A model generated the notes under the pieces. It had not been told where the DNA came from and made no database searches. It saw only the letters and a list, made by a program, of their open reading frames with translations. 64,000 nt of DNA from Hymenobacter metallilatus. GTDB lineage: Bacteria; Bacteroidota; Bacteroidia; Cytophagales; Hymenobacteraceae. The stretch lies in the NCBI RefSeq assembly GCF_003944705.1, contig NZ_RWIS01000005.1, positions 1 through 64,000 on the forward strand, in the 5' to 3' direction. Shown here piece by piece: positions 1 to 64,000 of the stretch (positions within the stretch are counted from its first letter, which is position 1; every line of letters starts with the position of its first letter). The position numbers were made by a program, and so were the translations under genes.

Positions 1-10
1 CTTGCCACTG

Positions 11-89
11 CGAGTCAGTAAGGGGTTGGTAGCCATCAACCATAATGCCCGTGGAAGCCTAGGAACTCCCCGCGCAACTTACTGACTCG
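11..89. repeat. 12-bp perfect inverted repeat pair
   Basis: CGAGTCAGTAAG (11-22) is matched exactly by its reverse complement CTTACTGACTCG (78-89), with 55 bases between. No ORF lies between the arms. It could be a hairpin, the ends of a small decayed element or a chance pairing; nothing else identifies it. Confidence 0.4.
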
Positions 90-111
90 TTTCTTTTTAG
101 CCCCTACCTAA

Positions 112-333
112 TTCCCAAACACGCTCTTACTGGGTAATAGGAGCGAAGAGATTAAGGCTTGGGTGCATCAATTCGGCGCAGCTGAAGATTACGTAATTAT
201 TGATGACGACCTCTCAATAAATGGTTTGCCCAATTATATTAAAAATAGATGGGTGATGACTAAGCCAATGATTGGGTTGAATAAGGAAGCAACTAGTAAG
301 GTATTAAGTATTCTGCTAGGTCAGACCATGTAG
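112..333 (+). pseudogene. 3' remnant of a HAD-like (Swiss Army Knife RNA-repair type) domain gene
   Basis: This frame is open from just after a TAA at 109 to the TAG at 331. It encodes roughly LLLGNRSEEIKAWV, then EDYVIIDDD, then WVMTKPMIGLNKE and a short tail. That pattern matches the C-terminal half of small HAD-superfamily domains seen in bacterial RNA-repair-associated proteins (GNR-EEI, then VILDDD, then the final T-GL segment). There is no usable start codon and the N-terminal half with the catalytic DxD is absent, so it is read as a truncated gene. The stretch is clearly more AT-rich than the genes to its right, which suggests foreign or decaying DNA. It is too short for the family call to be certain. 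Confidence 0.55.
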
Positions 334-410
334 AAGGAGCTAGGAATCTAACGCAGTAGTATTGTAACACCTTCCTACCTTACCAGCTTCAACGCCACCT
401 CCCGAAGCTG

Positions 411-2711
411 ATGCCCCGCCTCTCCTTTCTTGCTGCGCTGCTGCTGGCAGCCGTTCCCACCTTCGCCCAGAAAGCCAAGCCCACCGAAAACCTGGTGCAG
501 TACGCCAAGCCGCTGGTGGGCACGTCCCGGATGGGGCACACGTATCCGGGGGCCACGGTGCCCTTCGGCATGGTGCAACTCTCGCCCGATACCGACACCA
601 TCGGCTACGAGCTGAATGGCAAGTACAACCCCCGCGTGTACGAGTACTGCGCCGGCTACCAGTACGCCGATAAAACCATCGTCGGTTTCTCGCACACCCA
701 CTTCAGCGGCACCGGCCACTCCGATTTAGGCGACTTTCTGGTGATGCCCACCATCGGCCCACTCCAGCTCAACCCCGGCACCGCTGACCAGCCCGAGCGG
801 GGTTTCCGCTCCCGGTTTTCGCACCAGAACGAGGTGGCCGAGCCGGCCTACTACCGCGTGAAGCTCGATGACCACGACATCCTGGCCGAACTGACGGCCT
901 CCAACCGCGTGGGCATGCACCAGTACACGTTTCCGCAGTCGGAGCAGGCGCACATTATCCTGGACCTCACGGCCGGCATCTACAACTACCCCGATAAGAA
1001 CGTCTGGACGTTTGTGCGGGTGGAAAACGACACGCTCGTGACCGGCTACCGCCAAACCCACGGCTGGGCCCGCACCCGCACCCAGTACTTCGCCATGAGC
1101 TTCTCGAAGCCGTTCGTGAGCTACGGCAGCCGCAACCTCTCCAAGAAGCAGGTGTACCGGGGCTTCTGGGGCCGCTTCGACCAGAGCCAGAACTTCCCCG
1201 AGCTGGCCGGCGAGCAGCTGCGGCTGTTCTTCGATTTCAAGACCACGGCCGGGGAGAAGGTGAAGGTGAAAATGGCGTTGTCGGGGGTGAGCACCGAGGG
1301 GGCGCTGCGCAACATGCGGGCCGAAATTCCGGGCTGGGATTTTGAGGCCGTGAAGCGGGCCGGGCAGGCGCAGTGGCAGCAGGAGCTAGGCAAAGTGGTG
1401 GTGGAGTCGCCGAAACGGGTGGACAAGGAGAACTTCTACACGGCCATGTACCACGCCGCCCTCAGCCCCACCACCTACATGGACGTGGACGGGCAGTACC
1501 GGGGCCTCGACCAGAACATTCACCGGGCCGAGGGCTTTACCAACTATACTACCTTCTCGCTCTGGGACACCTACCGCGCCCTGCACCCGCTCTATAACCT
1601 GTTGCAGCCCCGGCGCAACGCCGATATGGTGCAGTCGATGCTGGCCCACTACGACCAGAGCACCCTGCACATGCTGCCCATCTGGAGCCACTACGCCAAC
1701 GAAAACTGGTGCATGATTGGCTACCACTCGGTGCCGGTCGTCGTGGATGCCGTGCTCAAAGGCGTGGTGCCCGCCAGCCAGGCCCAGCGCGCCCTCGATG
1801 CCTGCGTGGCCACCGCCCACCAGCCGCGCTTTGACGGCATCAGCTTCTACGAGCAGCTGGGCTACGTGCCCGAGGACAAAAGCGGCTCCTCGGTGTCCAA
1901 AACGCTGGAATACGCCTACGACGACTGGTGCATTGCCCAACTGGCCAGGAAGCTGGGCAAAATGGACATCGAAGCCGAGTTCAGCAAGCGGGCCCAGAAC
2001 TGGCAGAACGTGTACGACAGCCGCATCAACTTCATGCGGCCCCGCCTCGCCGACGGCTCCTTCCGCCCCCGCTTCGACGTGCTGAGCACCCACGACCAGG
2101 GCTTCATCGAGGGCAACGCCTGGAATTACAGCCTCTACGTGCCGCAGGATCCGGCCGCACTCATTGCCAAAATGGGCGGCGAAAAGAAGTTTCTGCCCCA
2201 CCTGGATTCGCTGTTCACCATGCACCTGCCGGATAAGTTCTTCGCTGAAACCGAGGACATCACCCGCGACGGTATCATCGGCAATTACGTGCACGGCAAC
2301 GAGCCCGCCCACCACGTGGCCTACCTCTACAACTGGACGCAGCAGCCCTACAAAACCCAGGCCCGCGTGCGGATGATTCTGCCCAAGATGTACCGCCCCA
2401 CCCCCGACGGCCTCGGCGGCAACGACGACTGCGGGCAGATGTCGGCCTGGTACATTTTCTCGGCCCTGGGTTTCTACCCCGTAGCCCCCGGCTCCCCGGA
2501 GTACGCCCTCGGCAGCCCCGCCGTATACGGCGCCACCATTAACTTGGAAAATGGCAATACCTTCCGCATCACCGTCAAAAACCAAAGCGACAAAAACGTG
2601 TACGTAAAGGAAGCCCGCCTCAACGGCCAGAAACTCACCCGCCCGTTTTTGCAGTATGCCGATGTGGTGAAGGGCGGGGAGTTGGTGTTTACGATGACGG
2701 GAAACCACTAA
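411..2711 (+). CDS. GH92 family alpha-mannosidase
   Basis: A secreted glycosidase expected to remove alpha-linked mannose (usually alpha-1,2) from mannans or N-glycans, calcium-dependently. The 766-residue length is normal for GH92. A signal peptide (FLAALLLAAVPTFAQ) is followed by the N-terminal beta-sandwich from about residue 30 (PLVGTSRMGHTYPGATVPFG) and the (alpha/alpha)6 catalytic domain, ending with the family signature GGNDDCGQMSAWYIFSALGF near residue 670. The ATG at 411 places the signal peptide directly at the N terminus. An IS1-family element begins only 8 bases after its stop, leaving no room for a native terminator. It does not belong functionally to the xylan locus further right. 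Confidence 0.93.
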   Translation: MPRLSFLAALLLAAVPTFAQKAKPTENLVQYAKPLVGTSRMGHTYPGATVPFGMVQLSPDTDTIGYELNGKYNPRVYEYCAGYQYADKTIVGFSHTHFSGTGHSDLGDFLVMPTIGPLQLNPGTADQPERGFRSRFSHQNEVAEPAYYRVKLDDHDILAELTASNRVGMHQYTFPQSEQAHIILDLTAGIYNYPDKNVWTFVRVENDTLVTGYRQTHGWARTRTQYFAMSFSKPFVSYGSRNLSKKQVYRGFWGRFDQSQNFPELAGEQLRLFFDFKTTAGEKVKVKMALSGVSTEGALRNMRAEIPGWDFEAVKRAGQAQWQQELGKVVVESPKRVDKENFYTAMYHAALSPTTYMDVDGQYRGLDQNIHRAEGFTNYTTFSLWDTYRALHPLYNLLQPRRNADMVQSMLAHYDQSTLHMLPIWSHYANENWCMIGYHSVPVVVDAVLKGVVPASQAQRALDACVATAHQPRFDGISFYEQLGYVPEDKSGSSVSKTLEYAYDDWCIAQLARKLGKMDIEAEFSKRAQNWQNVYDSRINFMRPRLADGSFRPRFDVLSTHDQGFIEGNAWNYSLYVPQDPAALIAKMGGEKKFLPHLDSLFTMHLPDKFFAETEDITRDGIIGNYVHGNEPAHHVAYLYNWTQQPYKTQARVRMILPKMYRPTPDGLGGNDDCGQMSAWYIFSALGFYPVAPGSPEYALGSPAVYGATINLENGNTFRITVKNQSDKNVYVKEARLNGQKLTRPFLQYADVVKGGELVFTMTGNH

Positions 2712-2755
2712 TAATTCAGGCGGTGGTCTAAATCGTGGTTTTGCTATCTTGTGTG

Positions 2756-3028
2756 ATGCTACAGACTACCCTTACCTGTGCTAAATGTGGGAGCACGGCC
2801 TTGCGCAAAAATGGGCATAGCCACGGCCACGCCAAGTATTTGTGCACGAGTTGCCGCCACCAGGCGGTGTTTCAGCCAGCGGCCCCGCGCAAAGCGGCCC
2901 AGTATGCGCAGGTGGAAAAGCTGCTCCTGGAGCGGGTGTCGCAACGGGCCATTGTGCGCCTGACGGGCGTAGCGCGGATGACGGTGGCCAAACTGGCAAA
3001 AAAAAGCGCAGACCCGTCCGAGCAGTAG
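2756..3028 (+). CDS. IS1-family transposase InsA-like protein
   Basis: This is the N-terminal, DNA-binding part of an IS1-type transposase. A zinc ribbon is formed by TCAKCG and LCTSC, followed by a helix-turn-helix-like segment (RAIVRLTGVARMTVAKLAKK). The ORF track begins at 2735, but the ATG at 2756 (MLQTTLTCAKCG) gives the normal IS1 N terminus and stays clear of the left terminal repeat. The frame closes at TAG 3026-3028, just after a run of eight A. Full transposase would need joining to the downstream InsB-like frame. Confidence 0.82.
   Translation: MLQTTLTCAKCGSTALRKNGHSHGHAKYLCTSCRHQAVFQPAAPRKAAQYAQVEKLLLERVSQRAIVRLTGVARMTVAKLAKKSADPSEQ
2998..3005 (+). other. Eight-A run: possible frameshift or transcript-slippage site
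   Basis: InsA reads GCA AAA AAA AGC here, while the InsB-like frame reads AAA AAA GCG. Joining them requires skipping one A (+1) or a -2 shift, not the -1 shift known for IS1. RNA polymerase slippage on the A run, a one-base indel that inactivated the element, or a homopolymer sequencing error would all explain it. Confidence 0.5.
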
Positions 3029-3059
3029 CCCGCTGCCGCACCGGCCGAAAGAGCTGGAA

Positions 3060-3464
3060 TTGGATGAGCTGTGGACGTTTGTGGGGCGGAAACGGCGCAA
3101 GAAATGGCTCTGGCTGGCTGTGGAGCGGCACACGCGGCGCATCGTGGCCTGGGTGCTGGGCAGCCGGGGCTGTGCTACCGCCCGGCGCCTGTGGCGGGCG
3201 CTGCCCGCCCCCTACCGTACGGGTACGTGGTACCACACGGATGAGTGGGAAGCTTACCGGGGCGTGCGGCCGGTGCGGGCTCACCGGGCGCATCCGAAAG
3301 GCAGCGGCCAAACCAGCATCGTGGAGGCCATCAACTGCTCCTTGCGCCAGAAGTGCGCCGTGCTGGTGCGCAAGTCCTGCTCGTTCAGTCGCTGCTTGGC
3401 CATGCACCACGTGCGTATTCAACTCGTCATTGACGAGCATAATCGACGATGCACCATCACTTAG
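3060..3464 (+). CDS. IS1-family transposase InsB-like catalytic part
   Basis: The DDE catalytic half of the IS1-type transposase. ELELDELWTFVGRKRRKKW supplies the first aspartate, WYHTDEWEAY the second, and TSIVEAINCSLRQ the glutamate; the C terminus CSFSRCLAMHHVRIQLVID also matches IS1. The frame is open upstream through the eight-A run back to about 3000 without a stop, so the protein is probably made as an InsA-B fusion. The track start at 3060 is a TTG inside the conserved ELDELW motif and is unlikely to be the true start. The stop lies 9 bases before the right terminal repeat ends. Confidence 0.83.
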   Translation: MDELWTFVGRKRRKKWLWLAVERHTRRIVAWVLGSRGCATARRLWRALPAPYRTGTWYHTDEWEAYRGVRPVRAHRAHPKGSGQTSIVEAINCSLRQKCAVLVRKSCSFSRCLAMHHVRIQLVIDEHNRRCTIT

Positions 3465-3502
3465 ACCATCACCTAATATAGAGCAAGATCAAAAATTAGA
3501 AA

Positions 3503-3925
3503 ATGGACGAGCCACAAAACGAAACTCCAAACCAATCATCCGTAGCCACTCCCAAAGTGACGGGCATCGGCGGTATTTTCTTTTTCTCCGACAATCCGAA
3601 GGAAACGCGGGAGTGGTACGCCAGCAACCTGGGGCTGGAAGTCAACGACTGGGGCTCCACGTTTGAATCCCGGAGTGTGGACAAACCGGAGGAGGTAAAC
3701 TCGCTGCAATGGAGCCCGTTCCAAACCGGCAGCGACTATTTCGCGCCTTCCACCAAAGGCTTCATGATTAACTACCGGGTACAGAATATTGAAGGGCTGG
3801 TGGCGCAGCTGAAAGCCAACGGCGTAACGGTGCTGGATGATATTGCCAGCTACGACTACGGCAAGTTCGTGCACATTCTGGATGCCGATGGCAATAAGGT
3901 GGAGCTGTGGGAGCCTGCAGGCTAG
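3503..3925 (+). CDS. VOC (glyoxalase/bleomycin resistance) superfamily protein
   Basis: A small (140-residue) cytosolic protein of the vicinal-oxygen-chelate fold. After a short polar leader, GIGGIFFFSDNPKETREWYASNLGLEV is the typical first beta-alpha-beta unit, and the second half ends GKFVHILDADGNKVELWEP, the usual VOC C-terminal metal-ligand region. The first-half ligand expected near GIGGIFF is not an obvious histidine, so metal binding is uncertain. Substrate cannot be told from sequence. It lies between the IS element and a long palindrome, and its stop is followed by that repeat and a terminator hairpin. Confidence 0.85.
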   Translation: MDEPQNETPNQSSVATPKVTGIGGIFFFSDNPKETREWYASNLGLEVNDWGSTFESRSVDKPEEVNSLQWSPFQTGSDYFAPSTKGFMINYRVQNIEGLVAQLKANGVTVLDDIASYDYGKFVHILDADGNKVELWEPAG

Positions 3926-3959
3926 GCTGTGTCTAGAAATCGTTCGAAACCTATTAAAC

Positions 3960-4049
3960 GTCATGCTGAGCGGAGTCGAAGCATCTCTGCCGCTTCGTTG
4001 CATTGTGCTTGCGAAGCGGTGGAGATGCTTCGGCTGCGCTCAGCATGAC
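3960..4049. repeat. Long intergenic palindrome, type A copy 1
   Basis: The arms begin GTCATGCTGAGCGGAGTCGA and end with TCGGCTGCGCTCAGCATGAC; inside, AGCATCTC...GCTTCG pairs with CGAAGC...GAGATGCT. The same core (GTCATG-TGAGC ... GAAGCATCTCT) recurs near 36541 and 58126. It lies 34 bases after the VOC stop codon. Confidence 0.9.
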
Positions 4050-4090
4050 CGTTTCAGCATCTTCAGATACAGAGCAGATAAATAAAAACA

Positions 4091-4134
4091 AGAAGCCCCG
4101 CCTCACACCCGAAAAGGTGCAAGGCGGGGCTTCT
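4091..4134. terminator. Bidirectional terminator hairpin
   Basis: AGAAGCCCCGCC pairs with GGCGGGGCTTCT around an inner CACC/GGTG stem. It lies between the convergent VOC gene and the small minus-strand gene, so it can serve both. Confidence 0.8.
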
Positions 4135-4150
4135 CCACTCGCTAAATACG

Positions 4151-4384
4151 CTATTCGTTGCCGGTGAAGCTCGGGGTGCTGATGCTGCGGTTTTTGTTGC
4201 GGTTGTAGAGGTAGGCCGCGCCGGCGGCCAGCAAAGCCCCGCCCAATAGTTTATTGTTGAGGCCGCCGGAGCGCGGCGCGGCACCGTAAGTATCAGCAGA
4301 ATTAACAGTTTTACGGCCGCCAAACAGGCCCGACAGCAGGCCACCCAGTGTACCGCTCGGGCGGTTAGAACCAAAAATGCTCAT
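4151..4384 (-). CDS. Small glycine-rich hydrophobic protein, function unknown
   Basis: A 77-residue protein beginning MSIFGSNRPSGTLGGLLSGL. It has a glycine/leucine-rich N terminus, a polar middle and one predicted membrane-active segment, LLGGALLAAGAAYLYNRNKN. The ORF track extends it to 4537, but the extra 51 residues are charged, low in conservation signs and would overlap the divergent glycosidase start, so the ATG at 4384 is chosen. It is transcribed divergently from the GH2-type gene, with about 115 bases between starts. No family is recognised. Confidence 0.6.
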   Translation of the reverse strand: MSIFGSNRPSGTLGGLLSGLFGGRKTVNSADTYGAAPRSGGLNNKLLGGALLAAGAAYLYNRNKNRSISTPSFTGNE

Positions 4385-4499
4385 GTTTGACAAAGGAAAT
4401 GGTGGAGTCCGTATAACGCAGGCCGCTGCTGCGCGGTTGTCCGGGTTTCTCCCGGTAGCTTTAGGCCCATCTGTTTCTGCTCTTTCCGCTTTTGCCCTC

Positions 4500-5774
4500 A
4501 TGAAACTTCCCATCCTGCTGATTTTTCTGGCGTTCATTACCGCTGCCCGTGCCCAGACCGGCCCGGTTAAGGTAGAAATCCGCCAAGCCCAGGGCCGCTA
4601 CCAACTGCTGCGGGCCGGCCAGCCCTACTTTATTAAAGGCGCGGGTGGCGGCCAGTTTCCGGAGCGGGTACGGGCCTACGGGGGCAACTCTTTGCGCACC
4701 TGGGGCACCGATGGTGCCGATAAGGTGCTGGCCCAGGCCCGCAAAAACGGCCTCACCGTAATGCTGGGCCTGGACGTGGCCCGGGAGCGGCACGGCTTCA
4801 ACTACAACGACCCCCAGGCAGTAGCCGCGCAGCTGCAGAAAATCAGGGCCGAGGTGCTGCGCTACAAGGACGACCCTGCCGTGCTGTTCTGGGGTATTGG
4901 CAATGAGCTGAACCTGGAGTACACTAACCCCAAGGTGTGGGACGCCGTGGAGCAGATTGCCCGCATGATACATGAGGTGGACCCCAACCACCCTACCAGC
5001 ACCGTGCTGGCCGGCTGCAACCCCCAGGAGGTGGCCTACATCAAGCAGCGGTGCCCGGCCGTTGATATTCTGAGCATCAATACCTACGCCGGGCTGGCGG
5101 CCATACCGCAGCAGGTGCGCGCCGCCGGCTGGGCCGGGCCCTACGTGGTAGCCGAGTGGGGCCCCACCGGCCACTGGGAAAGTCCCGTTACGCCCTGGAA
5201 AGCCTCGGTGGAGGAAACCAGCAGCCAGAAAGCCGACGTGTACCAAAGCCGCTACGAGGCCTCCGTGCAGAAAGACACCACCCAATGCCTGGGTACCTAC
5301 GTGTTCCTATGGGGCCAGAAGCAGGAGCGCACGCCCACCTGGTACGGCATCTTCACCGAGGACGGGAAGGAATCGGAGGTGGTGGACGTGATGCAATACC
5401 TGTGGAGCGGCCAATGGCCTACTAACCGCGCCCCGCACCTGGCCTCCTTCACCCTGGATGGCAAGCCGGCCACCGGCAATGTATACCTGCAGCCCGGCAA
5501 CAAGTATCCGGTGCAGGCCGTCGTTACCGACCCCGATAAGGACCGCCTGACCTACCGCTACGAGCTACTGCCCGAAAGCACCGATCTGAAAAGCGGCGGC
5601 GACCGGGAAAGCCGCCCCGCCGCCATTGCCGGGGCCCTACCTGCCGGTGCCAAGGCCGTAACCACCCTCACGGCTCCCGCAAAGGAAGGGGCCTACCGCT
5701 TGTTCGTGTACGCCTACGATGGGAAGGACAACGTGGCTACGGCTAATATTCCGTTTTATGTGCGCGGCAAATAA
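4500..5774 (+). CDS. Secreted GH2-type TIM-barrel glycosidase
   Basis: A 424-residue exported protein resembling the catalytic TIM barrel of GH2/clan GH-A enzymes. The signal peptide is MKLPILLIFLAFITAARAQ. The barrel begins with FIKGAGGGQFPERVRAYGGN (about residue 45); FWGIGNELN near residue 138 carries the probable acid/base glutamate and YVVAEWGP near residue 218 the probable nucleophile. The last 115 residues (from APHLASFTLDG) look like an Ig-like or carbohydrate-binding beta-sandwich. The track start at 4377 adds a leader without signal features, so ATG 4500 is preferred. The N-terminal GH2 sugar-binding domain is absent, and substrate cannot be assigned. Confidence 0.82.
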   Translation: MKLPILLIFLAFITAARAQTGPVKVEIRQAQGRYQLLRAGQPYFIKGAGGGQFPERVRAYGGNSLRTWGTDGADKVLAQARKNGLTVMLGLDVARERHGFNYNDPQAVAAQLQKIRAEVLRYKDDPAVLFWGIGNELNLEYTNPKVWDAVEQIARMIHEVDPNHPTSTVLAGCNPQEVAYIKQRCPAVDILSINTYAGLAAIPQQVRAAGWAGPYVVAEWGPTGHWESPVTPWKASVEETSSQKADVYQSRYEASVQKDTTQCLGTYVFLWGQKQERTPTWYGIFTEDGKESEVVDVMQYLWSGQWPTNRAPHLASFTLDGKPATGNVYLQPGNKYPVQAVVTDPDKDRLTYRYELLPESTDLKSGGDRESRPAAIAGALPAGAKAVTTLTAPAKEGAYRLFVYAYDGKDNVATANIPFYVRGK

Positions 5775-6128
5775 TGCAGCCGGACTTTTTGAGCAGACTG
5801 ATTGTTGGTCGTAGGCGCGGCACCCAGGCGTCGTCAGGAGGGTAGCATTCCGGGTCGGGCTAGGGGGAGGGGGGGCTGGGCGCAAACTCCCTTCCTACCA
5901 CAATCGATTACAGAGTTTATTTTCAGCCTGAAGGGCGAAAAGTGGGGGAGGTGAAGCTCCGGAGAATCTATATTTGACGCTATAGGACTGCTTTAGTAGC
6001 CGCTGGCCAGCCCCGCCCGGGGTAGGATAAGTCCGGCGGCCATCTGCTGGGCATTGCCTGTCTGTTCCTGGTTGCGGCCGTAGTTATCTGGCCGGCCGCG
6101 CGTCTACCCATCTTCACCCTTCCCGCCC
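5775..6128. other. Gene-free interval before the GH43 gene
   Basis: No credible ORF is present in these 354 bases. Apart from one candidate promoter element it holds GC-rich low-complexity sequence (a G run near 5860-5880) and no strong hairpin. Confidence 0.6.
5969..5976 (+). promoter_or_regulatory. Candidate Bacteroidota -7 element (TATATTTG)
   Basis: TATATTTG fits the Bacteroidota consensus TAnnTTTG and lies about 150 bases upstream of the GH43 start. No good -33 TTTG is seen at the expected distance, so support is modest. Confidence 0.35.
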
Positions 6129-7241
6129 GTGCTGTTCAAAAAATCAGCTTCCCTGTTTCCTGTGGTATCGGCCGTGGCTGTGCTACTGCTTGGCGCTTGT
6201 GAGAGTAAGCGTGCCGAGACTACGGCCGCCGCCCCGGAAACCACCCCGGCCGCTGCCGACACTACCGGCCGCCGCTATCTGGCCCAGCCGCTGGTAAAGA
6301 ACATCTACACCGCCGACCCCTCGGCCCACGTCTTCAACGGCAGAATCTACATATACCCTTCGCACGACATCGAGACGGGAATGCCGGAGAATGACAACGG
6401 GGACCATTTCGCCATGCGCGACTACCACATTCTGTCCATGGACAGCATAGGGGGCAAGGTCACCGACCACGGCGTGGCGCTGGATATCAAGGATATTCCC
6501 TGGGCCGGCCGCCAGTTGTGGGCTCCGGATGCGGCCTTCAAAAACGGTACCTACTACCTGTATTTTCCGGTGAAGGATAAGCAGGATGTGTTCCGTATTG
6601 GGGTAGCTACCAGTCAGTCGCCTACGGGCCCATTCAAGGTTCAGCCCCAGCCCATGGCAGGCAGCCTCAGCATCGACCCGGCCGTGTTTACCGATACCGA
6701 CGGTAAGACCTATATGTACATGGGCGGTATCTGGGGCGGACAGCTGCAGCGCTGGCGCAGTGGCAAGTACGACGCCAGTAACCCCAAGCTGCAGGAGCCC
6801 GGCCCCCAGGAAACGGCACTGGGACCCAAAATGGCCCGCCTCAGCAACGATATGCTAACCCTGGCGGAGCCTGTAAAGGAAGTGCAGATTCTGGGTCAGG
6901 ATGGCAAGCCCTTCCGCTCCGGCGACAATACGCACCGCTTCTTCGAGGGCGGCTGGATGCACAAGTACAACGGCAAGTACTACTTCTCCTACTCCACCGG
7001 CGACACTCATCTGCTGGTGTACGCCACCGGCACCTCGCCCTACGGTCCCTTTACCTACCAGGGCGTCATCATGAACCCGGTAGAAGGCTGGACCACCCAC
7101 CACTCCATTGTGGAGGTGAACGGCAAGTGGTATATTTTTTACCACGACACTCAGCTCTCGGGCAAAACCTGGCTGCGCAACGTGAAAGTAACCGAGCTCA
7201 AGCGCCACTCCGACGGCCGCATCGAAACTCTCAACCCCTAG
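6129..7241 (+). CDS. GH43 family glycoside hydrolase, lipoprotein
   Basis: A 370-residue five-bladed beta-propeller enzyme of the GH43 type (arabinosidase/xylosidase/arabinanase activities occur in the family). The N terminus LFPVVSAVAVLLLGAC is a lipoprotein signal with the lipobox cysteine at about residue 24. The three acidic catalytic positions can be placed: Asp in NIYTADPSAHV, Asp in SIDPAVFTD, and Glu in HRFFEGGWMHKYNGKYY. The start is GTG at 6129; no ATG lies upstream in frame near the signal peptide. It faces the LacI-type gene across a shared terminator. A role in arabinoxylan side-chain removal alongside the xylan locus is plausible but inferred. Confidence 0.88.
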   Translation: MLFKKSASLFPVVSAVAVLLLGACESKRAETTAAAPETTPAAADTTGRRYLAQPLVKNIYTADPSAHVFNGRIYIYPSHDIETGMPENDNGDHFAMRDYHILSMDSIGGKVTDHGVALDIKDIPWAGRQLWAPDAAFKNGTYYLYFPVKDKQDVFRIGVATSQSPTGPFKVQPQPMAGSLSIDPAVFTDTDGKTYMYMGGIWGGQLQRWRSGKYDASNPKLQEPGPQETALGPKMARLSNDMLTLAEPVKEVQILGQDGKPFRSGDNTHRFFEGGWMHKYNGKYYFSYSTGDTHLLVYATGTSPYGPFTYQGVIMNPVEGWTTHHSIVEVNGKWYIFYHDTQLSGKTWLRNVKVTELKRHSDGRIETLNP

Positions 7242-7270
7242 GTTGGCGCGCTAGGCGCACCAATAAAAAT

Positions 7271-7314
7271 GAAAAGCCGTCATTCCCAGCGGAGCCAGGG
7301 AATGACGGCTTTTC
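7271..7314. terminator. Bidirectional terminator between GH43 and lacI-type genes
   Basis: GAAAAGCCGTCATTCCC pairs perfectly over 17 bases with GGGAATGACGGCTTTTC. A/T tracts on both sides make it usable from either direction, which suits the convergent genes. Confidence 0.88.
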
Positions 7315-7344
7315 GCTTCCGTTTGGCAGCGAATCGTCCAAGAA

Positions 7345-8538
7345 TTAAATATCCAGCTTAAAATACTCCGCTTTTTGCTTTGAGCTCTTGGCCTTCAGGG
7401 AGGATTGGCGAATAACCAGGTCGCCGGTAATAACGAAGGTGCGGGGCTGGAAAGCCTCTTTTAGCTGTACCTGCTCCAGAAACAGCCGGGCGGCCTGCTG
7501 CCCAATGCGGTAGGGGTGAAGGTTCACCGTTGTCAGGCCGGGCTCAATCATGGAGGCCATAAACTCGTCGCCGAAACCTACCACCGCCATGTCATCCGGT
7601 ACCCGGACGCCCCGCTCTTTCAGGGCCACCAGCAAGTCGAAGGCGTTGGTGTAGTTCACGGCAAAAATGGCGTCGGGGGGCTCCGGCAGGGCCAGCCAAG
7701 TATCTAAGGCTGCCACCGCCGACTCGGGCCGGAAGTGGATGTGGGCGCGCAGCTCATCCAGCACGGGCAGGCCGTGTTTGAGCAGGGCGCTGCGGTAGCC
7801 AGCCAGGCGGTTCTGGCTAATGAGCAGGCCCTCGGGACCGGCCAGAATGGCAATACGCTGGGCGCCCTGCTCAATGAGGTGCTCCGTAACGGCAAAGGCT
7901 CCGTTCCAATCGTCCAGAATCACCTTGGCCGTATCCACCTCATTGCACACCCGGTCAAAGTGCACAATAGGAATCCCTCGGGTGGCGGGCTGCTTTACGT
8001 GGTCGAAGTTTTCGGTTTCGCGGGAGTGGCAGATCAGCAGCCCGTCGACGCGGCTCGCAATAAGAGCCTGCACGTTGCTGACTTCCATTTCGTACGATTC
8101 CTTGGACTGGCAGATCATTACGCGGTAGCCGGCCTCGCCTACCACTTGCTGAATTCCGCTTACGGCCGTGGCGAAGAAGGGCCGCTCAATATCTGGTATG
8201 ACTACCCCAACGGTACGGGTTTCGCTGCTTTTCAGGCTTTGCGCCAGTAGGTTGGGCTGATAATCGAGCTGGCGGGCTACCTCCATGATGGCCCGGCGGG
8301 TGTTGATATTGATATCGGAGTGCCCATTCAGGGCCCGCGACACGGTTGAGGGAGCTACGCCCAACTCCCGGGCCACGTCGCTGATGGTGGTTTGACGGCG
8401 CTTTTTTTCGGGTACTACCACGCCCTTCTCATCCGTGAAATGATAGTTGCAGGCCTTGCAGTGGTAGCGCTGCCGCCCCCGGATGAAACCAGCCCGCATC
8501 ACAGAATCGGGGAGGTGGCATTTCGTGCATCTGACCAT
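7345..8538 (-). CDS. LacI-family transcriptional repressor with N-terminal InsA-like zinc ribbon
   Basis: A 397-residue regulator. Residues about 1-36 form a zinc ribbon with paired cysteines (VRCTKCH and YHCKAC), very like the InsA domain of IS1 transposases. The LacI helix-turn-helix follows at about 48-95 (TTISDVARELGVAPSTVSRA) and a periplasmic-binding-protein-like effector domain from about 105 (VGVVIPDIERPFFA) to the end. The track starts at 8589; ATG 8538 is preferred because it begins right at the ribbon. It is divergent from uxuA with a 32-bp operator-like palindrome between them, so it probably represses the hexuronate/xylan operon and its own gene. The inducer, perhaps a uronate or its catabolite, is inferred. 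Confidence 0.9.
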   Translation of the reverse strand: MVRCTKCHLPDSVMRAGFIRGRQRYHCKACNYHFTDEKGVVVPEKKRRQTTISDVARELGVAPSTVSRALNGHSDININTRRAIMEVARQLDYQPNLLAQSLKSSETRTVGVVIPDIERPFFATAVSGIQQVVGEAGYRVMICQSKESYEMEVSNVQALIASRVDGLLICHSRETENFDHVKQPATRGIPIVHFDRVCNEVDTAKVILDDWNGAFAVTEHLIEQGAQRIAILAGPEGLLISQNRLAGYRSALLKHGLPVLDELRAHIHFRPESAVAALDTWLALPEPPDAIFAVNYTNAFDLLVALKERGVRVPDDMAVVGFGDEFMASMIEPGLTTVNLHPYRIGQQAARLFLEQVQLKEAFQPRTFVITGDLVIRQSSLKAKSSKQKAEYFKLDI

Positions 8539-8877
8539 AAGCGTAAATTGAATTATTTCAAAGGTGTCTAGTGGCGCAATGAAAAGCAAGCCCGCTGCCT
8601 CATTTCAGATTATGCAAGTAAGCTAGGAATTTTTTTTGCTCTTCCTAGATGAGTAGCAAGCTACCGAAAACGTTTTCGAAAACGTTTTCGGTATTTTATC
8701 TTGAAAAACAGCCGTTTGAAAGGTTTTTTGATAGCTCACCTATCTTGATGGATGTTCTATATTCGATAGTAAGTACTCCCTAACCCCTATACGTGCCGCT
8801 TTACAACTTGGTACTACACGAGTAGGTAGAGTAGGGTAATAATTGAATTTTTCTAATTCAGGCTTCTGGTCTTCGTT
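8539..8877. promoter_or_regulatory. Divergent lacI-type/uxuA control region
   Basis: This 339-base AT-rich interval holds no gene. It contains the 32-bp palindrome (8662-8693), two TATCTTG sequences (8697-8703 and 8741-8747) that partly match the Bacteroidota -7 element, a TTTG at 8715-8718, and a small CTAGGAA/TTCCTAG inverted repeat around 8623-8648. If the first TATCTTG is a -7 box, the palindrome would cover the -33 region and repressor binding would block transcription of uxuA; this is inference. Confidence 0.5.
8662..8693. promoter_or_regulatory. 32-bp perfect palindromic LacI-type operator
   Basis: Each half is TACCGAAAACGTTTTC and its exact complement follows. It contains two overlapping CGAAAACGTTTTCG units, the AT-flanked central-CG palindrome typical of LacI/GalR operators. 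It lies 124 bases from the repressor start and 184 bases from uxuA. Confidence 0.82.
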
Positions 8878-10128
8878 ATGTTGCACACCATGCGCTGGTT
8901 TGGTCCTCAGGATCCGGTTCCGCTTCATTCTATCCGGCAGGCGGGGTGCACGGGTGTGGTTACGGCCTTGCACCAGGTGCCAGTAGGAGAGGTATGGCCG
9001 GTGGCGGAAATCCGGCGCCGCCAGCAGCTGATTGAGGCCGACAACGCGCAGTACTCGCCCTTGCACTGGGCCGTAGTAGAAAGCCTGCCAGTGCACGAGG
9101 ATATTAAAAAAGGCCGGCCCGAGCGGGCCCGGTACATTGCCAGTTACCAAGCGTCGCTGCGCAACCTAGCTGCCTGTGGCATCCGCACGGTGTGCTACAA
9201 CTTTATGCCGGTGCTGGACTGGTCGCGCACCAACCTGCGCTACCAGATGCCCGATGGCTCCCGCGCCTTGCGCTTTGTGTGGCAGGATTTTGCGGTGTTC
9301 GACCTGTGCATTCTGGGTCGCCCCGGCGCGGAGCAGGATTACGAAGCCGCAGTGGTCGAGGCTGCCCGCTCCCAGTTTGCCACGATGAGTGAGGCCGAAA
9401 AAGCGGAGCTGACAAGCAACGTGCTGCTGGGCCTGCCCGGCTCAGAGGAAACCTTTCAATTGGCCGATTTTCAGCGGGTGCTGGATGAATACGCCGCCGT
9501 GGATGCCAAGGCGCTGCGCGAGAACCTCCACTACTTCCTGCGGGAAGTGGGGCCGGTGGCCGAGGAAGTCGGCGTGAATCTGTGCATCCATCCCGACGAC
9601 CCGCCGTTTCCGCTGCTGGGCCTGCCCCGGGTAGTAAGCACCGAAGCCGACCTGCTGGGTTTGCTGCAGGCCTACGACTCGCCGGCCAACGGCCTCACGT
9701 TCTGCACCGGCTCCCTGGGTGTGCGCCCCGATAACGACCTGGCGGGCATAGTGGAGCGCCTTGGGCACCGCATTCATTTTGTGCATCTGCGCGCCACCAA
9801 GCGTGAGGAAAACCCGCGCAACTTCCATGAGGCCGACCACCTGGCCGGCGACGTGGATATGTACGCCGTGGTGCGTGCCCTAGTACAGGAGGAGCTGCGC
9901 CGCGCCGCTAATGGCCAGGAAGATGCCCAGCTGCCCATGCGCCCCGACCACGGCCACCAGATGCTCGACGACCTGGAAAAACGCACCTACCCCGGCTACT
10001 CGGCCATTGGGCGGCTGCGGGGGCTGGCTGAGCTACGGGGCCTGGAGCTGGGCGTACGCCGGGCCCTGGCCGAAGCCCCACCTGCTACCGCCGACTACCG
10101 GGACAGGACTACTGCCCGCTTCGTTTAA
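8878..10128 (+). CDS. uxuA: Mannonate dehydratase
   Basis: Cytosolic enzyme that dehydrates D-mannonate to 2-keto-3-deoxygluconate, the last specific step of glucuronate breakdown. The N terminus [20 protein letters not shown] followed by [16 protein letters not shown] is the classical UxuA opening, and the metal-site region [19 protein letters not shown] is intact. Length (416) fits the family. It is the first gene of the plus-strand xylan locus, directly behind the operator palindrome, and only 25 bases separate it from the GH67 gene. That order couples release of glucuronic acid to its catabolism. The glucuronate isomerase UxaC and KDG kinase/aldolase are not in the window. Confidence 0.96.
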
Positions 10129-10153
10129 CCGCTCCTTACTTGCCTTTCTACCC

Positions 10154-12256
10154 ATGCTGCTCCGGCTTCTCTTCTTACTTCTGCTGGTTATCGGCCCCCA
10201 GGCCGGGGCGTGGGCCGATGACGGCTACCGCCTGTGGCTGAAGTACGACCAGCTGCCGGAGGCAGGGCTACGCAAGGAGTGGCAGGCACAGACCAACAGC
10301 ATCCGTATCGATCAGAATGTGGGACCCACCCTGCAAACCGCCGCGCACGAGCTGCAACTCGGGCTGCAAGGCTTGCTGGGACGCCCGGTGCCGGTAGGGG
10401 CGGCACCGGGCGGCAAGGGCCACCTCCGCCTCCGCGTAGCGCCCGATGCCGCACTGGGCCAGGAAGGCTACCGCATCAGTTACCAGAACGGTGGGCTGGA
10501 AATCACCGGCTCTACCGAAACGGCGGTGCTCTACGGCTGCTTTGCCCTGCTGCGGCAGGTGCAAACCGGACAGCGCCCCGCCGGCCTCCGCCTCAGCAGC
10601 CAGCCTCGCATTCGGTACCGCCTGCTTAACCACTGGGATAACCCCAACGGCACCGTGGAGCGCGGCTACGCCGGTTCCAGCATCTGGAAGTGGCAGGAGC
10701 TGCCCGAGGTGCTCGACCCACGCTACCAGGACTACGCCCGCGCCAACGCCTCCATTGGCCTCAACGGGGTGGTGCTTAACAACGTCAACGCCTCAGCCCG
10801 CTACCTCACGCCCGAGTACCTGCGCAAAGTGGCGGCCGTGGCTGGCGTGCTGCGCCCCTACGGCCAGCGGGTATACCTCTCGGTGCTCTGGGCCGCGCCC
10901 AAAGTGATTGGGGGGCTGAAAACCTCCGACCCCCTCGAGCCGCAGGTGCAGGCGTGGTGGAAAGCCCGCACCGACGAAATCTACAAGACTATTCCCGACT
11001 TCGGGGGCTTTCTGGTGAAGGCTAACTCCGAGGGCGAGCCGGGCCCCCAGGACTACAGCCGCACCCATGCCGACGGGGCCAATATGCTGGCCCGGGCCCT
11101 TGGCCAGCACGATGGCATTGTAATGTGGCGTGCTTTCGTATACAAAGCCGGCAGTGGCGACCGGTTCCGGCAGGCCTACGAGGAGTTTCAGCCACTGGAT
11201 GGCCAGTTTGCCGACAAGGTGCTGGTGCAGGTGAAAAACGGCCCGATTGACTTTCAGGCCCGGGAGCCGTTTCACCCGCTGTTTGGGGCTATGCCCCGCA
11301 CTCCGCTGGTGCTGGAAGTGCAGCTTACGCAGGAGTACCTGGGCTTTGCCACCCACGCTGTGTATTTGGGGCCGCTGATTAAGGAGTGTTTGGAGGCCGA
11401 TACGCACCGGCAGGGCCCTGGCTCCACGGTGGCGAAGGTGGTGGATGGCACACTGGAAAAGCACAGCCTCAGCGGTATTGCGGGCGTGGCCAACATTGGC
11501 TCCGACCGGAACTGGACCGGCCACCCGGTGGGGCAGGCTAACTGGTACGCTTTCGGGCGGCTGGCCTGGGACCATACGTTGCGCTCCGAGGACCTGGCCC
11601 GGGAATGGACCCGCATGACGTTGACCCGGGAGCCGGCCGCCGTAGCTGCTATTCTGCCCTTACTCAACCAGTCGCGGGCCATATACGTGCGCTACACCAC
11701 GCCCCTGGGGCTGCACCACATCATGGGCCAGAGCCTGCACTACGGCCCCGAGCCCTGGCTGTCCCAAAGCGCCCGGCCCGACTGGACCTCAGTGTACTAC
11801 CACAAAGCCGATGCCCAAGGGCTGGGCTTCGACCGCACCGCCACCGGCTCCGATGCCCTGGCGCTGTACGCCCCTGGTGCCCGCCACCTGTGGGCCAACC
11901 CTGCTACCTGCCCGCCCGATTACCTGCTCTGGTTTCATCATGTGGGCTGGGGGCAGCCGCTAAGCACTGGCCGTACCCTCTGGGACGAGCTAACCACCCG
12001 CTACTACTCCGGCACCGACTCAGTGCGCTGGATGCAGCAGCAGTGGGAGCTGGCCAAACCCGCCCTGGACCCGCAGTTGTACGCCGATGTGGCCGCCCGC
12101 CTGCGCGTGCAGCACCGCGAGGCCCAGTGGTGGCGTGATGCCTGCGTGCTCTACTTCCAAGAGTTTGCCCGGCGGCCGTTGCCGCCCACGCTTACCCCAC
12201 CTGCCCGGCCCCTGGCCGAAATCAAGGAGCTGGTCGACATCTACCAGCTGCGCTAA
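10154..12256 (+). CDS. aguA: GH67 alpha-glucuronidase
   Basis: A 700-residue exported enzyme that removes (4-O-methyl-)glucuronic acid from the non-reducing end of short xylo-oligosaccharides. The signal peptide is MLLRLLFLLLLVIGPQAGAWA; an N-terminal helper domain runs to about residue 150 and the TIM barrel follows. Catalytic residues align with the known GH67 set: Glu293 in ANSEGEPGP, Asp366 in VKNGPIDFQ and Glu394 in LEVQLTQEYLG. The track ORF begins inside uxuA at 9911 in another frame; ATG 10154 gives the signal peptide. It works after xylanase cleavage, whereas GH115 at the locus end acts on polymer. Confidence 0.96.
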   Translation: MLLRLLFLLLLVIGPQAGAWADDGYRLWLKYDQLPEAGLRKEWQAQTNSIRIDQNVGPTLQTAAHELQLGLQGLLGRPVPVGAAPGGKGHLRLRVAPDAALGQEGYRISYQNGGLEITGSTETAVLYGCFALLRQVQTGQRPAGLRLSSQPRIRYRLLNHWDNPNGTVERGYAGSSIWKWQELPEVLDPRYQDYARANASIGLNGVVLNNVNASARYLTPEYLRKVAAVAGVLRPYGQRVYLSVLWAAPKVIGGLKTSDPLEPQVQAWWKARTDEIYKTIPDFGGFLVKANSEGEPGPQDYSRTHADGANMLARALGQHDGIVMWRAFVYKAGSGDRFRQAYEEFQPLDGQFADKVLVQVKNGPIDFQAREPFHPLFGAMPRTPLVLEVQLTQEYLGFATHAVYLGPLIKECLEADTHRQGPGSTVAKVVDGTLEKHSLSGIAGVANIGSDRNWTGHPVGQANWYAFGRLAWDHTLRSEDLAREWTRMTLTREPAAVAAILPLLNQSRAIYVRYTTPLGLHHIMGQSLHYGPEPWLSQSARPDWTSVYYHKADAQGLGFDRTATGSDALALYAPGARHLWANPATCPPDYLLWFHHVGWGQPLSTGRTLWDELTTRYYSGTDSVRWMQQQWELAKPALDPQLYADVAARLRVQHREAQWWRDACVLYFQEFARRPLPPTLTPPARPLAEIKELVDIYQLR

Positions 12257-12279
12257 TCCACTGCCTTATCATCTCCCGC

Positions 12280-13092
12280 ATGGCACAACTCAACTCCCTT
12301 GTTTCGGCACAGCCCCAGCCCAACGGGCAGCACCATTCCAACCCGTTTTCCCTGGAAGGCAAGCTGGCCCTGGTAACCGGCGGCGGCACCGGTATCGGGC
12401 TGGAAATTGCCCGCTGCATGAGCCTGGCCGGGGCTACGGTCATCATTACGGGCCGCCGCGAGGCCGTGCTGCAGGAGGCCGTAGCCGATCTGGGCAGCTC
12501 GGTGCATTACCTCACCAACGACGTGTGTGAGCTGGACCAGCTCGACGGCCTCGTAAACCACATTGAGGCTAGCTACGGCCCCATTGACATTTTGGTAAAC
12601 AATGCCGGAGTGAACATGAAAAAACCAGCCCTGGAAGTAACGGACGCCGAATTCAACCGCATCATTCAAACCAACCTCAACGCTGTGTTTGCCCTTACCC
12701 GGGCCTGTGCCCGGCACATGGTGGCCCGCAAAAGCGGCGTGATTCTGATGATTTCCTCCATGGCAGCCTACTATGGTATTGATCGGGTAGTAGCCTACGC
12801 CGCGTCCAAATCGGCGGTGGAGGGAATGGTGAAGGTGCTGGCCTCGGAGTTTTCCAAGGACAATGTGCGGGTAAATGCCATTGCCCCCGGCTTCATCGAA
12901 ACCGAAATGAGCCGCACCGCCATGAACTCCGACCCTGACCGCCGCGACCGGGCCATGCGCCGCACGCCCATGGGCAAGTTCGGTCAGCCCCAGGATATCG
13001 GCCACGCCGCCGTGTTCCTGGCCTCCGAGGCGGCCCGTTACATCACCGGGGCTTCGCTGCCCGTGGATGGCGGCAATTCCATCGGCTTTTAG
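12280..13092 (+). CDS. SDR-family oxidoreductase, probable fructuronate/mannonate reductase
   Basis: A 270-residue classical short-chain dehydrogenase. The nucleotide-binding motif is TGGGTGIG (about 35-42), NNAG is at about 107, and the catalytic Tyr-Lys is in VVAYAASKSAVEG; the end, TGASLPVDGG, is typical. It resembles gluconate 5-dehydrogenase-like SDRs. Because it sits between the glucuronidase and SusC and two genes after uxuA, the likely job is NAD(P)H reduction of fructuronate to mannonate, replacing the unrelated long-chain UxuB. That role is inferred from context; the SDR call itself is firm. Confidence 0.92.
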   Translation: MAQLNSLVSAQPQPNGQHHSNPFSLEGKLALVTGGGTGIGLEIARCMSLAGATVIITGRREAVLQEAVADLGSSVHYLTNDVCELDQLDGLVNHIEASYGPIDILVNNAGVNMKKPALEVTDAEFNRIIQTNLNAVFALTRACARHMVARKSGVILMISSMAAYYGIDRVVAYAASKSAVEGMVKVLASEFSKDNVRVNAIAPGFIETEMSRTAMNSDPDRRDRAMRRTPMGKFGQPQDIGHAAVFLASEAARYITGASLPVDGGNSIGF

Positions 13093-13142
13093 CCAACGGC
13101 TTTCCTCTGCTTAAACATCCCACAGTTTAATTCCCACAGTTC

Positions 13143-16100
13143 ATGTACACACCACTACGCAAAACGGCCCTGGGCCTGAGCTGGCCGCTCCTAACGGCCG
13201 TTGGCTTTCCGCTCGCCAGCTCGCTGCTGCCAGCCGGCAGCGCGTTTGCTCAAACGGGGCAGACGATTTCCGGTAAAATCACCAGTCTGGATACCGGCGA
13301 GGGGCTGCCGGGCGTGACCATCATTCAGAAGGGAACCACCAACGGTGTTTCCACCTCGGCCGATGGCAGTTTCACGCTGACCGCGCCCCAGGGCAGTACG
13401 CTGGTGATTAGTGCCATTGGCTTCAACAGCCAGGAGGTACAGGTGTCAGGTAGCTCGCTGTCCATTCGATTGGCTACCAACACTACGGCCCTTAACGAGG
13501 TGCAAGTGGTGGGCTACGGGACGCAGAAGAAAAGCCAGGTAACGGGCGCTATTTCGTCGGTGAGCGAGCAGGCCCTGCGCGACGTGCCGGTGGCCAACAT
13601 CGGGCAGGCACTGCAGGGCCGTGCGGCGGGCGTCAACATCAGCAGCGCCAATACCACGCCCGGGCAGGCCCCGGTGATCCGCATCCGGGGTAACCGCTCC
13701 TTTGCCGGCTCCAACGACCCGCTGCTGGTAGTGGACGGCGTACCCTTCGACGGCAGCCTGAACGATTTGAACCCCGACGACATTACCTCACTGGAAGTGC
13801 TGAAAGATGCTTCCTCGACGGCTATTTACGGGGCCCGCGGCGCCAACGGCGTTATCCTTATCACCACCAAGCGCGGCAAAGCCGGTGCCCCCCGCGCCAC
13901 CTACAGCGCCTACTACGGCGTGAAGAAAGCCTACGGGCGCTACGACCTGCAGAACGGGCAGGAGTACTTCAACTTCCGCTCGGAGGCCTTCCGGGCCGCC
14001 GGCCTGGACCCGAACACGGCCGCCGGCTTCCTTACCGACGACGAGAAGGCCAACCTCGCCGCCGGCCGCGACTTCGACTACCAGGACCTGCTGTATCAGA
14101 ACGGCCGTATCCAGAACCACGCTCTGGGCCTGAGCGGCGGCACCGAGCAGACCCAGTACTCGGCCTCGCTGGGCTATTACGATGAAACTGCCATTGTGCC
14201 GGTGCAGGGTATCAAGCGCTACTCCCTGCGCGGTACCCTCGACCAGCAGATCGGCAAGCGGGTAAAGGCGGGGCTGAACACGCTCAATACCTTCACCCAG
14301 CAGAAAGATCCGGGTCTGAACAATATGTACAACATATTGACCTCCAGTCCGCTGGCTACGCCCTACAACCCTGATGGTACGCCCAAGCTCTACCCCGTAG
14401 ACGGCGAAACTGCCTACGCAAACCCGCTGACCAACTATATCCCTAATGGCCGCCTGGACCAGCGCCGGCGCATCCGCACGTTCAACAGCCTGTACGCGCA
14501 GGTGAACCTGCTCAAGGGCCTCGACTACCGCTTTAACCTGGGCCTGGACGCCCGCGCCGAGTTCAACGAAAACTTCGGGGCCAGCGGCACTACCATCCGC
14601 GGTAACCAGCAAAGCGCGGCGGGGCGCTCCACCAACACGGCGTTTAACCTACTGGCCGAGAACCTGCTGCTTTACAACCGCACGTTCGCCGAAAAGCACG
14701 ACGTGAACTTCACCGGCCTCTACAGCTGGCAGGGCTTCCGCAACGATGGTTTCGGCACCGGTGCCCAGAACCTGCTGGCCAACTACCAGCTGGCCTCTAA
14801 CCTGGGCACCGGCACCCCCACCTCGGCCACCAGCTTCGAAGGGAAATGGGACATTATTTCCTACATGGGCCGCCTCAACTACGCCTATGACAACCGCTAC
14901 TCCATCACGGCTACGGTGCGCGTGGATGGCTCCTCGCGCCTGTCGAGTAACATTTACCGGGCTTTTCCCTCGGCGGCCGTGGCCTGGAACCTGGCCAATG
15001 AGTCGTTTATGCAAAGCCGCAGCTGGATCAGCAGTCTGAAGCTGCGCGCCAGCTACGGCCGCACCGGCAGCACCGCCGTAAACCCCTACCAGACGCTCGG
15101 CTCCCTCGGCACGGGCCTGGGTAACGGCTATTATAACTTCGGCGCAACCGGGGTGGCGGGCGTGCGCCCGGCCAGCATCCCGAACCCCAACCTGGGCTGG
15201 GAATACACCGGTACCACCAACTTTGGCCTCGATTTCGGCTTCTTCAACAACCGCGTAAGCGGCTCTATTGAAGTGTATCAGCAGCGCACCAACGACCTGC
15301 TGCTGCCCGATGCCCTGCCCACTTCCAGCGGCTACGGCTCGTTTACGCGCAACATTGGCAAAACCCAGAACCGCGGCTTAGAGGTGAGCCTGACCACGGT
15401 GAACGTGCGCACGGAAAGCGGCTTCGAATGGTCGTCGGACTGGAATTTTACCCGCAACCGCGAGCAGGTGCTGGATCTGGGCCTGGGCCTGGATGAAAGC
15501 GGCAACCAGCGCAGCGACATCAGCAACCAGCGCTTCATCGGCCAGCCGCTGTACGTGTTCTACGACTACAAGTACGCGGGCATCTGGCAGGCAGATGAGG
15601 CCGCCGCCGCCACGCGCGCCGGTACCCGCGTGGGGCAGGTGAAAATTCAGGACCTGAACGGCAACGGGGTGGTGGATGCCGGCGACCGGCAGATCATCGG
15701 CTCGCGCCAGCCCAAGTTTGAGGCTGGTACCACGCAGCGCTTCCGCTTTAAGGGCTTCGACCTGAACGCCGTGGCCCTGACCCGGGTAGGTGCTACCATC
15801 ATCGACCCGGTGCTGTACTCGCCTGCCTACTTCACTACCTACAGCGGCCGCCGCAACCAGGTGAACCTGCCGTACTGGACGCCCGCTACCCCGGGCAACC
15901 GCTACCCGCAGCCCAACCAGAGCTACTTCGGTGACTTTGTGCCCAACGCGCAGTCGCTGGCCTACCTGAGCGGCACCTTCATCAAGGTGCGCAGCATTGA
16001 TCTGGGCTATACCCTGCCGCAAAGCCTCGTGAGCCGGGCCAAGATGAGCACGGCCCGCATTTACGTGCAGGTGCAGAACCCGCTGATCTGGTCGCCGGAA

Positions 16101-16301
16101 GAGTACTTCAAAAATAACAAAGCCATTGACCCCGATGCGCTGTCGTACTCCACGCGCTTCAGCGGCAGCACCGCCGTCAACAACGGCATCGCCTTCGCCG
16201 AGGGCGACCTGAACAGCGGCGTGAACAACGGCCTGGCCGGCCGGGGCGTGAACTACCCCACTACCCGCTCCTTTATTGTGGGCATCAACGTGGGCTTCTA
16301 A
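13143..16301 (+). CDS. SusC-like TonB-dependent outer-membrane transporter
   Basis: A 1052-residue outer-membrane channel for oligosaccharide import, working with the SusD-like lipoprotein directly downstream. After a signal peptide, residues about 38-115 are a CarboxypepD_reg-like beta-sandwich (GQTISGKITSLDTGEGLPGV), then a TonB-box-like region and the plug domain (GTQKKSQVTGAISSVS, LLVVDGVPFDG, LKDASSTAIYGARGANGVI). The remainder is the 22-strand barrel, ending with the aromatic strand SFIVGINVGF. Expected substrates are xylo-oligosaccharides, judged only from the neighbours. The intergenic gap to susD is 43 bases. Confidence 0.96.
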   Translation: MYTPLRKTALGLSWPLLTAVGFPLASSLLPAGSAFAQTGQTISGKITSLDTGEGLPGVTIIQKGTTNGVSTSADGSFTLTAPQGSTLVISAIGFNSQEVQVSGSSLSIRLATNTTALNEVQVVGYGTQKKSQVTGAISSVSEQALRDVPVANIGQALQGRAAGVNISSANTTPGQAPVIRIRGNRSFAGSNDPLLVVDGVPFDGSLNDLNPDDITSLEVLKDASSTAIYGARGANGVILITTKRGKAGAPRATYSAYYGVKKAYGRYDLQNGQEYFNFRSEAFRAAGLDPNTAAGFLTDDEKANLAAGRDFDYQDLLYQNGRIQNHALGLSGGTEQTQYSASLGYYDETAIVPVQGIKRYSLRGTLDQQIGKRVKAGLNTLNTFTQQKDPGLNNMYNILTSSPLATPYNPDGTPKLYPVDGETAYANPLTNYIPNGRLDQRRRIRTFNSLYAQVNLLKGLDYRFNLGLDARAEFNENFGASGTTIRGNQQSAAGRSTNTAFNLLAENLLLYNRTFAEKHDVNFTGLYSWQGFRNDGFGTGAQNLLANYQLASNLGTGTPTSATSFEGKWDIISYMGRLNYAYDNRYSITATVRVDGSSRLSSNIYRAFPSAAVAWNLANESFMQSRSWISSLKLRASYGRTGSTAVNPYQTLGSLGTGLGNGYYNFGATGVAGVRPASIPNPNLGWEYTGTTNFGLDFGFFNNRVSGSIEVYQQRTNDLLLPDALPTSSGYGSFTRNIGKTQNRGLEVSLTTVNVRTESGFEWSSDWNFTRNREQVLDLGLGLDESGNQRSDISNQRFIGQPLYVFYDYKYAGIWQADEAAAATRAGTRVGQVKIQDLNGNGVVDAGDRQIIGSRQPKFEAGTTQRFRFKGFDLNAVALTRVGATIIDPVLYSPAYFTTYSGRRNQVNLPYWTPATPGNRYPQPNQSYFGDFVPNAQSLAYLSGTFIKVRSIDLGYTLPQSLVSRAKMSTARIYVQVQNPLIWSPEEYFKNNKAIDPDALSYSTRFSGSTAVNNGIAFAEGDLNSGVNNGLAGRGVNYPTTRSFIVGINVGF

Positions 16302-16344
16302 TTTCTTCCCTCAACTTTTCCGGCGCTCCGGCGCCTCTTCTCCT

Positions 16345-18111
16345 ATGAAAAAGCTACTTCTTACCGGTACGGCTCTGGCGTTGCTGCTGGCAGCTACCAG
16401 CTGCGACAAGGACACCCTAGTGGAAGACCCCCGCTCGGTACTGGTGCCCGGCTTCTTTGGTACCCCCGACGGCATTCAGGCCGGACTGGTGGGTGTATAC
16501 TCGGGCCTGCGCAACGTCACCGCCGACCAGGGCGGCTCGAACTTTATGTCGCAGGGAACCGATGAGTTCATGCGCGGCTTTGGTGCCTCCAATGGTTTCG
16601 AGGACTACAACGCGGGCGAGATGAGCTCGACCAACGGCACCGCCACCAACCTCTGGAACGCCTTCTACGGCAACATTAACACGGCCAACGGCGTGCTGCA
16701 GTACGCCGGCACGGTGCAGGGACTGTCGCCGGCCGCCGTGAACCAGATTGTGGCCGAAACCAAGGTGCTGCGCGCCTGGAACTACTTCTACCTGGTGCAG
16801 TCTTTCGGCGACGTGCCGCTGATGCTCAAGTTTGTGGACACGCCCACCAAGGACATTGTGCGGGCCCCGCTGGCCGACGTGTACAGTGCCATTATTACGG
16901 ACCTGAACGATGCCCTCAACCCCACTACAGGCATTGCCAATACGGCAGCCCAGCCCGGCCGCGTGACGCGCGCCACGGCTCTGCACCTGCTGGCTAAAGT
17001 GCACCTGACCCGCGCCACCTCCTCGGCCCGCGCCGCCGACGACTACGCCAAGGCGGCTCAATATGCTGAGGAACTGATCCGAGATGCCTCCAAGTATGGC
17101 AAGGGGCTGGAAGCCGATCCGGGTCTGGTATTCGCCGAAGGCAATGAGAACGGCAGAGAGGTACTGATGAATGTGCAGTTCAATGCCGACCCTGTGTTCA
17201 CGGGCATTTCTGATAACGGGGCAGGCGGCGCCGGCCAGAACCAGACCAACTTTCTGTTCCGGGTGCGCTACGACCTGCTGCCGAACGTGGCCCGCAGCAT
17301 CCAGTACGGCCGTCCTTTCGGCCGCCTGGGCTCCACACCCTACCTGCTCGACTCCTACAAGCTGGCTTCGGAAACTACGCCGCGGCAGTGGCGCACCACC
17401 GATACCCGCTACGCCAAGTGGTTCTCCACGCTGTGGCTGGTGAACAGCGTGGGTGGTAACGGCGGCACGGCCTTCAACCCCCGCGCCGTGGTGGGCGACA
17501 CGGCTGCCTGGTATGCCGGCCGCGAGCTGACGGCCGCCGAGCAGGCCCGCATCAACAGCCGCCCCAACGGCCGCTTCGTAGTGGGCACGCCCAGCACCTA
17601 CACCACCAACTTCTCGCCCTACATCAACAAGTATGACGATGCCACCCGCGCGGCCGTCAATAACAGCTCCGACCGGCCGCTGATTTTCTACCGCTTGGCC
17701 GAAACCTACCTCATTGCAGCCGAGGCCAATATGTACCTGGGCCGGACCACTGAGGCCGTGAACCAGCTCAACATCATCCGCCGCCGCGCCGCCGCGCCCG
17801 GCCGCGCCGCCCAGATGGAAATTACGGCTACACAGCTGAACATCGACTTCATTCTGGAAGAGCGCACCCGCGAGCTGTGCGGCGAGTTTACCCGCTGGTA
17901 CGACCTGGTGCGCACCGGCAAGCTGGTAGAGCGCGTGAAGCGGTATGTGCCGGCCTACGTGGGCTCCAAACCCTCGCCCATCCCCGGCGGCACCGACCAG
18001 TACGGCTCCAACGCGGCCCGCAACATCCAGCCCTTCCACGTGCTGCGCCCCATTCCGCAGCAGGAGATTGACCGCACCAGCGGTAAAATCACCCAGAATA
18101 CCGGCTACTAA
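16345..18111 (+). CDS. SusD/RagB-like surface glycan-binding lipoprotein
   Basis: A 588-residue lipoprotein that caps the SusC channel and binds glycan at the cell surface. The signal peptide MKKLLLTGTALALLLAATSC ends at a lipobox cysteine, so ATG 16345 is chosen over the track start at 16276, which lies inside susC. Family features include the TPR-like helical segments (ETKVLRAWNYFYLVQSFGDV, then TRATALHLLAKVHLTRA) and the C-terminal FILEERTRELCGEFTRWYDL followed by HVLRPIPQQEID. A strong hairpin after the stop suggests partial termination between SusD and the downstream enzymes. Confidence 0.95.
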   Translation: MKKLLLTGTALALLLAATSCDKDTLVEDPRSVLVPGFFGTPDGIQAGLVGVYSGLRNVTADQGGSNFMSQGTDEFMRGFGASNGFEDYNAGEMSSTNGTATNLWNAFYGNINTANGVLQYAGTVQGLSPAAVNQIVAETKVLRAWNYFYLVQSFGDVPLMLKFVDTPTKDIVRAPLADVYSAIITDLNDALNPTTGIANTAAQPGRVTRATALHLLAKVHLTRATSSARAADDYAKAAQYAEELIRDASKYGKGLEADPGLVFAEGNENGREVLMNVQFNADPVFTGISDNGAGGAGQNQTNFLFRVRYDLLPNVARSIQYGRPFGRLGSTPYLLDSYKLASETTPRQWRTTDTRYAKWFSTLWLVNSVGGNGGTAFNPRAVVGDTAAWYAGRELTAAEQARINSRPNGRFVVGTPSTYTTNFSPYINKYDDATRAAVNNSSDRPLIFYRLAETYLIAAEANMYLGRTTEAVNQLNIIRRRAAAPGRAAQMEITATQLNIDFILEERTRELCGEFTRWYDLVRTGKLVERVKRYVPAYVGSKPSPIPGGTDQYGSNAARNIQPFHVLRPIPQQEIDRTSGKITQNTGY

Positions 18112-18124
18112 ATCTGGTTCGGAC

Positions 18125-18155
18125 GGGGCCTCCTTTCCGTTGGGAAGGAGGCCCC
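18125..18155. terminator. Hairpin after susD
   Basis: GGGGCCTCCTTTCC pairs with GGAAGGAGGCCCC over a 4-base loop, 13 bases after the susD stop. No T tract follows, so it may attenuate transcription or stabilise the upstream susCD mRNA instead of fully terminating. Confidence 0.65.
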
Positions 18156-18207
18156 CAGGCCGTGCCGCGGCTTTTGCTTCTTCCTTATACCTGCTTCCCC
18201 TTCTTCT

Positions 18208-20196
18208 ATGCGCCACCCACTTACGCTCACCACCGTGTTCCGTTCCGCGCTGCTGACGGCTGGCCTGCTGGCCGCCGTCAATGGCGCTACGGCCCAGGTG
18301 CGCCTGCCGCGCCTGGTAAGCAATGGGATGGTGCTCCAGCGCGACGCGCCGGTGCGCATCTGGGGCTGGGCCGCAAAAGGAGAGAGGGTGAATGTGGCCT
18401 TTCTGGGCAGAACCTACCAGGCTACTACCGGCCCTGATGGGCAATGGCGCGTGACGCTGCCGGCCATGAAAGCCGGCGGACCCTACGCCATGACCATCAA
18501 GGGCAGCAACCAGCTGGAGCTGACTGATATTCTGGTGGGGGACGTGTGGCTGCTCTCGGGCCAGTCGAACATGGAAACGCCCATGAGCCGGCTGCGCGAC
18601 AAGTACCCCGCCGTTATTGCCCAGGCGGCCAACTCCCGCATCCGGCAATTTGAGGTGCCTATGAGCTACGCCTTCCAGCAGCCCCGCGCCAATGTAACGG
18701 GCGGCAAATGGGTGGCAGCCGACCCGCAAACCGTGCTGCAGTTTTCGGGGGTGGGCTACTTCTTCGCCAAGGAAATCAACGCCAGGTACCAGGTGCCGGT
18801 GGGCCTGATTAAGGATGCCGTGGGCGGCTCTCCGGCCGAGGCCTGGCTAAGCGCTGCAGCCCTGCGCCAGTTCCCCACCTACGAGCAGCAAGGAGCCAGA
18901 TACCGGGACAGCCTGCTGGTAGCCAATACCAAGCAGCGCGAAAGCGCCGCCGTGGCCGACTGGTACAAGCAGCTCTACCAGGCCGACCAGGGCGAGGCCC
19001 GGGGCCAGCAGAAATGGTCGACCCCGGAGTACGACGCCAGCGCCTGGGCCACCATGAATGTGCCCGGCTACTGGGCCAGCCAGACGCCGCTCGGGCCCGT
19101 AAACGGCGTGGTGTGGTTTCGTAAGGAAGTGGACGTGCCGGCCGCCATGGTAGGCCAACCCGCCCGCCTGGAGCTGGGTACGCTGGTCGATGCCGATTCT
19201 ACCTACATCAACGGGCAGCTGGTGGGCACTACTGGCTACCAGTATCCGCCCCGCAAATACGAGGTGAAGCCGGGCGTGCTGAAAGCCGGCAAAAACGTGG
19301 TAACAGTGCGCCTCATTAACAATGGCGGGCGGGGCGGTTTCACGCTCGATAAGAGCTACCAGCTCACGGCCGGCGGCCAGACCCTGGATTTGCGCGGGCC
19401 CTGGCAGTACAAGTTGGGCGCTACCATGCCGCCCACGCCCGGCACCACCACGTTTCAGTACCAGCCCGGCGGCCTCTACAACGGCATGATTGCGCCCGTG
19501 CTGCCTTACGCCATCAAGGGCGTGCTCTGGTACCAGGGCGAAAGTAACACCGGCCGCCCCCAGGACTACCAGGCCCTGATGACCAGCCTGATTGCTGATT
19601 GGCGCGCTCATTTTCAGCAACCCAAACTGCCGTTCCTGTACGTGCAGCTGGCCAACTTTATGGCCGTGAAGCCGGAGCCCGGCGAGAGTGGCTGGGCAGC
19701 AGTGCGTGACGCCCAGCGCCGCACCCTGGCCGTGCCCCACACCGGCATGGCCGTTATTACCGACGCCGGCGAGTGGAACGACATTCACCCCCTGGATAAG
19801 CAGACGCCCGGCCACCGCCTGGCCCTGGCAGCCCAAAAAGTAGCCTACGGCGACGCCAAAGTGGTTTCCTCGGGGCCCCTGTATCAGGAAATGCAGGTAA
19901 CCGGCAACAAAGCCACCCTCAGCTTCACCAGTATCGGGGGGGGCTTGGTGGCCAAAGGCGGCCCGCTCAAGGGTTTCGCCGTGGCTGGGCCCGACAAGAA
20001 GTTTGTGTGGGCTGAGGCCCGGATTGAGGGCAGGAAAGTGGTGGTCTGGAGCGACAAGGTGCCTGTGCCGGCCGTGGTGCGCTACGCCTGGGCCGACAAC
20101 CCCGAAGGTGCCAACCTCTACAATCAGGAAGGCCTGCCCGCCTCACCCTTCTCCACCGAGCCCGACCCCGCCTCCGGTGCCACTGGCCGCCTGTAA
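18208..20196 (+). CDS. SASA-type carbohydrate acetylesterase (sialate O-acetylesterase-like)
   Basis: A 662-residue exported SGNH-type esterase. After the signal peptide comes a beta-sandwich (LVSNGMVLQRDAPVRIWGWA), then LLSGQSNMETPM with the catalytic serine near residue 120 and a C-terminal DIHPLDKQTPGHRLA with the catalytic Asp/His pair. A GH2-like jelly roll (about residues 280-410) is inserted in the middle, as in many Bacteroidota members. The family name refers to sialic acid, but in a xylan locus the expected action is removal of acetyl groups from xylose. That substrate is inferred from position between SusD and the beta-xylosidase. Confidence 0.88.
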   Translation: MRHPLTLTTVFRSALLTAGLLAAVNGATAQVRLPRLVSNGMVLQRDAPVRIWGWAAKGERVNVAFLGRTYQATTGPDGQWRVTLPAMKAGGPYAMTIKGSNQLELTDILVGDVWLLSGQSNMETPMSRLRDKYPAVIAQAANSRIRQFEVPMSYAFQQPRANVTGGKWVAADPQTVLQFSGVGYFFAKEINARYQVPVGLIKDAVGGSPAEAWLSAAALRQFPTYEQQGARYRDSLLVANTKQRESAAVADWYKQLYQADQGEARGQQKWSTPEYDASAWATMNVPGYWASQTPLGPVNGVVWFRKEVDVPAAMVGQPARLELGTLVDADSTYINGQLVGTTGYQYPPRKYEVKPGVLKAGKNVVTVRLINNGGRGGFTLDKSYQLTAGGQTLDLRGPWQYKLGATMPPTPGTTTFQYQPGGLYNGMIAPVLPYAIKGVLWYQGESNTGRPQDYQALMTSLIADWRAHFQQPKLPFLYVQLANFMAVKPEPGESGWAAVRDAQRRTLAVPHTGMAVITDAGEWNDIHPLDKQTPGHRLALAAQKVAYGDAKVVSSGPLYQEMQVTGNKATLSFTSIGGGLVAKGGPLKGFAVAGPDKKFVWAEARIEGRKVVVWSDKVPVPAVVRYAWADNPEGANLYNQEGLPASPFSTEPDPASGATGRL

Positions 20197-20234
20197 CGCC
20201 TTTATTTTCCTTCTATTCAACTAGCTGGTTTCTC

Positions 20235-22454
20235 ATGCTGTTTGCCGCCCCACAGTTGCGCAAAATAGGTCTGGTGAGTGTGGCCCTGCTGCTGGGGCTG
20301 CGGCTGGGGGCGTTTGCCCAGCCCGCGGCAGCACCTATGCCCGTCCGCTACCTCGACCCCAGCCAGCCGCTGAACGTGCGCGTGCAGGACCTGATTTCCC
20401 GGCTCACGCTGGAAGAAAAGGCCGACCAGATGATGTACAATAGCAAGGCTATTGAGCGGCTGAATATCCCGGCCTACAACTGGTGGAACGAGGCCCTGCA
20501 CGGCGTGGGCCGGGCGGGGGCGGCCACCGTGTTTCCGCAGGCCATTGGGCTGGGCGCCACGTTTGATGAAGACCTGGCCCTGCGCGTATCCACGGCCATT
20601 TCCGATGAGGCGCGGGCCATGTACAACGCGGCCGTGGCCAAGGGCTACCGCCAGCAGTACAGCGGCCTCACGTTCTGGACGCCCAACATCAACATCTTCC
20701 GCGACCCGCGCTGGGGCCGGGGACAGGAAACCTACGGCGAAGACCCCACCCTCACCGGCCGCCTAGGCGTGGCCTTTGTGCAGGGCCTGCAGGGCAATGA
20801 CCCGCGCTACCTCAAAACGGCTGCCTGCGCCAAGCACTTTGCCGTGCACAGCGGCCCCGAGAAGCTGCGCCACGAGTTCAACGCCGTAGCCTCGCCCCAG
20901 GACTTACAGGAAACCTACCTGCCCGCCTTCAAGCGGCTCGTTGATGCCAAAGTAGAAGCCGTGATGTGCGCCTACAACGCCACCAACGGTGAGCCGTGCT
21001 GCGGCAACCAGTACCTGCTGCAGGACGTGCTACGCCGGCAGTGGGGCTTCCGGGGCCACGTAGTGTCCGACTGCTGGGCGCTGGTGGATTTCTACCAGGG
21101 GCACAAAGTGGTGAAAACGCCCGCCGAAGCCGCCGCGCTGGCCCTGGAGCGGGGCGTGAACCTGAACTGCGGCAGCGTGTACCCCTTCCTGCCCGAAGCC
21201 GTGCAGAAAGGCCTCACCACCGAAGCCCGGATTGACAGTTCCCTGGCCGTGCTGCTGCGCACCAAGTTCCGGCTGGGCCTGTTCGACCCGCAGGGCAGCA
21301 CCCCGTTCGATAAGCTTACGCCCGCCGTCATCAACAGCCCCGCACACCGCGCCCTGGCCCGCGAGGCGGCCCAGAAGTCGATTGTGCTGCTCAAGAACAA
21401 CGGGGTGCTGCCGCTGCGTAACGACCTGGCCAAGTACTTCGTGACCGGTCCTAACGCCGCCACCCTCGATGCGCTGCTGGGCAACTACTACGGCGTAAAT
21501 CCGGAGATGAAAACCGTGCTGGAAGGCCTGGTGGGCGGCGTAAGCCCCGCCAGCCAGGTGCAGTACCGTCCCGGTGCCCTGCTCGACCGGCCCAACCAGA
21601 ACGGCATCGACTGGGTGAGCGGTACGGCGCGCGGGGTAGACGCTACGTTCGTGGTGCTGGGCATTAACGGGCTGCTGGAAGGGGAGGAAGGCGAGTCCAT
21701 TTCCTCGCCCACCTTCGGCGACCGGCTCGACTACAACCTGCCCCAAAATCAGCTGGATTTTCTGCGCAAGCTGCGCGACAAGAACTCCAGGCCCATTGTG
21801 GCCATCATTACCGGCGGCTCGCCCATGAACCTGAGCGAGGTGCACGAGCTCTGCGACGCTGTGCTGCTGGTTTGGTATCCCGGCGAGGAAGGCGGCAACG
21901 CCATTGCCGATGTAGTATTCGGCAAGGTGTCGCCCTCGGGCAAGCTGCCCATCACCTTCCCCAAAAGCCTCGACCAATTGCCGGCCTACGAAAACTACAG
22001 CATGGCCGGCCGCACCTACCGCTACATGACGCAGGAGCCGATGTACCCCTTCGGCTACGGCCTGAGCTACGCCAAATTCGAGTACAGCAACCTGAAGCTG
22101 CCTAAGAAGGCGGCCCGCAACCAGTCCGTGGAAGTGGAGGCTACCGTGCGCAACACTGGCAAGATGGCCGGCGAGGAAGTGGTGCAGCTCTATCTCACCC
22201 ACGCCCCGCGCCCGGGCCGGCAGGTGCCGCTCTACGCCCTCAAACACTTCCGCCGCGTGCTGCTGCAGCCGGGGGGCAGCACCACCGTGCGCTTCACGCT
22301 CACGCCCGCTGAGCTAGCCCTGATTGACGAGCAGGGCAAGGCAGTGGCCGCCACCGGGGCCGTTACTGTGTGGGTGGGTGGCGCGCTGCCAAGTGCGCGG
22401 AGTACGGCCCTGGGCGCCAGTCCGGCCGCGCAGGGCCAGGTAGTAATGCGCTAA
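20235..22454 (+). CDS. GH3 family beta-xylosidase/beta-glucosidase
   Basis: A 739-residue exported exo-glycosidase. The N-terminal TIM barrel carries NWWNEALHGVGRAG, typical of xylosidase-like GH3 enzymes, KHFAVHSG, and SDCWALVDF with the nucleophile aspartate. The second alpha/beta sandwich spans about residues 380-560 (QKSIVLLKNNGVLPL; GINGLLEGEEGES), and a fibronectin-III-like C-terminal domain (VRNTGKMAGEEVVQLYL) completes the three-domain layout. In this locus it would release xylose from xylo-oligosaccharides in the periplasm for XylA/XylB. Beta-glucosidase activity cannot be excluded. Confidence 0.93.
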   Translation: MLFAAPQLRKIGLVSVALLLGLRLGAFAQPAAAPMPVRYLDPSQPLNVRVQDLISRLTLEEKADQMMYNSKAIERLNIPAYNWWNEALHGVGRAGAATVFPQAIGLGATFDEDLALRVSTAISDEARAMYNAAVAKGYRQQYSGLTFWTPNINIFRDPRWGRGQETYGEDPTLTGRLGVAFVQGLQGNDPRYLKTAACAKHFAVHSGPEKLRHEFNAVASPQDLQETYLPAFKRLVDAKVEAVMCAYNATNGEPCCGNQYLLQDVLRRQWGFRGHVVSDCWALVDFYQGHKVVKTPAEAAALALERGVNLNCGSVYPFLPEAVQKGLTTEARIDSSLAVLLRTKFRLGLFDPQGSTPFDKLTPAVINSPAHRALAREAAQKSIVLLKNNGVLPLRNDLAKYFVTGPNAATLDALLGNYYGVNPEMKTVLEGLVGGVSPASQVQYRPGALLDRPNQNGIDWVSGTARGVDATFVVLGINGLLEGEEGESISSPTFGDRLDYNLPQNQLDFLRKLRDKNSRPIVAIITGGSPMNLSEVHELCDAVLLVWYPGEEGGNAIADVVFGKVSPSGKLPITFPKSLDQLPAYENYSMAGRTYRYMTQEPMYPFGYGLSYAKFEYSNLKLPKKAARNQSVEVEATVRNTGKMAGEEVVQLYLTHAPRPGRQVPLYALKHFRRVLLQPGGSTTVRFTLTPAELALIDEQGKAVAATGAVTVWVGGALPSARSTALGASPAAQGQVVMR

Positions 22455-22569
22455 CTGCTACTTCCTTCCCGACCTCTCGTTACGTTCCAGTTTCCCACGC
22501 CCGCCCTCAATCTGACCTTTCTTCTGATCTGTCCACGGCTGCTACTCGGCGGCACACTCCCACCAAACC

Positions 22570-24453
22570 ATGAATCGTACCGCTACCTTGTTTTCCGGCC
22601 TGCTTGGGCTGCTCGTGCTAAGTGCCGCGCCGGCGGCATTGGGCCAGAATACGCCCGTGTCGCAGCAAGCTGAATCGGGCGCGTTGGGCGCCGACTGGCA
22701 AAACCTGAACGCCAGCGGCGTACAGTACGTCACGATTACCCCAACGGCAACCATCAACGCCCAAAACCCGGGTACGGCCGCGCGAGTTGTTTCCTACTCC
22801 GTAACATTCCCCGGCCCTGGTACTTACGATTTGTATGTGCGGATGCGGGTAAACGCGGGCGGAGCCAATGACGACAGTTTTTACTACGCCAACGGCTTTG
22901 GCACCAAGTCGCCCTCCGCTGACACCGACTGGATTACCTGCAACAACCTGTTCAACGTGGGGTACACCGGCGGCAGCCTGCCCGTTGATAATCAGGGCTC
23001 GGCAGGCACCGGCGTATGGAAGTGGGTGAACATGTCGAAGTACAGCTACAGCGAAACGCCGGTTTCCTTTACCGTGCCGGCCGGAGCCCTGACGCAGACG
23101 TTTCAGCTAGGGGCCCGTGAGGACGGGTTTGATATCGATAAGCTGGTATTTGGGCAAACGGGCCTGTATTTCACCCCGGCTCAGCTGGACGCCGGCCAGC
23201 AGGGCACTACTACGCCGCCTACCACGTTTACCCCCGCTGGCCCTCCCATGGCCCAGGGCAAGTCGAAATACCTGGGTGGTATATACAGCACGGCCCAAAA
23301 GCCCTTCTTCAACCGTTACTTCAACCAGGTAACCCCCGAAAACGCCGGTAAGTGGGGCGCTGTGGAAGCTACTCGTAACCAAATGAACTGGGCGGAGCTG
23401 GACTCGGCCTATAACCTGGCCCGACGCAACGGCTTTCCGTTCAAGCTGCACACCCTCATCTGGGGCCAGCAGCAACCCATCTGGATTGAAACCCTCCCGG
23501 CGGCCGAACAGCTGCTGGAAATTCGGGAATGGTTTCAGGCCGTGGCCCAGCGCTACCCCAACATCGACCAGATTGAGGTGGTAAACGAGCCCACCAACGA
23601 CCTGCCGCTGAACGGTTCCACGGGCAACAACGGCCCCAACACGCCCGGCAGTGGGGCTGGTAACTATTACAATGCGCTGGGTGGGGCTGGTACTACCGGT
23701 TGGGACTGGGTGATAACTTCTTTCCAGCTGGCCCGCCAATATTTCCCCAACTCCCAGCTCCTCATCAACGACTACGGGGTGATAAGCTACACAACCAATA
23801 CCCAGCGCTACCTGGATATTGTGAACCTGCTGGTGGCCCGCAACCTGGTAGATGGGGTTGGTATCCAGGGCCACGCCTTCGAAACGCGCAACATTCCTGT
23901 TGCCACGCTTACCACCAACCTGAGCGCTTTAGCTGCGGCCGGCAAGCCGCTGTATATCACGGAGCTGGATATTGATGGCGTTAACAGCAGCAACCAGCTC
24001 GATGATGCCGTGCAGCTGGCCGAATACCAGCGCGTGTTTCCGGCGTTGTGGGAGCATCCGGGGGTGAAGGGCATTACGCTTTGGGGCTACCGGCCCGGCC
24101 ACTGGCGCACGGCCCAGGGCGCCTACCTGGCCAACGACGACAACACGGAGCGTACGGCTTTGGTATGGCTGAAAAACTACGTGCGCACCACCATTCTCAA
24201 AAACCGCAGCAGCCAGCAAACCCTCGTTCAGCTGTACCCAAATCCGACCCAGGATGGCCGCATCACCCTCACCGGCACCCAGCGTATTGTACACGTGCGT
24301 ATTGTAGATATGCAGGGCCGCAGCGTATACACGCAGGCCCTGCACCAGCAGTCCACTTTTGCCCTGCCCGTACAGCTGGGGGCAGGCCTTTACGCCGTAC
24401 AGCTTACTGAGCAGGATGGAGGCCTGATAACCAGTAAGCTGCTGGTGCAGTAG
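22570..24453 (+). CDS. Secreted GH10 endo-xylanase with N-terminal carbohydrate-binding module and T9SS sorting domain
   Basis: A 627-residue multidomain endo-beta-1,4-xylanase. After the signal peptide, residues about 30-195 form a beta-sandwich like a CBM6/35-type module (VSYSVTFPGPGTYDLYVRMR), then a Pro/Thr linker and the GH10 barrel from about 228. Acid/base Glu340 is in EVVNEPTND and the nucleophile Glu465 in LYITELDIDG. The last 80 residues (LYPNPTQDGRITL to the terminal KLLVQ) are a type-A T9SS sorting domain, so it should be exported by type IX secretion and act outside the cell on polymeric xylan. It is the only protein in the window with this signal. Confidence 0.93.
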   Translation: MNRTATLFSGLLGLLVLSAAPAALGQNTPVSQQAESGALGADWQNLNASGVQYVTITPTATINAQNPGTAARVVSYSVTFPGPGTYDLYVRMRVNAGGANDDSFYYANGFGTKSPSADTDWITCNNLFNVGYTGGSLPVDNQGSAGTGVWKWVNMSKYSYSETPVSFTVPAGALTQTFQLGAREDGFDIDKLVFGQTGLYFTPAQLDAGQQGTTTPPTTFTPAGPPMAQGKSKYLGGIYSTAQKPFFNRYFNQVTPENAGKWGAVEATRNQMNWAELDSAYNLARRNGFPFKLHTLIWGQQQPIWIETLPAAEQLLEIREWFQAVAQRYPNIDQIEVVNEPTNDLPLNGSTGNNGPNTPGSGAGNYYNALGGAGTTGWDWVITSFQLARQYFPNSQLLINDYGVISYTTNTQRYLDIVNLLVARNLVDGVGIQGHAFETRNIPVATLTTNLSALAAAGKPLYITELDIDGVNSSNQLDDAVQLAEYQRVFPALWEHPGVKGITLWGYRPGHWRTAQGAYLANDDNTERTALVWLKNYVRTTILKNRSSQQTLVQLYPNPTQDGRITLTGTQRIVHVRIVDMQGRSVYTQALHQQSTFALPVQLGAGLYAVQLTEQDGGLITSKLLVQ

Positions 24454-24575
24454 TCAGGTACGGCGGCACACTTTCCCGGCTGCGTCGCCCATTGCCGCCT
24501 GAATACGGTACCGCTCCGGCTGGTGCCGGGCCCGCCGGCTCTGCCCCCGATTCGCAACCGCTACTTTCTTTAAAC

Positions 24576-26114
24576 ATGCACTACCTTCTCGGCTACGATA
24601 TCGGTAGCTCTTCCATCAAAGCCTCTCTGCTCGACGCGGCCACCGGCCGCTGCGTGGCAGCTGCTACCACGCCCACCACCGAAATGGGCATGGATGTGCC
24701 CCAGCCAGGCTGGGCCGAGCAGCGGCCCGAGCGGTGGTGGCAGGAAATTATCAACGCCACCCGCCAGCTGCAGGCTACCTACGGTTTCGAGGGGGCGCAA
24801 GTGGCCGCCATTGGCATCACCTACCAGATGCACGGTTTGGTGCTGATAGATGCCCAGGGCCAGGTGCTGCGCCCGGCCATCATCTGGTGCGACAGTAGGG
24901 CGGTGGAGCTGGGCAACCAGGCCTTTGCCGAGCTGGGCGAAGCGCATTGCCTGGAGTATTTTCTGAACTCACCCGGCAACTTCACGGCCTCCAAGCTTAA
25001 GTGGGTACAGGAAAACGAGCCGGCGGTGTACGCCCAGATCCACAAAATTCAACTGCCCGGCGACTACATTGCCTTCAAGCTGACTGGTGAGCTGCAAACT
25101 ACCGTGTCGGGGCTGTCGGAGGGCGTGTTCTGGGACTTCAAGAACCAGGCCCTGGCTCAGGAGCTGCTCGACTACTACGGCATCAGCCCGGAGCTGCTGC
25201 CCGAGGTGGTGGATACGTTTTCGGTGCAGGGCCGCCTGAGCGAAGACGCCGCCCGGACACTAGGCCTGGCGGCCGGTACGCCCATCAGCTACCGGGCCGG
25301 CGACCAGCCCAACAATGCCTTTTCCCTGAACGTGCTGCAGCCCGGCGAAATAGCCGCCACGGCCGGCACCTCAGGCGTTATCTACGGCATTACGGAAGCC
25401 CCGGCCTCCGATGCCCAGTCACGGGTGAATGCCTTTGTGCACGTGAACAGCACCCCCGGGCAGCCCCGCAACGGCGTGCTTATGTGCATGAACGGCACCG
25501 GCATCCTGAACAGCTGGCTGCGCCGGATGGTGGGCGAGCTGCCCTACGACGAAATGAACCGGCTGGCCGCCGAAGCCCCGGTAGGAGCGGAGGGGCTGGT
25601 ATTCCTGCCCTTCGGCAACGGGGCCGAGCGGATTCTGGCCAACCAGCCCGCCGAGGCCGCCCTGCTGGGCCTGAACCTGAACGTGCACTCCCGCGCCCAC
25701 CTGCTGCGCGCCGCCCAGGAGGGCATTGTGTTTGCCCTCATGTACGGCCTGGGCATCATGCGCGACATGGGCGTGGCGGTGCATACCGTGCGCGCCGGCA
25801 ACGCCAACATGTTCCTGAGCCCGGTGTTCCGCGAAGCCTTCGTGAATACCGGCAACCTCACCCTGGAACTCTACAACACCGACGCGGCCCAGGGCGCGGC
25901 CCGCGGGGCGGGCGTGGGCGCGGGCATTTACGCCTCGGCCGCTGAGGCCTTCGGCGGGCTTGAATGCCTGCTCACCGAAACGCCCGACCCGGCTTTGCAG
26001 CCGCAGTACGCAGCGGCCTACGCCCGCTGGCAGCAGGCCCTTCGGCATCAACTCAACGCATCTACTTCTTCATTTTCAAGCTTCCCGACTCATGTCACGC
26101 AACACGCTTTCTAA
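24576..26114 (+). CDS. xylB: Xylulokinase
   Basis: A 512-residue FGGY-family kinase converting D-xylulose to xylulose 5-phosphate with ATP. The ATPase motif [18 protein letters not shown] opens the protein, [13 protein letters not shown] and AIIWCDSRA are typical xylulokinase signatures, the catalytic Asp lies in [11 protein letters not shown], and [10 protein letters not shown] binds phosphate. ATG 24576 is chosen over the track start at 24492, which adds an unstructured leader. The reading frame runs 23 bases into xylA, so the two are translationally linked; the extra C-terminal residues ([15 protein letters not shown]) are unusual. Confidence 0.94.
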
Positions 26115-27423
26115 AACCGAATTCTTCACCGGTATCAGCCCCATTCAGTTTGAAGGGCGCGAGTCGGACAACCCCTTGGCCTTTAAGTGGTACGATAAGA
26201 ACCGCGTGGTAGCCGGCAAAACCATGGAGGAACACCTGCGCTTCGCCGTGTCGTACTGGCACACCTTCACCGGCACCGGCGGCGACCCGTTTGGCCCCGG
26301 CACCAAGCAGTTTGCCTGGGATGCGCAGGGCGACATTCTGGGCCGCGCCCAGGACAAGATGGACGCCGCCTTTGAGTTCTTCACCAAGCTGGGCACGCCC
26401 TACTACTGCTTCCACGATATTGACCTGGTGGACGAGGGCAATTCCCTGCGCGAGTATGAGCATAACCTGCGTGCCATTGTGGAGTACGCTCAGCAGCACC
26501 AGCGGGAAAGCGGCGTAAAGCTGCTCTGGGGCACGGCCAACGTGTTTTCGAACCCGCGCTACATGAACGGCGCCAGCACCAACCCCGATTTTCAGGTGGT
26601 GGCCCACGCCGGTACCCAGGTGCTGAACGCCATGGACGCTACCATTGCCCTCGGCGGCGAGAACTACGTGTTCTGGGGTGGCCGCGAGGGTTATATGACC
26701 CTGCTTAACACCAACATGAAGCGGGAACTGGAGCACATGGGCCGCTTCCTGACCATGGCCCGCGACTACGCCCGCAAGCAGGGCTTCACGGGTAAGTTCT
26801 TCATCGAACCCAAACCCGCCGAACCCACCAAGCACCAGTATGATTTCGACGCCGCTACCGTCATCGGCTTCCTAAAGGAATACGGCCTGCAGGACGACTT
26901 CATGCTGAACCTGGAGGTAAACCACGCCACCCTGGCCGGCCACACCTTCCAGCATGAGCTGCAGGTAGCCGCCGACGCCAATATGCTGGGCTCCATGGAT
27001 GCCAACCGCGGCGACTACCAGAACGGCTGGGACACCGACCAGTTTCCTAACAACCTCAACGAGCTGACCGAGAGTATGCTCATCATTCTGGAGCATGGTG
27101 GCATTAAGCCCGGCGGCATCAACTTCGACGCCAAAACCCGCCGCAACTCCACCGACCTGGAGGACATCTTCATTGCCCACATTGCCGGCATGGACACCTT
27201 CGCCCGCGCCCTGGTAACGGCCGACAACATTCTGCAGAAATCCAGCTACCGCAAGTTCCGCACGGAGCGCTACGCTTCCTTCGACAGTGGGGCCGGGGCT
27301 GCCTTCGAGAAGGGCCAGCTCACCCTGGAAGACCTGCGCCGCCTGGCCCACGAAGCCGGTGAGCCAACTATGCGCAGCGGCAAGCAAGAGTGGCTGGAAG
27401 CCATCATCAACCAGTACATCTAG
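26092..27423 (+). CDS. xylA: Xylose isomerase
   Basis: A 443-residue class II xylose isomerase that interconverts D-xylose and D-xylulose in the cytosol. The start [20 protein letters not shown] and the motifs [10 protein letters not shown] (catalytic His), [18 protein letters not shown] (metal-binding Glu) and [18 protein letters not shown] are all intact. ATG 26092 lies inside the end of xylB; the track's 25960 start is an upstream extension in xylB sequence. Together with xylB and the neighbouring symporter it forms a complete xylose uptake and entry route. A perfect palindrome follows its stop. Confidence 0.97.
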
Positions 27424-27428
27424 CTTAT

Positions 27429-27506
27429 AGGAGTTATGAATGATGAGTTATAAATTATGAGCTGGGTCGGTTGGAGGCCGAGCGAAACTCATCATTCATA
27501 ACTCCT
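27429..27506. repeat. Intergenic palindrome with 21-bp perfect arms
   Basis: AGGAGTTATGAATGATGAGTT (first 20 bases shown in reverse complement as ACTCATCATTCATAACTCCT) begins 6 bases after the xylA stop and is matched exactly at 27486-27506. A further partial CATCATTCA copy follows. The AT-rich content contrasts with the genes around it. Confidence 0.88.
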
Positions 27507-27600
27507 AATTCATCATTCACCCAAACAAACCCGGCTGGTTTTTCACGGGAGGGCGTGGGAACCCGAGGGGAGAACCGGCCGGGAATGTTTTGCGGGGAGG

Positions 27601-27630
27601 TTGCCGGAATACGCGCATTGCGGTACCTTG
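27601..27630 (+). promoter_or_regulatory. Candidate promoter for the symporter gene
   Basis: TTG at 27601 is spaced 20 bases from TACCTTG at 27624-27630, roughly fitting the Bacteroidota TTTG-N19-TAnnTTTG layout. It lies 60 bases before the symporter start, in a 265-base gap that also holds the palindrome. Confidence 0.3.
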
Positions 27631-27688
27631 AGGGCAGCTTTTTCCCTGTTTCTTACCTGCGGCCTTCTGGCCCGTCTGTTTATCGTTC

Positions 27689-29377
27689 ATGCAACACCAA
27701 CTCGCGACTCTCGACTACGTCGTCTTTTTCATCTACTTCCTGATTGTCTCGGGGTACGGTATTTGGATTTATCGGCGCAAAACCGGCCACGACGGCACCA
27801 TGGAGGGAGATTCCAAGGATTACTTCCTGGCCGAAGGGTCGTTGACGTGGTGGGCAATCGGCTCCTCCCTGATTGCCTCCAACATCTCGGCGGAGCAGTT
27901 CGTGGGCATGTCGGGCTCGGGCTTCAAGATGGGCTTGGCCATTGCCACTTATGAGTGGATGGCAGCCCTCACGCTCATTATTGTAGCCGTGTTCTTCATT
28001 CCGGTATACCTGAAGAATAAAATCTTCACGATGCCGCAGTTTCTGCATCAGCGCTACAATGGCACTGTGGCCATGATTATGGCCATTTTCTGGCTGGCCC
28101 TCTACGTGGTGGTGAATCTGACGTCTATTCTCTACCTCGGGGCCATTGCCATCAGCAGCATTGCCGGCCTCAACCTGGAGTTCTGCCTGTATGCCCTGGC
28201 CTTTTTTGCGGTGATTATTACCCTGGGTGGCATGAAGGTAATAGGCTTCACTGATGTGATTCAGGTGTTTTTCCTGATTCTGGGCGGCTTGGCCACTACC
28301 TACCTGGCCCTGAATCTGGTAGCCGACCACTACGGCCAATCGGGCGTGCTGGCGGGCTTCAACCTGATGACTGAGCAGGCGGGTGACCATTTCCAGATGA
28401 TTTTCAAGCGCGACAATGAGAACTACATGGACCTGCCCGGCCTCACGGTGCTGCTGGGCGGCATGTGGATTGTGAACCTGAACTACTGGGGCTGCAACCA
28501 GTACATTACCCAGCGCGCCCTGGGGGCCGATTTGCCCACCGCCCGCGGTGGTCTGCTGTTTGCTGCCTTCCTCAAGCTGCTCATGCCCATTATTGTGGTG
28601 CTGCCTGGTATTGCGGCCTTTGTGCTCTTTAAAGCAGATGTGTTTGGGGCAGCGGAGTTTGGCCAGGGGGCCGATTTGAACCCTGACCGCGCCTATCCGG
28701 TGCTGCTTAACATTCTGCCGGTGGGCCTGAAAGGCTTGTCGTTTGCGGCCCTCACGGCGGCCGTAGTGGCCTCGCTGGCCGGAAAGGCCAACTCCATTGC
28801 TACCATCTTTACCCTGGATATCTACCAGAAAGTTCTCAACCCGGAGGCATCGGAGAAGAGGCTGGTGAACGTGGGCAAAATTGCCGTCGTAACCGCCATG
28901 ATCCTGGGTGTGCTGATTGCGCCCCACCTGGGTATCGACAAAAAAGGCGGTTTCCAGTATATCCAGGAGTATACGGGGTTTGTGTCGCCGGGCATCTTTG
29001 CCATGTTCATCCTGGGCTTCTTCTGGAAGAAAACGACTTCCACGGCGGCCCTGTTTGCCACCATCGGCGGCTTTTTGCTGTCGGTGCTGTTTAAGTTCCT
29101 GCCCACCTTCGCCGACCTGTCTTTCCTGGCGCCTTTCGGGTTTGCCGTGCCCAATGCAGCCGGCGTGTACGAAATTCCCTTCCTCGACCGGATGGGTTTC
29201 GTGTTCATCATCTGCGTAGTCATGATGGTGCTGATTAGTTTGTTTGAAACCAGCCGGGGTGTGAAAACCAACGGCCTGGAAGTAGACCGGAGCATGTTCA
29301 AAACTACCCGCGGCTTTGCCATCGGGGCCATGACCATCATGGTTCTGCTCACTGTGCTCTACACCGTATACTGGTAG
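27689..29377 (+). CDS. SSS-family sodium/sugar symporter
   Basis: A 562-residue inner-membrane transporter of the sodium:solute symporter family with about 13-14 hydrophobic helices. It starts TLDYVVFFIYFLIVSGYGIW, and the conserved early core is KDYFLAEGSLTWWAIGSSLIASNISAEQFVG. NLNYWGCNQYITQRALGA is typical of the sugar-transporting branch (vSGLT-like). Placed between xylA and a xylanase, it most likely imports xylose, though specificity is not readable from sequence. It may have its own promoter in the 265-base gap upstream. Confidence 0.93.
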   Translation: MQHQLATLDYVVFFIYFLIVSGYGIWIYRRKTGHDGTMEGDSKDYFLAEGSLTWWAIGSSLIASNISAEQFVGMSGSGFKMGLAIATYEWMAALTLIIVAVFFIPVYLKNKIFTMPQFLHQRYNGTVAMIMAIFWLALYVVVNLTSILYLGAIAISSIAGLNLEFCLYALAFFAVIITLGGMKVIGFTDVIQVFFLILGGLATTYLALNLVADHYGQSGVLAGFNLMTEQAGDHFQMIFKRDNENYMDLPGLTVLLGGMWIVNLNYWGCNQYITQRALGADLPTARGGLLFAAFLKLLMPIIVVLPGIAAFVLFKADVFGAAEFGQGADLNPDRAYPVLLNILPVGLKGLSFAALTAAVVASLAGKANSIATIFTLDIYQKVLNPEASEKRLVNVGKIAVVTAMILGVLIAPHLGIDKKGGFQYIQEYTGFVSPGIFAMFILGFFWKKTTSTAALFATIGGFLLSVLFKFLPTFADLSFLAPFGFAVPNAAGVYEIPFLDRMGFVFIICVVMMVLISLFETSRGVKTNGLEVDRSMFKTTRGFAIGAMTIMVLLTVLYTVYW

Positions 29378-29417
29378 TCGTGCACGGGCCGGGCCCGCGG
29401 GGTTAACCCCTTCCAAC

Positions 29418-30515
29418 GTGAAAACTCTCGCTGCTTACCGGCGCAGACTGGCAATGGCCAGTCTGCTGCTGGCTGGGGCTGCTGTGCTCAGTAGCCAGCA
29501 ATCCGCCGCGCCCCCAAAAGGCCTCAAAGACTACTACAAAGCCTATTTCCCGGTGGGCGTGGCCGTGGGCCGCGCCCAGCTGCAAGGGCCCGAGGCGGCC
29601 CTGATTAAGCAGCAGTTTAATAGCCTGACGCCGGAAAATGCCATGAAGATGGGCCCGATTCATCCGGAGGAAAACCGCTACTTCTGGACCGATGCTGATG
29701 CCATTGTGGAATTTGCTCAGCAGAACAAGTTGCGGGTGCGGGGCCATAACCTGCTTTGGCACGAGCAAACACCCCGGTGGCTGTTCAAAAACGCCGACGG
29801 CTCCCGCGTGAGCAAAGACGTGCTGCTCAAGCGCCTGCACGACCATATTTTCGCGGTGGTGAAGCGCTACAAAGGTAAAATCTATGCCTGGGACGTAGTG
29901 AACGAAGCCACTGCCGACAACCCCCAGGAGTTTCTGCGTAACTCAGAGTGGTACCAGATCTGCGGCGACGAATTCATTCGCAAAGCCTTCGAGTACGCTC
30001 ACGAGGCCGACCCGCAAGCCCAGCTGTTCTACAACGACTACAACACCGAGCGGCCCGAGAAGCGCGCCCGTATCTACAAGCTACTTAAGCAGCTTAAGGA
30101 AGCAAAAGTGCCCATTGACGGCGTAGGGCTGCAGGGCCACTGGTCGTTGCAGGAGCCTACCGAGCCGGAACTGCGCGCCGCCCTCGACCAGTACGCCTCC
30201 CTGGGTCTGAAGGTGCAGATTACCGAGCTCGATGTATCCATCTACCCCTGGGAAAAGGACCGCCGCGCCAAGCGCCCCGATGAGTCGGACGCCTACACGC
30301 CGGAGCTGGCCCGGCAGCAGGCGGCCCAGTACAAGATGTTTTTCCGCGTGTTCCGCGACTACCGCAAGGTGCTTACCGGCGTTACCTTCTGGAACGTGTC
30401 GGACAAGTACAGCTGGCTGGATACCTACCCCGTGGCCGGCCGCAAAAACTACCCGTTGCTCTTCGACCAAAACCAGCAGCCCAAACAGGCTTTCTGGGAA
30501 GTCGTGCAGTTCTAG
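29418..30515 (+). CDS. GH10 endo-1,4-beta-xylanase
   Basis: A 365-residue single-domain xylanase. The signal sequence (RRRLAMASLLLAGAAVLSSQ) is followed by the GH10 barrel: FNSLTPENAMKMG, LRVRGHNLLWHEQTPRW, acid/base Glu163 in WDVVNEATAD, and nucleophile Glu270 in VQITELDVSIYP. Unlike the first GH10 protein it lacks a binding module and sorting domain, so it probably acts in the periplasm on imported xylo-oligosaccharides while the other one works outside. It is 41 bases after the symporter and is followed by a palindrome. Confidence 0.95.
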   Translation: MKTLAAYRRRLAMASLLLAGAAVLSSQQSAAPPKGLKDYYKAYFPVGVAVGRAQLQGPEAALIKQQFNSLTPENAMKMGPIHPEENRYFWTDADAIVEFAQQNKLRVRGHNLLWHEQTPRWLFKNADGSRVSKDVLLKRLHDHIFAVVKRYKGKIYAWDVVNEATADNPQEFLRNSEWYQICGDEFIRKAFEYAHEADPQAQLFYNDYNTERPEKRARIYKLLKQLKEAKVPIDGVGLQGHWSLQEPTEPELRAALDQYASLGLKVQITELDVSIYPWEKDRRAKRPDESDAYTPELARQQAAQYKMFFRVFRDYRKVLTGVTFWNVSDKYSWLDTYPVAGRKNYPLLFDQNQQPKQAFWEVVQF

Positions 30516-30529
30516 AGCTGATTTCCCAC

Positions 30530-30633
30530 CTGTCATCCTGAGCGGAGCGAAGGACCTTATGGCAATTGAACGATAGTCATTAGAACGGCTCGTTCCAACG
30601 TGATAAGGTCCTTCGCTCCGCTCAGGATGACAG
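30530..30633. repeat. Intergenic palindrome, type B copy 1 (31-bp perfect arms)
   Basis: CTGTCATCCTGAGCGGAGCG...AAGGACCTTAT pairs exactly with the arm at 30603-30633. The TCATCCTGAGC...GAAGGACCTTA core recurs around 62433. It lies 15 bases after the GH10 stop and 19 bases before GH115. Confidence 0.92.
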
Positions 30634-30651
30634 ATTGAACCCACCCGTACC

Positions 30652-33228
30652 ATGCCTATACCTTTCCACCGTTCCGCACTGCTGAGCCTGTTGCTGAGCC
30701 TGTTGCTGCTGACGGGCTCCGCTGCCGCCCAGCCTGCCGCCTACATTTCCGCTAACAAGAGCAGCGGCAGCTTCCCGCTGGCCGTTTCCGGCAAAGCGGC
30801 CCCGCTCTACGCCAGCGCCCAGGACTGGCCCGGCGTACTGCGCGCCGCCCGGGATTTGCAGGCCGACATCAGCCGCGTAACCCGGCTCACGCCAAGCTTC
30901 ACAATCGATAAAGTGTCAAGCGGGCCGGCTGTAGTGCTGATTGGTACGCTGGGCAAAAGCCCCCTGATTGACGGGCTGGTGCAGGCTGGCAAGCTGGATG
31001 CGGCGGGCCTGGCCGGCAAGTGGGAAACCTTTGCGGTGCAGGTGGTAGAAAAGCCGCTGCCGGGCGTGGCACGGGCCTTGGTTATTGTGGGCAGCGACAA
31101 GCGCGGCACCATCTACGGCATTTATGATGTGTCGCAGCAGATGGGGGTATCGCCCTGGTACTGGTGGGCCGATGTGCCAACCAGGCACCAAACGGCGCTA
31201 TATGTAGCTGCCGGCCGCCACAGCCTGGGCGAGCCGCAGGTGAAGTACCGGGGTATTTTTATCAACGACGAGGCTCCGGCGCTGCAAAACTGGTCGAAGG
31301 AGAAATTCGGGGGCGTCAACTCCAAGATGTACGCCCACATGTTCGAGCTGATTCTGCGGCTCAAAGGCAACTATCTCTGGCCGGCCATGTGGGGTAACAT
31401 GTTCAACGTAGATGACCCCCAGAACCCAGTACTGGCCGATGAATACGGTATTGTAATGGGTACTTCTCACCACGAGCCGCTCACGCGCGCCCACGCCGAA
31501 TGGCAGCGCGGCGGCAAAGGCCCCTGGCACTACCAGACCAACGCCCCTACCTTGCAGGAGTTCTGGCGGGGCGGGATGCAGCGCATGGGTACCCGCGAGA
31601 ATATCGTAACCATTGGTATGCGCGGCGACGGGGATGAGCCCATGAGCGAGGACAGTAACATTGCCCTGCTGGAAAAAATTGTGGCCGACCAGCGCCGCAT
31701 TATTGAGGAAACTACCGGCAAGCCCGCTGCCCAAACGCCCCAGCTCTGGGCTCTTTACAAAGAAGTGCAGGACTACTACGACAAAGGGATGCGCGTACCC
31801 GACGACGTGACCCTGTTGCTCTGCGACGACAACTGGGGCAACATCCGTAAGCTGCCCAAAGTAGGGGAGAAGCCCCGGTCCGGCGGCTACGGTATTTACT
31901 ACCACTTCGACTATGTGGGCGGGCCGCGCAACTACAAATGGCTGAACACCAATCCGCTGCCCCGTATCTGGGAGCAGATGCATCTGGCCCATGCCTATGG
32001 TGCCAACCAGATCTGGATTGTGAACGTGGGCGACCTGAAGCCCATGGAGCTACCCATCAGCTTCTTCCTCGACTACGCTTGGAACCCCAACCGCATCAGC
32101 GCCGACCAGGTGGCCGCCTACACCCGGCAGTGGGCCGCCCGGCAGTTCGGTGATAAGCACGCCGCCGATATTGCCGACATCCTGGCCACATACGCCAAGT
32201 ACAACGCCCGCCGCAAGCCCGAGCTGCTGGATGCTACCACCTACAGCCTGGCCACTGGGGAGTGGGCCGCTGTAGTGGCCGAGTACAATGCTTTGCGCAC
32301 CCGCGCCGAGGTCATCGAAAAACAGCTGCCGGCCACCCATCAGGATGCGTATTTTCAGCTGGTGCTACACCCGGTGCAGGCTTGTGCCAACCTCAACGAG
32401 CTGTATTATACCGTGGCCCTAAACCGGGAAGCGGCTAAAACCGGCCAAGCCACTACCAACGAGCTGGCCGCGAAAGCCAGGCTCCTGTTTGAGAAGGACG
32501 CGGAAATAACGCGCCGCTACCATGCCCTGGCCGGCGGCAAGTGGAACCACATGATGGACCAGACCCACATTGGCTACACTAGCTGGCAGCAGCCTGAACA
32601 GAACACCATGCCCACCGTACAGATGCTGCCCCAGCCCCCGGCCAACCCGCCTGCCACGCCGTCCGCCCCACTGGTTGCGGGTGCGTACGTGTCGGTGGAG
32701 GCGGAAAACTACAGCCGAGCCGTGCATGCCGGGGGTATCAGCTGGCAGCACCTGCCCGACCTAGGTCGCACGGCCGGGGCCGTTACCACGTTTCCGGTAA
32801 CGGCCCCGGCAACGGAGGCTCCCGGCGGCACTAGTCCGCACCTGGAGTACCGCTTCACGCTCCGGCAGGCTGGCCCCGTTACGGTACATGCTTACCTGGC
32901 CCCCACGCTAAATTTCCTGGGCGGCCCGGGCCTACGCTACGCCGTGTCCATTGACGACGAAGCCCCTCAGCTCATTAATCTGCACACCGGTCTGGTAGCC
33001 GACAATGGCAACCGTCCCTGGGAAAAAGCCGTGGCCAATAACATTCTGCTCAACACCTCTGCCCACACCCTGGCAACACCCGGCGAGCATGTGCTGAAGT
33101 TCTGGCGCGTCGACCCCGGGGTAGTACTGGAGAAGGTGGTCGTTAGCGCCGGTAACCTGCCCGCTACCTACCTGGGGCCACCAGCAACCTCACCGAAGGT
33201 CCCTAAACCCAAGGCGGGCAGGTGGTAA
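30652..33228 (+). CDS. GH115 alpha-(4-O-methyl)-glucuronidase
   Basis: An 858-residue exported enzyme that removes (methyl)glucuronic acid from internal as well as terminal xylose units. After the signal peptide, the N-terminal domain carries LVIVGSDKRGTIYGIYDVSQ and SPWYWWADVP. The catalytic barrel contains RGIFINDEAPALQNWSKEKF, LKGNYLWPAMWGNMF and IVMGTSHHEPLTRAH, all hallmark GH115 sequences. A C-terminal beta-sandwich begins near VSVEAENYSRAVHAGGISW. Length is normal. It completes the glucuronoxylan set with GH67; together they cover polymer and oligomer side chains. It is the last plus-strand gene of the locus, facing DUF1080 tail to tail. Confidence 0.95.
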   Translation: MPIPFHRSALLSLLLSLLLLTGSAAAQPAAYISANKSSGSFPLAVSGKAAPLYASAQDWPGVLRAARDLQADISRVTRLTPSFTIDKVSSGPAVVLIGTLGKSPLIDGLVQAGKLDAAGLAGKWETFAVQVVEKPLPGVARALVIVGSDKRGTIYGIYDVSQQMGVSPWYWWADVPTRHQTALYVAAGRHSLGEPQVKYRGIFINDEAPALQNWSKEKFGGVNSKMYAHMFELILRLKGNYLWPAMWGNMFNVDDPQNPVLADEYGIVMGTSHHEPLTRAHAEWQRGGKGPWHYQTNAPTLQEFWRGGMQRMGTRENIVTIGMRGDGDEPMSEDSNIALLEKIVADQRRIIEETTGKPAAQTPQLWALYKEVQDYYDKGMRVPDDVTLLLCDDNWGNIRKLPKVGEKPRSGGYGIYYHFDYVGGPRNYKWLNTNPLPRIWEQMHLAHAYGANQIWIVNVGDLKPMELPISFFLDYAWNPNRISADQVAAYTRQWAARQFGDKHAADIADILATYAKYNARRKPELLDATTYSLATGEWAAVVAEYNALRTRAEVIEKQLPATHQDAYFQLVLHPVQACANLNELYYTVALNREAAKTGQATTNELAAKARLLFEKDAEITRRYHALAGGKWNHMMDQTHIGYTSWQQPEQNTMPTVQMLPQPPANPPATPSAPLVAGAYVSVEAENYSRAVHAGGISWQHLPDLGRTAGAVTTFPVTAPATEAPGGTSPHLEYRFTLRQAGPVTVHAYLAPTLNFLGGPGLRYAVSIDDEAPQLINLHTGLVADNGNRPWEKAVANNILLNTSAHTLATPGEHVLKFWRVDPGVVLEKVVVSAGNLPATYLGPPATSPKVPKPKAGRW

Positions 33229-33283
33229 CACAACTACCGACAGGCAGCGTACGGAGCAACAAGTAGGCTGCCCTCTACCGGAA

Positions 33284-34054
33284 CTACGGCAACTCCTGTA
33301 CCCAGATGTTGCGGAAGCTGATGGGGGCGCTCGGGTCGCCGTGCGACTGGAGTTTGATGGGGGAGGGGCCGTGGGCCTCGTACTGGGGCGGGCCGATATA
33401 GCGGGTGGGGCCCGCCAGGGCTACGTTCTTCTGCACCGTTACGCCGTTGAACTGCACGGTTACGCGGGCCGGGGTGTTCACCGTGCCATCGGCCTTGAAA
33501 GTGGGAGCCAGCCACACCACGTCGTACGACTGCCACTCGCCGGGCTTGCGGCCGGGGTTGGCCAGTGGGATATGCTGCTTATAGATGCTACCCGCCATGC
33601 CGTTCACGTAGGTAGGGTTCTGGTAAGGGTCGAGGATCTGCAGCTCGTAGCCCAGGTCGCCCTTGCCCAGGGAGGCCAGAAATACGCCGCTGTTGCCGCG
33701 CACCTGGCCCTGGCCGGTTATATCGGCCGGTACGCGCCACTCCAGGTGCAAGCGGTAGTTGGTGAAGGTGCGCTTGGTTTCGATGTTACCCTTGGGCTTG
33801 TCCACCGTCAGCAGGCCGTCGGCTACCGTCCACTGGGCCGGCTGGGTCCGGTCGTCGGCCGATACCCACTCATTCAGGTTCTTCCCATCAAACAGTACAA
33901 TGGCCTTGGCAGGCGGTGGGGTCGTTTTCAGCTTGCCCGCTACCACTTTGGGCTCGGGCTTCCACACCTCGGTGTCTTCCGGTTTACCGGTTTGCTGGGC
34001 CGCGGCGGCTAGGGAGAGGCTGAAAAGTGCAGCAGTCAGGAATGGGAGTCTCAT
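33284..34054 (-). CDS. DUF1080 / 3-keto-disaccharide hydrolase family protein
   Basis: A 256-residue exported protein of the PF06439 family, a concanavalin-like beta-sandwich. The signal peptide MRLPFLTAALFSLSLAAAAQ is followed by IVLFDGKNLNEWVSADD, WTVADGLLTVDKPKGNIETK, GNSGVFLASLGKGDLGYELQ and a final FRNIWVQELP, the standard family landmarks. Family members cleave 3-keto-glycosides, which fits the GMC oxidoreductase, cytochrome c and sugar isomerases in the same minus-strand cluster. It faces the GH115 gene with only 55 bases between their stops, and no strong hairpin is evident there. Confidence 0.9.
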   Translation of the reverse strand: MRLPFLTAALFSLSLAAAAQQTGKPEDTEVWKPEPKVVAGKLKTTPPPAKAIVLFDGKNLNEWVSADDRTQPAQWTVADGLLTVDKPKGNIETKRTFTNYRLHLEWRVPADITGQGQVRGNSGVFLASLGKGDLGYELQILDPYQNPTYVNGMAGSIYKQHIPLANPGRKPGEWQSYDVVWLAPTFKADGTVNTPARVTVQFNGVTVQKNVALAGPTRYIGPPQYEAHGPSPIKLQSHGDPSAPISFRNIWVQELP

Positions 34055-34076
34055 GGGAAAAAACTAGAACGGTGTA

Positions 34077-34168
34077 GAGACGCGACACTTCGCGTCTGCT
34101 CGGTGAACGGTTCACACCGAGCAATGATAACAACCTCAGCAACGACGAGACGCCAAGTGTCGCGTCTC
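34077..34168. repeat. Intergenic palindrome with 21-bp arms
   Basis: GAGACGCGACACTTCGCGTC at 34077 pairs with AGACGCCAAGTGTCGCGTCT up to 34168 (20 of 21 matched); inside, GCTCGGTG/CACCGAGC forms a second stem. It lies just after the stop of the isomerase-like gene on the minus strand. Confidence 0.87.
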
Positions 34169-34176
34169 AACATTGC

Positions 34177-35067
34177 TCACACGTCGCAGAGCTGCACGGC
34201 CTGGCGCAGGGAGGCCAGCTTGTCGGGCTGGGTGGGAATGAACTCCTGGGCTACGTAGCCCTGGAAGCCGGTGGCCAGAATAGCGCGCATGATGGCCGGG
34301 TAATTCAGCTCCTGGGCGTCGTTCAGCTCGTGGCGGCCGGGCACGCCGGCGGTGTGGTAGTGCGCAATATAGCGGTGGTGCTCAGTAAGGGTGCGGATAA
34401 CGTCGCCCTCGTCGATTTGCATGTGGTAAATGTCGTAGAGCAGCTTGAAGTGCTCGGAACCCAGGCGTTTGGCCAGTTCCACGCCCCAGACCGTCCGGTC
34501 GCACTGGTAGTCCTTGTGGTCGATTTTGCTGTTGAGCAGTTCCATTACCAGCACCACGTTGTGCTGCTCGGCCAGCTTAAGCAGCGGCTTGAGTCCGGCT
34601 ACGCAATTCGCCCAGCCCTGCTCGTCCGTTTTGCCTCGGCGGTTGCCGCTGAAGCAAATCAGGTTGCGGTAGCCGGCCTTGGCTACCTGCGGAATCATGG
34701 CGGCATACTGCTGTTGCAGGCGGGGGTGAAACTGCGGGTCGTTGAAGCCGTCGACGAGGTTGATTTCCGCGCCGTTGCACATGGGCGAATCCAGCCCGTA
34801 CTTTTTCAGCGTGGGCCACTCCTGCGGGCCCACCAGGTCAATACCCTTGATGCCCATTTCCCGGGCCGCGGCACAGAGCTGGTCCAACGGCAAGTCGGCA
34901 AAGCACCAGCGGCACACCGACTGGCGGATGTTTCCTTTCAGGACAGCGGGCATAGCAGTCGGGGTTTCATCAGGTACGCTAGCCCCGGCCAGTACCAGAG
35001 TACCCACGACGGCGGTGCTAGTCAGCAGTCCTTTGAGGGCGGCGCGGCGGTTCCAGGTGGTAGCCAT
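34177..35067 (-). CDS. TIM-barrel sugar isomerase/epimerase-like protein, Tat-type leader
   Basis: A 296-residue member of the xylose-isomerase-like TIM-barrel superfamily (AP-endonuclease 2 fold), closest in look to hydroxypyruvate-isomerase-type proteins. The leader WNRRAALKGLLTSTAVVGTL is a twin-arginine signal, so it should be periplasmic with a bound metal. Metal-ligand-like residues occur in VLVMELLNSKID, KLLYDIYHMQIDEGD and HYHTAGVPGRHEL. In this cluster it probably isomerises a keto-sugar released by the DUF1080 hydrolase. The exact substrate is unknown. Confidence 0.85.
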   Translation of the reverse strand: MATTWNRRAALKGLLTSTAVVGTLVLAGASVPDETPTAMPAVLKGNIRQSVCRWCFADLPLDQLCAAAREMGIKGIDLVGPQEWPTLKKYGLDSPMCNGAEINLVDGFNDPQFHPRLQQQYAAMIPQVAKAGYRNLICFSGNRRGKTDEQGWANCVAGLKPLLKLAEQHNVVLVMELLNSKIDHKDYQCDRTVWGVELAKRLGSEHFKLLYDIYHMQIDEGDVIRTLTEHHRYIAHYHTAGVPGRHELNDAQELNYPAIMRAILATGFQGYVAQEFIPTQPDKLASLRQAVQLCDV

Positions 35068-35101
35068 AAAATCAGATTATATGAGACGAGCCGGAAGGCA
35101 G

Positions 35102-35196
35102 TCATGCAGAGGCGTAGCCGCAGCATCTCGCGTGCGGATGTTGAAATGCTATTCAGGCGTCAGCACGTGAGATGCTGCGGCTACGCCTCTGCATGA
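35102..35196. repeat. Intergenic palindrome with 28-bp perfect arms
   Basis: TCATGCAGAGGCGTAGCCGC...AGCATCTC is matched exactly at 35169-35196, and the pairing continues inward with one mismatch (CTCGCGTGC/GCACGTGAG). It fills the space between the transporter stop and the isomerase start. Confidence 0.93.
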
Positions 35197-35200
35197 TGGT

Positions 35201-36457
35201 TTAGTTGGCATTGGCTAAGCGCGTGGCAGCATCCACACCGGCCGTTTCAGTAGGTACGGGAGCCGCAGTGCGCTCTTTGAACAGCAGCAGGAACAGCACC
35301 AGCACGGCGGCGGCAATACTGGCCGGAATCAGCCAGATCATGCGCCAGTCGTGGGCCCCGGCCGCCAGCTGGTACTGGTCGAAGATGCGGCCCGAGAGCA
35401 GCGTGCCAATCAGCATCCCCACGCCGTAGGTAGCCAGGGTGATGAAGCCCTGGGCGGAGCTCTTGAACTGCTCGCCGGCCAGGTTGTCGGTATAAATCTG
35501 GCCCGTCACGAAGAAGAAATCATAGCAGATGCCGTGCAGCACAATACCGGCAATCAGCAGCCAGTAGCCGTTTTCCCCGCCGCCGTAGGCGAAGCACACG
35601 TAGCGCAGCACCCAGGCTGCCATGCCAATAGCCAGCATCTTCTTCACGCCCAGCTTGCTGAAAAACAGCGGAATAGCCAGCATAAACAGCAGCTCCGATA
35701 CCTGCCCCAGGCTCTGCACGCCGGCGGCGGCCTTCATGCCCACCTCATTCAGGAAGGGGTTGGTGAAGCCGTAATAAAAGGCCAGCGGAATGCAGATAGC
35801 AATGGAAGCCAGAAAGAACGTGAGGTAGGAGCGGTTTTTGAGCATTCCAATAGCATCCAGCCCCAGCAAACTGCCCACGGAGCTGGACTGGCCCTTTTTC
35901 ACGGGTGGCGTGGCGGGCAGCGTGAAGCTGAACACGCCCAGCAGGGCCGAGGCCCCGGCGGCCATTAGGAAGGTAAGCTGCAGGCTGTTGCTCTGTTCCC
36001 AGTTCAGCCAGCCAATGGTGAGGCCAGCCACAATCCAGCCCAGCGTGCCCAGCACCCGAATGGGCGCAAATTCCTTCTGCGGGTTCTGCATCTGCCGAAA
36101 GGCAATGGAATTCACCAGCGCCAGGGTGGGCATGTAGAGCACCATGTACGTCAGGATGCTGGGGTAGAAGCTGCCGAAATCCGGGGCCTGAGAAGCCCGC
36201 CACAGTAGCACTGCCCCGGCCAGGTGCAGTACCCCCAGAATCTTCTGGGCCGAGAAAAACCGGTCGGCAATCAACCCCACGATAAACGGCGCCACAATGG
36301 CCCCGATGGACTGCGTAAGAAACGCCACGCCTACCTGTGTGCCCGAGGCTCCCAGGTTGCGCAGCAAATAGGTCCCCAGCGTGACAAACCACGCGCCCCA
36401 GATGAAGAACTCCAGGAACATCATGAGGGACAGTTTTACCCGGATTGCAGAGGTCAT
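35201..36457 (-). CDS. NupG-type MFS transporter
   Basis: A 418-residue, 12-helix inner-membrane transporter of the nucleoside:H+ symporter branch of the MFS. Typical features are the opening LSLMMFLEFFIWGAWFVTLG, IGAIVAPFIVGLIADRFFS, RVLGTLGWIVAGLTIGWLNW, and HGICYDFFFVTGQIYTDNLA. The track start at 36463 gives ML before MTSAIR; ATG 36457 is used, with little to separate them. Although the family name implies nucleosides, Bacteroidota members are often encoded beside sugar-catabolic genes, and here it may import the sugar product of the 3-keto pathway. That is inference. Confidence 0.88.
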   Translation of the reverse strand: MTSAIRVKLSLMMFLEFFIWGAWFVTLGTYLLRNLGASGTQVGVAFLTQSIGAIVAPFIVGLIADRFFSAQKILGVLHLAGAVLLWRASQAPDFGSFYPSILTYMVLYMPTLALVNSIAFRQMQNPQKEFAPIRVLGTLGWIVAGLTIGWLNWEQSNSLQLTFLMAAGASALLGVFSFTLPATPPVKKGQSSSVGSLLGLDAIGMLKNRSYLTFFLASIAICIPLAFYYGFTNPFLNEVGMKAAAGVQSLGQVSELLFMLAIPLFFSKLGVKKMLAIGMAAWVLRYVCFAYGGGENGYWLLIAGIVLHGICYDFFFVTGQIYTDNLAGEQFKSSAQGFITLATYGVGMLIGTLLSGRIFDQYQLAAGAHDWRMIWLIPASIAAAVLVLFLLLFKERTAAPVPTETAGVDAATRLANAN

Positions 36458-36490
36458 AAGCAAGGGCGAATAGGGGGTTGGGAATAGGCT

Positions 36491-36526
36491 GTCATTCCGA
36501 GCGAAGCGAGGAATCTGGGGATGACG
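36491..36526. repeat. Short palindromic element (GTCATTCC...ATGAC)
   Basis: GTCATTCCGAGCGAAGCGAG with a trailing GATGAC resembles a half or decayed copy of the larger type A/B palindromes and sits immediately before one. Confidence 0.5.
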
Positions 36527-36540
36527 TTACCTAAGTAATT

Positions 36541-36633
36541 GTCATGTTGAGCTTGCCGAAGCATCTCTCCCTCTGGCTAATTAATGGGCCTTGCAACGAA
36601 GCGGTAGAGATGCTTCGGCAAGCTCAGCATGAC
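36541..36633. repeat. Intergenic palindrome, type A copy 2
   Basis: GTCATGTTGAGCTTGCCGAA...GCATCTCT pairs with AGAGATGC...TTCGGCAAGCTCAGCATGAC (27 of 28 in the outer arm). It shares the outer GTCATG-TGAGC and GAAGCATCTCT blocks with the copies near 3960 and 58126. It follows the cytochrome c stop on the minus strand. Confidence 0.92.
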
Positions 36634-36662
36634 GGCCTTTATAGGTTGTTAAGAGCTGGTTT

Positions 36663-37133
36663 TTACTTCAGGCTCAGGATGTAGCGGGTCATTTCCTCGG
36701 CGTCTTTCTGGGAGAGGCCGGGATGGGGCGTCATGGCCACCTCGCCCCAGTTGCCGCTGCCCCCGGTTATGATTTTCTTGGCCAGCATGGTCACGTTGGC
36801 GGGGGTGTTGGGGTACTTGGCGGCAATGTCCTTGTAAGCCGGCCCCAGCAGCTTTTCATTGTCGCGGTGGCAGGTGGTGCAGTCGGAGCCGGCAATGAGC
36901 TTGGCGCCCGTCTCGGCCGGTGTGCCGGTGGGCGTGGTGCCGATTTTGGTGGCGTTGGTATCTACCTGCGGCTGCCGGGCCACGGCGCTGACGTTGGCAC
37001 CGGTGGTGCTGTCCTGGGCAGTTTCGGCCTCATCGGCCAGGGTGTAGGTTTCCTTGGCGGCGGGCTTATCGGATTCGGAGCCGCAGGCGGCCAGGCCGGC
37101 GCAGAGGGTCAGGAGAAGAAGGCTGTTTTTCAT
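36663..37133 (-). CDS. Lipoprotein c-type cytochrome
   Basis: A 156-residue lipid-anchored cytochrome c. The signal MKNSLLLLTLCAGLAAC ends at a lipobox cysteine; a low-complexity acidic linker covers about residues 20-70. The haem motif is SDCTTCHRD (Cys85, Cys88, His89), followed by GPAYKDIAAKY, with the Met ligand probably in GEVAMTPHPGLS. This is the class I fold. It is likely the electron acceptor for the GMC sugar dehydrogenase encoded three genes upstream, passing electrons to the respiratory chain. That partnership is inferred from the cluster. Confidence 0.92.
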   Translation of the reverse strand: MKNSLLLLTLCAGLAACGSESDKPAAKETYTLADEAETAQDSTTGANVSAVARQPQVDTNATKIGTTPTGTPAETGAKLIAGSDCTTCHRDNEKLLGPAYKDIAAKYPNTPANVTMLAKKIITGGSGNWGEVAMTPHPGLSQKDAEEMTRYILSLK

Positions 37134-37150
37134 GGGTGAGCTTGGGAAGG

Positions 37151-38203
37151 TTAGAGGCCGAGCAGGGTATTGTTGCGGGCCGCGTCGATGCCGGAGGCGG
37201 CAAAGTCGTCGAAGGCCTTATCGGTGACGCGAATGATATGGTTTTGGATGAAGGGCGCACCTTCGCGGGCTCCGTCTTCGGGGTGTTTGAGGGCGCATTC
37301 CCACTCCAGCACGGCCCAGCCGGGGTAATCGTACTGGGTGAGCTTACTGAAAATGGCGTTGAAATTCACCTGCCCATCCCCCAGGGAGCGGAAGCGACCG
37401 GCGCGGTCTACCCAACTTTGGTACCCCCCGTACACGCCCTGGCGGCCGCTGGGGTTAAACTCGGCATCCTTCACGTGAAAGGCCCGGATTCGCTCGTGGT
37501 AGATGTCGATATACTCCAGGTAGTCCAGGCATTGCAGCACGAAGTGGGAGGGGTCGTAGAGCAGGCAGGCCCGGGGGTGCTGGTCGACTTTCTCCAGGAA
37601 TAGTTCGTAGCTCACCCCGTCGTGCAGGTCCTCGCCGGGGTGAATTTCGTAGCAGACGTCCACCCCGCACTCATCAAACACGTCCAGGATGGGCCGCCAG
37701 CGGCGGGCCAACTCGTCAAAGCCGGTTTCTACGAGGCCGGCCGGGCGCTGGGGCCAGGGGTACACGTAGGGCCAGAGCAAGGCCCCGCTAAACGTGGCGT
37801 GAGCCGTGAGCCCCAGCCGCTGCGAAGCCTGGGCCGCGTACTTCAGCTGCTGCACCGCCCACTGCTGCCGGGCGGCGGGGTTACCGCGCACGGCTTCGGG
37901 TGCAAAACCATCAAACAGCTGGTCATACACGGGGTTTACGGCCACCAGCTGGCCCTGCAAGTGCGTGGATAGCTCGGTGATTTCCAGACCGGCTGCCCGC
38001 ACCGTGCCGCGCACTTCATCGGCGTAGGTCTGGCTTTCGGCGGCCAGTTTCAGGTCAATAAAGCGGGTGTCCAGGGTCGGGAGTTGCACGCCCTTGTAGC
38101 CCAGCCCCGCCGCCCACTCGCAGATGCTGGCGAGGCTGTTGAATGGGGCCTGGTCGCCGATGAACTGGGCCAGAAATATGCCGGGTCCTTTGATTGTTTT
38201 CAT
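37151..38203 (-). CDS. Sugar phosphate isomerase/epimerase-like TIM-barrel protein
   Basis: A 350-residue xylose-isomerase-like TIM-barrel protein without a signal peptide, so cytosolic. Landmarks are MKTIKGPGIFLAQFIGDQAP, VCYEIHPGEDLHDG (probable metal Glu), CLLYDPSHFVLQCLDYLEYI, RAFHVKDAEFNPSGRQGVYG and GWAVLEWECALKHPEDG. These carry the Glu/Asp/His/Glu set expected for a divalent metal site. It lies 17 bases from cytochrome c and next to the Gfo/Idh/MocA gene, a common pairing in inositol-like and keto-sugar pathways. Substrate is unknown. Confidence 0.88.
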   Translation of the reverse strand: MKTIKGPGIFLAQFIGDQAPFNSLASICEWAAGLGYKGVQLPTLDTRFIDLKLAAESQTYADEVRGTVRAAGLEITELSTHLQGQLVAVNPVYDQLFDGFAPEAVRGNPAARQQWAVQQLKYAAQASQRLGLTAHATFSGALLWPYVYPWPQRPAGLVETGFDELARRWRPILDVFDECGVDVCYEIHPGEDLHDGVSYELFLEKVDQHPRACLLYDPSHFVLQCLDYLEYIDIYHERIRAFHVKDAEFNPSGRQGVYGGYQSWVDRAGRFRSLGDGQVNFNAIFSKLTQYDYPGWAVLEWECALKHPEDGAREGAPFIQNHIIRVTDKAFDDFAASGIDAARNNTLLGL

Positions 38204-38207
38204 TTTT

Positions 38208-38295
38208 AGAGCTTAGAGCCAAGAACGTAGAGCTTAGAAAGTAGGCCTTTTCGGTTGAACGGAATCTGAGTTCTACGTTCTAGGGTCTAAGCTCT
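38208..38295. repeat. Intergenic palindrome reaching into a coding 3' end
   Basis: AGAGCTTAGAGCCAAGAACG...TAGA pairs with TCTACGTTCTAGGGTCTAAG...CTCT, with a few mismatches. The right arm overlaps the last seven codons and stop of the Gfo/Idh/MocA gene, and the left arm almost touches the start of the isomerase gene. Confidence 0.87.
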
Positions 38296-39448
38296 CAGGA
38301 GCCGGAAAGTCCGTCCATTTCTGCTCGGAGCGGCCCGAGGCAATAACGGTTTCAATGAAGGCCATGCCCCGCACGCCATCCTCAATACCGGGGTAATCCT
38401 GGGCTTCGGGTGGGGCGGGGTGGCCAGTTTGCTCGGCCAGCAACGTGAGGGCGAAATTGCGGTAGAGGTTGGCAAAGGCTTCGAGGTAGCCCTCGGGGTG
38501 ACCAGCCGGAAGGCGGCTGTTGTGGCGGGCGGCGGCGCTGAGGTAGCCCGCGCCCGTGCGCCGGATTTCGGTGGGCCGGTCCAGCCACTTTACCAGCAGG
38601 GTGTTGGCATCGGCCTGCTGCCAGTCGAGGCCCCCTTTTTCTCCGTAGATGCGCAGGCGCACGTTGTTTTCCTCGCCGGCCGCTACCTGGGTAGCCACCA
38701 GTACCCCGCTGGCTCCGCTATTCAGGCGGAGCAGCACGGCCCCGTCATCATCCAGTTGGCGGCCGGGTACTACGGTATTGATGTCGGCGCAGAGTTGGGT
38801 AGCCTGCAGGCCGCTCACGTATTCCAGCAGGTTGAAGGCGTGGGTGCCAATGTCGCCCATGGCCCCGGCCACGCCGCTGCGGGCGGGGTCGGTGCGCCAG
38901 GCGGCCTGCTTGTTGTCGCCGCCTTCCTCAAAGGCGCTCAGCCAGCCCTGCGGATACTCCACGTACACTTTCCGGATGGTGCCCAGCGCCCCGGAGGCCG
39001 CCAACTGCCGGGCCTCCTTGAGCATGGGGTAGCCGGTGTAGGTGTGGGTGAGGCAGAGCTTACGGCCGGTGGCCTGCACCACCTGCTGCAGCTCCCGGGC
39101 CTCGGCCAATGAAAACGTCATCGGCTTATCCAGCACCACATCAAAGCCATTCTCCAGGGCCAGCTTAGCCGGCGCAAAGTGCAGGTGGTTGGGCGTCACG
39201 ATGCTGATAACCTGCACCCGCTCAGCCGCCGGCCGCCGGGCTTCCTGCTCGATAAGCTCCTGATACGAGCCGTACACCCGCTCGGGGGCCAGGCCCAGCT
39301 CCCGGCCAGTGGCCCGGGAAGTGTCGGGGTTGCTGCTGAAGGCACCGGCGGTTAGCTCATACAGGCCATCCAGGGCGGCGGCCATGCGGTGCACCGCCCC
39401 GATAAACGCTCCCTGCCCCCCGCCAATCATGCCCAGTCGTAGTTTCAT
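38273..39448 (-). CDS. Gfo/Idh/MocA-family oxidoreductase
   Basis: A 391-residue cytosolic NAD(P)-dependent sugar oxidoreductase. The Rossmann motif is LGMIGGGQGAFIGAVHR, and the family core VLDKPMTFSLAEARELQ supplies the catalytic lysine region. VEYPQGWLSA, GDIGTHAFNLLEYVSGL and PEGYLEAFANLYRNF mark the C-terminal domain. In this cluster it may oxidise or reduce a keto-sugar intermediate; substrate is not readable. The last residues, ESLDPRT, are encoded by one arm of an intergenic palindrome, so the C terminus appears to have been rewritten by the repeat. Confidence 0.92.
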   Translation of the reverse strand: MKLRLGMIGGGQGAFIGAVHRMAAALDGLYELTAGAFSSNPDTSRATGRELGLAPERVYGSYQELIEQEARRPAAERVQVISIVTPNHLHFAPAKLALENGFDVVLDKPMTFSLAEARELQQVVQATGRKLCLTHTYTGYPMLKEARQLAASGALGTIRKVYVEYPQGWLSAFEEGGDNKQAAWRTDPARSGVAGAMGDIGTHAFNLLEYVSGLQATQLCADINTVVPGRQLDDDGAVLLRLNSGASGVLVATQVAAGEENNVRLRIYGEKGGLDWQQADANTLLVKWLDRPTEIRRTGAGYLSAAARHNSRLPAGHPEGYLEAFANLYRNFALTLLAEQTGHPAPPEAQDYPGIEDGVRGMAFIETVIASGRSEQKWTDFPAPESLDPRT

Positions 39449-39458
39449 TCGGTTGCTT

Positions 39459-39566
39459 TTCAGTTTCTAGTTGTTAGTTGCTTGTTGTCAGTTGCTAGTT
39501 GCTGGTTTCGGTATAGTTCTGACAACTGATAACTAGCAACCATCAACCATAAACTGGCAACTCAAG
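39459..39566. repeat. Intergenic palindrome, type C (GTTAGTTG-rich) copy 1
   Basis: The left part, CTAGTTGTTAGTTGCTTGTT, is a degenerate repeat of GTTAGTTG/CTAGTTG units, and the right part (CAACTGATAACTAGCAACCA) is its imperfect complement. Related arms occur near 41877 and 62388. Confidence 0.8.
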
Positions 39567-40176
39567 TAGTCGCCCAGGCCCGGTCGCCTTTTTTGTAGGG
39601 GACGCAGCCCTCGTACTTGCCGGGTACGGGCAGGTAGCGCAGGGCTTTGGTGGCCCCCACTTCGGAGGTGAAGTAGCCCAGCAGCGTGAGCTCCTTGATC
39701 ATGCGGAAGTAGTGGTTGGGCTGCTCCGGCGTTTTGGTTTTGGCGTAGGTTTTCTGCTCCGCGTCCAGGGCCGTGAGCAGGGCCGTGCGCTGGGCAGCGT
39801 CCAGTTCCATAAAGCCCTTGCTGTACTTCTGCTTGGCGGCGGCTTCCAGCTTGGTCAGGCCCTGCTTGAAGATTTGCTGGTCTTCGGGCTTGTAACAGTC
39901 GCGCACCATCACGGCCATGAAGCCGCCCACGTCGGCGGCCTTGGCACCCGGCGTTTTGGTGGGGGGCAGAATGGTGTCGCCCACTTCGTTCAGGTAGGCT
40001 ACCTGCTCGGCAGTCAGCACGGCCGGCAGCTCTTTGGGTGCGGTAGCCGTGGGTTGTTTGGTCTTCGTTTTTTCCTCGCTGGGCGAAGAGCAGCTGCTCA
40101 GGAAATAGTCGCCCCCGATAACGGCTCCGCCCATCAGCAGAGCTACGCGGGCCAGGGCATCACGTCGGTTCATCAT
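39562..40176 (-). CDS. Gluconate 2-dehydrogenase subunit 3 family protein, Tat-type leader
   Basis: A 204-residue small subunit of a membrane-associated GMC sugar dehydrogenase. The leader MMNRRDALARVALLMGGAVI is a twin-arginine signal followed by a possible lipobox (SSCSS). The family core follows: LTAEQVAYLNEVGDTILPPT, then DVGGFMAVMVRDCYKPEDQQ and FRMIKELTLLGYFTSEVGAT. Subunit 3 proteins carry the Tat signal for the leaderless catalytic subunit. The GMC gene 12 bases upstream has no signal, so the pair is probably co-exported. Together with the cytochrome c it would make a three-part periplasmic sugar dehydrogenase. Confidence 0.9.
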   Translation of the reverse strand: MMNRRDALARVALLMGGAVIGGDYFLSSCSSPSEEKTKTKQPTATAPKELPAVLTAEQVAYLNEVGDTILPPTKTPGAKAADVGGFMAVMVRDCYKPEDQQIFKQGLTKLEAAAKQKYSKGFMELDAAQRTALLTALDAEQKTYAKTKTPEQPNHYFRMIKELTLLGYFTSEVGATKALRYLPVPGKYEGCVPYKKGDRAWATT

Positions 40177-40188
40177 CGTTGGTAGGGG

Positions 40189-41865
40189 TTAGATGTTCTG
40201 TTTTTTCAGCTCACCCACGGCGTGGTCCACGGCGCGGGCCGTGAGGGCCAGGTAGGTGAGGGAAGGGTTCTGGCAGGCCGCCGAGGTCATGCAGGCCCCG
40301 TCGGTGACGTACACGTTGGGGGCATCCCACACCTGATTGTGCTGGTTGAGCACCGAGGTTTTTGGGTCGCGGCCCATGCGGGCGGTGCCCATTTCGTGAA
40401 TGCCGCCGCCCAGGGTGTAGCCCCCATTGTAGGTGTTTACGTTCTTGAGGCCCGCTTTTTCCAGCATTTCCTGGGCATCGTTCATCATATCGATGCGCAT
40501 TTTCTGCTCGTTGTCCCGGATGGTGGCGTCGATGGCCAGCACCGGCAAACCCCACTTGTCCTTCTTGGTTTTGTCGAGGTAGGCGCGGTTATCGTGGTAG
40601 GGTAGGGTTTCGCCGAAGCCGGTGAGGCCCATGGTCCAGTTGCCAGGCTCGGTGAGGGCATCCTTGAAGTCGCCGCCGATGCTGAGCTCGGCCACGTCGC
40701 GGCCCCAGCCTTCCCGACCGGCCCCGCCTTGGTAGCCGAAGCCCCGCAGGTACTCGCGCTTATCCCCGAACAGGTTGCGGTAGCGGGGCACGTAAATGCC
40801 GTTGGCGCGGCGGCCGTAGGTGTACTTGTCCTCGTAGCCGGGCATTTCGCCGTGGGCCCCCACCCGGAAGTGGTGGTCCATGAGGTTGTGGCCCAGCTCC
40901 CCGCTGCTGCTGCCCAGGCCCTCGGGCCATACATCAGTAGCCGAGTTCATCAGCACCCAGGCCGAGTTCAGGGCCGAGGCATTCACAAACACGATTTTGG
41001 CGAAGTACTCGTAGGTCTGGTTGGTTTCCGCGTCCAGCACCTCTACGCCCTTGGCCCGCTTGGTGTCCTTGTCGTAGAGGATGCGGGTGACGATGGAAAA
41101 CGGCCGCAGCGTGAGGTTGCCGGTAGCCATAGCCGCCGGCAGGGAGGCCGACTGCGTGCTGAAGTAGGCCCCGAACGGGCAGCCCAGCCAGCATTTGTTG
41201 CGGTACTGGCAGTTTACGCGGTTGTTGTGGGGGCGGGTGATGTTGGCCGTGCGGCCAATGACCATGTGGCGGTCCTTGTAGTTTTTGCGGATGCGGGCGG
41301 CCACGTCTTTTTCCACGCAGTTCATCTCCATGGGCGGCATAAACTCGCCGTCGGGGAGCTGGGGCAGGCCGTCCCGGTTGCCGCTGATGCCGGCAAACTT
41401 CTCGGCGTGGCTGTACCAGGGGGCCAGGTCTTTGTAGCGGATGGGCCAGTCCACCGCAATGCCGTCCTTGGCGTTGGCCTCAAAGTCGTACTCGCTCCAG
41501 CGGTAGCTCTGCCGGCCCCACATCAGGGAGCGGCCGCCCACCTGGTAGCCCCGGAACCAGTCGAAGGGCTTTACCTCCACGTAGGGACTTTCCTTCTCCT
41601 TCACCCAGAAATCCAGGTTGGTTTCGTTCAGGGTGTAGTCCCGGCTCAGTACCGGGTAGTCCTTAATCATCTGCTCGGTTTTGCCGCCCCGGTGGGCAAA
41701 CTCCCAGGGGGCCTTATTGGCATTCACGTAGTCTTTGATGTGCTCTACGTTGCGGCCCCGCTCCAGCATAATAGTTTTCAGGCCCTTTTCGGTCAGCTCC
41801 TTGGCCGCCATGCCGCCCGAAATACCGGACCCGATGACAATGGCATCATAGGTATTCTTTTCCAT
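40189..41865 (-). CDS. GMC-family oxidoreductase (sugar dehydrogenase catalytic subunit)
   Basis: A 558-residue FAD enzyme. It opens with the dinucleotide-binding motif YDAIVIGSGISGGMAAKELT, has RSLMWGRQSYRW in the FAD region, and ends HEMGTARMGRDPKTSVLNQH and DGACMTSAACQNPSLTYLAL, where the GMC active-site His and Asn lie. It has no signal of its own and likely rides out with the Tat-tagged subunit 3 encoded 12 bases downstream. Homologous complexes oxidise C3 or C2 of sugars and glycosides using cytochrome c. Given DUF1080 in the cluster, C3 oxidation of a disaccharide or glycoside is the best inference. Confidence 0.93.
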   Translation of the reverse strand: MEKNTYDAIVIGSGISGGMAAKELTEKGLKTIMLERGRNVEHIKDYVNANKAPWEFAHRGGKTEQMIKDYPVLSRDYTLNETNLDFWVKEKESPYVEVKPFDWFRGYQVGGRSLMWGRQSYRWSEYDFEANAKDGIAVDWPIRYKDLAPWYSHAEKFAGISGNRDGLPQLPDGEFMPPMEMNCVEKDVAARIRKNYKDRHMVIGRTANITRPHNNRVNCQYRNKCWLGCPFGAYFSTQSASLPAAMATGNLTLRPFSIVTRILYDKDTKRAKGVEVLDAETNQTYEYFAKIVFVNASALNSAWVLMNSATDVWPEGLGSSSGELGHNLMDHHFRVGAHGEMPGYEDKYTYGRRANGIYVPRYRNLFGDKREYLRGFGYQGGAGREGWGRDVAELSIGGDFKDALTEPGNWTMGLTGFGETLPYHDNRAYLDKTKKDKWGLPVLAIDATIRDNEQKMRIDMMNDAQEMLEKAGLKNVNTYNGGYTLGGGIHEMGTARMGRDPKTSVLNQHNQVWDAPNVYVTDGACMTSAACQNPSLTYLALTARAVDHAVGELKKQNI

Positions 41866-41876
41866 ATCGAAAGAAG

Positions 41877-41972
41877 TTGCTGGTTGTTAGTTGCTGGTTG
41901 TTAGTTGTTAGTTGTCAGTTCGCACGTAAGCCAAGAACTATAATAACAACTGACAACCATCAACTACTAACT
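41877..41972. repeat. Intergenic palindrome, type C copy 2
   Basis: GTTGCTGGTTGTTAGTTGCT and related units on the left pair imperfectly with ACAACTGACAACCATCAACT on the right. The right arm runs to the stop codon of the next gene (TAG at 41971-41973 on the minus strand). Confidence 0.82.
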
Positions 41973-42855
41973 AGATGAGGTTGCGCTTGAGGTAAGTGAT
42001 ACTCTGCTGAATGCTGTCGAAGGGGGAGCCGGGGGTTTGGTCCTGCTCCACGAAGTAGTATTTCAGACCCGCCAGCTTGGCCTGGGCGAAGATGCGCTTG
42101 AAGTCGATGCTGCCGTTGCCCACTTCGGTGAAGTTGCGCTGGGGTGTTTTGTCCATGTCCTTCACGTGCCAGAGCGGGAAGCGGCCGGGGTTCTTCTTGA
42201 ATAGCTCCACCGGGTCGTGGCCGGCTTTGGTGGCCCAGTACAGGTCCAGCTCCATCTGCACCAGGTTTTTGTCGGTTTCCTGGAGCAGCACATCGTAGGG
42301 TAGCTTGCCGTTCTGGGCGGCAAACTCGAAGTCGTGGTTGTGGTAGGCCATCTGAATGCCCGCTTTCTTGCACCGCTCCCCGGCTTTGTTCAGGCGCTCG
42401 GCCAGCAGCTTGTAGTGGTCCAGGTTGCCCCGCTCCGACTCGGTTAGCCAGGCGCACACCATGTACTTGATGCCCACCTGGGCGGCATCGTCCACGGCTT
42501 TGTCCCAGCCGTGCAGCATGGTGCCCTGAGTGGCCTGGCCGTTGTTTTCCTGCTCGCCCAACAGGTAGTGGCTGCTGGGCATCATGAGGCCGGTTTGCTT
42601 CAGCAGCTTGGCAAAGGCAGCCGGCTCCATTCCGTAGAATTTCTGGCTGCCGGTGTAGGTGGCGCCTTCCACCGAGTTATAGCCCAGCTTGGCCAGCCGG
42701 GCCAGTGTGCCGGCCGCGTCCTGCTGCATGGCGTCGCGCACGGTGTACAGCTGCAAACCAATGGTAGCGGGAGCTTTAGCCAGCAGGGCCGGGGCCGCCA
42801 GCACGCCGGCCGAGAGCAGGGCGGCGGACCTCATAAACGCACGACGGGAAGTCAT
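41971..42855 (-). CDS. TIM-barrel sugar isomerase/epimerase-like protein, Tat-type leader
   Basis: A 294-residue protein, the third xylose-isomerase-like TIM barrel of the cluster. The leader TSRRAFMRSAALLSAGVLAA is a clear twin-arginine signal. The mature part starts ATIGLQLYTVRDAMQQDAAG, with GIQMAYHNHDFEF, LVQMELDLYWATKAGHDPVE, RFPLWHVKDMDKTPQRNFTE and LKYYFVEQDQTPGSPFDSIQ giving the usual Glu/Asp/His metal ligands. It is predicted periplasmic and probably acts on a keto-sugar or its isomer. It is the first gene of the minus-strand cluster after the hybrid regulator. Confidence 0.9.
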   Translation of the reverse strand: MTSRRAFMRSAALLSAGVLAAPALLAKAPATIGLQLYTVRDAMQQDAAGTLARLAKLGYNSVEGATYTGSQKFYGMEPAAFAKLLKQTGLMMPSSHYLLGEQENNGQATQGTMLHGWDKAVDDAAQVGIKYMVCAWLTESERGNLDHYKLLAERLNKAGERCKKAGIQMAYHNHDFEFAAQNGKLPYDVLLQETDKNLVQMELDLYWATKAGHDPVELFKKNPGRFPLWHVKDMDKTPQRNFTEVGNGSIDFKRIFAQAKLAGLKYYFVEQDQTPGSPFDSIQQSITYLKRNLI

Positions 42856-43057
42856 AGGAGCAGGAAGGATGGGAAAGTGAATGGGATGACCTTGTAAAGA
42901 TTCAGCGCCCAGCTTCCCGGCTTATGCTCAAATCGTGCAGGGTATGTTCAAGATGTAATAAATATATAAGTATCTGTTTGACAAACTATTATATAACTAA
43001 AAACTCAGCGGATATTCAATTTTTGCAGGAGTTTTTTGCTCCGTTTGCACAATTATT
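42856..43057 (-). promoter_or_regulatory. AT-rich promoter region of the sugar-oxidation cluster
   Basis: The 202 bases between the hybrid regulator stop and the isomerase start are the most AT-rich stretch of this half. On the minus strand they contain AGTTTGTCAAACAGATAC followed by TATATTTATT and TACATCTTG, partial matches to TTTG/TAnnTTTG promoter elements. TTTGTCAAA is also a small palindrome. No hairpin follows the regulator stop, so read-through is possible. Confidence 0.45.
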
Positions 43058-45925
43058 TCAACTCACCCCAGCCTGGTGGCGGGCCCGGAACTCGGAAGGG
43101 GCCACCCCGTAGCGGGCCTTGAAGCTGTTGGAGAAGTAGGAATGGGAGGCATAGCCTACCTCGTAGGCTACGGCTGTTACGCTTAGTGAGTCATCACGCA
43201 GCAGCTCGCAGGCTTTCTGCAGCCGCACACTCTGCACGAAGTCGGTGATGCTGGTGCCCAGCACGGCCTTCACTTTGCGGTAGAGCTGCATCCGCGAAAA
43301 GCCCAGGGCGTGGGCCAGCTCCTCCACGGTGAGGTCGGTGCGGGTGAGGTCGGCTTCCACCTGCGCCGTGAGGGCCTGGATAAATGCCTGGTCGGGGTGG
43401 GGGGCCTGGGGTGGGTCGATGGGGGTAGCCAACTCCCGGCTGAGGTGCTCCCGCTGCCGGGCCCGGTTGGCCAGCAGGGTGCGCACACTCTCCAGCAGGA
43501 AGGCTGGGTTGAAAGGCTTGGTCAGGTACACATCGGCACCGGCCTGCACGCCCTCCACCTGCTGCTCAGGGGCGTTGCGGGCCGTAAGCAGGATAACCGG
43601 TACGTGAGAGGTGCGCCAGTCGGCGCGGAGCCGGGCCACTACTTCCAGTCCGCTCAGGCCGGGCATCATCACGTCGCACACAATCAGGTCCGGAATCAGC
43701 TCCAGCGCCAGCTGTAGTCCCGCCTTCCCATCGGCGGCTGCCTGCACCCGGAAATGAGGACGGAGCTTGCGGGTTACAAATTCACTGACATCGGCATTGT
43801 CCTCAATTACCAGCACCAGGGCCTCGGCTTCGGGGACGGGCGCTTCCACCTCCGGCACGGGCAGGGCCAGGGGCTCATCCATGGAAATATCCAGGGGCTC
43901 GGCGGGGTTGGGGGCGCGCAGCGCAGCGGGCAGCTCCCGGGGCAGCGTCACGGTGAAGGTGCTGCCCTGGCCCAGCTGGCTGCTGAACGTGAGCTGACCC
44001 TGGTGCAGCCGTACCAACCCTTGCGCCAGGGCCAGGCCCATGCCCGAGCCTTTGCCAGTGCCCGGCTGCTCGCCCTGGTAAAACCACTCGAAAATGTGCG
44101 GACTATCCTGGGGCCGGATGCCGCGGCCGGTGTCGGTTACCAGCACCTGTAGGCTGCGGCCCTCGGCGGCCGCCTGTACGCTTACCGTAATCTGCCCGCC
44201 GGCGGGGGTGTACTTGAGGGCGTTGGAAAGCAGGTTCAGAAATACCTTGTCCAGCACGTTGCGGTCCAGCCAGCCCGGCAGCGTAGGCTCGGCGGGGCGC
44301 AAGGTGAGGGCCACCTGCTGCACCCGAGCGGCCGGCTCGAAGGCCTCCACCAGCTCCCGCACGAAGGCCACCAAATCGTCGGGGCGGGCCTGCACGGCCA
44401 TTTTTCCCACCTCAATCTTGCGGAAGTCGAGCAGCTGATTCACCAGTTGCAGCAGGCGCTGGGTGCTGCGTCGGATCAGGCCCAGCTCGTGGCGCTGGCT
44501 GGGCTGGAGGGCGGTGCCGTTGCGGCCGGTCAGCATTTCCTCTACCGGCCCCATAATCAGGGTAAGCGGGGTGCGCAGCTCGTGGGAGAAGTTGGTAAAG
44601 AAGCGCAGCTTGGCCTCCGTTTCCACGCGGGCCTGCTCGGCCAGCTCGGCAATCTGGTTGCGCTGAGCCCTGATTTCCTCGTTCTGGGTGCTAAGCTGGC
44701 GGTTAATGGCGTCGTTGGCCTCGTTTTGCCGGGCCAGCTCCCGGTTGATGCGCCGGTTGGTGCGGGCCGCGTGCCAGGCGCTGGCTCCCAGTACAATAGC
44801 CGCCAGCAGAGAGGCCAGCAAACCGTACAATACCGTGCGCTGACTGGCATACGTGGCCTGTAGGGTGTGGAGTAGGTGCTGCTGCTGCTCGATGCCGGCC
44901 TGCTGACTGGCCAGCTTCACCGCCTGCTGCTGCAGCGTAAGCACGTTGGTTGAGTCGATAACAATGGTGCCCAGGATATTTTCCCGCTCGTAGGCCTGAT
45001 GCTGCAGAATCTTCAGGGCCACCCGAATGGCTTCCTCCCCGCCCGGCGAGTAAAACAAGGACGCCGTGCTGCGGCCCTGCTGCACCATTTCCAGCCCATT
45101 GCCCTTGCCCGCCAGCCCATCTACCCCAATAATGCGCACCTCGGGGCGGCCCAGCCGCTGGCACACTTCGTAGGCGCCCTGGGCCATCAGGTCACTGTGG
45201 GCAAAAATCAGCCGGGTTTCGGGGTGCTGTTGCAGTAAGCGGGTGAGGGTGGGTTGCCAGGTGGTAGTGCCCCAGTCGCCGGTTACGGTGCCGGCCACGC
45301 GCATCTGCGGGTAGGCACGCAGGGCCTGCGTAAACCCCTGGTGCCGCTCACTGGCCACCAACGACGGGGTGCCCGTTATTTCGATAACCTCTCCGCGCTG
45401 GCGCAGCAGCTGCGCGGCGTAGCGGGCGGCCGTAGCGCCGGCCCCGGTGTTGTCGCCGCCCACGTAGGCAGCGTAGTGGGGGGAGGTGGTGCGATGGTCC
45501 AGCAGAATAACGGGCACCCCGCGGCGGTAGGCTTCCTCAACGGATGGAGACAGGGCCTGCGCGTCGTTGGGTGCCACAATGAGCACATCCGCCCCGGCAT
45601 CCAGCAAGTCATGAATCTGTTGCTGCTGCTGCCGGCTGCTGCTCTGCGCGTCGCGGGTGAGAAACTGGATTTCGGGGTGAAACACCAGTTCCCGCTCCAT
45701 ACCCGCCAGCATGGCCTGCCGCCAGTCGCCGCCGCTCACGCTCTGCGAAAAGCCAATGCGGTAAGTAGGGGGGGCGGGCGTGGAGGTACAGGCCGTTACA
45801 AGGCCAATCAGGGCTGGCAACAGCAGGACCCGGCTCGTGATGCGCAAGAGAAAAAAGCAGATTACGTGGTTAGGCAACCGGCCCCGCCACGGGGCCAGAC
45901 GGGCTACCGCCGGGACAACCGGCAA
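43058..45925 (-). CDS. Hybrid two-component system: periplasmic sugar-binding sensor, histidine kinase, receiver, AraC-type output
   Basis: A 955-residue one-protein signalling system. Residues about 55-330 are a type-I periplasmic sugar-binding domain (YRIGFSQSVSGGDWRQAM), then a membrane helix (366-386), a coiled coil, HisKA with His448 in FTNFSHELRTPL, the ATPase domain (NLLSNALKYTP; DTGRGI; GSGMGLALAQG), a receiver with Asp751 in VCDVMMPGLSG and Lys803, and an AraC helix-turn-helix (LTVEELAHALGFSRMQLYRK to the end). The track start is TTG at 45925; TTG 45847 would give MRITSRVLLLPALIGLVTAC, a lipoprotein-like signal, and may be correct. It probably senses a monosaccharide and activates the neighbouring sugar-oxidation cluster, the xylan locus, or both. 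Confidence 0.93.
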   Translation of the reverse strand: MPVVPAVARLAPWRGRLPNHVICFFLLRITSRVLLLPALIGLVTACTSTPAPPTYRIGFSQSVSGGDWRQAMLAGMERELVFHPEIQFLTRDAQSSSRQQQQQIHDLLDAGADVLIVAPNDAQALSPSVEEAYRRGVPVILLDHRTTSPHYAAYVGGDNTGAGATAARYAAQLLRQRGEVIEITGTPSLVASERHQGFTQALRAYPQMRVAGTVTGDWGTTTWQPTLTRLLQQHPETRLIFAHSDLMAQGAYEVCQRLGRPEVRIIGVDGLAGKGNGLEMVQQGRSTASLFYSPGGEEAIRVALKILQHQAYERENILGTIVIDSTNVLTLQQQAVKLASQQAGIEQQQHLLHTLQATYASQRTVLYGLLASLLAAIVLGASAWHAARTNRRINRELARQNEANDAINRQLSTQNEEIRAQRNQIAELAEQARVETEAKLRFFTNFSHELRTPLTLIMGPVEEMLTGRNGTALQPSQRHELGLIRRSTQRLLQLVNQLLDFRKIEVGKMAVQARPDDLVAFVRELVEAFEPAARVQQVALTLRPAEPTLPGWLDRNVLDKVFLNLLSNALKYTPAGGQITVSVQAAAEGRSLQVLVTDTGRGIRPQDSPHIFEWFYQGEQPGTGKGSGMGLALAQGLVRLHQGQLTFSSQLGQGSTFTVTLPRELPAALRAPNPAEPLDISMDEPLALPVPEVEAPVPEAEALVLVIEDNADVSEFVTRKLRPHFRVQAAADGKAGLQLALELIPDLIVCDVMMPGLSGLEVVARLRADWRTSHVPVILLTARNAPEQQVEGVQAGADVYLTKPFNPAFLLESVRTLLANRARQREHLSRELATPIDPPQAPHPDQAFIQALTAQVEADLTRTDLTVEELAHALGFSRMQLYRKVKAVLGTSITDFVQSVRLQKACELLRDDSLSVTAVAYEVGYASHSYFSNSFKARYGVAPSEFRARHQAGVS

Positions 45926-45963
45926 AGCTAATTTACCACAATTCTACCAGAGCGGGGGGGACC

Positions 45964-47193
45964 TTACATCTGCTCCAGCAACTCATCGAAAGCCCTCAGC
46001 AGCTCGGGGCGAGAGGCTTCAGGCTCGGCTTCGAGACGCTGTTCAAACACCTCCCGCTCGGTAAAATCGTGCAGGCTGCGGGTAAGCGGAGTATCGGCGT
46101 CGGTGGCTTCGCCCAGGGCCCGGAGCTTCACCAGGCGGTAGTGGCGGCGGGCCAGCACTTCCAGCTGCCGGCGGTCCAACTCCCCGATTACGCGCAGCAA
46201 AGCCTCGGCTACTTCCAGCTGGGTCAGCTCGGAGTGCACCTGCACCTCGGCCCAGGCGGGCAGCAGGTAGCCGGTGTTGTCGTAAGTGGTCAGGCCGTGG
46301 GTTACCTCGTCCAGTGTGCCATGAAACCGCACCAGGCGGCGGGCCCCCGGTACGGGCAGGCTGGTGAAGGCCGGCGACTGGTTTGCCCGGAACTCTACCA
46401 ACACTACTTCCTTGGGGTGGTCAATTTCGGAGAAGGATAAGGCAATGGGGGAGCCGGAGTAGCGGATATGCTCCCGCCCGCCCACCCGCTGGGGGCGGTG
46501 CAAATGACCCAGGGCCACATAATCGAATACTGCCGGAAAGTGGTCGGCCGTCACCTGGCCCAGGTTGCCCACGTGAATGGTGCGCTCCGACTCGGAGGGG
46601 GCCGCCCCGGCTGCGTACAGGTGGCCGGTGGCTAGCACGGGCAGGCCCAAATCCTTGAGCTGCCACACGGTTTCTATTTCGGCCAGGCGGGCGTAATGGT
46701 CGGCAATACCCTGTTTGATGCGGGCTTCCCGCTCTTCGGCCGTTTCGCCAGGCACCGAGAGCCGCACGTCCCGGTCGCGCAGAAAGGGCGCGGCACACAC
46801 CACCAGGCCGGGCCGGCCCTGGGCATCGTCCAGCACCAGCACCTGTTCCTCGAAGCACTCGGGCACGCAGCCCACTACGTGCACGCGCAAATGGCGCAGC
46901 AGCCGGGCCGGGGCGTTGAGGGTGGCTGGTGAATCATGGTTGCCGCCTACCACCACCACGTCACGGCAGCCGGTTTGGCGCAGGCTCAGCAGGAAGCTGT
47001 AATACAGCTCCAGGGCCTGGTTGGAAGGTGAGCCGGTGTCGAATACGTCCCCGGCCACTACCAGCACTTCCACCTGCTGCTCGCGCACGGTTTGCACCAG
47101 CCACTCCAGAAAATGGCGGTGTTCCTCCGTGCGCTCATTACCTTGAATAAAGCGTTGGCCCAGGTGCCAGTCGGCGGTGTGTAATACGCGCAT
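45964..47193 (-). CDS. sbcD: SbcCD nuclease subunit D
   Basis: A 409-residue Mre11-type metallophosphoesterase, the nuclease subunit of SbcCD, which cuts DNA hairpins and processes breaks. All phosphoesterase motifs are present: VLHTADWHLGQRF, VVAGDVFDTGSPSNQ, VVVGGNHDSPATL and YVALGHLHRPQRV. The C-terminal capping domain follows from about 280. sbcC normally sits directly downstream, but the next minus-strand gene is the hybrid regulator, and no SbcC-like ATPase is in the window. A long palindrome lies immediately upstream of its start. Confidence 0.95.
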   Translation of the reverse strand: MRVLHTADWHLGQRFIQGNERTEEHRHFLEWLVQTVREQQVEVLVVAGDVFDTGSPSNQALELYYSFLLSLRQTGCRDVVVVGGNHDSPATLNAPARLLRHLRVHVVGCVPECFEEQVLVLDDAQGRPGLVVCAAPFLRDRDVRLSVPGETAEEREARIKQGIADHYARLAEIETVWQLKDLGLPVLATGHLYAAGAAPSESERTIHVGNLGQVTADHFPAVFDYVALGHLHRPQRVGGREHIRYSGSPIALSFSEIDHPKEVVLVEFRANQSPAFTSLPVPGARRLVRFHGTLDEVTHGLTTYDNTGYLLPAWAEVQVHSELTQLEVAEALLRVIGELDRRQLEVLARRHYRLVKLRALGEATDADTPLTRSLHDFTEREVFEQRLEAEPEASRPELLRAFDELLEQM

Positions 47194-47209
47194 GAGTTGC
47201 TAATGAGGT

Positions 47210-47304
47210 TTTCTCGCAGAGGTTCGCGGAGGGATGCGCGGAGGAGCGCAGAGGCACAACCTCCCTTTACCTCTGCGCATCCCTCCGCGAACCTCTGCGA
47301 GAAA
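47210..47304. repeat. Intergenic palindrome with 29-bp perfect arms
   Basis: TTTCTCGCAGAGGTTCGCGG...AGGGATGCG is matched exactly at 47276-47304; GCGCAGAGG/CCTCTGCGC adds an inner stem. It fills the gap between the rhodanese-protein stop and the sbcD start. Confidence 0.93.
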
Positions 47305-47309
47305 GAAAT

Positions 47310-48686
47310 CTAATGCACAGCTTGGGGCTGAAACGTAGAAATGGCTTCCCCCAAGTCATACACCGGCACGCCCGGCAGGGCTGCTTGCACAATGCTGGCC
47401 CCCGCCGCCGAGCGGTACCCCCCGGCGCAGTGAATCAGCACAGGCTTGTCGGTCGGAATTTCCTGGGCTCGCTCGCGCAACTCCGGCAGCGGAATAACCA
47501 GGGCGTTATCAAATACCGGCTGCCGGGCTTCGGCGTAGTTGCGAATATCCACAATGGTGAAATCCTGGGGCTGATGGCGCACGTGCTCTACATCCACCGC
47601 CGGGCTGGTAGCAGACCGCTCCCGCGGCGTCAGCAACGCCCCTTTAATATTGCCCTCATAGCCGATTTTAGCCGTTTTCCGGATGACGATGTCCAGGGCT
47701 ATCTGCGAGTCGGCAATGAGGTAGAACGGCTCCGTGGGGCCCACTACCGAGCCCAGCCAGGTTTCGAACTTGCCCCCGTCCATCAGGTTGATGGCGCCGG
47801 GCAGGTGGCCTTTACGGAACTCAGCTGCCGGCCGGGTATCAATTACCACCACCCCAGGCGCCAGGGCCGCGTCGGGCTGCAGGCGGGGCACGGCCCGCAC
47901 GCTGTCCTCAAATGGCAATGCCCCTTGCTTGTTCAGCACCACATCATGCCCGAAGTACTTGGGCATGAAGGGCTGGTCTTCCAGCAGCACCCGGATAAAC
48001 TCCTCCTCCGACATAGGCTGGAGGGCGTAATTGGTTTTCACTTCCTTCCCGATGGTGCTGTCGAGGTCGGGGGAGGTGGTTTTGCCGCAGAGCGAGCCGG
48101 GCCCATGGGCCGGGTACACCTTGGTGGTGACCGGCAGCGTCATTAGCTTCTGGCGGGTGCTGCGGTAGAGCTGCGCCGCCAATGCCTCGCGGCTGTGGCC
48201 GCCCACAATGTCGGATTCGCGCAGGTCGGGGCGGCCCACGTCGCCCACGAACAGGGTGTCGCCGGTGAACACGGCGCGGGTCTGGCCCAACTCGTCCACG
48301 AGCAGTACACTAATGGAATCGGGCGAGTGGCCGGGAGTATTGAGGGCGTGCAGCTCCACCGCCCCCAGGCTGATGCGCTGCCCGTCGTCGAAGGGTTGGT
48401 GGGGGTAGCCGGCCTTCACCAGCTTGCTGACGTAGATGGTGGCGCCGGTTTCCTGGGCAATTTCCAGGTGGCTGCTCACGAAGTCGGCGTGGGGGTGGGT
48501 TTCGATGACGGCAATGATGGTGGCATCATGCTCATCAGCAAAATCGTAATACTGCTGCGGGTCGCGGGCCGGGTCGATGATGGCCACCTGGCGGCCGCTG
48601 CGGATGGCGTAGCTGGCGTGGGCCAGGCCTTTGTCGTAGAACTGCTGAATTTGTACCGAACCGGTACTACTGGGCAGAGGACTCAT
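47310..48686 (-). CDS. MBL-fold hydrolase with tandem rhodanese domains (persulfide dioxygenase-like)
   Basis: A 458-residue protein joining a metallo-beta-lactamase-fold domain (about 10-250; VIETHPHADFVSSH, ALNTPGHSPDSISV, VFTGDTLFVGDVGRPDL) to two rhodanese domains. The first (about 270-350, VVIDTRPAAEFRKGHLPGAI) lacks a catalytic cysteine; the second (about 365-455) has it in VLIHCAGGYRSAAGASI. Such proteins oxidise glutathione or low-molecular-weight persulfides and transfer sulfur. ATG 48686 (MSPLPSSTGSVQI) is preferred to the track start at 48743. It seems unrelated to its neighbours. Confidence 0.93.
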   Translation of the reverse strand: MSPLPSSTGSVQIQQFYDKGLAHASYAIRSGRQVAIIDPARDPQQYYDFADEHDATIIAVIETHPHADFVSSHLEIAQETGATIYVSKLVKAGYPHQPFDDGQRISLGAVELHALNTPGHSPDSISVLLVDELGQTRAVFTGDTLFVGDVGRPDLRESDIVGGHSREALAAQLYRSTRQKLMTLPVTTKVYPAHGPGSLCGKTTSPDLDSTIGKEVKTNYALQPMSEEEFIRVLLEDQPFMPKYFGHDVVLNKQGALPFEDSVRAVPRLQPDAALAPGVVVIDTRPAAEFRKGHLPGAINLMDGGKFETWLGSVVGPTEPFYLIADSQIALDIVIRKTAKIGYEGNIKGALLTPRERSATSPAVDVEHVRHQPQDFTIVDIRNYAEARQPVFDNALVIPLPELRERAQEIPTDKPVLIHCAGGYRSAAGASIVQAALPGVPVYDLGEAISTFQPQAVH

Positions 48687-48827
48687 GGGGTGTTGGATGT
48701 GGTGACGGCCTCCCGGCCGGTGGTAGCCAGGGCGGGGGCGCATAGTTTCAAATATAGGTAAGAAGCACCTCTTACAAGCCCATCAATACCGGAAAAGCTT
48801 GCGCCGCCTGCTGGCAGCACGCAGAAA

Positions 48828-48850
48828 GCCCCGGCCTGAGTGGCCGGGGC
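48828..48850. terminator. Terminator hairpin of the Spy-like gene
   Basis: GCCCCGGCC pairs with GGCCGGGGC over a 5-base loop. On the minus strand, downstream of the Spy-like gene, it is followed by TTTCTGC. Confidence 0.72.
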
Positions 48851-48889
48851 AACGTACTCAATTGGCGTACCGGTTAGGCGACTACCTGA

Positions 48890-49306
48890 CTAATTGGCGC
48901 GCCGCTGGCGCACCTTTTCCAAACGGTCTGCGCGGAGCTGGGTGTAGGCCGTGTACTGCTCGGCGGTTAGCACCGCTTTTAACTGCGCATCGTACTTCTC
49001 CTGCGTAGCTTTCAGGTCCGGGCCCAGGCCCTGGCGGCTACCGGCGGCAGTGTATTTGTCGCGCAGAGTTTCTATTTCCTGGGCCTGAGCCAGCACAATA
49101 GCGCGTACTTTGGGCGTCTGATCGGCAGAAAGACCGAGTTGGGTGGTCAGGTGCTGGGCTTGGCGGTCGGCGCGTTGCTCTGGGGACAGGTTCTGGCGGT
49201 TCTGAGCCAGGCCACCAGGGCGGGACTGGGCCGGAATGGTGGTTTGAGCAGCGGCGTTGCCGCTCAGGGCGGTGGCGGCAATAAGCAGCGCAAGCATCTT
49301 TTTCAT
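48890..49306 (-). CDS. Small exported Spy/LTXXQ-like protein
   Basis: A 138-residue exported protein. The signal peptide MKKMLALLIAATALSGNAAA is followed by a mostly helical mature part rich in Gln/Arg. LSPEQRADRQAQHLTTQLGL and LTAEQYTAYTQLRADRLEKV resemble the LTxxQ repeats of Spy/CpxP-type periplasmic chaperones and their Bacteroidota relatives. It is a single gene with its own terminator. A stress-related chaperone or metal-sensing role is possible but not shown. Confidence 0.75.
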   Translation of the reverse strand: MKKMLALLIAATALSGNAAAQTTIPAQSRPGGLAQNRQNLSPEQRADRQAQHLTTQLGLSADQTPKVRAIVLAQAQEIETLRDKYTAAGSRQGLGPDLKATQEKYDAQLKAVLTAEQYTAYTQLRADRLEKVRQRRAN

Positions 49307-49519
49307 GGAGGAGGAGTCTGTGGATGAACGTATAGCGGGTTAGAGGTGACCGGGAGCGGCAGGTTTAATTACGAGTGAAAACCAGCCGCGTGCCCGCCTG
49401 CTGTTCACAGCAATCAGCCAAAACGCCTATATTCGGGCCACGTAGCTGCTTGCAGGTAGCTTTCTTTGCAAAATTTACAATCCTCGTCTCACCTTTTCTC
49501 TTTCCTCTCAACAACCTGT

Positions 49520-51106
49520 ATGGCAAATATTTTCGCCAAAAAACCGCTGGCCCAGCTGCTGGGCGAGGCCAACTCCTCCGGAGAAGGTTCGCTAAAGCGC
49601 ACCTTGGGCGCCGGTAACCTTGTGGCACTGGGCGTGGGCGCCATTATCGGGGCCGGCCTGTTTGTGCGCACGGCCGCGGCTGCGGCCCAGGCATCGGGGC
49701 CCGGTGTAACGCTGGCTTTCATTGTAGCGGCCATTGGCTGCGCCTTTGCCGGGCTGTGCTACGCCGAGTTTGCCGCCATGATTCCCATTGCCGGCTCGGC
49801 CTACACCTACGCCTACACTACCATGGGCGAGTTTGTGGCCTGGGTAATCGGCTGGGCTCTGATTATGGAATATGCTCTGGGAGCGGCTACCGTGTCTATT
49901 GCCTGGAGCGAATACCTCAACAAGCTCTTAGAGGCGTTTCACATTGCCCCTATATCCTACGAGCTTAGCCACTCGCCCTTCGAAAGCGCTGCCATCGACG
50001 GGGTGATGCATACGGGTATCATCAACCTGCCCGCCCTGCTGATTATTGTGGCCCTGAGCCTGCTGCTGATTAAAGGTACCCAGGAGTCGGCCCTGTTCAA
50101 CGCGGTGGTGGTGTTCCTGAAGGTGGCTATTGTGCTGGTATTCATTGCAGTGGGCTGGCAGTTTATCAACCCCTCCAACCACGAACCCTACCTCATTCCG
50201 GAAAACGCCGAGCCCGTGAAAAATGCTGCCGGGGCGGTAGTGCGCGAGTACACGGCTTGGAACAAGCACGGCTGGGGTGGTATCCTGGGAGGTGCCGCCA
50301 TTGTGTTTTTTGCCTTCATCGGGTTTGATGCCGTGAGCACGGCCGCGCAGGAAGCCAAAAACCCTAAGCGCGACATGCCCATCGGGATTCTGGGCTCCCT
50401 GGCCGTATGCACCGTGCTCTACATCCTGTTCGGCCATGTGCTGACGGGTGTGGCTAACTGGCGCGAGTTTGCCGACCCGGCCAAGGGCGGCGAAGCTTCG
50501 GTTACCTACGCCATTAAGGCGCACATGCCCGGCTACGAGTGGCTGGGTACGGCAGTAACCATGGCTATCCTACTAGGTTTCTCCTCGGTAATTCTGGTAA
50601 TGCTCATGGGCCAGAGCCGCGTATTCTTCTCTATGGCCAAGGACGGCCTCATGCCGAAGGCCTTCTCCGAGCTGCACCCCAAATTCCACACCCCGTACAA
50701 ATCGAACCTGGCTCTGCTGGTATTTGTAGGCGCTTTCGCCGCTTTCGTACCCGGTTCCCTGGCCGGCGACCTAACCTCCTTCGGTACCCTGCTGGCTTTT
50801 GTGCTGGTATCGGCCGGGGTATGGATTATGCGCAAATCGGACCCCAGCCAGCCCCGCCCGTTCCGCGCCCCGCTCTCCAGCCCGGTTTTCCCGCTGGTGC
50901 CTATTATGGGGATGCTGGTATGCCTGGGTATGATTGTGGCCCTGGATGCCTTCACGCTGAAAGTAGCCCTGGGCTGGATGATACTGGGCTTTATCGTGTA
51001 CTTCATCTACGGCAAGCGCAACTCCAAGCTGCAGCAGGGCATTGTGGTAATACCTACCGAAATGGAAGAGCAGGCCTTCATTGAGCCTGACCCCAAGAAT
51101 GCCTGA
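49520..51106 (+). CDS. APC-superfamily amino acid permease
   Basis: A 528-residue inner-membrane transporter with about 12 or more helices, of the cationic amino-acid transporter type. The first-helix motif LVALGVGAIIGAGLFVRTAA is followed by AGLCYAEFAAMIPIAGSAYT, VFFAFIGFDAVSTAAQEAKN, and LMGQSRVFFSMAKDGLMPKA, all conserved in this branch. ATG 49520 (MANIFAKKPLAQLLGEANSS) is chosen; the track's 49466 adds an improbable leader. A strong terminator follows. The specific amino acid is not predictable. Confidence 0.93.
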   Translation: MANIFAKKPLAQLLGEANSSGEGSLKRTLGAGNLVALGVGAIIGAGLFVRTAAAAAQASGPGVTLAFIVAAIGCAFAGLCYAEFAAMIPIAGSAYTYAYTTMGEFVAWVIGWALIMEYALGAATVSIAWSEYLNKLLEAFHIAPISYELSHSPFESAAIDGVMHTGIINLPALLIIVALSLLLIKGTQESALFNAVVVFLKVAIVLVFIAVGWQFINPSNHEPYLIPENAEPVKNAAGAVVREYTAWNKHGWGGILGGAAIVFFAFIGFDAVSTAAQEAKNPKRDMPIGILGSLAVCTVLYILFGHVLTGVANWREFADPAKGGEASVTYAIKAHMPGYEWLGTAVTMAILLGFSSVILVMLMGQSRVFFSMAKDGLMPKAFSELHPKFHTPYKSNLALLVFVGAFAAFVPGSLAGDLTSFGTLLAFVLVSAGVWIMRKSDPSQPRPFRAPLSSPVFPLVPIMGMLVCLGMIVALDAFTLKVALGWMILGFIVYFIYGKRNSKLQQGIVVIPTEMEEQAFIEPDPKNA

Positions 51107-51127
51107 TAACCAGGTGTACGTGCCTGT

Positions 51128-51161
51128 AAAACGCCCCGCCGGAGTTCCGGCGGGGCGTTTT
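51128..51161. terminator. Rho-independent terminator after the permease
   Basis: AAAACGCCCCGCCGG pairs perfectly over 15 bases with CCGGCGGGGCGTTTT, ending in a T tract. Confidence 0.93.
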
Positions 51162-51235
51162 GCGTACTGGCCGGGGCGTATTGGATGGTCCACGGAAACC
51201 TTCTAGCTTAGAGGCTGAACCATTCCCGCCTGCCC

Positions 51236-53074
51236 ATGCTCCGACTTCTACTGGCTGTTTTTTGCTGTAGCATGGTGCAGGTAGCCTGGGGCGCCGCTGC
51301 CGGCTCCCGGGCCGATAGTTTGCAGCGGCTGCTGACGGCCTCCCGCCCCGATACCAACCGGGTGCAGCTGCTGATTCAACTGGCCTGGGAGCGCACCGAC
51401 GACAACCCCCTTAAAGGAATAGAATACGGACAGCAGGGGCTGCGGCTGGCCCGGCAGCTACGCTTCCGCTCGGGCGAGTGCCGGGCACTGCTGATGCTGG
51501 GCTGGGCCTTCATGCGCACCGGTAACTATGCCACTGCCATTCAAACTCAGGTTACGGCCCGGCGGCTGGCCCAACGCATCGGGTACGCCGGTGGTGTGAT
51601 TCATGCCGATAACGCCCTGGGATATGCCCACCTGGAGCAGGGGAACCAGCAATTGTCCCTGCGCTATTTTCGTCGGGCTGTGGCTCTGGCCAAGAAGCAC
51701 CACGATATTGTGTTGCTCACGCCCATTCTGGGCAATATTGGCCGGGCCCACCTGGAGCTGGGGCACCCCGATTCGGCCTGGTACTACACCTGGCGCGGCT
51801 ACGAGCTGGACCTGCAGCAGCATGATGCCCATAGTGAAATAGGCGACTTGTCCATTCTGGGCGATATAGAAGCCCGGCGTGGCCACCCAAACCAGGCCCG
51901 CTACTTCTACCAGCGGGCCATTAGCCGGGCTGTTGGTATGCCAGTATCTTATGCTGTGAGTAGGGCCTACCTGGGGCTGGCCCGCCTGGCCCGCCACCAA
52001 CAGCCAACTGCGGCCCTGCGCTATGCGCGGCTGGCCTTGGCTGCGGGTCAGGCCGGGCGCTATGCCAAAGGCGTGTTTGAAGCCAGCGACTACCTGGCCG
52101 ATATATATGCCGACATGGGCAACAGTAAGGAGGCATACCGCTACCTGCGCGCCTCCGCTGCCACCCGCGACAGTCTGTTCAGTCAGTCGCGCATGACTCA
52201 GGTGCAGGCCCTGAGCTTCAGCGAGGAGCTGCATCAGCAAAAGCTGGCGGAAGAAGGCGAGCGGGCCGCTGCCCGCCGGTGGCAATTTGTGCTGGCCCTG
52301 GCCCTAGCTGGGGCCGTGCTGACGGCCGTGGTGGGGTATCTGCTGATCAGCCGGCGGCACCTGCGCCGGGAGGTGGAGTTTGTGCAGGAGCGCCAGCGCA
52401 TGGAGCGCCGCCACTCCAAGGCCATCCTGGATGCGGAGCAGAATGAGCGGCGGCGCGTTGGAGCCGATTTGCACGACAGCGTGGGCCAGCTGCTGAGTGC
52501 GGCCAAAATAACGCTGGGGGCGTTGCGCCGCCGCCTTTCCCTCACCGATGCCACTCACCAGGAGCTGTTTGGCAACTCCATGGACATGCTGGATGAGGCC
52601 GTGCGGGAGGTGCGCAGTATTTCGCACAACCTGGTGCCCACCACCTTTACGCGCCACGGCCTAGTGCAGGCCGTGCGCACCCTGCTTGACCGGCTGCGGC
52701 TGGGGCCCTGCCACCTGCAAATTCAACTGGAGGTAACCGGTCTGCAGGATCATCAGCTGGATTCAACCCTGGAAAATATCCTGTTCCGGATTCTGCAGGA
52801 GCTTATCCACAACGTTACCAAACATGCCCAAGCCACCGAGCTTATCGTGCGCCTCACGTGCCAACCAAGCGAGCTGCATATCAGCATCATCGATAACGGC
52901 GTGGGTTTCAACCCAGTGTTGCTGAAGGAGGGGGCAGGCATTGGCCTGCGCAATGTAGCCAGCCGGGTGGCCTACCTGAATGGGGAGCTTGCTATTTGCT
53001 CTGGTGAAGGTACCGGCACCAGTACTACCCTGAAAATTCCGCTGCGGGTGGGGCCAGCACCGGTTTTAGTGTAG
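51236..53074 (+). CDS. TPR-containing NarX-type sensor histidine kinase
   Basis: A 612-residue sensor kinase. After a signal sequence (MLRLLLAVFCCSMVQVAWG), residues about 40-320 are helical tetratricopeptide repeats (ALLMLGWAFMRTGNYATAIQ; ALGYAHLEQGNQQLSLRYFR), predicted periplasmic. One membrane helix lies at 350-372 (FVLALALAGAVLTAVVGYLL), then a coiled coil, a HisKA_3 domain with His413 in RVGADLHDSVGQLL, and the ATPase domain (ELIHNVTKHAQAT; DNGVGFNP; GAGIGLRNVASRV). Its partner is the LuxR-type regulator 149 bases downstream. The signal sensed is unknown. Confidence 0.93.
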   Translation: MLRLLLAVFCCSMVQVAWGAAAGSRADSLQRLLTASRPDTNRVQLLIQLAWERTDDNPLKGIEYGQQGLRLARQLRFRSGECRALLMLGWAFMRTGNYATAIQTQVTARRLAQRIGYAGGVIHADNALGYAHLEQGNQQLSLRYFRRAVALAKKHHDIVLLTPILGNIGRAHLELGHPDSAWYYTWRGYELDLQQHDAHSEIGDLSILGDIEARRGHPNQARYFYQRAISRAVGMPVSYAVSRAYLGLARLARHQQPTAALRYARLALAAGQAGRYAKGVFEASDYLADIYADMGNSKEAYRYLRASAATRDSLFSQSRMTQVQALSFSEELHQQKLAEEGERAAARRWQFVLALALAGAVLTAVVGYLLISRRHLRREVEFVQERQRMERRHSKAILDAEQNERRRVGADLHDSVGQLLSAAKITLGALRRRLSLTDATHQELFGNSMDMLDEAVREVRSISHNLVPTTFTRHGLVQAVRTLLDRLRLGPCHLQIQLEVTGLQDHQLDSTLENILFRILQELIHNVTKHAQATELIVRLTCQPSELHISIIDNGVGFNPVLLKEGAGIGLRNVASRVAYLNGELAICSGEGTGTSTTLKIPLRVGPAPVLV

Positions 53075-53222
53075 ATTTGCCGTTCCCGGCTGCCACCAGT
53101 ACCCGGCCGCCGGCCTACTATACAGCAGTTTGCTATATTTAGTATAGAAGATAGGTGCGGTACCTTTTGCCCTTGCTCCAGCTCCTGCCGGACTATTTTG
53201 CTCTTTCTGCTTCCCACACCGT

Positions 53223-53891
53223 ATGGCACACCCCTTATCTGAACAAGAAACCATTCCAGTACTGCTGGTCGACGACCATCCGGTAATTGTGGAGGGGATT
53301 AAGATGATGCTACGCCCGGAAACCGACTTGCAGGTGGTGCTGCAGGCCAACAGCGGGGCCGATGCCCTGCGGCTGCTGCCTGCCCACCCGGAAATACGGG
53401 TGGCCGTACTGGACCTGAACATGCCTGAAATGACGGGGGTGGAGCTGGCCCGGGCCATTCGGACTACCTGGCCCACCATTCGTGTCCTGATTCTGAGTAT
53501 GTTTCACGACCATGCTACGGTGGCCGAGGTACTGGAAGCCGGCGGCTCAGGTTATATTCTGAAAACGGCCAGTCGGGCGGAGCTGAGCACGGCTATCCGG
53601 CAAGTAGCTGCGGGCCAGAATTACTTCAGTCAGGATGTAGCCGATACCCTGCTCCAGAACCTGCAGATACCAGCTTCCATTCAGGCTAAGCGGGCGGTAG
53701 AGCTTACGGGCCGGGAGCAGGAAATTCTGCAGCTGATAGCCCAGGAGTATTCCAATCAAGCTATAGCGGAGGCGCTCTTTATCAGTGAGCGGACCGTGGA
53801 AACTCATCGGCGTAACCTGTTCACGAAAACCAACTCCAAGTCGGTGGTTGGGCTTATTCAATATGCGCTTAAGCACAAGCTTATTCACTAA
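53223..53891 (+). CDS. NarL/LuxR-family response regulator
   Basis: A 222-residue cytosolic transcription regulator. The receiver domain begins VLLVDDHPVIVEGIKMML; the phosphorylation site is Asp64 in VAVLDLNMPEMTG and the conserved Lys114 is in GYILKTASR. The C-terminal LuxR helix-turn-helix covers about 155-222 (LTGREQEILQLIAQEYSNQA; FISERTVETHRRNLF). It pairs with the TPR kinase just upstream; the 148-base gap may hold a separate promoter. Targets are unknown. Confidence 0.95.
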   Translation: MAHPLSEQETIPVLLVDDHPVIVEGIKMMLRPETDLQVVLQANSGADALRLLPAHPEIRVAVLDLNMPEMTGVELARAIRTTWPTIRVLILSMFHDHATVAEVLEAGGSGYILKTASRAELSTAIRQVAAGQNYFSQDVADTLLQNLQIPASIQAKRAVELTGREQEILQLIAQEYSNQAIAEALFISERTVETHRRNLFTKTNSKSVVGLIQYALKHKLIH

Positions 53892-54270
53892 TATCTTGGC
53901 TGGTTTATAGTGGGAGTAGGGTAGGCCGCCGCCGTGTGGTTGTCTGGGGTAGTAGTAACAGGGCGCAGCACTGAGCCGGGGGAAGCGTGTAGCCATGCAC
54001 AAGAGCAGGCCGGCTGCTGAAGTAGGCTACGGGCGCAATACGAGCAGTTTAGTAGGGCTAAACCGAGGTAAGCTCACTTGGGGCCGGAAGGGGTATATCC
54101 GTACTGGTACGGAGGTAAAAATCAGGGCTGCTACTTATTTACTTATATAGGGTAAAAAATATACCTTAGCATCGTTCAATCAAATGATAATATCTTTATA
54201 TTACATCAACCAATAGCTCCATTACCAAGCTCTGTTTCAGTCATTTCCTCTTTCACCTCACTTTGCAGCC
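53892..54270. other. 379-bp gene-free interval with AT-rich 3' half
   Basis: No credible ORF was seen. A small perfect inverted repeat, TCCGTAC-TG-GTACGGA, lies at 54098-54113. From about 54125 the sequence becomes AT-rich and contains TATACCTTAG and AATATCTTTATATTACATC, weak matches to the Bacteroidota -7 element, suggesting a promoter or 5' leader for the small ORF that follows. Confidence 0.45.
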
Positions 54271-54501
54271 GTGTCGAAACGTTTAACCCCTAACGAAAAG
54301 CAGACCATGCCATCAAAAATCCTCTCCTTCATCTGCCATGTACCCGGCATGGCTCCCGGTACCTATCCAGCCGTACCAACCACAACCAGCACCCATCGGC
54401 CTGCAGAGCGCAGAACCGAAACCAAACAGGCCGGCGGACATTTCACGGCCATCTACGAAAACGACCGGTTTGTACGGTTCAAGTACATTAATAATAATTA
54501 G
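54271..54501 (+). CDS. Small protein of unknown function
   Basis: A 76-residue ORF with a GTG start; the ATG at 54307 (MPSKILSFICHVPG) would give 64 residues. The sequence is basic and proline/threonine-rich in the middle and ends FTAIYENDRFVRFKYINNN, which looks like a short beta structure. No family is recognised. Support for its being real comes from the AT-rich promoter-like region in front and a good terminator about 90 bases after the stop. Codon use is less GC3-rich than in neighbours. Confidence 0.45.
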   Translation: MSKRLTPNEKQTMPSKILSFICHVPGMAPGTYPAVPTTTSTHRPAERRTETKQAGGHFTAIYENDRFVRFKYINNN

Positions 54502-54591
54502 GGCATAGCTCGTGCATGAATAATTATCCTGAGCAAGACGGCTGGCGGCCGTGGTTGCGTAGGAGCTTATGGTATAGGCTTTCGTACTAAG

Positions 54592-54625
54592 AGGCGCTGC
54601 ACTTTCGTTAGGGAAGGCAGCGCCT
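54592..54625 (+). terminator. Rho-independent terminator
   Basis: AGGCGCTGC pairs with GCAGCGCCT and is followed by TTTT, placing it as the terminator of the small ORF, 70 bases before the OmpA-type gene. Confidence 0.75.
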
Positions 54626-54695
54626 TTTGCGTGCTGGCCGGCACCGGGCCCGGCATTTCGCCTAACTTGCGCCCCGGTTCATCCGTTTTGCGTGC

Positions 54696-56744
54696 ATGAT
54701 TACTTTGCTGGTTCGCGCCACGGCGCCGTGGATAGTGTTGCTGTGTTTGTGGGTTACTGTTCCGGGGCGTGCTCAAACGGCCTTTATTCCTGACGAAAAT
54801 GCCTGGTACGGGGTAGTAGCGCGCAGCAGTGGCCGCTCCCTGGATGTGGCTAATGCCTCGGCCGAAGCTGGGGCCGCCACCGTGCAGTGGGAGTTTACGC
54901 ACGCCAACAGCCAGCAGTGGCGCTTTGTGCCGGCCGCTAAAGGCAGTGATTTTTATCGGGTGGAAGTGCGTCACAGTGGTAAGTGCCTCACGCTGGAAAA
55001 GCCTGACGAGAATGCCCCCCTGGTGCAGCGCCCCTGGACCGGCAGCTTCTACCAGCAGTGGAAGCTAGTGCCCTCGGGCCCCTTGGGCAGCTTTATGCTC
55101 ATTAGCCGGGGCAACGATAAGTGCGCTGCCCTGGCCGCGGCCGATAAGTTTAATGGTACGCCGGTAGTTGGCCAGCGGGTGCAGAACCGCGCGACCCAAC
55201 AGTGGAAGCTCTTTAAACTGCGCCTGAACGTGGACCCCACCCAACCTGGCTTTGGCCCGCCCGAGCCACTACTGAGCCTGAACACTACTACCGGTAACGA
55301 GCTGCAGCCCGTGGTTTCGCCCGATGGTGCTACCCTCTACTTCAGCCGCACCCGCTACAGCGGCAACAAGGAGGGTGTTACCGAATCGGGCGACATCTGG
55401 ATGAGCACCTCGGCCAACAACGGCCGTACCTGGGCCCCGGCTACCCGCCTCGATGCCCTGAACACCACCCAGAACAATGGAGTAATGGCCGTGGTACACG
55501 ACGGCCGCACCCTGCTGGTACGCGGCGACTACCAGCGCGACGGCACGTTTCGGGACGAGGGCGTGAGCCGGGTAGAGCGGGCGGCCACCGGCAAAAACAG
55601 TAAACCCGTTGCCGTGGAAGTGGCCAACTATTACTCAGCTGGCCCGGCCACTTCGTTTTTCATGACCTCCGACGAGCAGATCCTGCTGCTGAGCCTGGAG
55701 CGGGGCGACTCGCAGGGGGCCAACGACCTGTACGTGAGCCGCCCCACCACTGATGGCCTCTGGACGGAGCCCTTCAACCTGGGCGGGGTGGTGAATTCGC
55801 CGGGGTTTGAGTTTGCGCCCTGGCTGGCCCCCGATGGCAAAACCCTGTACTTCAGTTCCTACGGCCACGCCGGCTACGGCAGTGCCGATATTTTTGTGAC
55901 CACCCGCCTCGACGAAACCTGGACGCGCTGGACGGAGCCCCGCAACCTGGGTGCCCCCCTCAACGGCCCCGGCTTCGATGCCTACCTCAGCCTGACGGCC
56001 GACGGCAAGCAGGCTTATTACGCCTCCTCGCGCACGGCCAACGGACCCGCCGACCTGTTCCGGACGCCCACCGGCGTGCTGCCTGCCCCCGATACGACCA
56101 GGCCAGCCCCCACCGAGCCCGTAGCGCCCGTGGTGGCAGCCCGTTCCCTGCTAACGGGTACTACCCTGGATGCCAAAACGCGCAAGCCTTTGGTAGCAGA
56201 GGTGAAAATCATGCGACTGGATGAAAACATCGTGTTCAACGCCACCGCCCGCACCGATGCCTCGGCCGGTGCCTATCAGTTTTCGGTGCCGCCCGGCCGC
56301 TACCGCCTGCAGGCTACTCGCCCCGGCTACCTGACCGCCACCGACACCATCCGGGTGGCTGGCTCGCGCAGCGTAGAGCTGACGCTGGTGCCCGCCGCCG
56401 TGGGCTCTAGTTTGGAACTGCCCACGCTGATTTTCGCGCAGGGCAAATTCACGCTGCTCCCGGCCTCTTACACCGAGCTGAACCGCCTGGCCCGCACCCT
56501 GCAGGATAACCCCACGGTAAACATCCGGCTGGAAGGCCACACCGACAACCAGGGCCGGGCCGACCTGAACGTGAAGCTCTCCGAAGAGCGGGTGGCCGAA
56601 GTAAAGCGCTATTTGGTAACCCGCGGCGTGGCGGAAACCCGCATCAGCACGGTAGGCTACGGGGGCAGCCGCCCACGCGCCGCCAACGACCGGGAAGAAA
56701 CCCGTAAACTCAACCGTCGGGTAGAGTTTACCATCGTGAAGTAA
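54696..56744 (+). CDS. OmpA-family protein with ricin-type lectin and PD40 propeller domains
   Basis: A 682-residue envelope protein. The N terminus is a signal sequence; residues about 28-172 look like a ricin-type beta-trefoil (AWYGVVARSSGRSLDVANAS; FNGTPVVGQRVQNRATQQWK). PD40/WD-like repeats follow at about 185-450 (LQPVVSPDGATLYFSRTRYS; FAPWLAPDGKTLYFSSYGHA), then a carboxypeptidase-regulatory-like sandwich (about 485-560) and a C-terminal OmpA peptidoglycan-binding domain (IRLEGHTDNQGRADLN; KLNRRVEFTIVK). The PD40-OmpA pairing is common in Bacteroidota; a ricin-type lectin in front is less usual. It probably links peptidoglycan to a glycan or protein partner. The next gene starts 16 bases later. 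Confidence 0.9.
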   Translation: MITLLVRATAPWIVLLCLWVTVPGRAQTAFIPDENAWYGVVARSSGRSLDVANASAEAGAATVQWEFTHANSQQWRFVPAAKGSDFYRVEVRHSGKCLTLEKPDENAPLVQRPWTGSFYQQWKLVPSGPLGSFMLISRGNDKCAALAAADKFNGTPVVGQRVQNRATQQWKLFKLRLNVDPTQPGFGPPEPLLSLNTTTGNELQPVVSPDGATLYFSRTRYSGNKEGVTESGDIWMSTSANNGRTWAPATRLDALNTTQNNGVMAVVHDGRTLLVRGDYQRDGTFRDEGVSRVERAATGKNSKPVAVEVANYYSAGPATSFFMTSDEQILLLSLERGDSQGANDLYVSRPTTDGLWTEPFNLGGVVNSPGFEFAPWLAPDGKTLYFSSYGHAGYGSADIFVTTRLDETWTRWTEPRNLGAPLNGPGFDAYLSLTADGKQAYYASSRTANGPADLFRTPTGVLPAPDTTRPAPTEPVAPVVAARSLLTGTTLDAKTRKPLVAEVKIMRLDENIVFNATARTDASAGAYQFSVPPGRYRLQATRPGYLTATDTIRVAGSRSVELTLVPAAVGSSLELPTLIFAQGKFTLLPASYTELNRLARTLQDNPTVNIRLEGHTDNQGRADLNVKLSEERVAEVKRYLVTRGVAETRISTVGYGGSRPRAANDREETRKLNRRVEFTIVK

Positions 56745-56760
56745 CCCTTTTCAGCAAGTT

Positions 56761-57681
56761 ATGCGTGCTCTGATTCGCCGGGAACTACAGCTGCTGGATT
56801 TGCCCTCGGCTTCCGGGGTGGAAATCGTGCAGGAGGTGGCCTACATCATCGGCGACGATTCGCCCTTTCTGTATCAGCTGAATGCTGCCACGCTGGCCGG
56901 CGGTGGCCGCACGGCGCTGTTCGAAACCGCGCACTTCAGCTCGGGCCGGATTCCGAAAGACGTAAAGCTGGACCTGGAGTGCTTAACGGCGCTTACCACA
57001 CCGGCCGGCGAAACCGGATTGCTGGTGCTGGGCTCGGGGGCTACTGCCCTGCGAGAACAAGGATTCTGGGTGCCGCTGCCGGTAGCTGGCTCAGGAGCCG
57101 GTACGGTGTATCCGCTGGGCCTCAGTGGCCTGTACACGGCCCTGCGTGCCCTGCTGCCCAGTGGCATTGTGCTGAACCTGGAGGCAGCCACCGCCACCGA
57201 AACTGAGTTGCTGCTGTTTCAGCGGACGGTGGGGGCGGCCAGCGGCAACATGCTGTTCCGGCTGCCACTGGCGGCTACCTGGGCCTACCTCCACCACCAG
57301 ACCACCCAGCTACCCGCCGTGCATCGGCAGTTGTTCGAATTACCCGTTATCGACGGCAAGCCCGCCGGGTTTTCGGGCGCAAGCTGGGGTGCGGGGCAGG
57401 TATTTGTGACGGCCTCGGTGGAAGATACCCAGGATGCTGTGCTGGATGGAGCTGTGTTGGGCTCCTTTGTGGGCGTGCTGCAGCTAGGCAGCCCCGGGCA
57501 CCGCACGGTAGTACCCGTTACCCTGGCCCAACTGGCCTGGGCCGATGGCCGGCCGTACCGGGGCAAGGTGGAGGGAGTAGCGGTGCTGCGGCCGCTGGCG
57601 GCCGGCCACTACGAGCTGCTGCTGGTGACGGATGATGATGCGGGCGGCTCCACCGCCGTCACGGTAGAGCTAACTATGTAA
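56761..57681 (+). CDS. Uncharacterised protein, probably beta-propeller-like (DUF6929-type)
   Basis: A 306-residue protein without a signal peptide. It opens with IRRELQLLDLPSASGVEIVQ and YIIGDDSPFLYQLNAA, and repeats strand-turn-strand blocks such as GLLVLGSGATALREQGFWVP, NLEAATATETELLLFQRTVG and VFVTASVEDTQDAVLDG, which suggests a propeller. It resembles proteins labelled DUF6929 in Hymenobacter-type genomes, though that name is from memory. It starts 16 bases after the OmpA-type gene, so the two are probably cotranscribed. No function is known. Confidence 0.72.
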   Translation: MRALIRRELQLLDLPSASGVEIVQEVAYIIGDDSPFLYQLNAATLAGGGRTALFETAHFSSGRIPKDVKLDLECLTALTTPAGETGLLVLGSGATALREQGFWVPLPVAGSGAGTVYPLGLSGLYTALRALLPSGIVLNLEAATATETELLLFQRTVGAASGNMLFRLPLAATWAYLHHQTTQLPAVHRQLFELPVIDGKPAGFSGASWGAGQVFVTASVEDTQDAVLDGAVLGSFVGVLQLGSPGHRTVVPVTLAQLAWADGRPYRGKVEGVAVLRPLAAGHYELLLVTDDDAGGSTAVTVELTM

Positions 57682-57804
57682 GCTGCCCGCGACCCGCTTG
57701 GGGCAGGAAGGAATAAGCCCGGTTACGCCAGCTGGTCAGGGAATTAAATGGCGGCAGGGAGTGTTTTTCGGGCACTGGTTTTTCGGGATGAAAAACCTGC
57801 CTGT

Positions 57805-58104
57805 ATGCTACCCAAGCCACCTCGTATGATCTTGTTTGCCACCCGTTTTCTTTACCCCGTTAGTGCCGTTACGCTGCAGGAGCAGCAGGGCATTTTGCCC
57901 GCCGAGTTTTTACAGACTGTTCAGCAGCTGCGGCCTTTCCTGGAAAAGGAGAAGGCCTACGGAGAAATCTGTTCTACTACGGCTACCTCGTCCCGGGGCC
58001 GACTCCTCACGCTTGCCTACCGCAAAACATACTCGCCCGAGCAAGGCTTCGTGGTGGAGATTCTGGACGCTCAGGTAGTGCCTCCGGTGGCCAAAGCCGC
58101 GTAA
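57805..58104 (+). CDS. Small protein of unknown function
   Basis: A 99-residue protein (MLPKPPRMILFATRFLYPVS). It has a hydrophobic N-terminal strand, a helical middle (LQEQQGILPAEFLQTVQQLR) and an alternating C-terminal strand region (TYSPEQGFVVEILDAQVV). The track starts at 57748, and ATG 57826 is another choice; the exact start is unresolved. It has no signal peptide and no recognised family. It is followed by a type A palindrome. Confidence 0.5.
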   Translation: MLPKPPRMILFATRFLYPVSAVTLQEQQGILPAEFLQTVQQLRPFLEKEKAYGEICSTTATSSRGRLLTLAYRKTYSPEQGFVVEILDAQVVPPVAKAA

Positions 58105-58125
58105 GCAGGCACATTTAGAGGGACT

Positions 58126-58240
58126 TACAGTAGAACGTCGTGCTGAGCCCGTAGAAGCATCTCTCCCGCTTCGTTGCAATGCTAAAATATTGCCCTCGGT
58201 AGAGATGCTTCGGCTCCGCTCAGCATAACGTTCTACAGTA
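58126..58240. repeat. Intergenic palindrome, type A copy 3
   Basis: The outer arms TACAGTAGAACGTCGTGCTG and CAGCATAACGTTCTACAGTA pair imperfectly, and inside GAAGCATCTCT pairs with AGAGATGCTTC. It lies between convergent genes. Confidence 0.87.
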
Positions 58241-58262
58241 TAGAAAAGCCGTTGGGTAAGGC

Positions 58263-59333
58263 TCAGCGGCTTCGGCGCCAGATAAACCCGTCCAGTACGT
58301 AGTGAGTGGCTTGCGGAAGCGCTAGCAGCGGCACCAGCACTGCCAAGCCCCAGGAACTGGATACGGTCGGCAGCTGCTGCTGGAACCAGCCGAACACGGT
58401 AGCGTGCTCCCGCCAGACCAGTCCATCCCAGATGCCTTCTTCCAATAGGGCCAGGGCAGCTAGCAGTGCCAGAAAGAAAGCTACTCCATACCGGCCCTGC
58501 CACCACGTGCGGTGCCGTACGCTGGGTGCCGGCTGGCTGGTAGCCCAAACCAACGCCAGGTACGGAACCCCATGTGCCACCACGTTGAGCAGGGTGAAGG
58601 GTAAGTCGCCGTTGAGCAATACAATGCCTGCATACCAGGAAGTAACGGTACCGAGCAGCAACAGATTCCGGGGCCAGTTAACGTAGCCCGTGCAATACCA
58701 TTGCCGGCCTTCCTTTAGTACATACAGCCCGAGCAACCCCACGTAGCAGGCCGTTAGCAGGGCACGGCCACCGGGCCAGTCATACTGAACGAAGTCGCCC
58801 GCAACAAACCAGGTGAAATTGCGGGGCCTGGAGAGGTGCCACCACAGGAGCGGGTACAGAGTAGCTGCGTAAACCAGGCAGGTATCCAAGCGTTGGCTAA
58901 CACGGGAGGTGGTTGGTTCCAGGCGACTGTACAGCCGTAAAAATCCGTACTGCTGGCGGATGAAGTGGAAAACTGCGGCGTAGGCCAGTATCCGCCAAAA
59001 CCACAGGCCCCCGCCCAAGCTATGGAGTGCCACTCCGGCTGCATAGCAGCCTAGTGGCACCACCCAAAGCACCGTGCGAAACTGTCGGCGGCGCTGGGCA
59101 TCGAAGTACGTGCGAAACAACGTGCTGTACACATGCGCCACATCAATGAGCACCACCAGCACTACCCAGGCCCACACCGGCATCCGGGTGGAGTTATGAA
59201 AGGCCGATGGCAGCGCCGCTACCACCAGCAGTGCCAAGAAGGGCGGCCCCAGAATCCAGAGCCCATCAAACCCCACCGACCGAATCCAGGGCTGAGAGAA
59301 AGAAGTACGCGCAGGAACAGCAAACGGAGGCAT
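58263..59333 (-). CDS. Polytopic membrane protein with conserved histidines, function unknown
   Basis: A 356-residue protein with about eight or nine hydrophobic helices (ILGPPFLALLVVAALPSAFH; MPVWAWVVLVVLIDVAHVYS; LLTACYVGLLGLYVLKEG). Histidines sit at helix ends in positions that look deliberate: IDVAHVYSTLFRTYFD, AAVFHFIRQQYGFLRLY, NVVAHGVPYLALVWA and LPQATHYVLDGFIWRRS at the C terminus. This recalls membrane enzymes with a histidine-coordinated metal site, such as desaturase- or Blh-like proteins, but no clear family match is visible. It is a single gene flanked by a palindrome. Confidence 0.75.
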   Translation of the reverse strand: MPPFAVPARTSFSQPWIRSVGFDGLWILGPPFLALLVVAALPSAFHNSTRMPVWAWVVLVVLIDVAHVYSTLFRTYFDAQRRRQFRTVLWVVPLGCYAAGVALHSLGGGLWFWRILAYAAVFHFIRQQYGFLRLYSRLEPTTSRVSQRLDTCLVYAATLYPLLWWHLSRPRNFTWFVAGDFVQYDWPGGRALLTACYVGLLGLYVLKEGRQWYCTGYVNWPRNLLLLGTVTSWYAGIVLLNGDLPFTLLNVVAHGVPYLALVWATSQPAPSVRHRTWWQGRYGVAFFLALLAALALLEEGIWDGLVWREHATVFGWFQQQLPTVSSSWGLAVLVPLLALPQATHYVLDGFIWRRSR

Positions 59334-59385
59334 AGGGTAAACAGCAGGCAGCAGAGCTACCCCGAAAGTAATGGTTTCGGGTGGG

Positions 59386-60684
59386 CTAGCGGCTGCCGGA
59401 GGGTTGGGTCGGGGGGCGGTAGTCTACGGGCAGGAATTCACCCATTTTTTCGAAACCCCAGTAGCCTTCCGTCACCAGGTCCAGCGGGTTTTCGGGCAGG
59501 CCGTTGGGTTGCAGCGGCACCTGGGCCCGTTGCAGGTGTAGCACCGAGGACTGCTTGCCCAGCCCGGCCGGCAGCGTCTGGTCCAGGGCGGAATGGCGGG
59601 CGGTAAAGGCCACGTAGGCCGGATCGGCCGGCTCCTGGGCGTATTCCACCACCAGTAAATCGGGGAAGGACAGCTGCACGGTGGTGGCAGCGGGTGGGCG
59701 CTGGCTGAAATCGGGGGCCGTGAGGGGCTGAGTGAACAGGTACTCCACCTGGCGCGGCACCCGGCTCAGACGCATTAGCGAGTCGCTGAACGTCTGGTCA
59801 TCTACCACCCGGGCCTCGTAGGGCTGGGCGCGCATGAGGGCCAGCAGGCTGTCGGCGCGGGCGCGGCCGGGGTGGGGCCGGCGCCGCAGCCGTTGCACCC
59901 GGAAGCCCTCCTCTGCTACCCGGTTTTCATAAGTGCTGCGCAGAAAGTGGGGCAGGGAGCCCCGATGGGCCTGCTGCCGGTTGGCTTCCCAGCGGCGCTG
60001 CTGCCGGCCCGAGCGGGTGGCAATAGGCTCAAACACCGGCGAGCCGTAAAACGCAATCCAGCCCTCCGCGAAATTCTGCCGGAAATCGAGCCCGTAGTAG
60101 CGAATCCGGTAGCCCAGCGCCCGGTTTTCAACCGTCAGAAACTCGTCGCAGGTGGCTGTTAACTCGTTGCGCTCCGCATCGTACTCCACCCGCACGGCGG
60201 CGGGGTTGCGGATGCGGCACTGGGCCGAAAAGGTGGTGCTGCCTAGAAACGACTCCGTAAATTTCTGGTAATCCTCGGGCCGGTTAGGCCGGGGCCGCAC
60301 CACCACTTCGCCCAGCGCGTTGGCCGTGGGCGGCAGCCGGAAAGTGAGTTGCTGCGCAGTCCCGTTCACCGTCACTGCCTGCCGCCGCAACCCATACCCG
60401 ATATAGGAAGCCACCACCTCGTAGCTACCCGCCGGCACGCGGGCAAACGTGAAGCGGCCGGCCTCATCGGTGGTAACGCCCAGCGTCGTGTTGGCCAGAA
60501 ATACAGTGCCGAAAGCCAGCGGCTTGTTCGTCACAGAATCAAGCACACTGCCGCTGAGCGTACTTTGCGCCCACATAGGAGTAGCCAGGAGTAGCAGCAG
60601 GAGGCATCCTACCAGCCCAGTACATCCTGCCCGGATAAGATGAGTCTCGTTCTGGGGCAGTCGTTTGAATGTATTTACGAACAT
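59386..60684 (-). CDS. Exported carboxypeptidase-regulatory-like domain protein
   Basis: A 432-residue exported protein. The signal region HLIRAGCTGLVGCLLLLLLA ending TPMWAQ is followed by a CarboxypepD_reg-like beta-sandwich (STLSGSVLDSVTNKPLAFGT; VPAGSYEVVASYIGYGLRRQ). The remaining 300 residues form an unassigned domain of the type found in Bacteroidota envelope proteins (LGYRIRYYGLDFRQNFAEGW), ending VTEGYWGFEKMGEFLPVDYR. The track begins at 60732, an ATG abutting the stop of the amine oxidase (TAAATG). ATG 60684 is preferred because it leaves a normal signal peptide, but it lies inside an operator-like palindrome, so either start is possible. Confidence 0.78.
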   Translation of the reverse strand: MFVNTFKRLPQNETHLIRAGCTGLVGCLLLLLLATPMWAQSTLSGSVLDSVTNKPLAFGTVFLANTTLGVTTDEAGRFTFARVPAGSYEVVASYIGYGLRRQAVTVNGTAQQLTFRLPPTANALGEVVVRPRPNRPEDYQKFTESFLGSTTFSAQCRIRNPAAVRVEYDAERNELTATCDEFLTVENRALGYRIRYYGLDFRQNFAEGWIAFYGSPVFEPIATRSGRQQRRWEANRQQAHRGSLPHFLRSTYENRVAEEGFRVQRLRRRPHPGRARADSLLALMRAQPYEARVVDDQTFSDSLMRLSRVPRQVEYLFTQPLTAPDFSQRPPAATTVQLSFPDLLVVEYAQEPADPAYVAFTARHSALDQTLPAGLGKQSSVLHLQRAQVPLQPNGLPENPLDLVTEGYWGFEKMGEFLPVDYRPPTQPSGSR

Positions 60685-60711
60685 TTCGTAATAATACGAA
60701 ATGTTCGTAAA
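60674..60711. promoter_or_regulatory. Tandem palindromic operator-like site at a gene start
   Basis: TTTACGAACATTTCGTA and its exact complement TACGAAATGTTCGTAAA are separated by four bases (ATAA), giving 17-bp perfect arms. Each arm is itself a near palindrome, ACGAA-n3-TTCGT, so the site is two operators in tandem. It overlaps the preferred ATG of the downstream gene. Confidence 0.75.
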
Positions 60712-60732
60712 AGCCTGGATGGAACCTGACAT

Positions 60733-62379
60733 TTAGTCTTGTCTGGCGGCCAGCACCTCTCGGGCGGCGCGTAAACCCTGGTAAAAGCCTTCCTCAAATA
60801 TAGATATGCCGCTCAGATCGGTGTGGGCGAAGAATATTTTATTCTGCCAGGGCCGAGCGGCAGCCTGGCGGGCAGTGCCCCACACGAAGCCGGGCATGGG
60901 GGCTATCATGCCATGACCCCACACCCACACGTCGGCGCGCTGTACCAGAGGGGTGAGGCCGGAGTGGGCGGTTTCCAGCTCGGCCAGCGCCCGGCGCACC
61001 CACTCGTCGTAGCTGGTCTGATAAGCCTGCTGGCGGGCAGTAGCGGCGTTGGCGGCTGCTAGGGGCAGGTACCAGGTAATCACCTGCGGCCCCGCCGCCG
61101 AAAGGCTCAGGCCCTGGTGGCGGGCACTCACGTAGCCCACCGATTCGGTACCGTAAAGCACGTTGTCCCAGCTCAGGGGCTGGCCGGGGCCCTGGGGCAG
61201 GCCCTCTACCGTGAGGTTCACCACCACCCAGGGGGCACGGTGGCAGGGCAGAGGCCGTTGAGCCAAGGCAGGCAAGGACGTCAGCAGCCGCTCGGTGATG
61301 AACTGCGGGGTGGCCAGCAGCACGCGCCGGGCCTGCACCCGGGTCGTCTGGCGGGTGGTCACGTCGAAGCAGTCGGCGGCCAGGCCGGTGGGCGTGTCGT
61401 GCAGGGCGTAGGCTACGGTATTGGGGCGGAGGGGGGAGGTAACCTGCCGGCGCAGCTGCTCGGCCAGGAAGCCGTTGCCCTGGGGCCAGGTCAGCACGTC
61501 GGCGGCCGTGGCGTTGTGGGCGCGGCCTTTGCGGGCGGCAAAGTAGTGCAGCCCCGCCCACGCCGATACCTGGGCGGCCGTAGCGCCATAGTCGTCGCGG
61601 CAGCTGTAGTCGAGGTACCAGCGCAGGTAGGGGCTGGTGAAGCCCTGCTCATCCAGCCAGGCGGCAAACGGCTGCGCGTCGAGGCGGCGGAACTGCTCAT
61701 CTTCGGACGACTCCTGTACCGGAATCCGGAAGGCGTCGCGCCCGTCCTGACCGCGGGCCTGCCGCAGCTCTTCGATCAGCTGAAAAAACCGGGCAATCTG
61801 CTGCTTTTCGGCCGGGGGCACGCCCAGCTCCGGCACCAGCCCGCTCTGCCAGTGGCCCTGCACAAACAGCCGTTCCTCGGGGTCGTGGCAGAGGTGGTAC
61901 TCGTTGTACACGGGCAGGCCGGAGGCCGCGTCGTGGCCGGTAATGACGCCGGCTTCGCGCAGAAACGCCAGCAGCTCATGGTTGCGCACGTCGGGTACGG
62001 GCAGGTAGTGGGCACCCCAGGGGTAGGTGGAGGCCGCATTGCGGCCGGCCCGGGAGTTGCCGCCGGGCTGCTCGTCCAGCTCCACCAGCAGGATGTGGGC
62101 CGGCGGCACGCCCTGCCGTTCCAGCTCCCGCCGCGCCGTAAGCCCCGCCACGCCCCCGCCGATAATCAGTACCTCCACCGTCTCGGTGCGGGTGGGGGTC
62201 GGCAGCGCCGCCACGTTGCGCAGCAGGTGGCCGGTGGCGTGGTTGGCCCCGTGCATACTGCCCCGAATGTGGCTGCGTCCGGTGCCCGGCGCGCACGAGT
62301 GCAGCCCCGCCAGTGGGGCCAGCAGCAGCCCCGCGCTACCCAGTGCGGCTTGGTGAAGAAAATGACGACGGGAAGGCAA
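60733..62379 (-). CDS. FAD-dependent amine oxidase-family protein, Tat-type leader
   Basis: A 548-residue flavoprotein. The leader MPSRRHFLHQAALGSAGLLL is a twin-arginine signal, followed by a lipobox-like GLHSCAP, so it may be a periplasmic lipoprotein with cofactor loaded before export. The FAD-binding motif is VEVLIIGGGVAGLTARRELE, with the second flavin segment ARNAASTYPWGAHYLPVP. The C-terminal HTDLSGISIFEEGFYQGLRA is typical of the NAD(P)-binding Rossmann/amine oxidase fold. It is followed by the carboxypeptidase-domain gene and preceded by a spermidine synthase-like gene, so a polyamine link is tempting but unproven. Confidence 0.87.
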   Translation of the reverse strand: MPSRRHFLHQAALGSAGLLLAPLAGLHSCAPGTGRSHIRGSMHGANHATGHLLRNVAALPTPTRTETVEVLIIGGGVAGLTARRELERQGVPPAHILLVELDEQPGGNSRAGRNAASTYPWGAHYLPVPDVRNHELLAFLREAGVITGHDAASGLPVYNEYHLCHDPEERLFVQGHWQSGLVPELGVPPAEKQQIARFFQLIEELRQARGQDGRDAFRIPVQESSEDEQFRRLDAQPFAAWLDEQGFTSPYLRWYLDYSCRDDYGATAAQVSAWAGLHYFAARKGRAHNATAADVLTWPQGNGFLAEQLRRQVTSPLRPNTVAYALHDTPTGLAADCFDVTTRQTTRVQARRVLLATPQFITERLLTSLPALAQRPLPCHRAPWVVVNLTVEGLPQGPGQPLSWDNVLYGTESVGYVSARHQGLSLSAAGPQVITWYLPLAAANAATARQQAYQTSYDEWVRRALAELETAHSGLTPLVQRADVWVWGHGMIAPMPGFVWGTARQAAARPWQNKIFFAHTDLSGISIFEEGFYQGLRAAREVLAARQD

Positions 62380-62387
62380 GTTGTTTT

Positions 62388-62576
62388 TTCGTTGTTAGTT
62401 GTTAGTTGCTCGTTATCAGTTGTTGGTGTCATCCTGAGCATGTCGCGCATCAAGCGAGGACGAAGGACCTTATTGTGTCAGCACGAGATTTAAAAACGAT
62501 GGTCGTTCTATCGTGCTAAGGTCCTTCGTAAGCTCAGGATGAAAGAAACAACTGATAACGAGCAACTAACAACGAA
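62388..62576. repeat. Nested palindromes: type B inside type C
   Basis: The outer arms begin TTCGTTGTTAGTTG and end AACTAACAACGAA, with CGTTATCAGTTGTT pairing AACAACTGATAACG; the left arm has one extra GTTAGTT unit. The inner type B palindrome (TCATCCTGAGC...GAAGGACCTTA against TAAGGTCCTTC...GCTCAGGATGA) sits in the loop. A roughly 20-base segment in the inner left arm has no partner. Confidence 0.9.
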
Positions 62577-64000
62577 TCAGTGTACGTAGGGGCCCCAGTC
62601 ATCTTCGAAGTAGCGGACCAGGGCTTGGTTGTTGAGCTGGTTGATGTCGGTGGGGATTTCGCTCATGTCGGGCGGGAAGTAGCGCATGTCGCGGATGGTG
62701 GCGGGCGTCACGTAGCGCAGGCCGGCGGGAAGGGGGCCGGCATCGGGGCGCCAGTGGGCGTTGCGGCCGGCCAGCACGAAGCCCCATTCCCCGAATGAGG
62801 GCACGTAACAGTGGTAGGGCAGGGTAGTGAAGCCGGCAGCCTGCAGGGTGTGGGCCACGCACCAGAACGAGCGGCGCGCCACGTAGGGCGAGGTACTCTG
62901 TACCACCACCCAGCCGCCCGAGGCCAGCCGCTGCTCCAGGGCCCGGTAAAACGCGGCCGAGTACAGCTTACCGATGGAGTAGTTGCCGGGGTCGGGAAAA
63001 TCCACCACGATGCAGTCGTAGCGGCTGGTGTCCTGGCGCACCCACTGGTAGGCGTCGCCGTTGATGACCTGGACTTTGGGCTGAAGCAACGCACGCTGGT
63101 TGAGGGCTAGCAACATCTCGTTGCGCTGAAACAGCCGGGTCATGCCCGCATCAAGGTCCACCAGCCGGATGCGCTGGAGCTGCGGGTACTTCAGCAGCTC
63201 ACGCACTGCTAGGCCGTCGCCGCCGCCCAGCACCAGCACCTGCCGGGCCCGGGGCAGGGCCTGCATGGCCGGGTGCACCAGCGCCTCGTGGTAGCGGTAC
63301 TCATCGAGGGAGCTGAACTGCAGGTTGCCGTTGAGAAACAGCCGCAGCTCCCGCTGATTTTTGGTGAGCACCAGCCGCTGGTAGGTGGTGCTTTTGGAGT
63401 AAATCACCTGATCCTGGAAGGCCATACCCTCGGTGTAGGTCTGGATGCGCTCAGCGTAGCCGAAGCCCACCCCCAGAGCCAGCAAAGAGGCCACCAGCGC
63501 CCCGGTTAGGTCGCGCCGGAAGGGCCTGGTTTCGGGGAAGCGGTACAAGGCCACGCCGGCCACTACCACGTTCAGCGCCCCGCACAGCAACGACGTACGG
63601 ATGAGACCCAGCTGCGGCACCAGCACCAGCGGAAACACCAGTGAGGCCAGCAGCGCCCCGATGTAGTCGAAGGTGAACACGCGGGAAACCAGGTCCTTGA
63701 ACTCGAAGCGGTTTTCCAGAATCCGCATCAGCAGCGGAATTTCCAGCCCCACCAGCACGCCCGTAAGGCCTACCAGCGCGTATAGAATCAGCCGGAACGA
63801 CACCACGTACTCGAACAGCACGAACAGCAGCGGGGCCGAGAAGCCACCCACCAGCCCCACCAGAATTTCGAGCCGGATAAACCACCGCAACAGCGAGCCG
63901 CCCAGGTAGCGCGACAGCCAGGACCCGATGCCCATCGAAAACAGATAGGCCCCGATGATGGTGGAAAACTGCATCACCGAGTCGCCGAGCAGGTAGGAGG
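62577..64000 (-). CDS. Membrane-anchored spermidine synthase-like protein (5' end beyond window)
   Basis: Partial gene; the frame stays open to the window edge (SYLLGDSVMQFS), so the track start at 63977 is not the true one. The visible N-terminal half has about six membrane helices (TIIGAYLFSMGIGSWLSRYL; LLRWFIRLEILVGLVGGFSA). The cytosolic half is a methyltransferase-fold polyamine-synthase domain: QVLVLGGGDGLAVRELLKYP, IRLVDLDAGMTRLFQ, and YDCIVVDFPDPGNYSIGKLY. It transfers an aminopropyl or related group in characterised soluble relatives; for these long membrane forms the substrate is unclear. A nested palindrome follows its stop. Confidence 0.9.
   Translation of the reverse strand, partial: SYLLGDSVMQFSTIIGAYLFSMGIGSWLSRYLGGSLLRWFIRLEILVGLVGGFSAPLLFVLFEYVVSFRLILYALVGLTGVLVGLEIPLLMRILENRFEFKDLVSRVFTFDYIGALLASLVFPLVLVPQLGLIRTSLLCGALNVVVAGVALYRFPETRPFRRDLTGALVASLLALGVGFGYAERIQTYTEGMAFQDQVIYSKSTTYQRLVLTKNQRELRLFLNGNLQFSSLDEYRYHEALVHPAMQALPRARQVLVLGGGDGLAVRELLKYPQLQRIRLVDLDAGMTRLFQRNEMLLALNQRALLQPKVQVINGDAYQWVRQDTSRYDCIVVDFPDPGNYSIGKLYSAAFYRALEQRLASGGWVVVQSTSPYVARRSFWCVAHTLQAAGFTTLPYHCYVPSFGEWGFVLAGRNAHWRPDAGPLPAGLRYVTPATIRDMRYFPPDMSEIPTDINQLNNQALVRYFEDDWGPYVH

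Follow-up and report, generated by a model that had tools for sequence, protein, structure and literature searches.

Domain organization and conservation of the regulator

The window, that is, the whole 64-kb stretch of DNA analyzed, comes from the soil bacterium Hymenobacter metallilatus and carries a LacI-type regulator gene divergent from an operon that begins with uxuA. The features discussed below are as follows.

About 2735-3464, IS1-type element with InsA at 2735-3028 and an InsB-like gene at 3060-3464 (DDE_Tnp_IS1, 80.6 bits)
7345..8538, minus strand, ribbon-LacI regulator, translated open frame of 397 aa plus stop
7399..8217, minus strand, sugar-binding, dimerizing domain, residues 108-380 (PF00532, 113.4 bits; PF13377, 113.5 bits)
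8251..8388, minus strand, LacI helix-turn-helix (HTH) and hinge region, residues 51-96 (PF00356, 51.6 bits)
8392..8430, minus strand, variable basic linker, residues 37-49 (pLDDT <50 at 39-43; weak conservation)
8431..8538, minus strand, four-cysteine zinc ribbon, residues 1-36 (NF050000, AlphaFold strands, invariant columns)
8661..8694, no strand, 34-bp operator between regulator and uxuA, with a perfect 32-bp palindrome at 8662-8693
8878..10128, plus strand, uxuA (D-mannonate dehydratase), which opens the divergent operon (PF03786, 417.5 bits)
10178..12256, plus strand, GH67 alpha-glucuronidase, start not fixed (PF07488, 487.8 bits; PF07477; PF03648)
12280..13092, plus strand, short-chain dehydrogenase (SDR; PF13561), conserved beside uxuA-GH67
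13143..18111, plus strand, susC-/susD-like outer-membrane glycan uptake pair, named from sequence

The textbook LacI protein is a repressor built of two parts, and the regulator has both: the HTH is above its family cut-off (51.6 vs 27 bits for PF00356), as are all matches to the periplasmic-binding-protein-like effector domain (PF00532, PF13377 and PF13407). The usual plan places the HTH at the N-terminus, whereas here it starts at residue 51, behind a conserved ribbon; the LacI domain definition does not require an N-terminal position of the HTH (PMC4052901). Judged by these domain matches, the ribbon is an addition to the usual LacI plan that leaves the family's own domains intact. The N-terminus reads MVRCTKCHLPDSVMRAGFIRGRQRYHCKACNYHFTDEKGVVVPEKKRRQTTISDVARELGVAPSTVSRALNGH..., containing C4, C7, C27 and C30, the four cysteines that the preliminary description had placed ahead of the LacI HTH, and RGRQR at residues 20-24. 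AlphaFold predicts three short strands (residues 13-19, 22-27 and 32-35; block pLDDT 72-85), followed by disorder at residues 39-43 of the linker (pLDDT <50). In the fusion alignment the linker has a mean majority fraction of only 0.37, in contrast to the well-conserved ribbon and HTH. The ribbon, with its four invariant cysteines, is predicted to bind zinc.

A survey across Cytophagales, as the preliminary description had suggested, revealed the fusion to be recurrent, with 55 loci among 292 genomes of the order. Congeneric orthologues match at full length from residue 1 with 72-92% identity in about 21 of the 36 genomes of the first sample, and orthologues in another family of the order do so with 48-55% identity. 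In the genome collection, at least 80 named loci have the architecture, all of them from Bacteroidota among the matches listed; the carriers among these matches include Hymenobacter, Dyadobacter, Runella, Arcicella, Emticicia, Pseudarcicella and Fibrisoma, as well as Chryseolinea, Chitinophaga, Filimonas, Terrimonas, Niabella and Sphingobacteriales bins. Across 34 diverse fusions, C4, C7, R20, G21, Q23, R24, C27 and C30 are invariant, the arginines forming part of an RG.QR motif. Because the fusion recurs across genera, the ribbon is a genuinely conserved piece of the protein rather than a frame open by chance. The fusion is ancient and present in several Bacteroidota families.

A misassigned start codon, with translation truly beginning near residue 46 and the ribbon an artefact of an untranslated upstream frame, would agree with the HTH being the usual beginning of LacI proteins; it was rejected as highly improbable, given that residues 1-36 are as conserved at the protein level as the rest, with four cysteines invariant across several families. 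The open frame of many orthologues moreover opens just ahead of the ribbon-LacI methionine. A search of open-licence full texts, with subscription journals outside its scope, found no description of the class; the ribbon-LacI protein, real and conserved, is apparently a so far undescribed variant of LacI regulator.

Type and source of the ribbon

The ribbon was matched by NF050000 (IS1_IS1595_Zn, NCBIfam; cut-off 28 bits) both within the whole regulator (28.3 bits) and alone (31.8 bits), and the same model matched 34 of 34 fusions tested, with E-values up to 0.01. With IS1 InsA it shares the CxxC...RGxQRYxCxxC pattern but stays below the Pfam model of the InsA N-terminal domain (PF03811; 15.1 vs 26.1 bits cut-off), and it is followed by the LacI HTH and sensor domain instead of the InsA HTH and transposase. 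The profile search envisaged in the preliminary description thus places the ribbon in the broader IS1/IS1595 type and not in the InsA-specific family. A sequence search of solved structures returned LacI HTHs and chance ribbons only, none of the regulator's ribbon type. The proposal of a transposase-type ribbon joined to an otherwise ordinary LacI repressor is borne out by the NF050000 match together with LacI and sugar-binding domains above cut-off.

To compare candidate relatives, we derived a profile from the ribbon sequences of the 34 diverse fusions. Against InsA of other IS1-type elements it gave 35-41 bits, but no more than 12-13 bits against InsA of the IS1 element in the window. Since the window InsA scores so far below other InsA-like proteins, the nearby IS1 is not the ribbon source, and the special kinship to the InsA 5 kb away assumed in the preliminary description falls. 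A recent fusion of the gene with this IS1 element, whose ribbon is of the same kind and physically near, is accordingly rejected as next to impossible in view of both this 12-bit score, when other InsA-like proteins reach 35-52 bits, and the sharing of the fusion by many genera. At C29:159145 the same genome has a second IS1 copy, equal in its PF03811 score.

The highest scores outside the fusions (40-52 bits) were obtained with stand-alone InsA-like proteins from Bacteroidota, each about 140 aa long, such as L003, L192 and L194. Their nearest NCBIfam model is the IS1 transposase, below cut-off, and they differ from the regulator in combining the ribbon with an InsA-type HTH (LYVEGVSYREIERLLGVSHVSVMNWVKKY) and in having no sugar-binding domain. 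Such proteins occur in many Cytophagales genomes (L189-L194, L196, L201, L202), including a copy in the same genome (L003, C29:287229-287309; 40.5 bits), and consist of an InsA-like ribbon, an HTH and a conserved C-terminal part; the L003 type resembles an InsA-type DNA-binding protein that has been domesticated. That the ribbon passed from a transposase to the regulator is reasonable to suppose, though a domain of 36 residues cannot prove it.

Gene neighborhood

The divergent operon comprises uxuA, GH67, the SDR gene, which probably encodes the hexuronate oxidoreductase step, and the susC-/susD-like pair. Beyond the latter lie esterase, GH3, GH10, xylulokinase and xylose isomerase genes, the last named from sequence; family matches in the gene context comprise UxuA, GH67, SDR, GH43, GH3, GH10 and XylB. 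The uxuA-GH67-SDR set adjoins most Hymenobacter fusions, as it does the fusions of Pseudarcicella and Cellulophaga sp. BC115SP; another susC-like gene is divergently transcribed from the fusion in Dyadobacter, Chitinophaga and Chryseolinea. The regulator therefore most likely acts locally to repress the genes of glucuronoxylan use, within a wider ribbon-LacI family that most likely serves several glycan loci. By LacI-family precedent, the ligand would be a sugar and the regulation negative.

Operator

The 32-bp operator candidate of the preliminary description proved to be a perfect palindrome (TACCGAAAACGTTTTC-GAAAACGTTTTCGGTA, 8662-8693) and to be conserved beside the fusions. It contains two LacI-type AACGTT centers, with CpG steps at 8671-8672 and 8683-8684, 12 bp apart, in keeping with the even palindromes with central CG of the LacI family, and its outer arms are CTACCG and CGGTAT. 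The operator reads as two overlapping LacI sites with a 12-bp offset. In a few fusions the site is a single one of 22 bp, for instance CTACCGCAAAC-GATTCCGGTAG in L186, which points to the AACGTT-type centers as the LacI dyad. Allowing up to 3 mismatches to the degenerate pattern, no further operator was found in the genome, and none in the 64-kb window when up to 4 were allowed, including the region upstream of xylB (24453-24576), unlike two other Hymenobacter genomes (L257 and L258), in which a second site precedes xylB.

In nearly every genus sampled, a conserved operator, CTATCGNNAACGTTTNC-GNAAACGTTNNCGATAG, lies upstream of the fusions. The best match scored 21 of 28 or higher in 72 of the 78 named fusion loci listed; shuffled sequence gave no score above 17, and the regions upstream of 58 ribbon-less LacI genes none above 21. 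Order-wide, when one mismatch was allowed, 43 of the 55 fusion genes have a site in the 450 bp upstream, and any site at all occurs in only 6 of 243 fusion-free genomes; the pattern was derived from fusion sites, and these counts express association rather than independent motif discovery. At the fusion loci, each position of the arms (CGATA) carries 1.2-1.8 bits, on a par with the core. Two further 32-bp palindromes, TACCGCAATCGTTT..AAACGATTGCGGTA, are located at position 2519 of L245 and position 2705 of L243, neither of them accompanied by a LacI gene in the 5 kb examined.

Ribbon-less LacI genes and relatives

The operator length had been taken in the preliminary description to suit a protein with two DNA-binding modules. 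This argument was dropped because such double sites also precede ribbon-less LacI genes. Upstream of ribbon-less LacI genes of the same order, a paired motif with 12-bp offset occurs in 15 of 58 regions (0.35 expected from shuffles), most of the 15 looking like one orthologous group. Double dyads with this offset were identified in L248-L250, L252, L256, L283, L284, L286 and L304, and palindromes of 32-36 bp in L248-L250, L252, L283 and L284. For ordinary LacI proteins, among them E. coli GntR, sites overlapping at about 13 bp have been reported in front of 110 operons, and simultaneous occupation of both sites 12-13 bp apart is hard to square with known LacI structures (PMC4052901).

Phylogenetic trees of the LacI portion place the ribbon-less L031, L300 and L303-L305, all of one family, together with L030 among the fusions, and forcing the fusions into one clade was rejected (AU p = 0.0015). 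The ribbon must therefore have been lost there or gained a second time elsewhere. CTATCG arms were found in none of the nine nested ribbon-less loci, whereas seven of the nine have GGGAA[CT]NTTCCC sites, mostly as separate GGGAACATTCCC-type sites spaced 19-21 bp (19 bp in L299-L302, 21 bp in L066) and as a single site in L303. L304, the last of the seven, retains the 12-bp overlap but with TTTTCCG arms, and no operator site was recognized in L305 and L306. The pattern fits a ribbon that reads the CGATAG arms, although it does not amount to proof, coming as it does from essentially one lineage, in which the specificity of the HTH may have shifted along with the ribbon.

Proposed mechanism

We consider it probable that the regulator is a LacI repressor with an accessory DNA-binding ribbon, acting through one 34-bp operator on the glucuronoxylan/hexuronate operon and on its own gene. 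It would repress uxuA-GH67-SDR-susCD until a sugar effector binds, and from the same operator in the divergent promoter region would also repress its own transcription. The ribbon, carried on the flexible basic linker, would serve as an accessory module that most likely contacts the outer CGATAG arms and adds affinity or specificity. The extended operator contact foreseen in the preliminary description is plausible, and the CGATAG arms are the better candidate for the target of the ribbon, because the nested ribbon-less relatives do not have them. As a counterpoint, the LacI HTH itself could read the arms, since ribbon-less half-sites of the same order extend 10 bp from the dyad (e.g., GTTTGCGTAA); the difficulty of filling two sites 12 bp apart at once (PMC4052901) and the single lineage behind the ribbon-loss comparison also speak against the proposed mechanism.

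A ribbon that does not read DNA, acting as a protein-protein or stability module or as a zinc/redox switch while the LacI HTHs alone read the 34-bp site, appears unlikely but deserves weight, and the same low likelihood covers its protein-protein variant, for instance the bridging of two dimers on the overlapping sites. It gains from the double dyads of ribbon-less LacI genes and from the use of ~13-bp overlapping sites by ordinary LacI proteins such as GntR (PMC4052901); against it, the ribbon retains the basic RG.QR strip of transposase ribbons, and the CGATA arms are highly conserved beside the fusions and missing from the nested ribbon-less clade. The accessory DNA-binding role can also be taken further, tentatively and with less than even confidence: throughout Bacteroidota the transposase-type ribbon might be a second reader of the CGATAG arms, four DNA-binding domains per dimer might fix the complex on the overlapping sites, and loss of the ribbon might lead to a rebuilt operator.

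The regulator shares its HTH, hinge region and sugar-binding domain with CytR, RbsR, PurR, CcpA and E. coli-type GntR, along with a divergent operon and probable autoregulation, even palindromes with central CG and overlapping double sites (PMC4052901); it differs from this family in the 36-residue zinc ribbon and linker ahead of the HTH and in a 34-bp double site with CGATAG arms. With a conserved third module, a matched operator of exceptional conservation and natural ribbon-less relatives, it would offer a testbed for how a repressor gains a DNA-binding domain and how the operator follows such a gain. It also provides a system for studying how LacI proteins use overlapping sites ~12-13 bp apart (PMC4052901). 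In two genomes (L283 and L284), a ribbon-less LacI gene is preceded by a perfect 36-bp palindrome, TTCTCCGCAAAGCTTTGC-GCAAAGCTTTGCGGAGAA; this double site is LacI-like but has AAGCTT centers in place of AACGTT.
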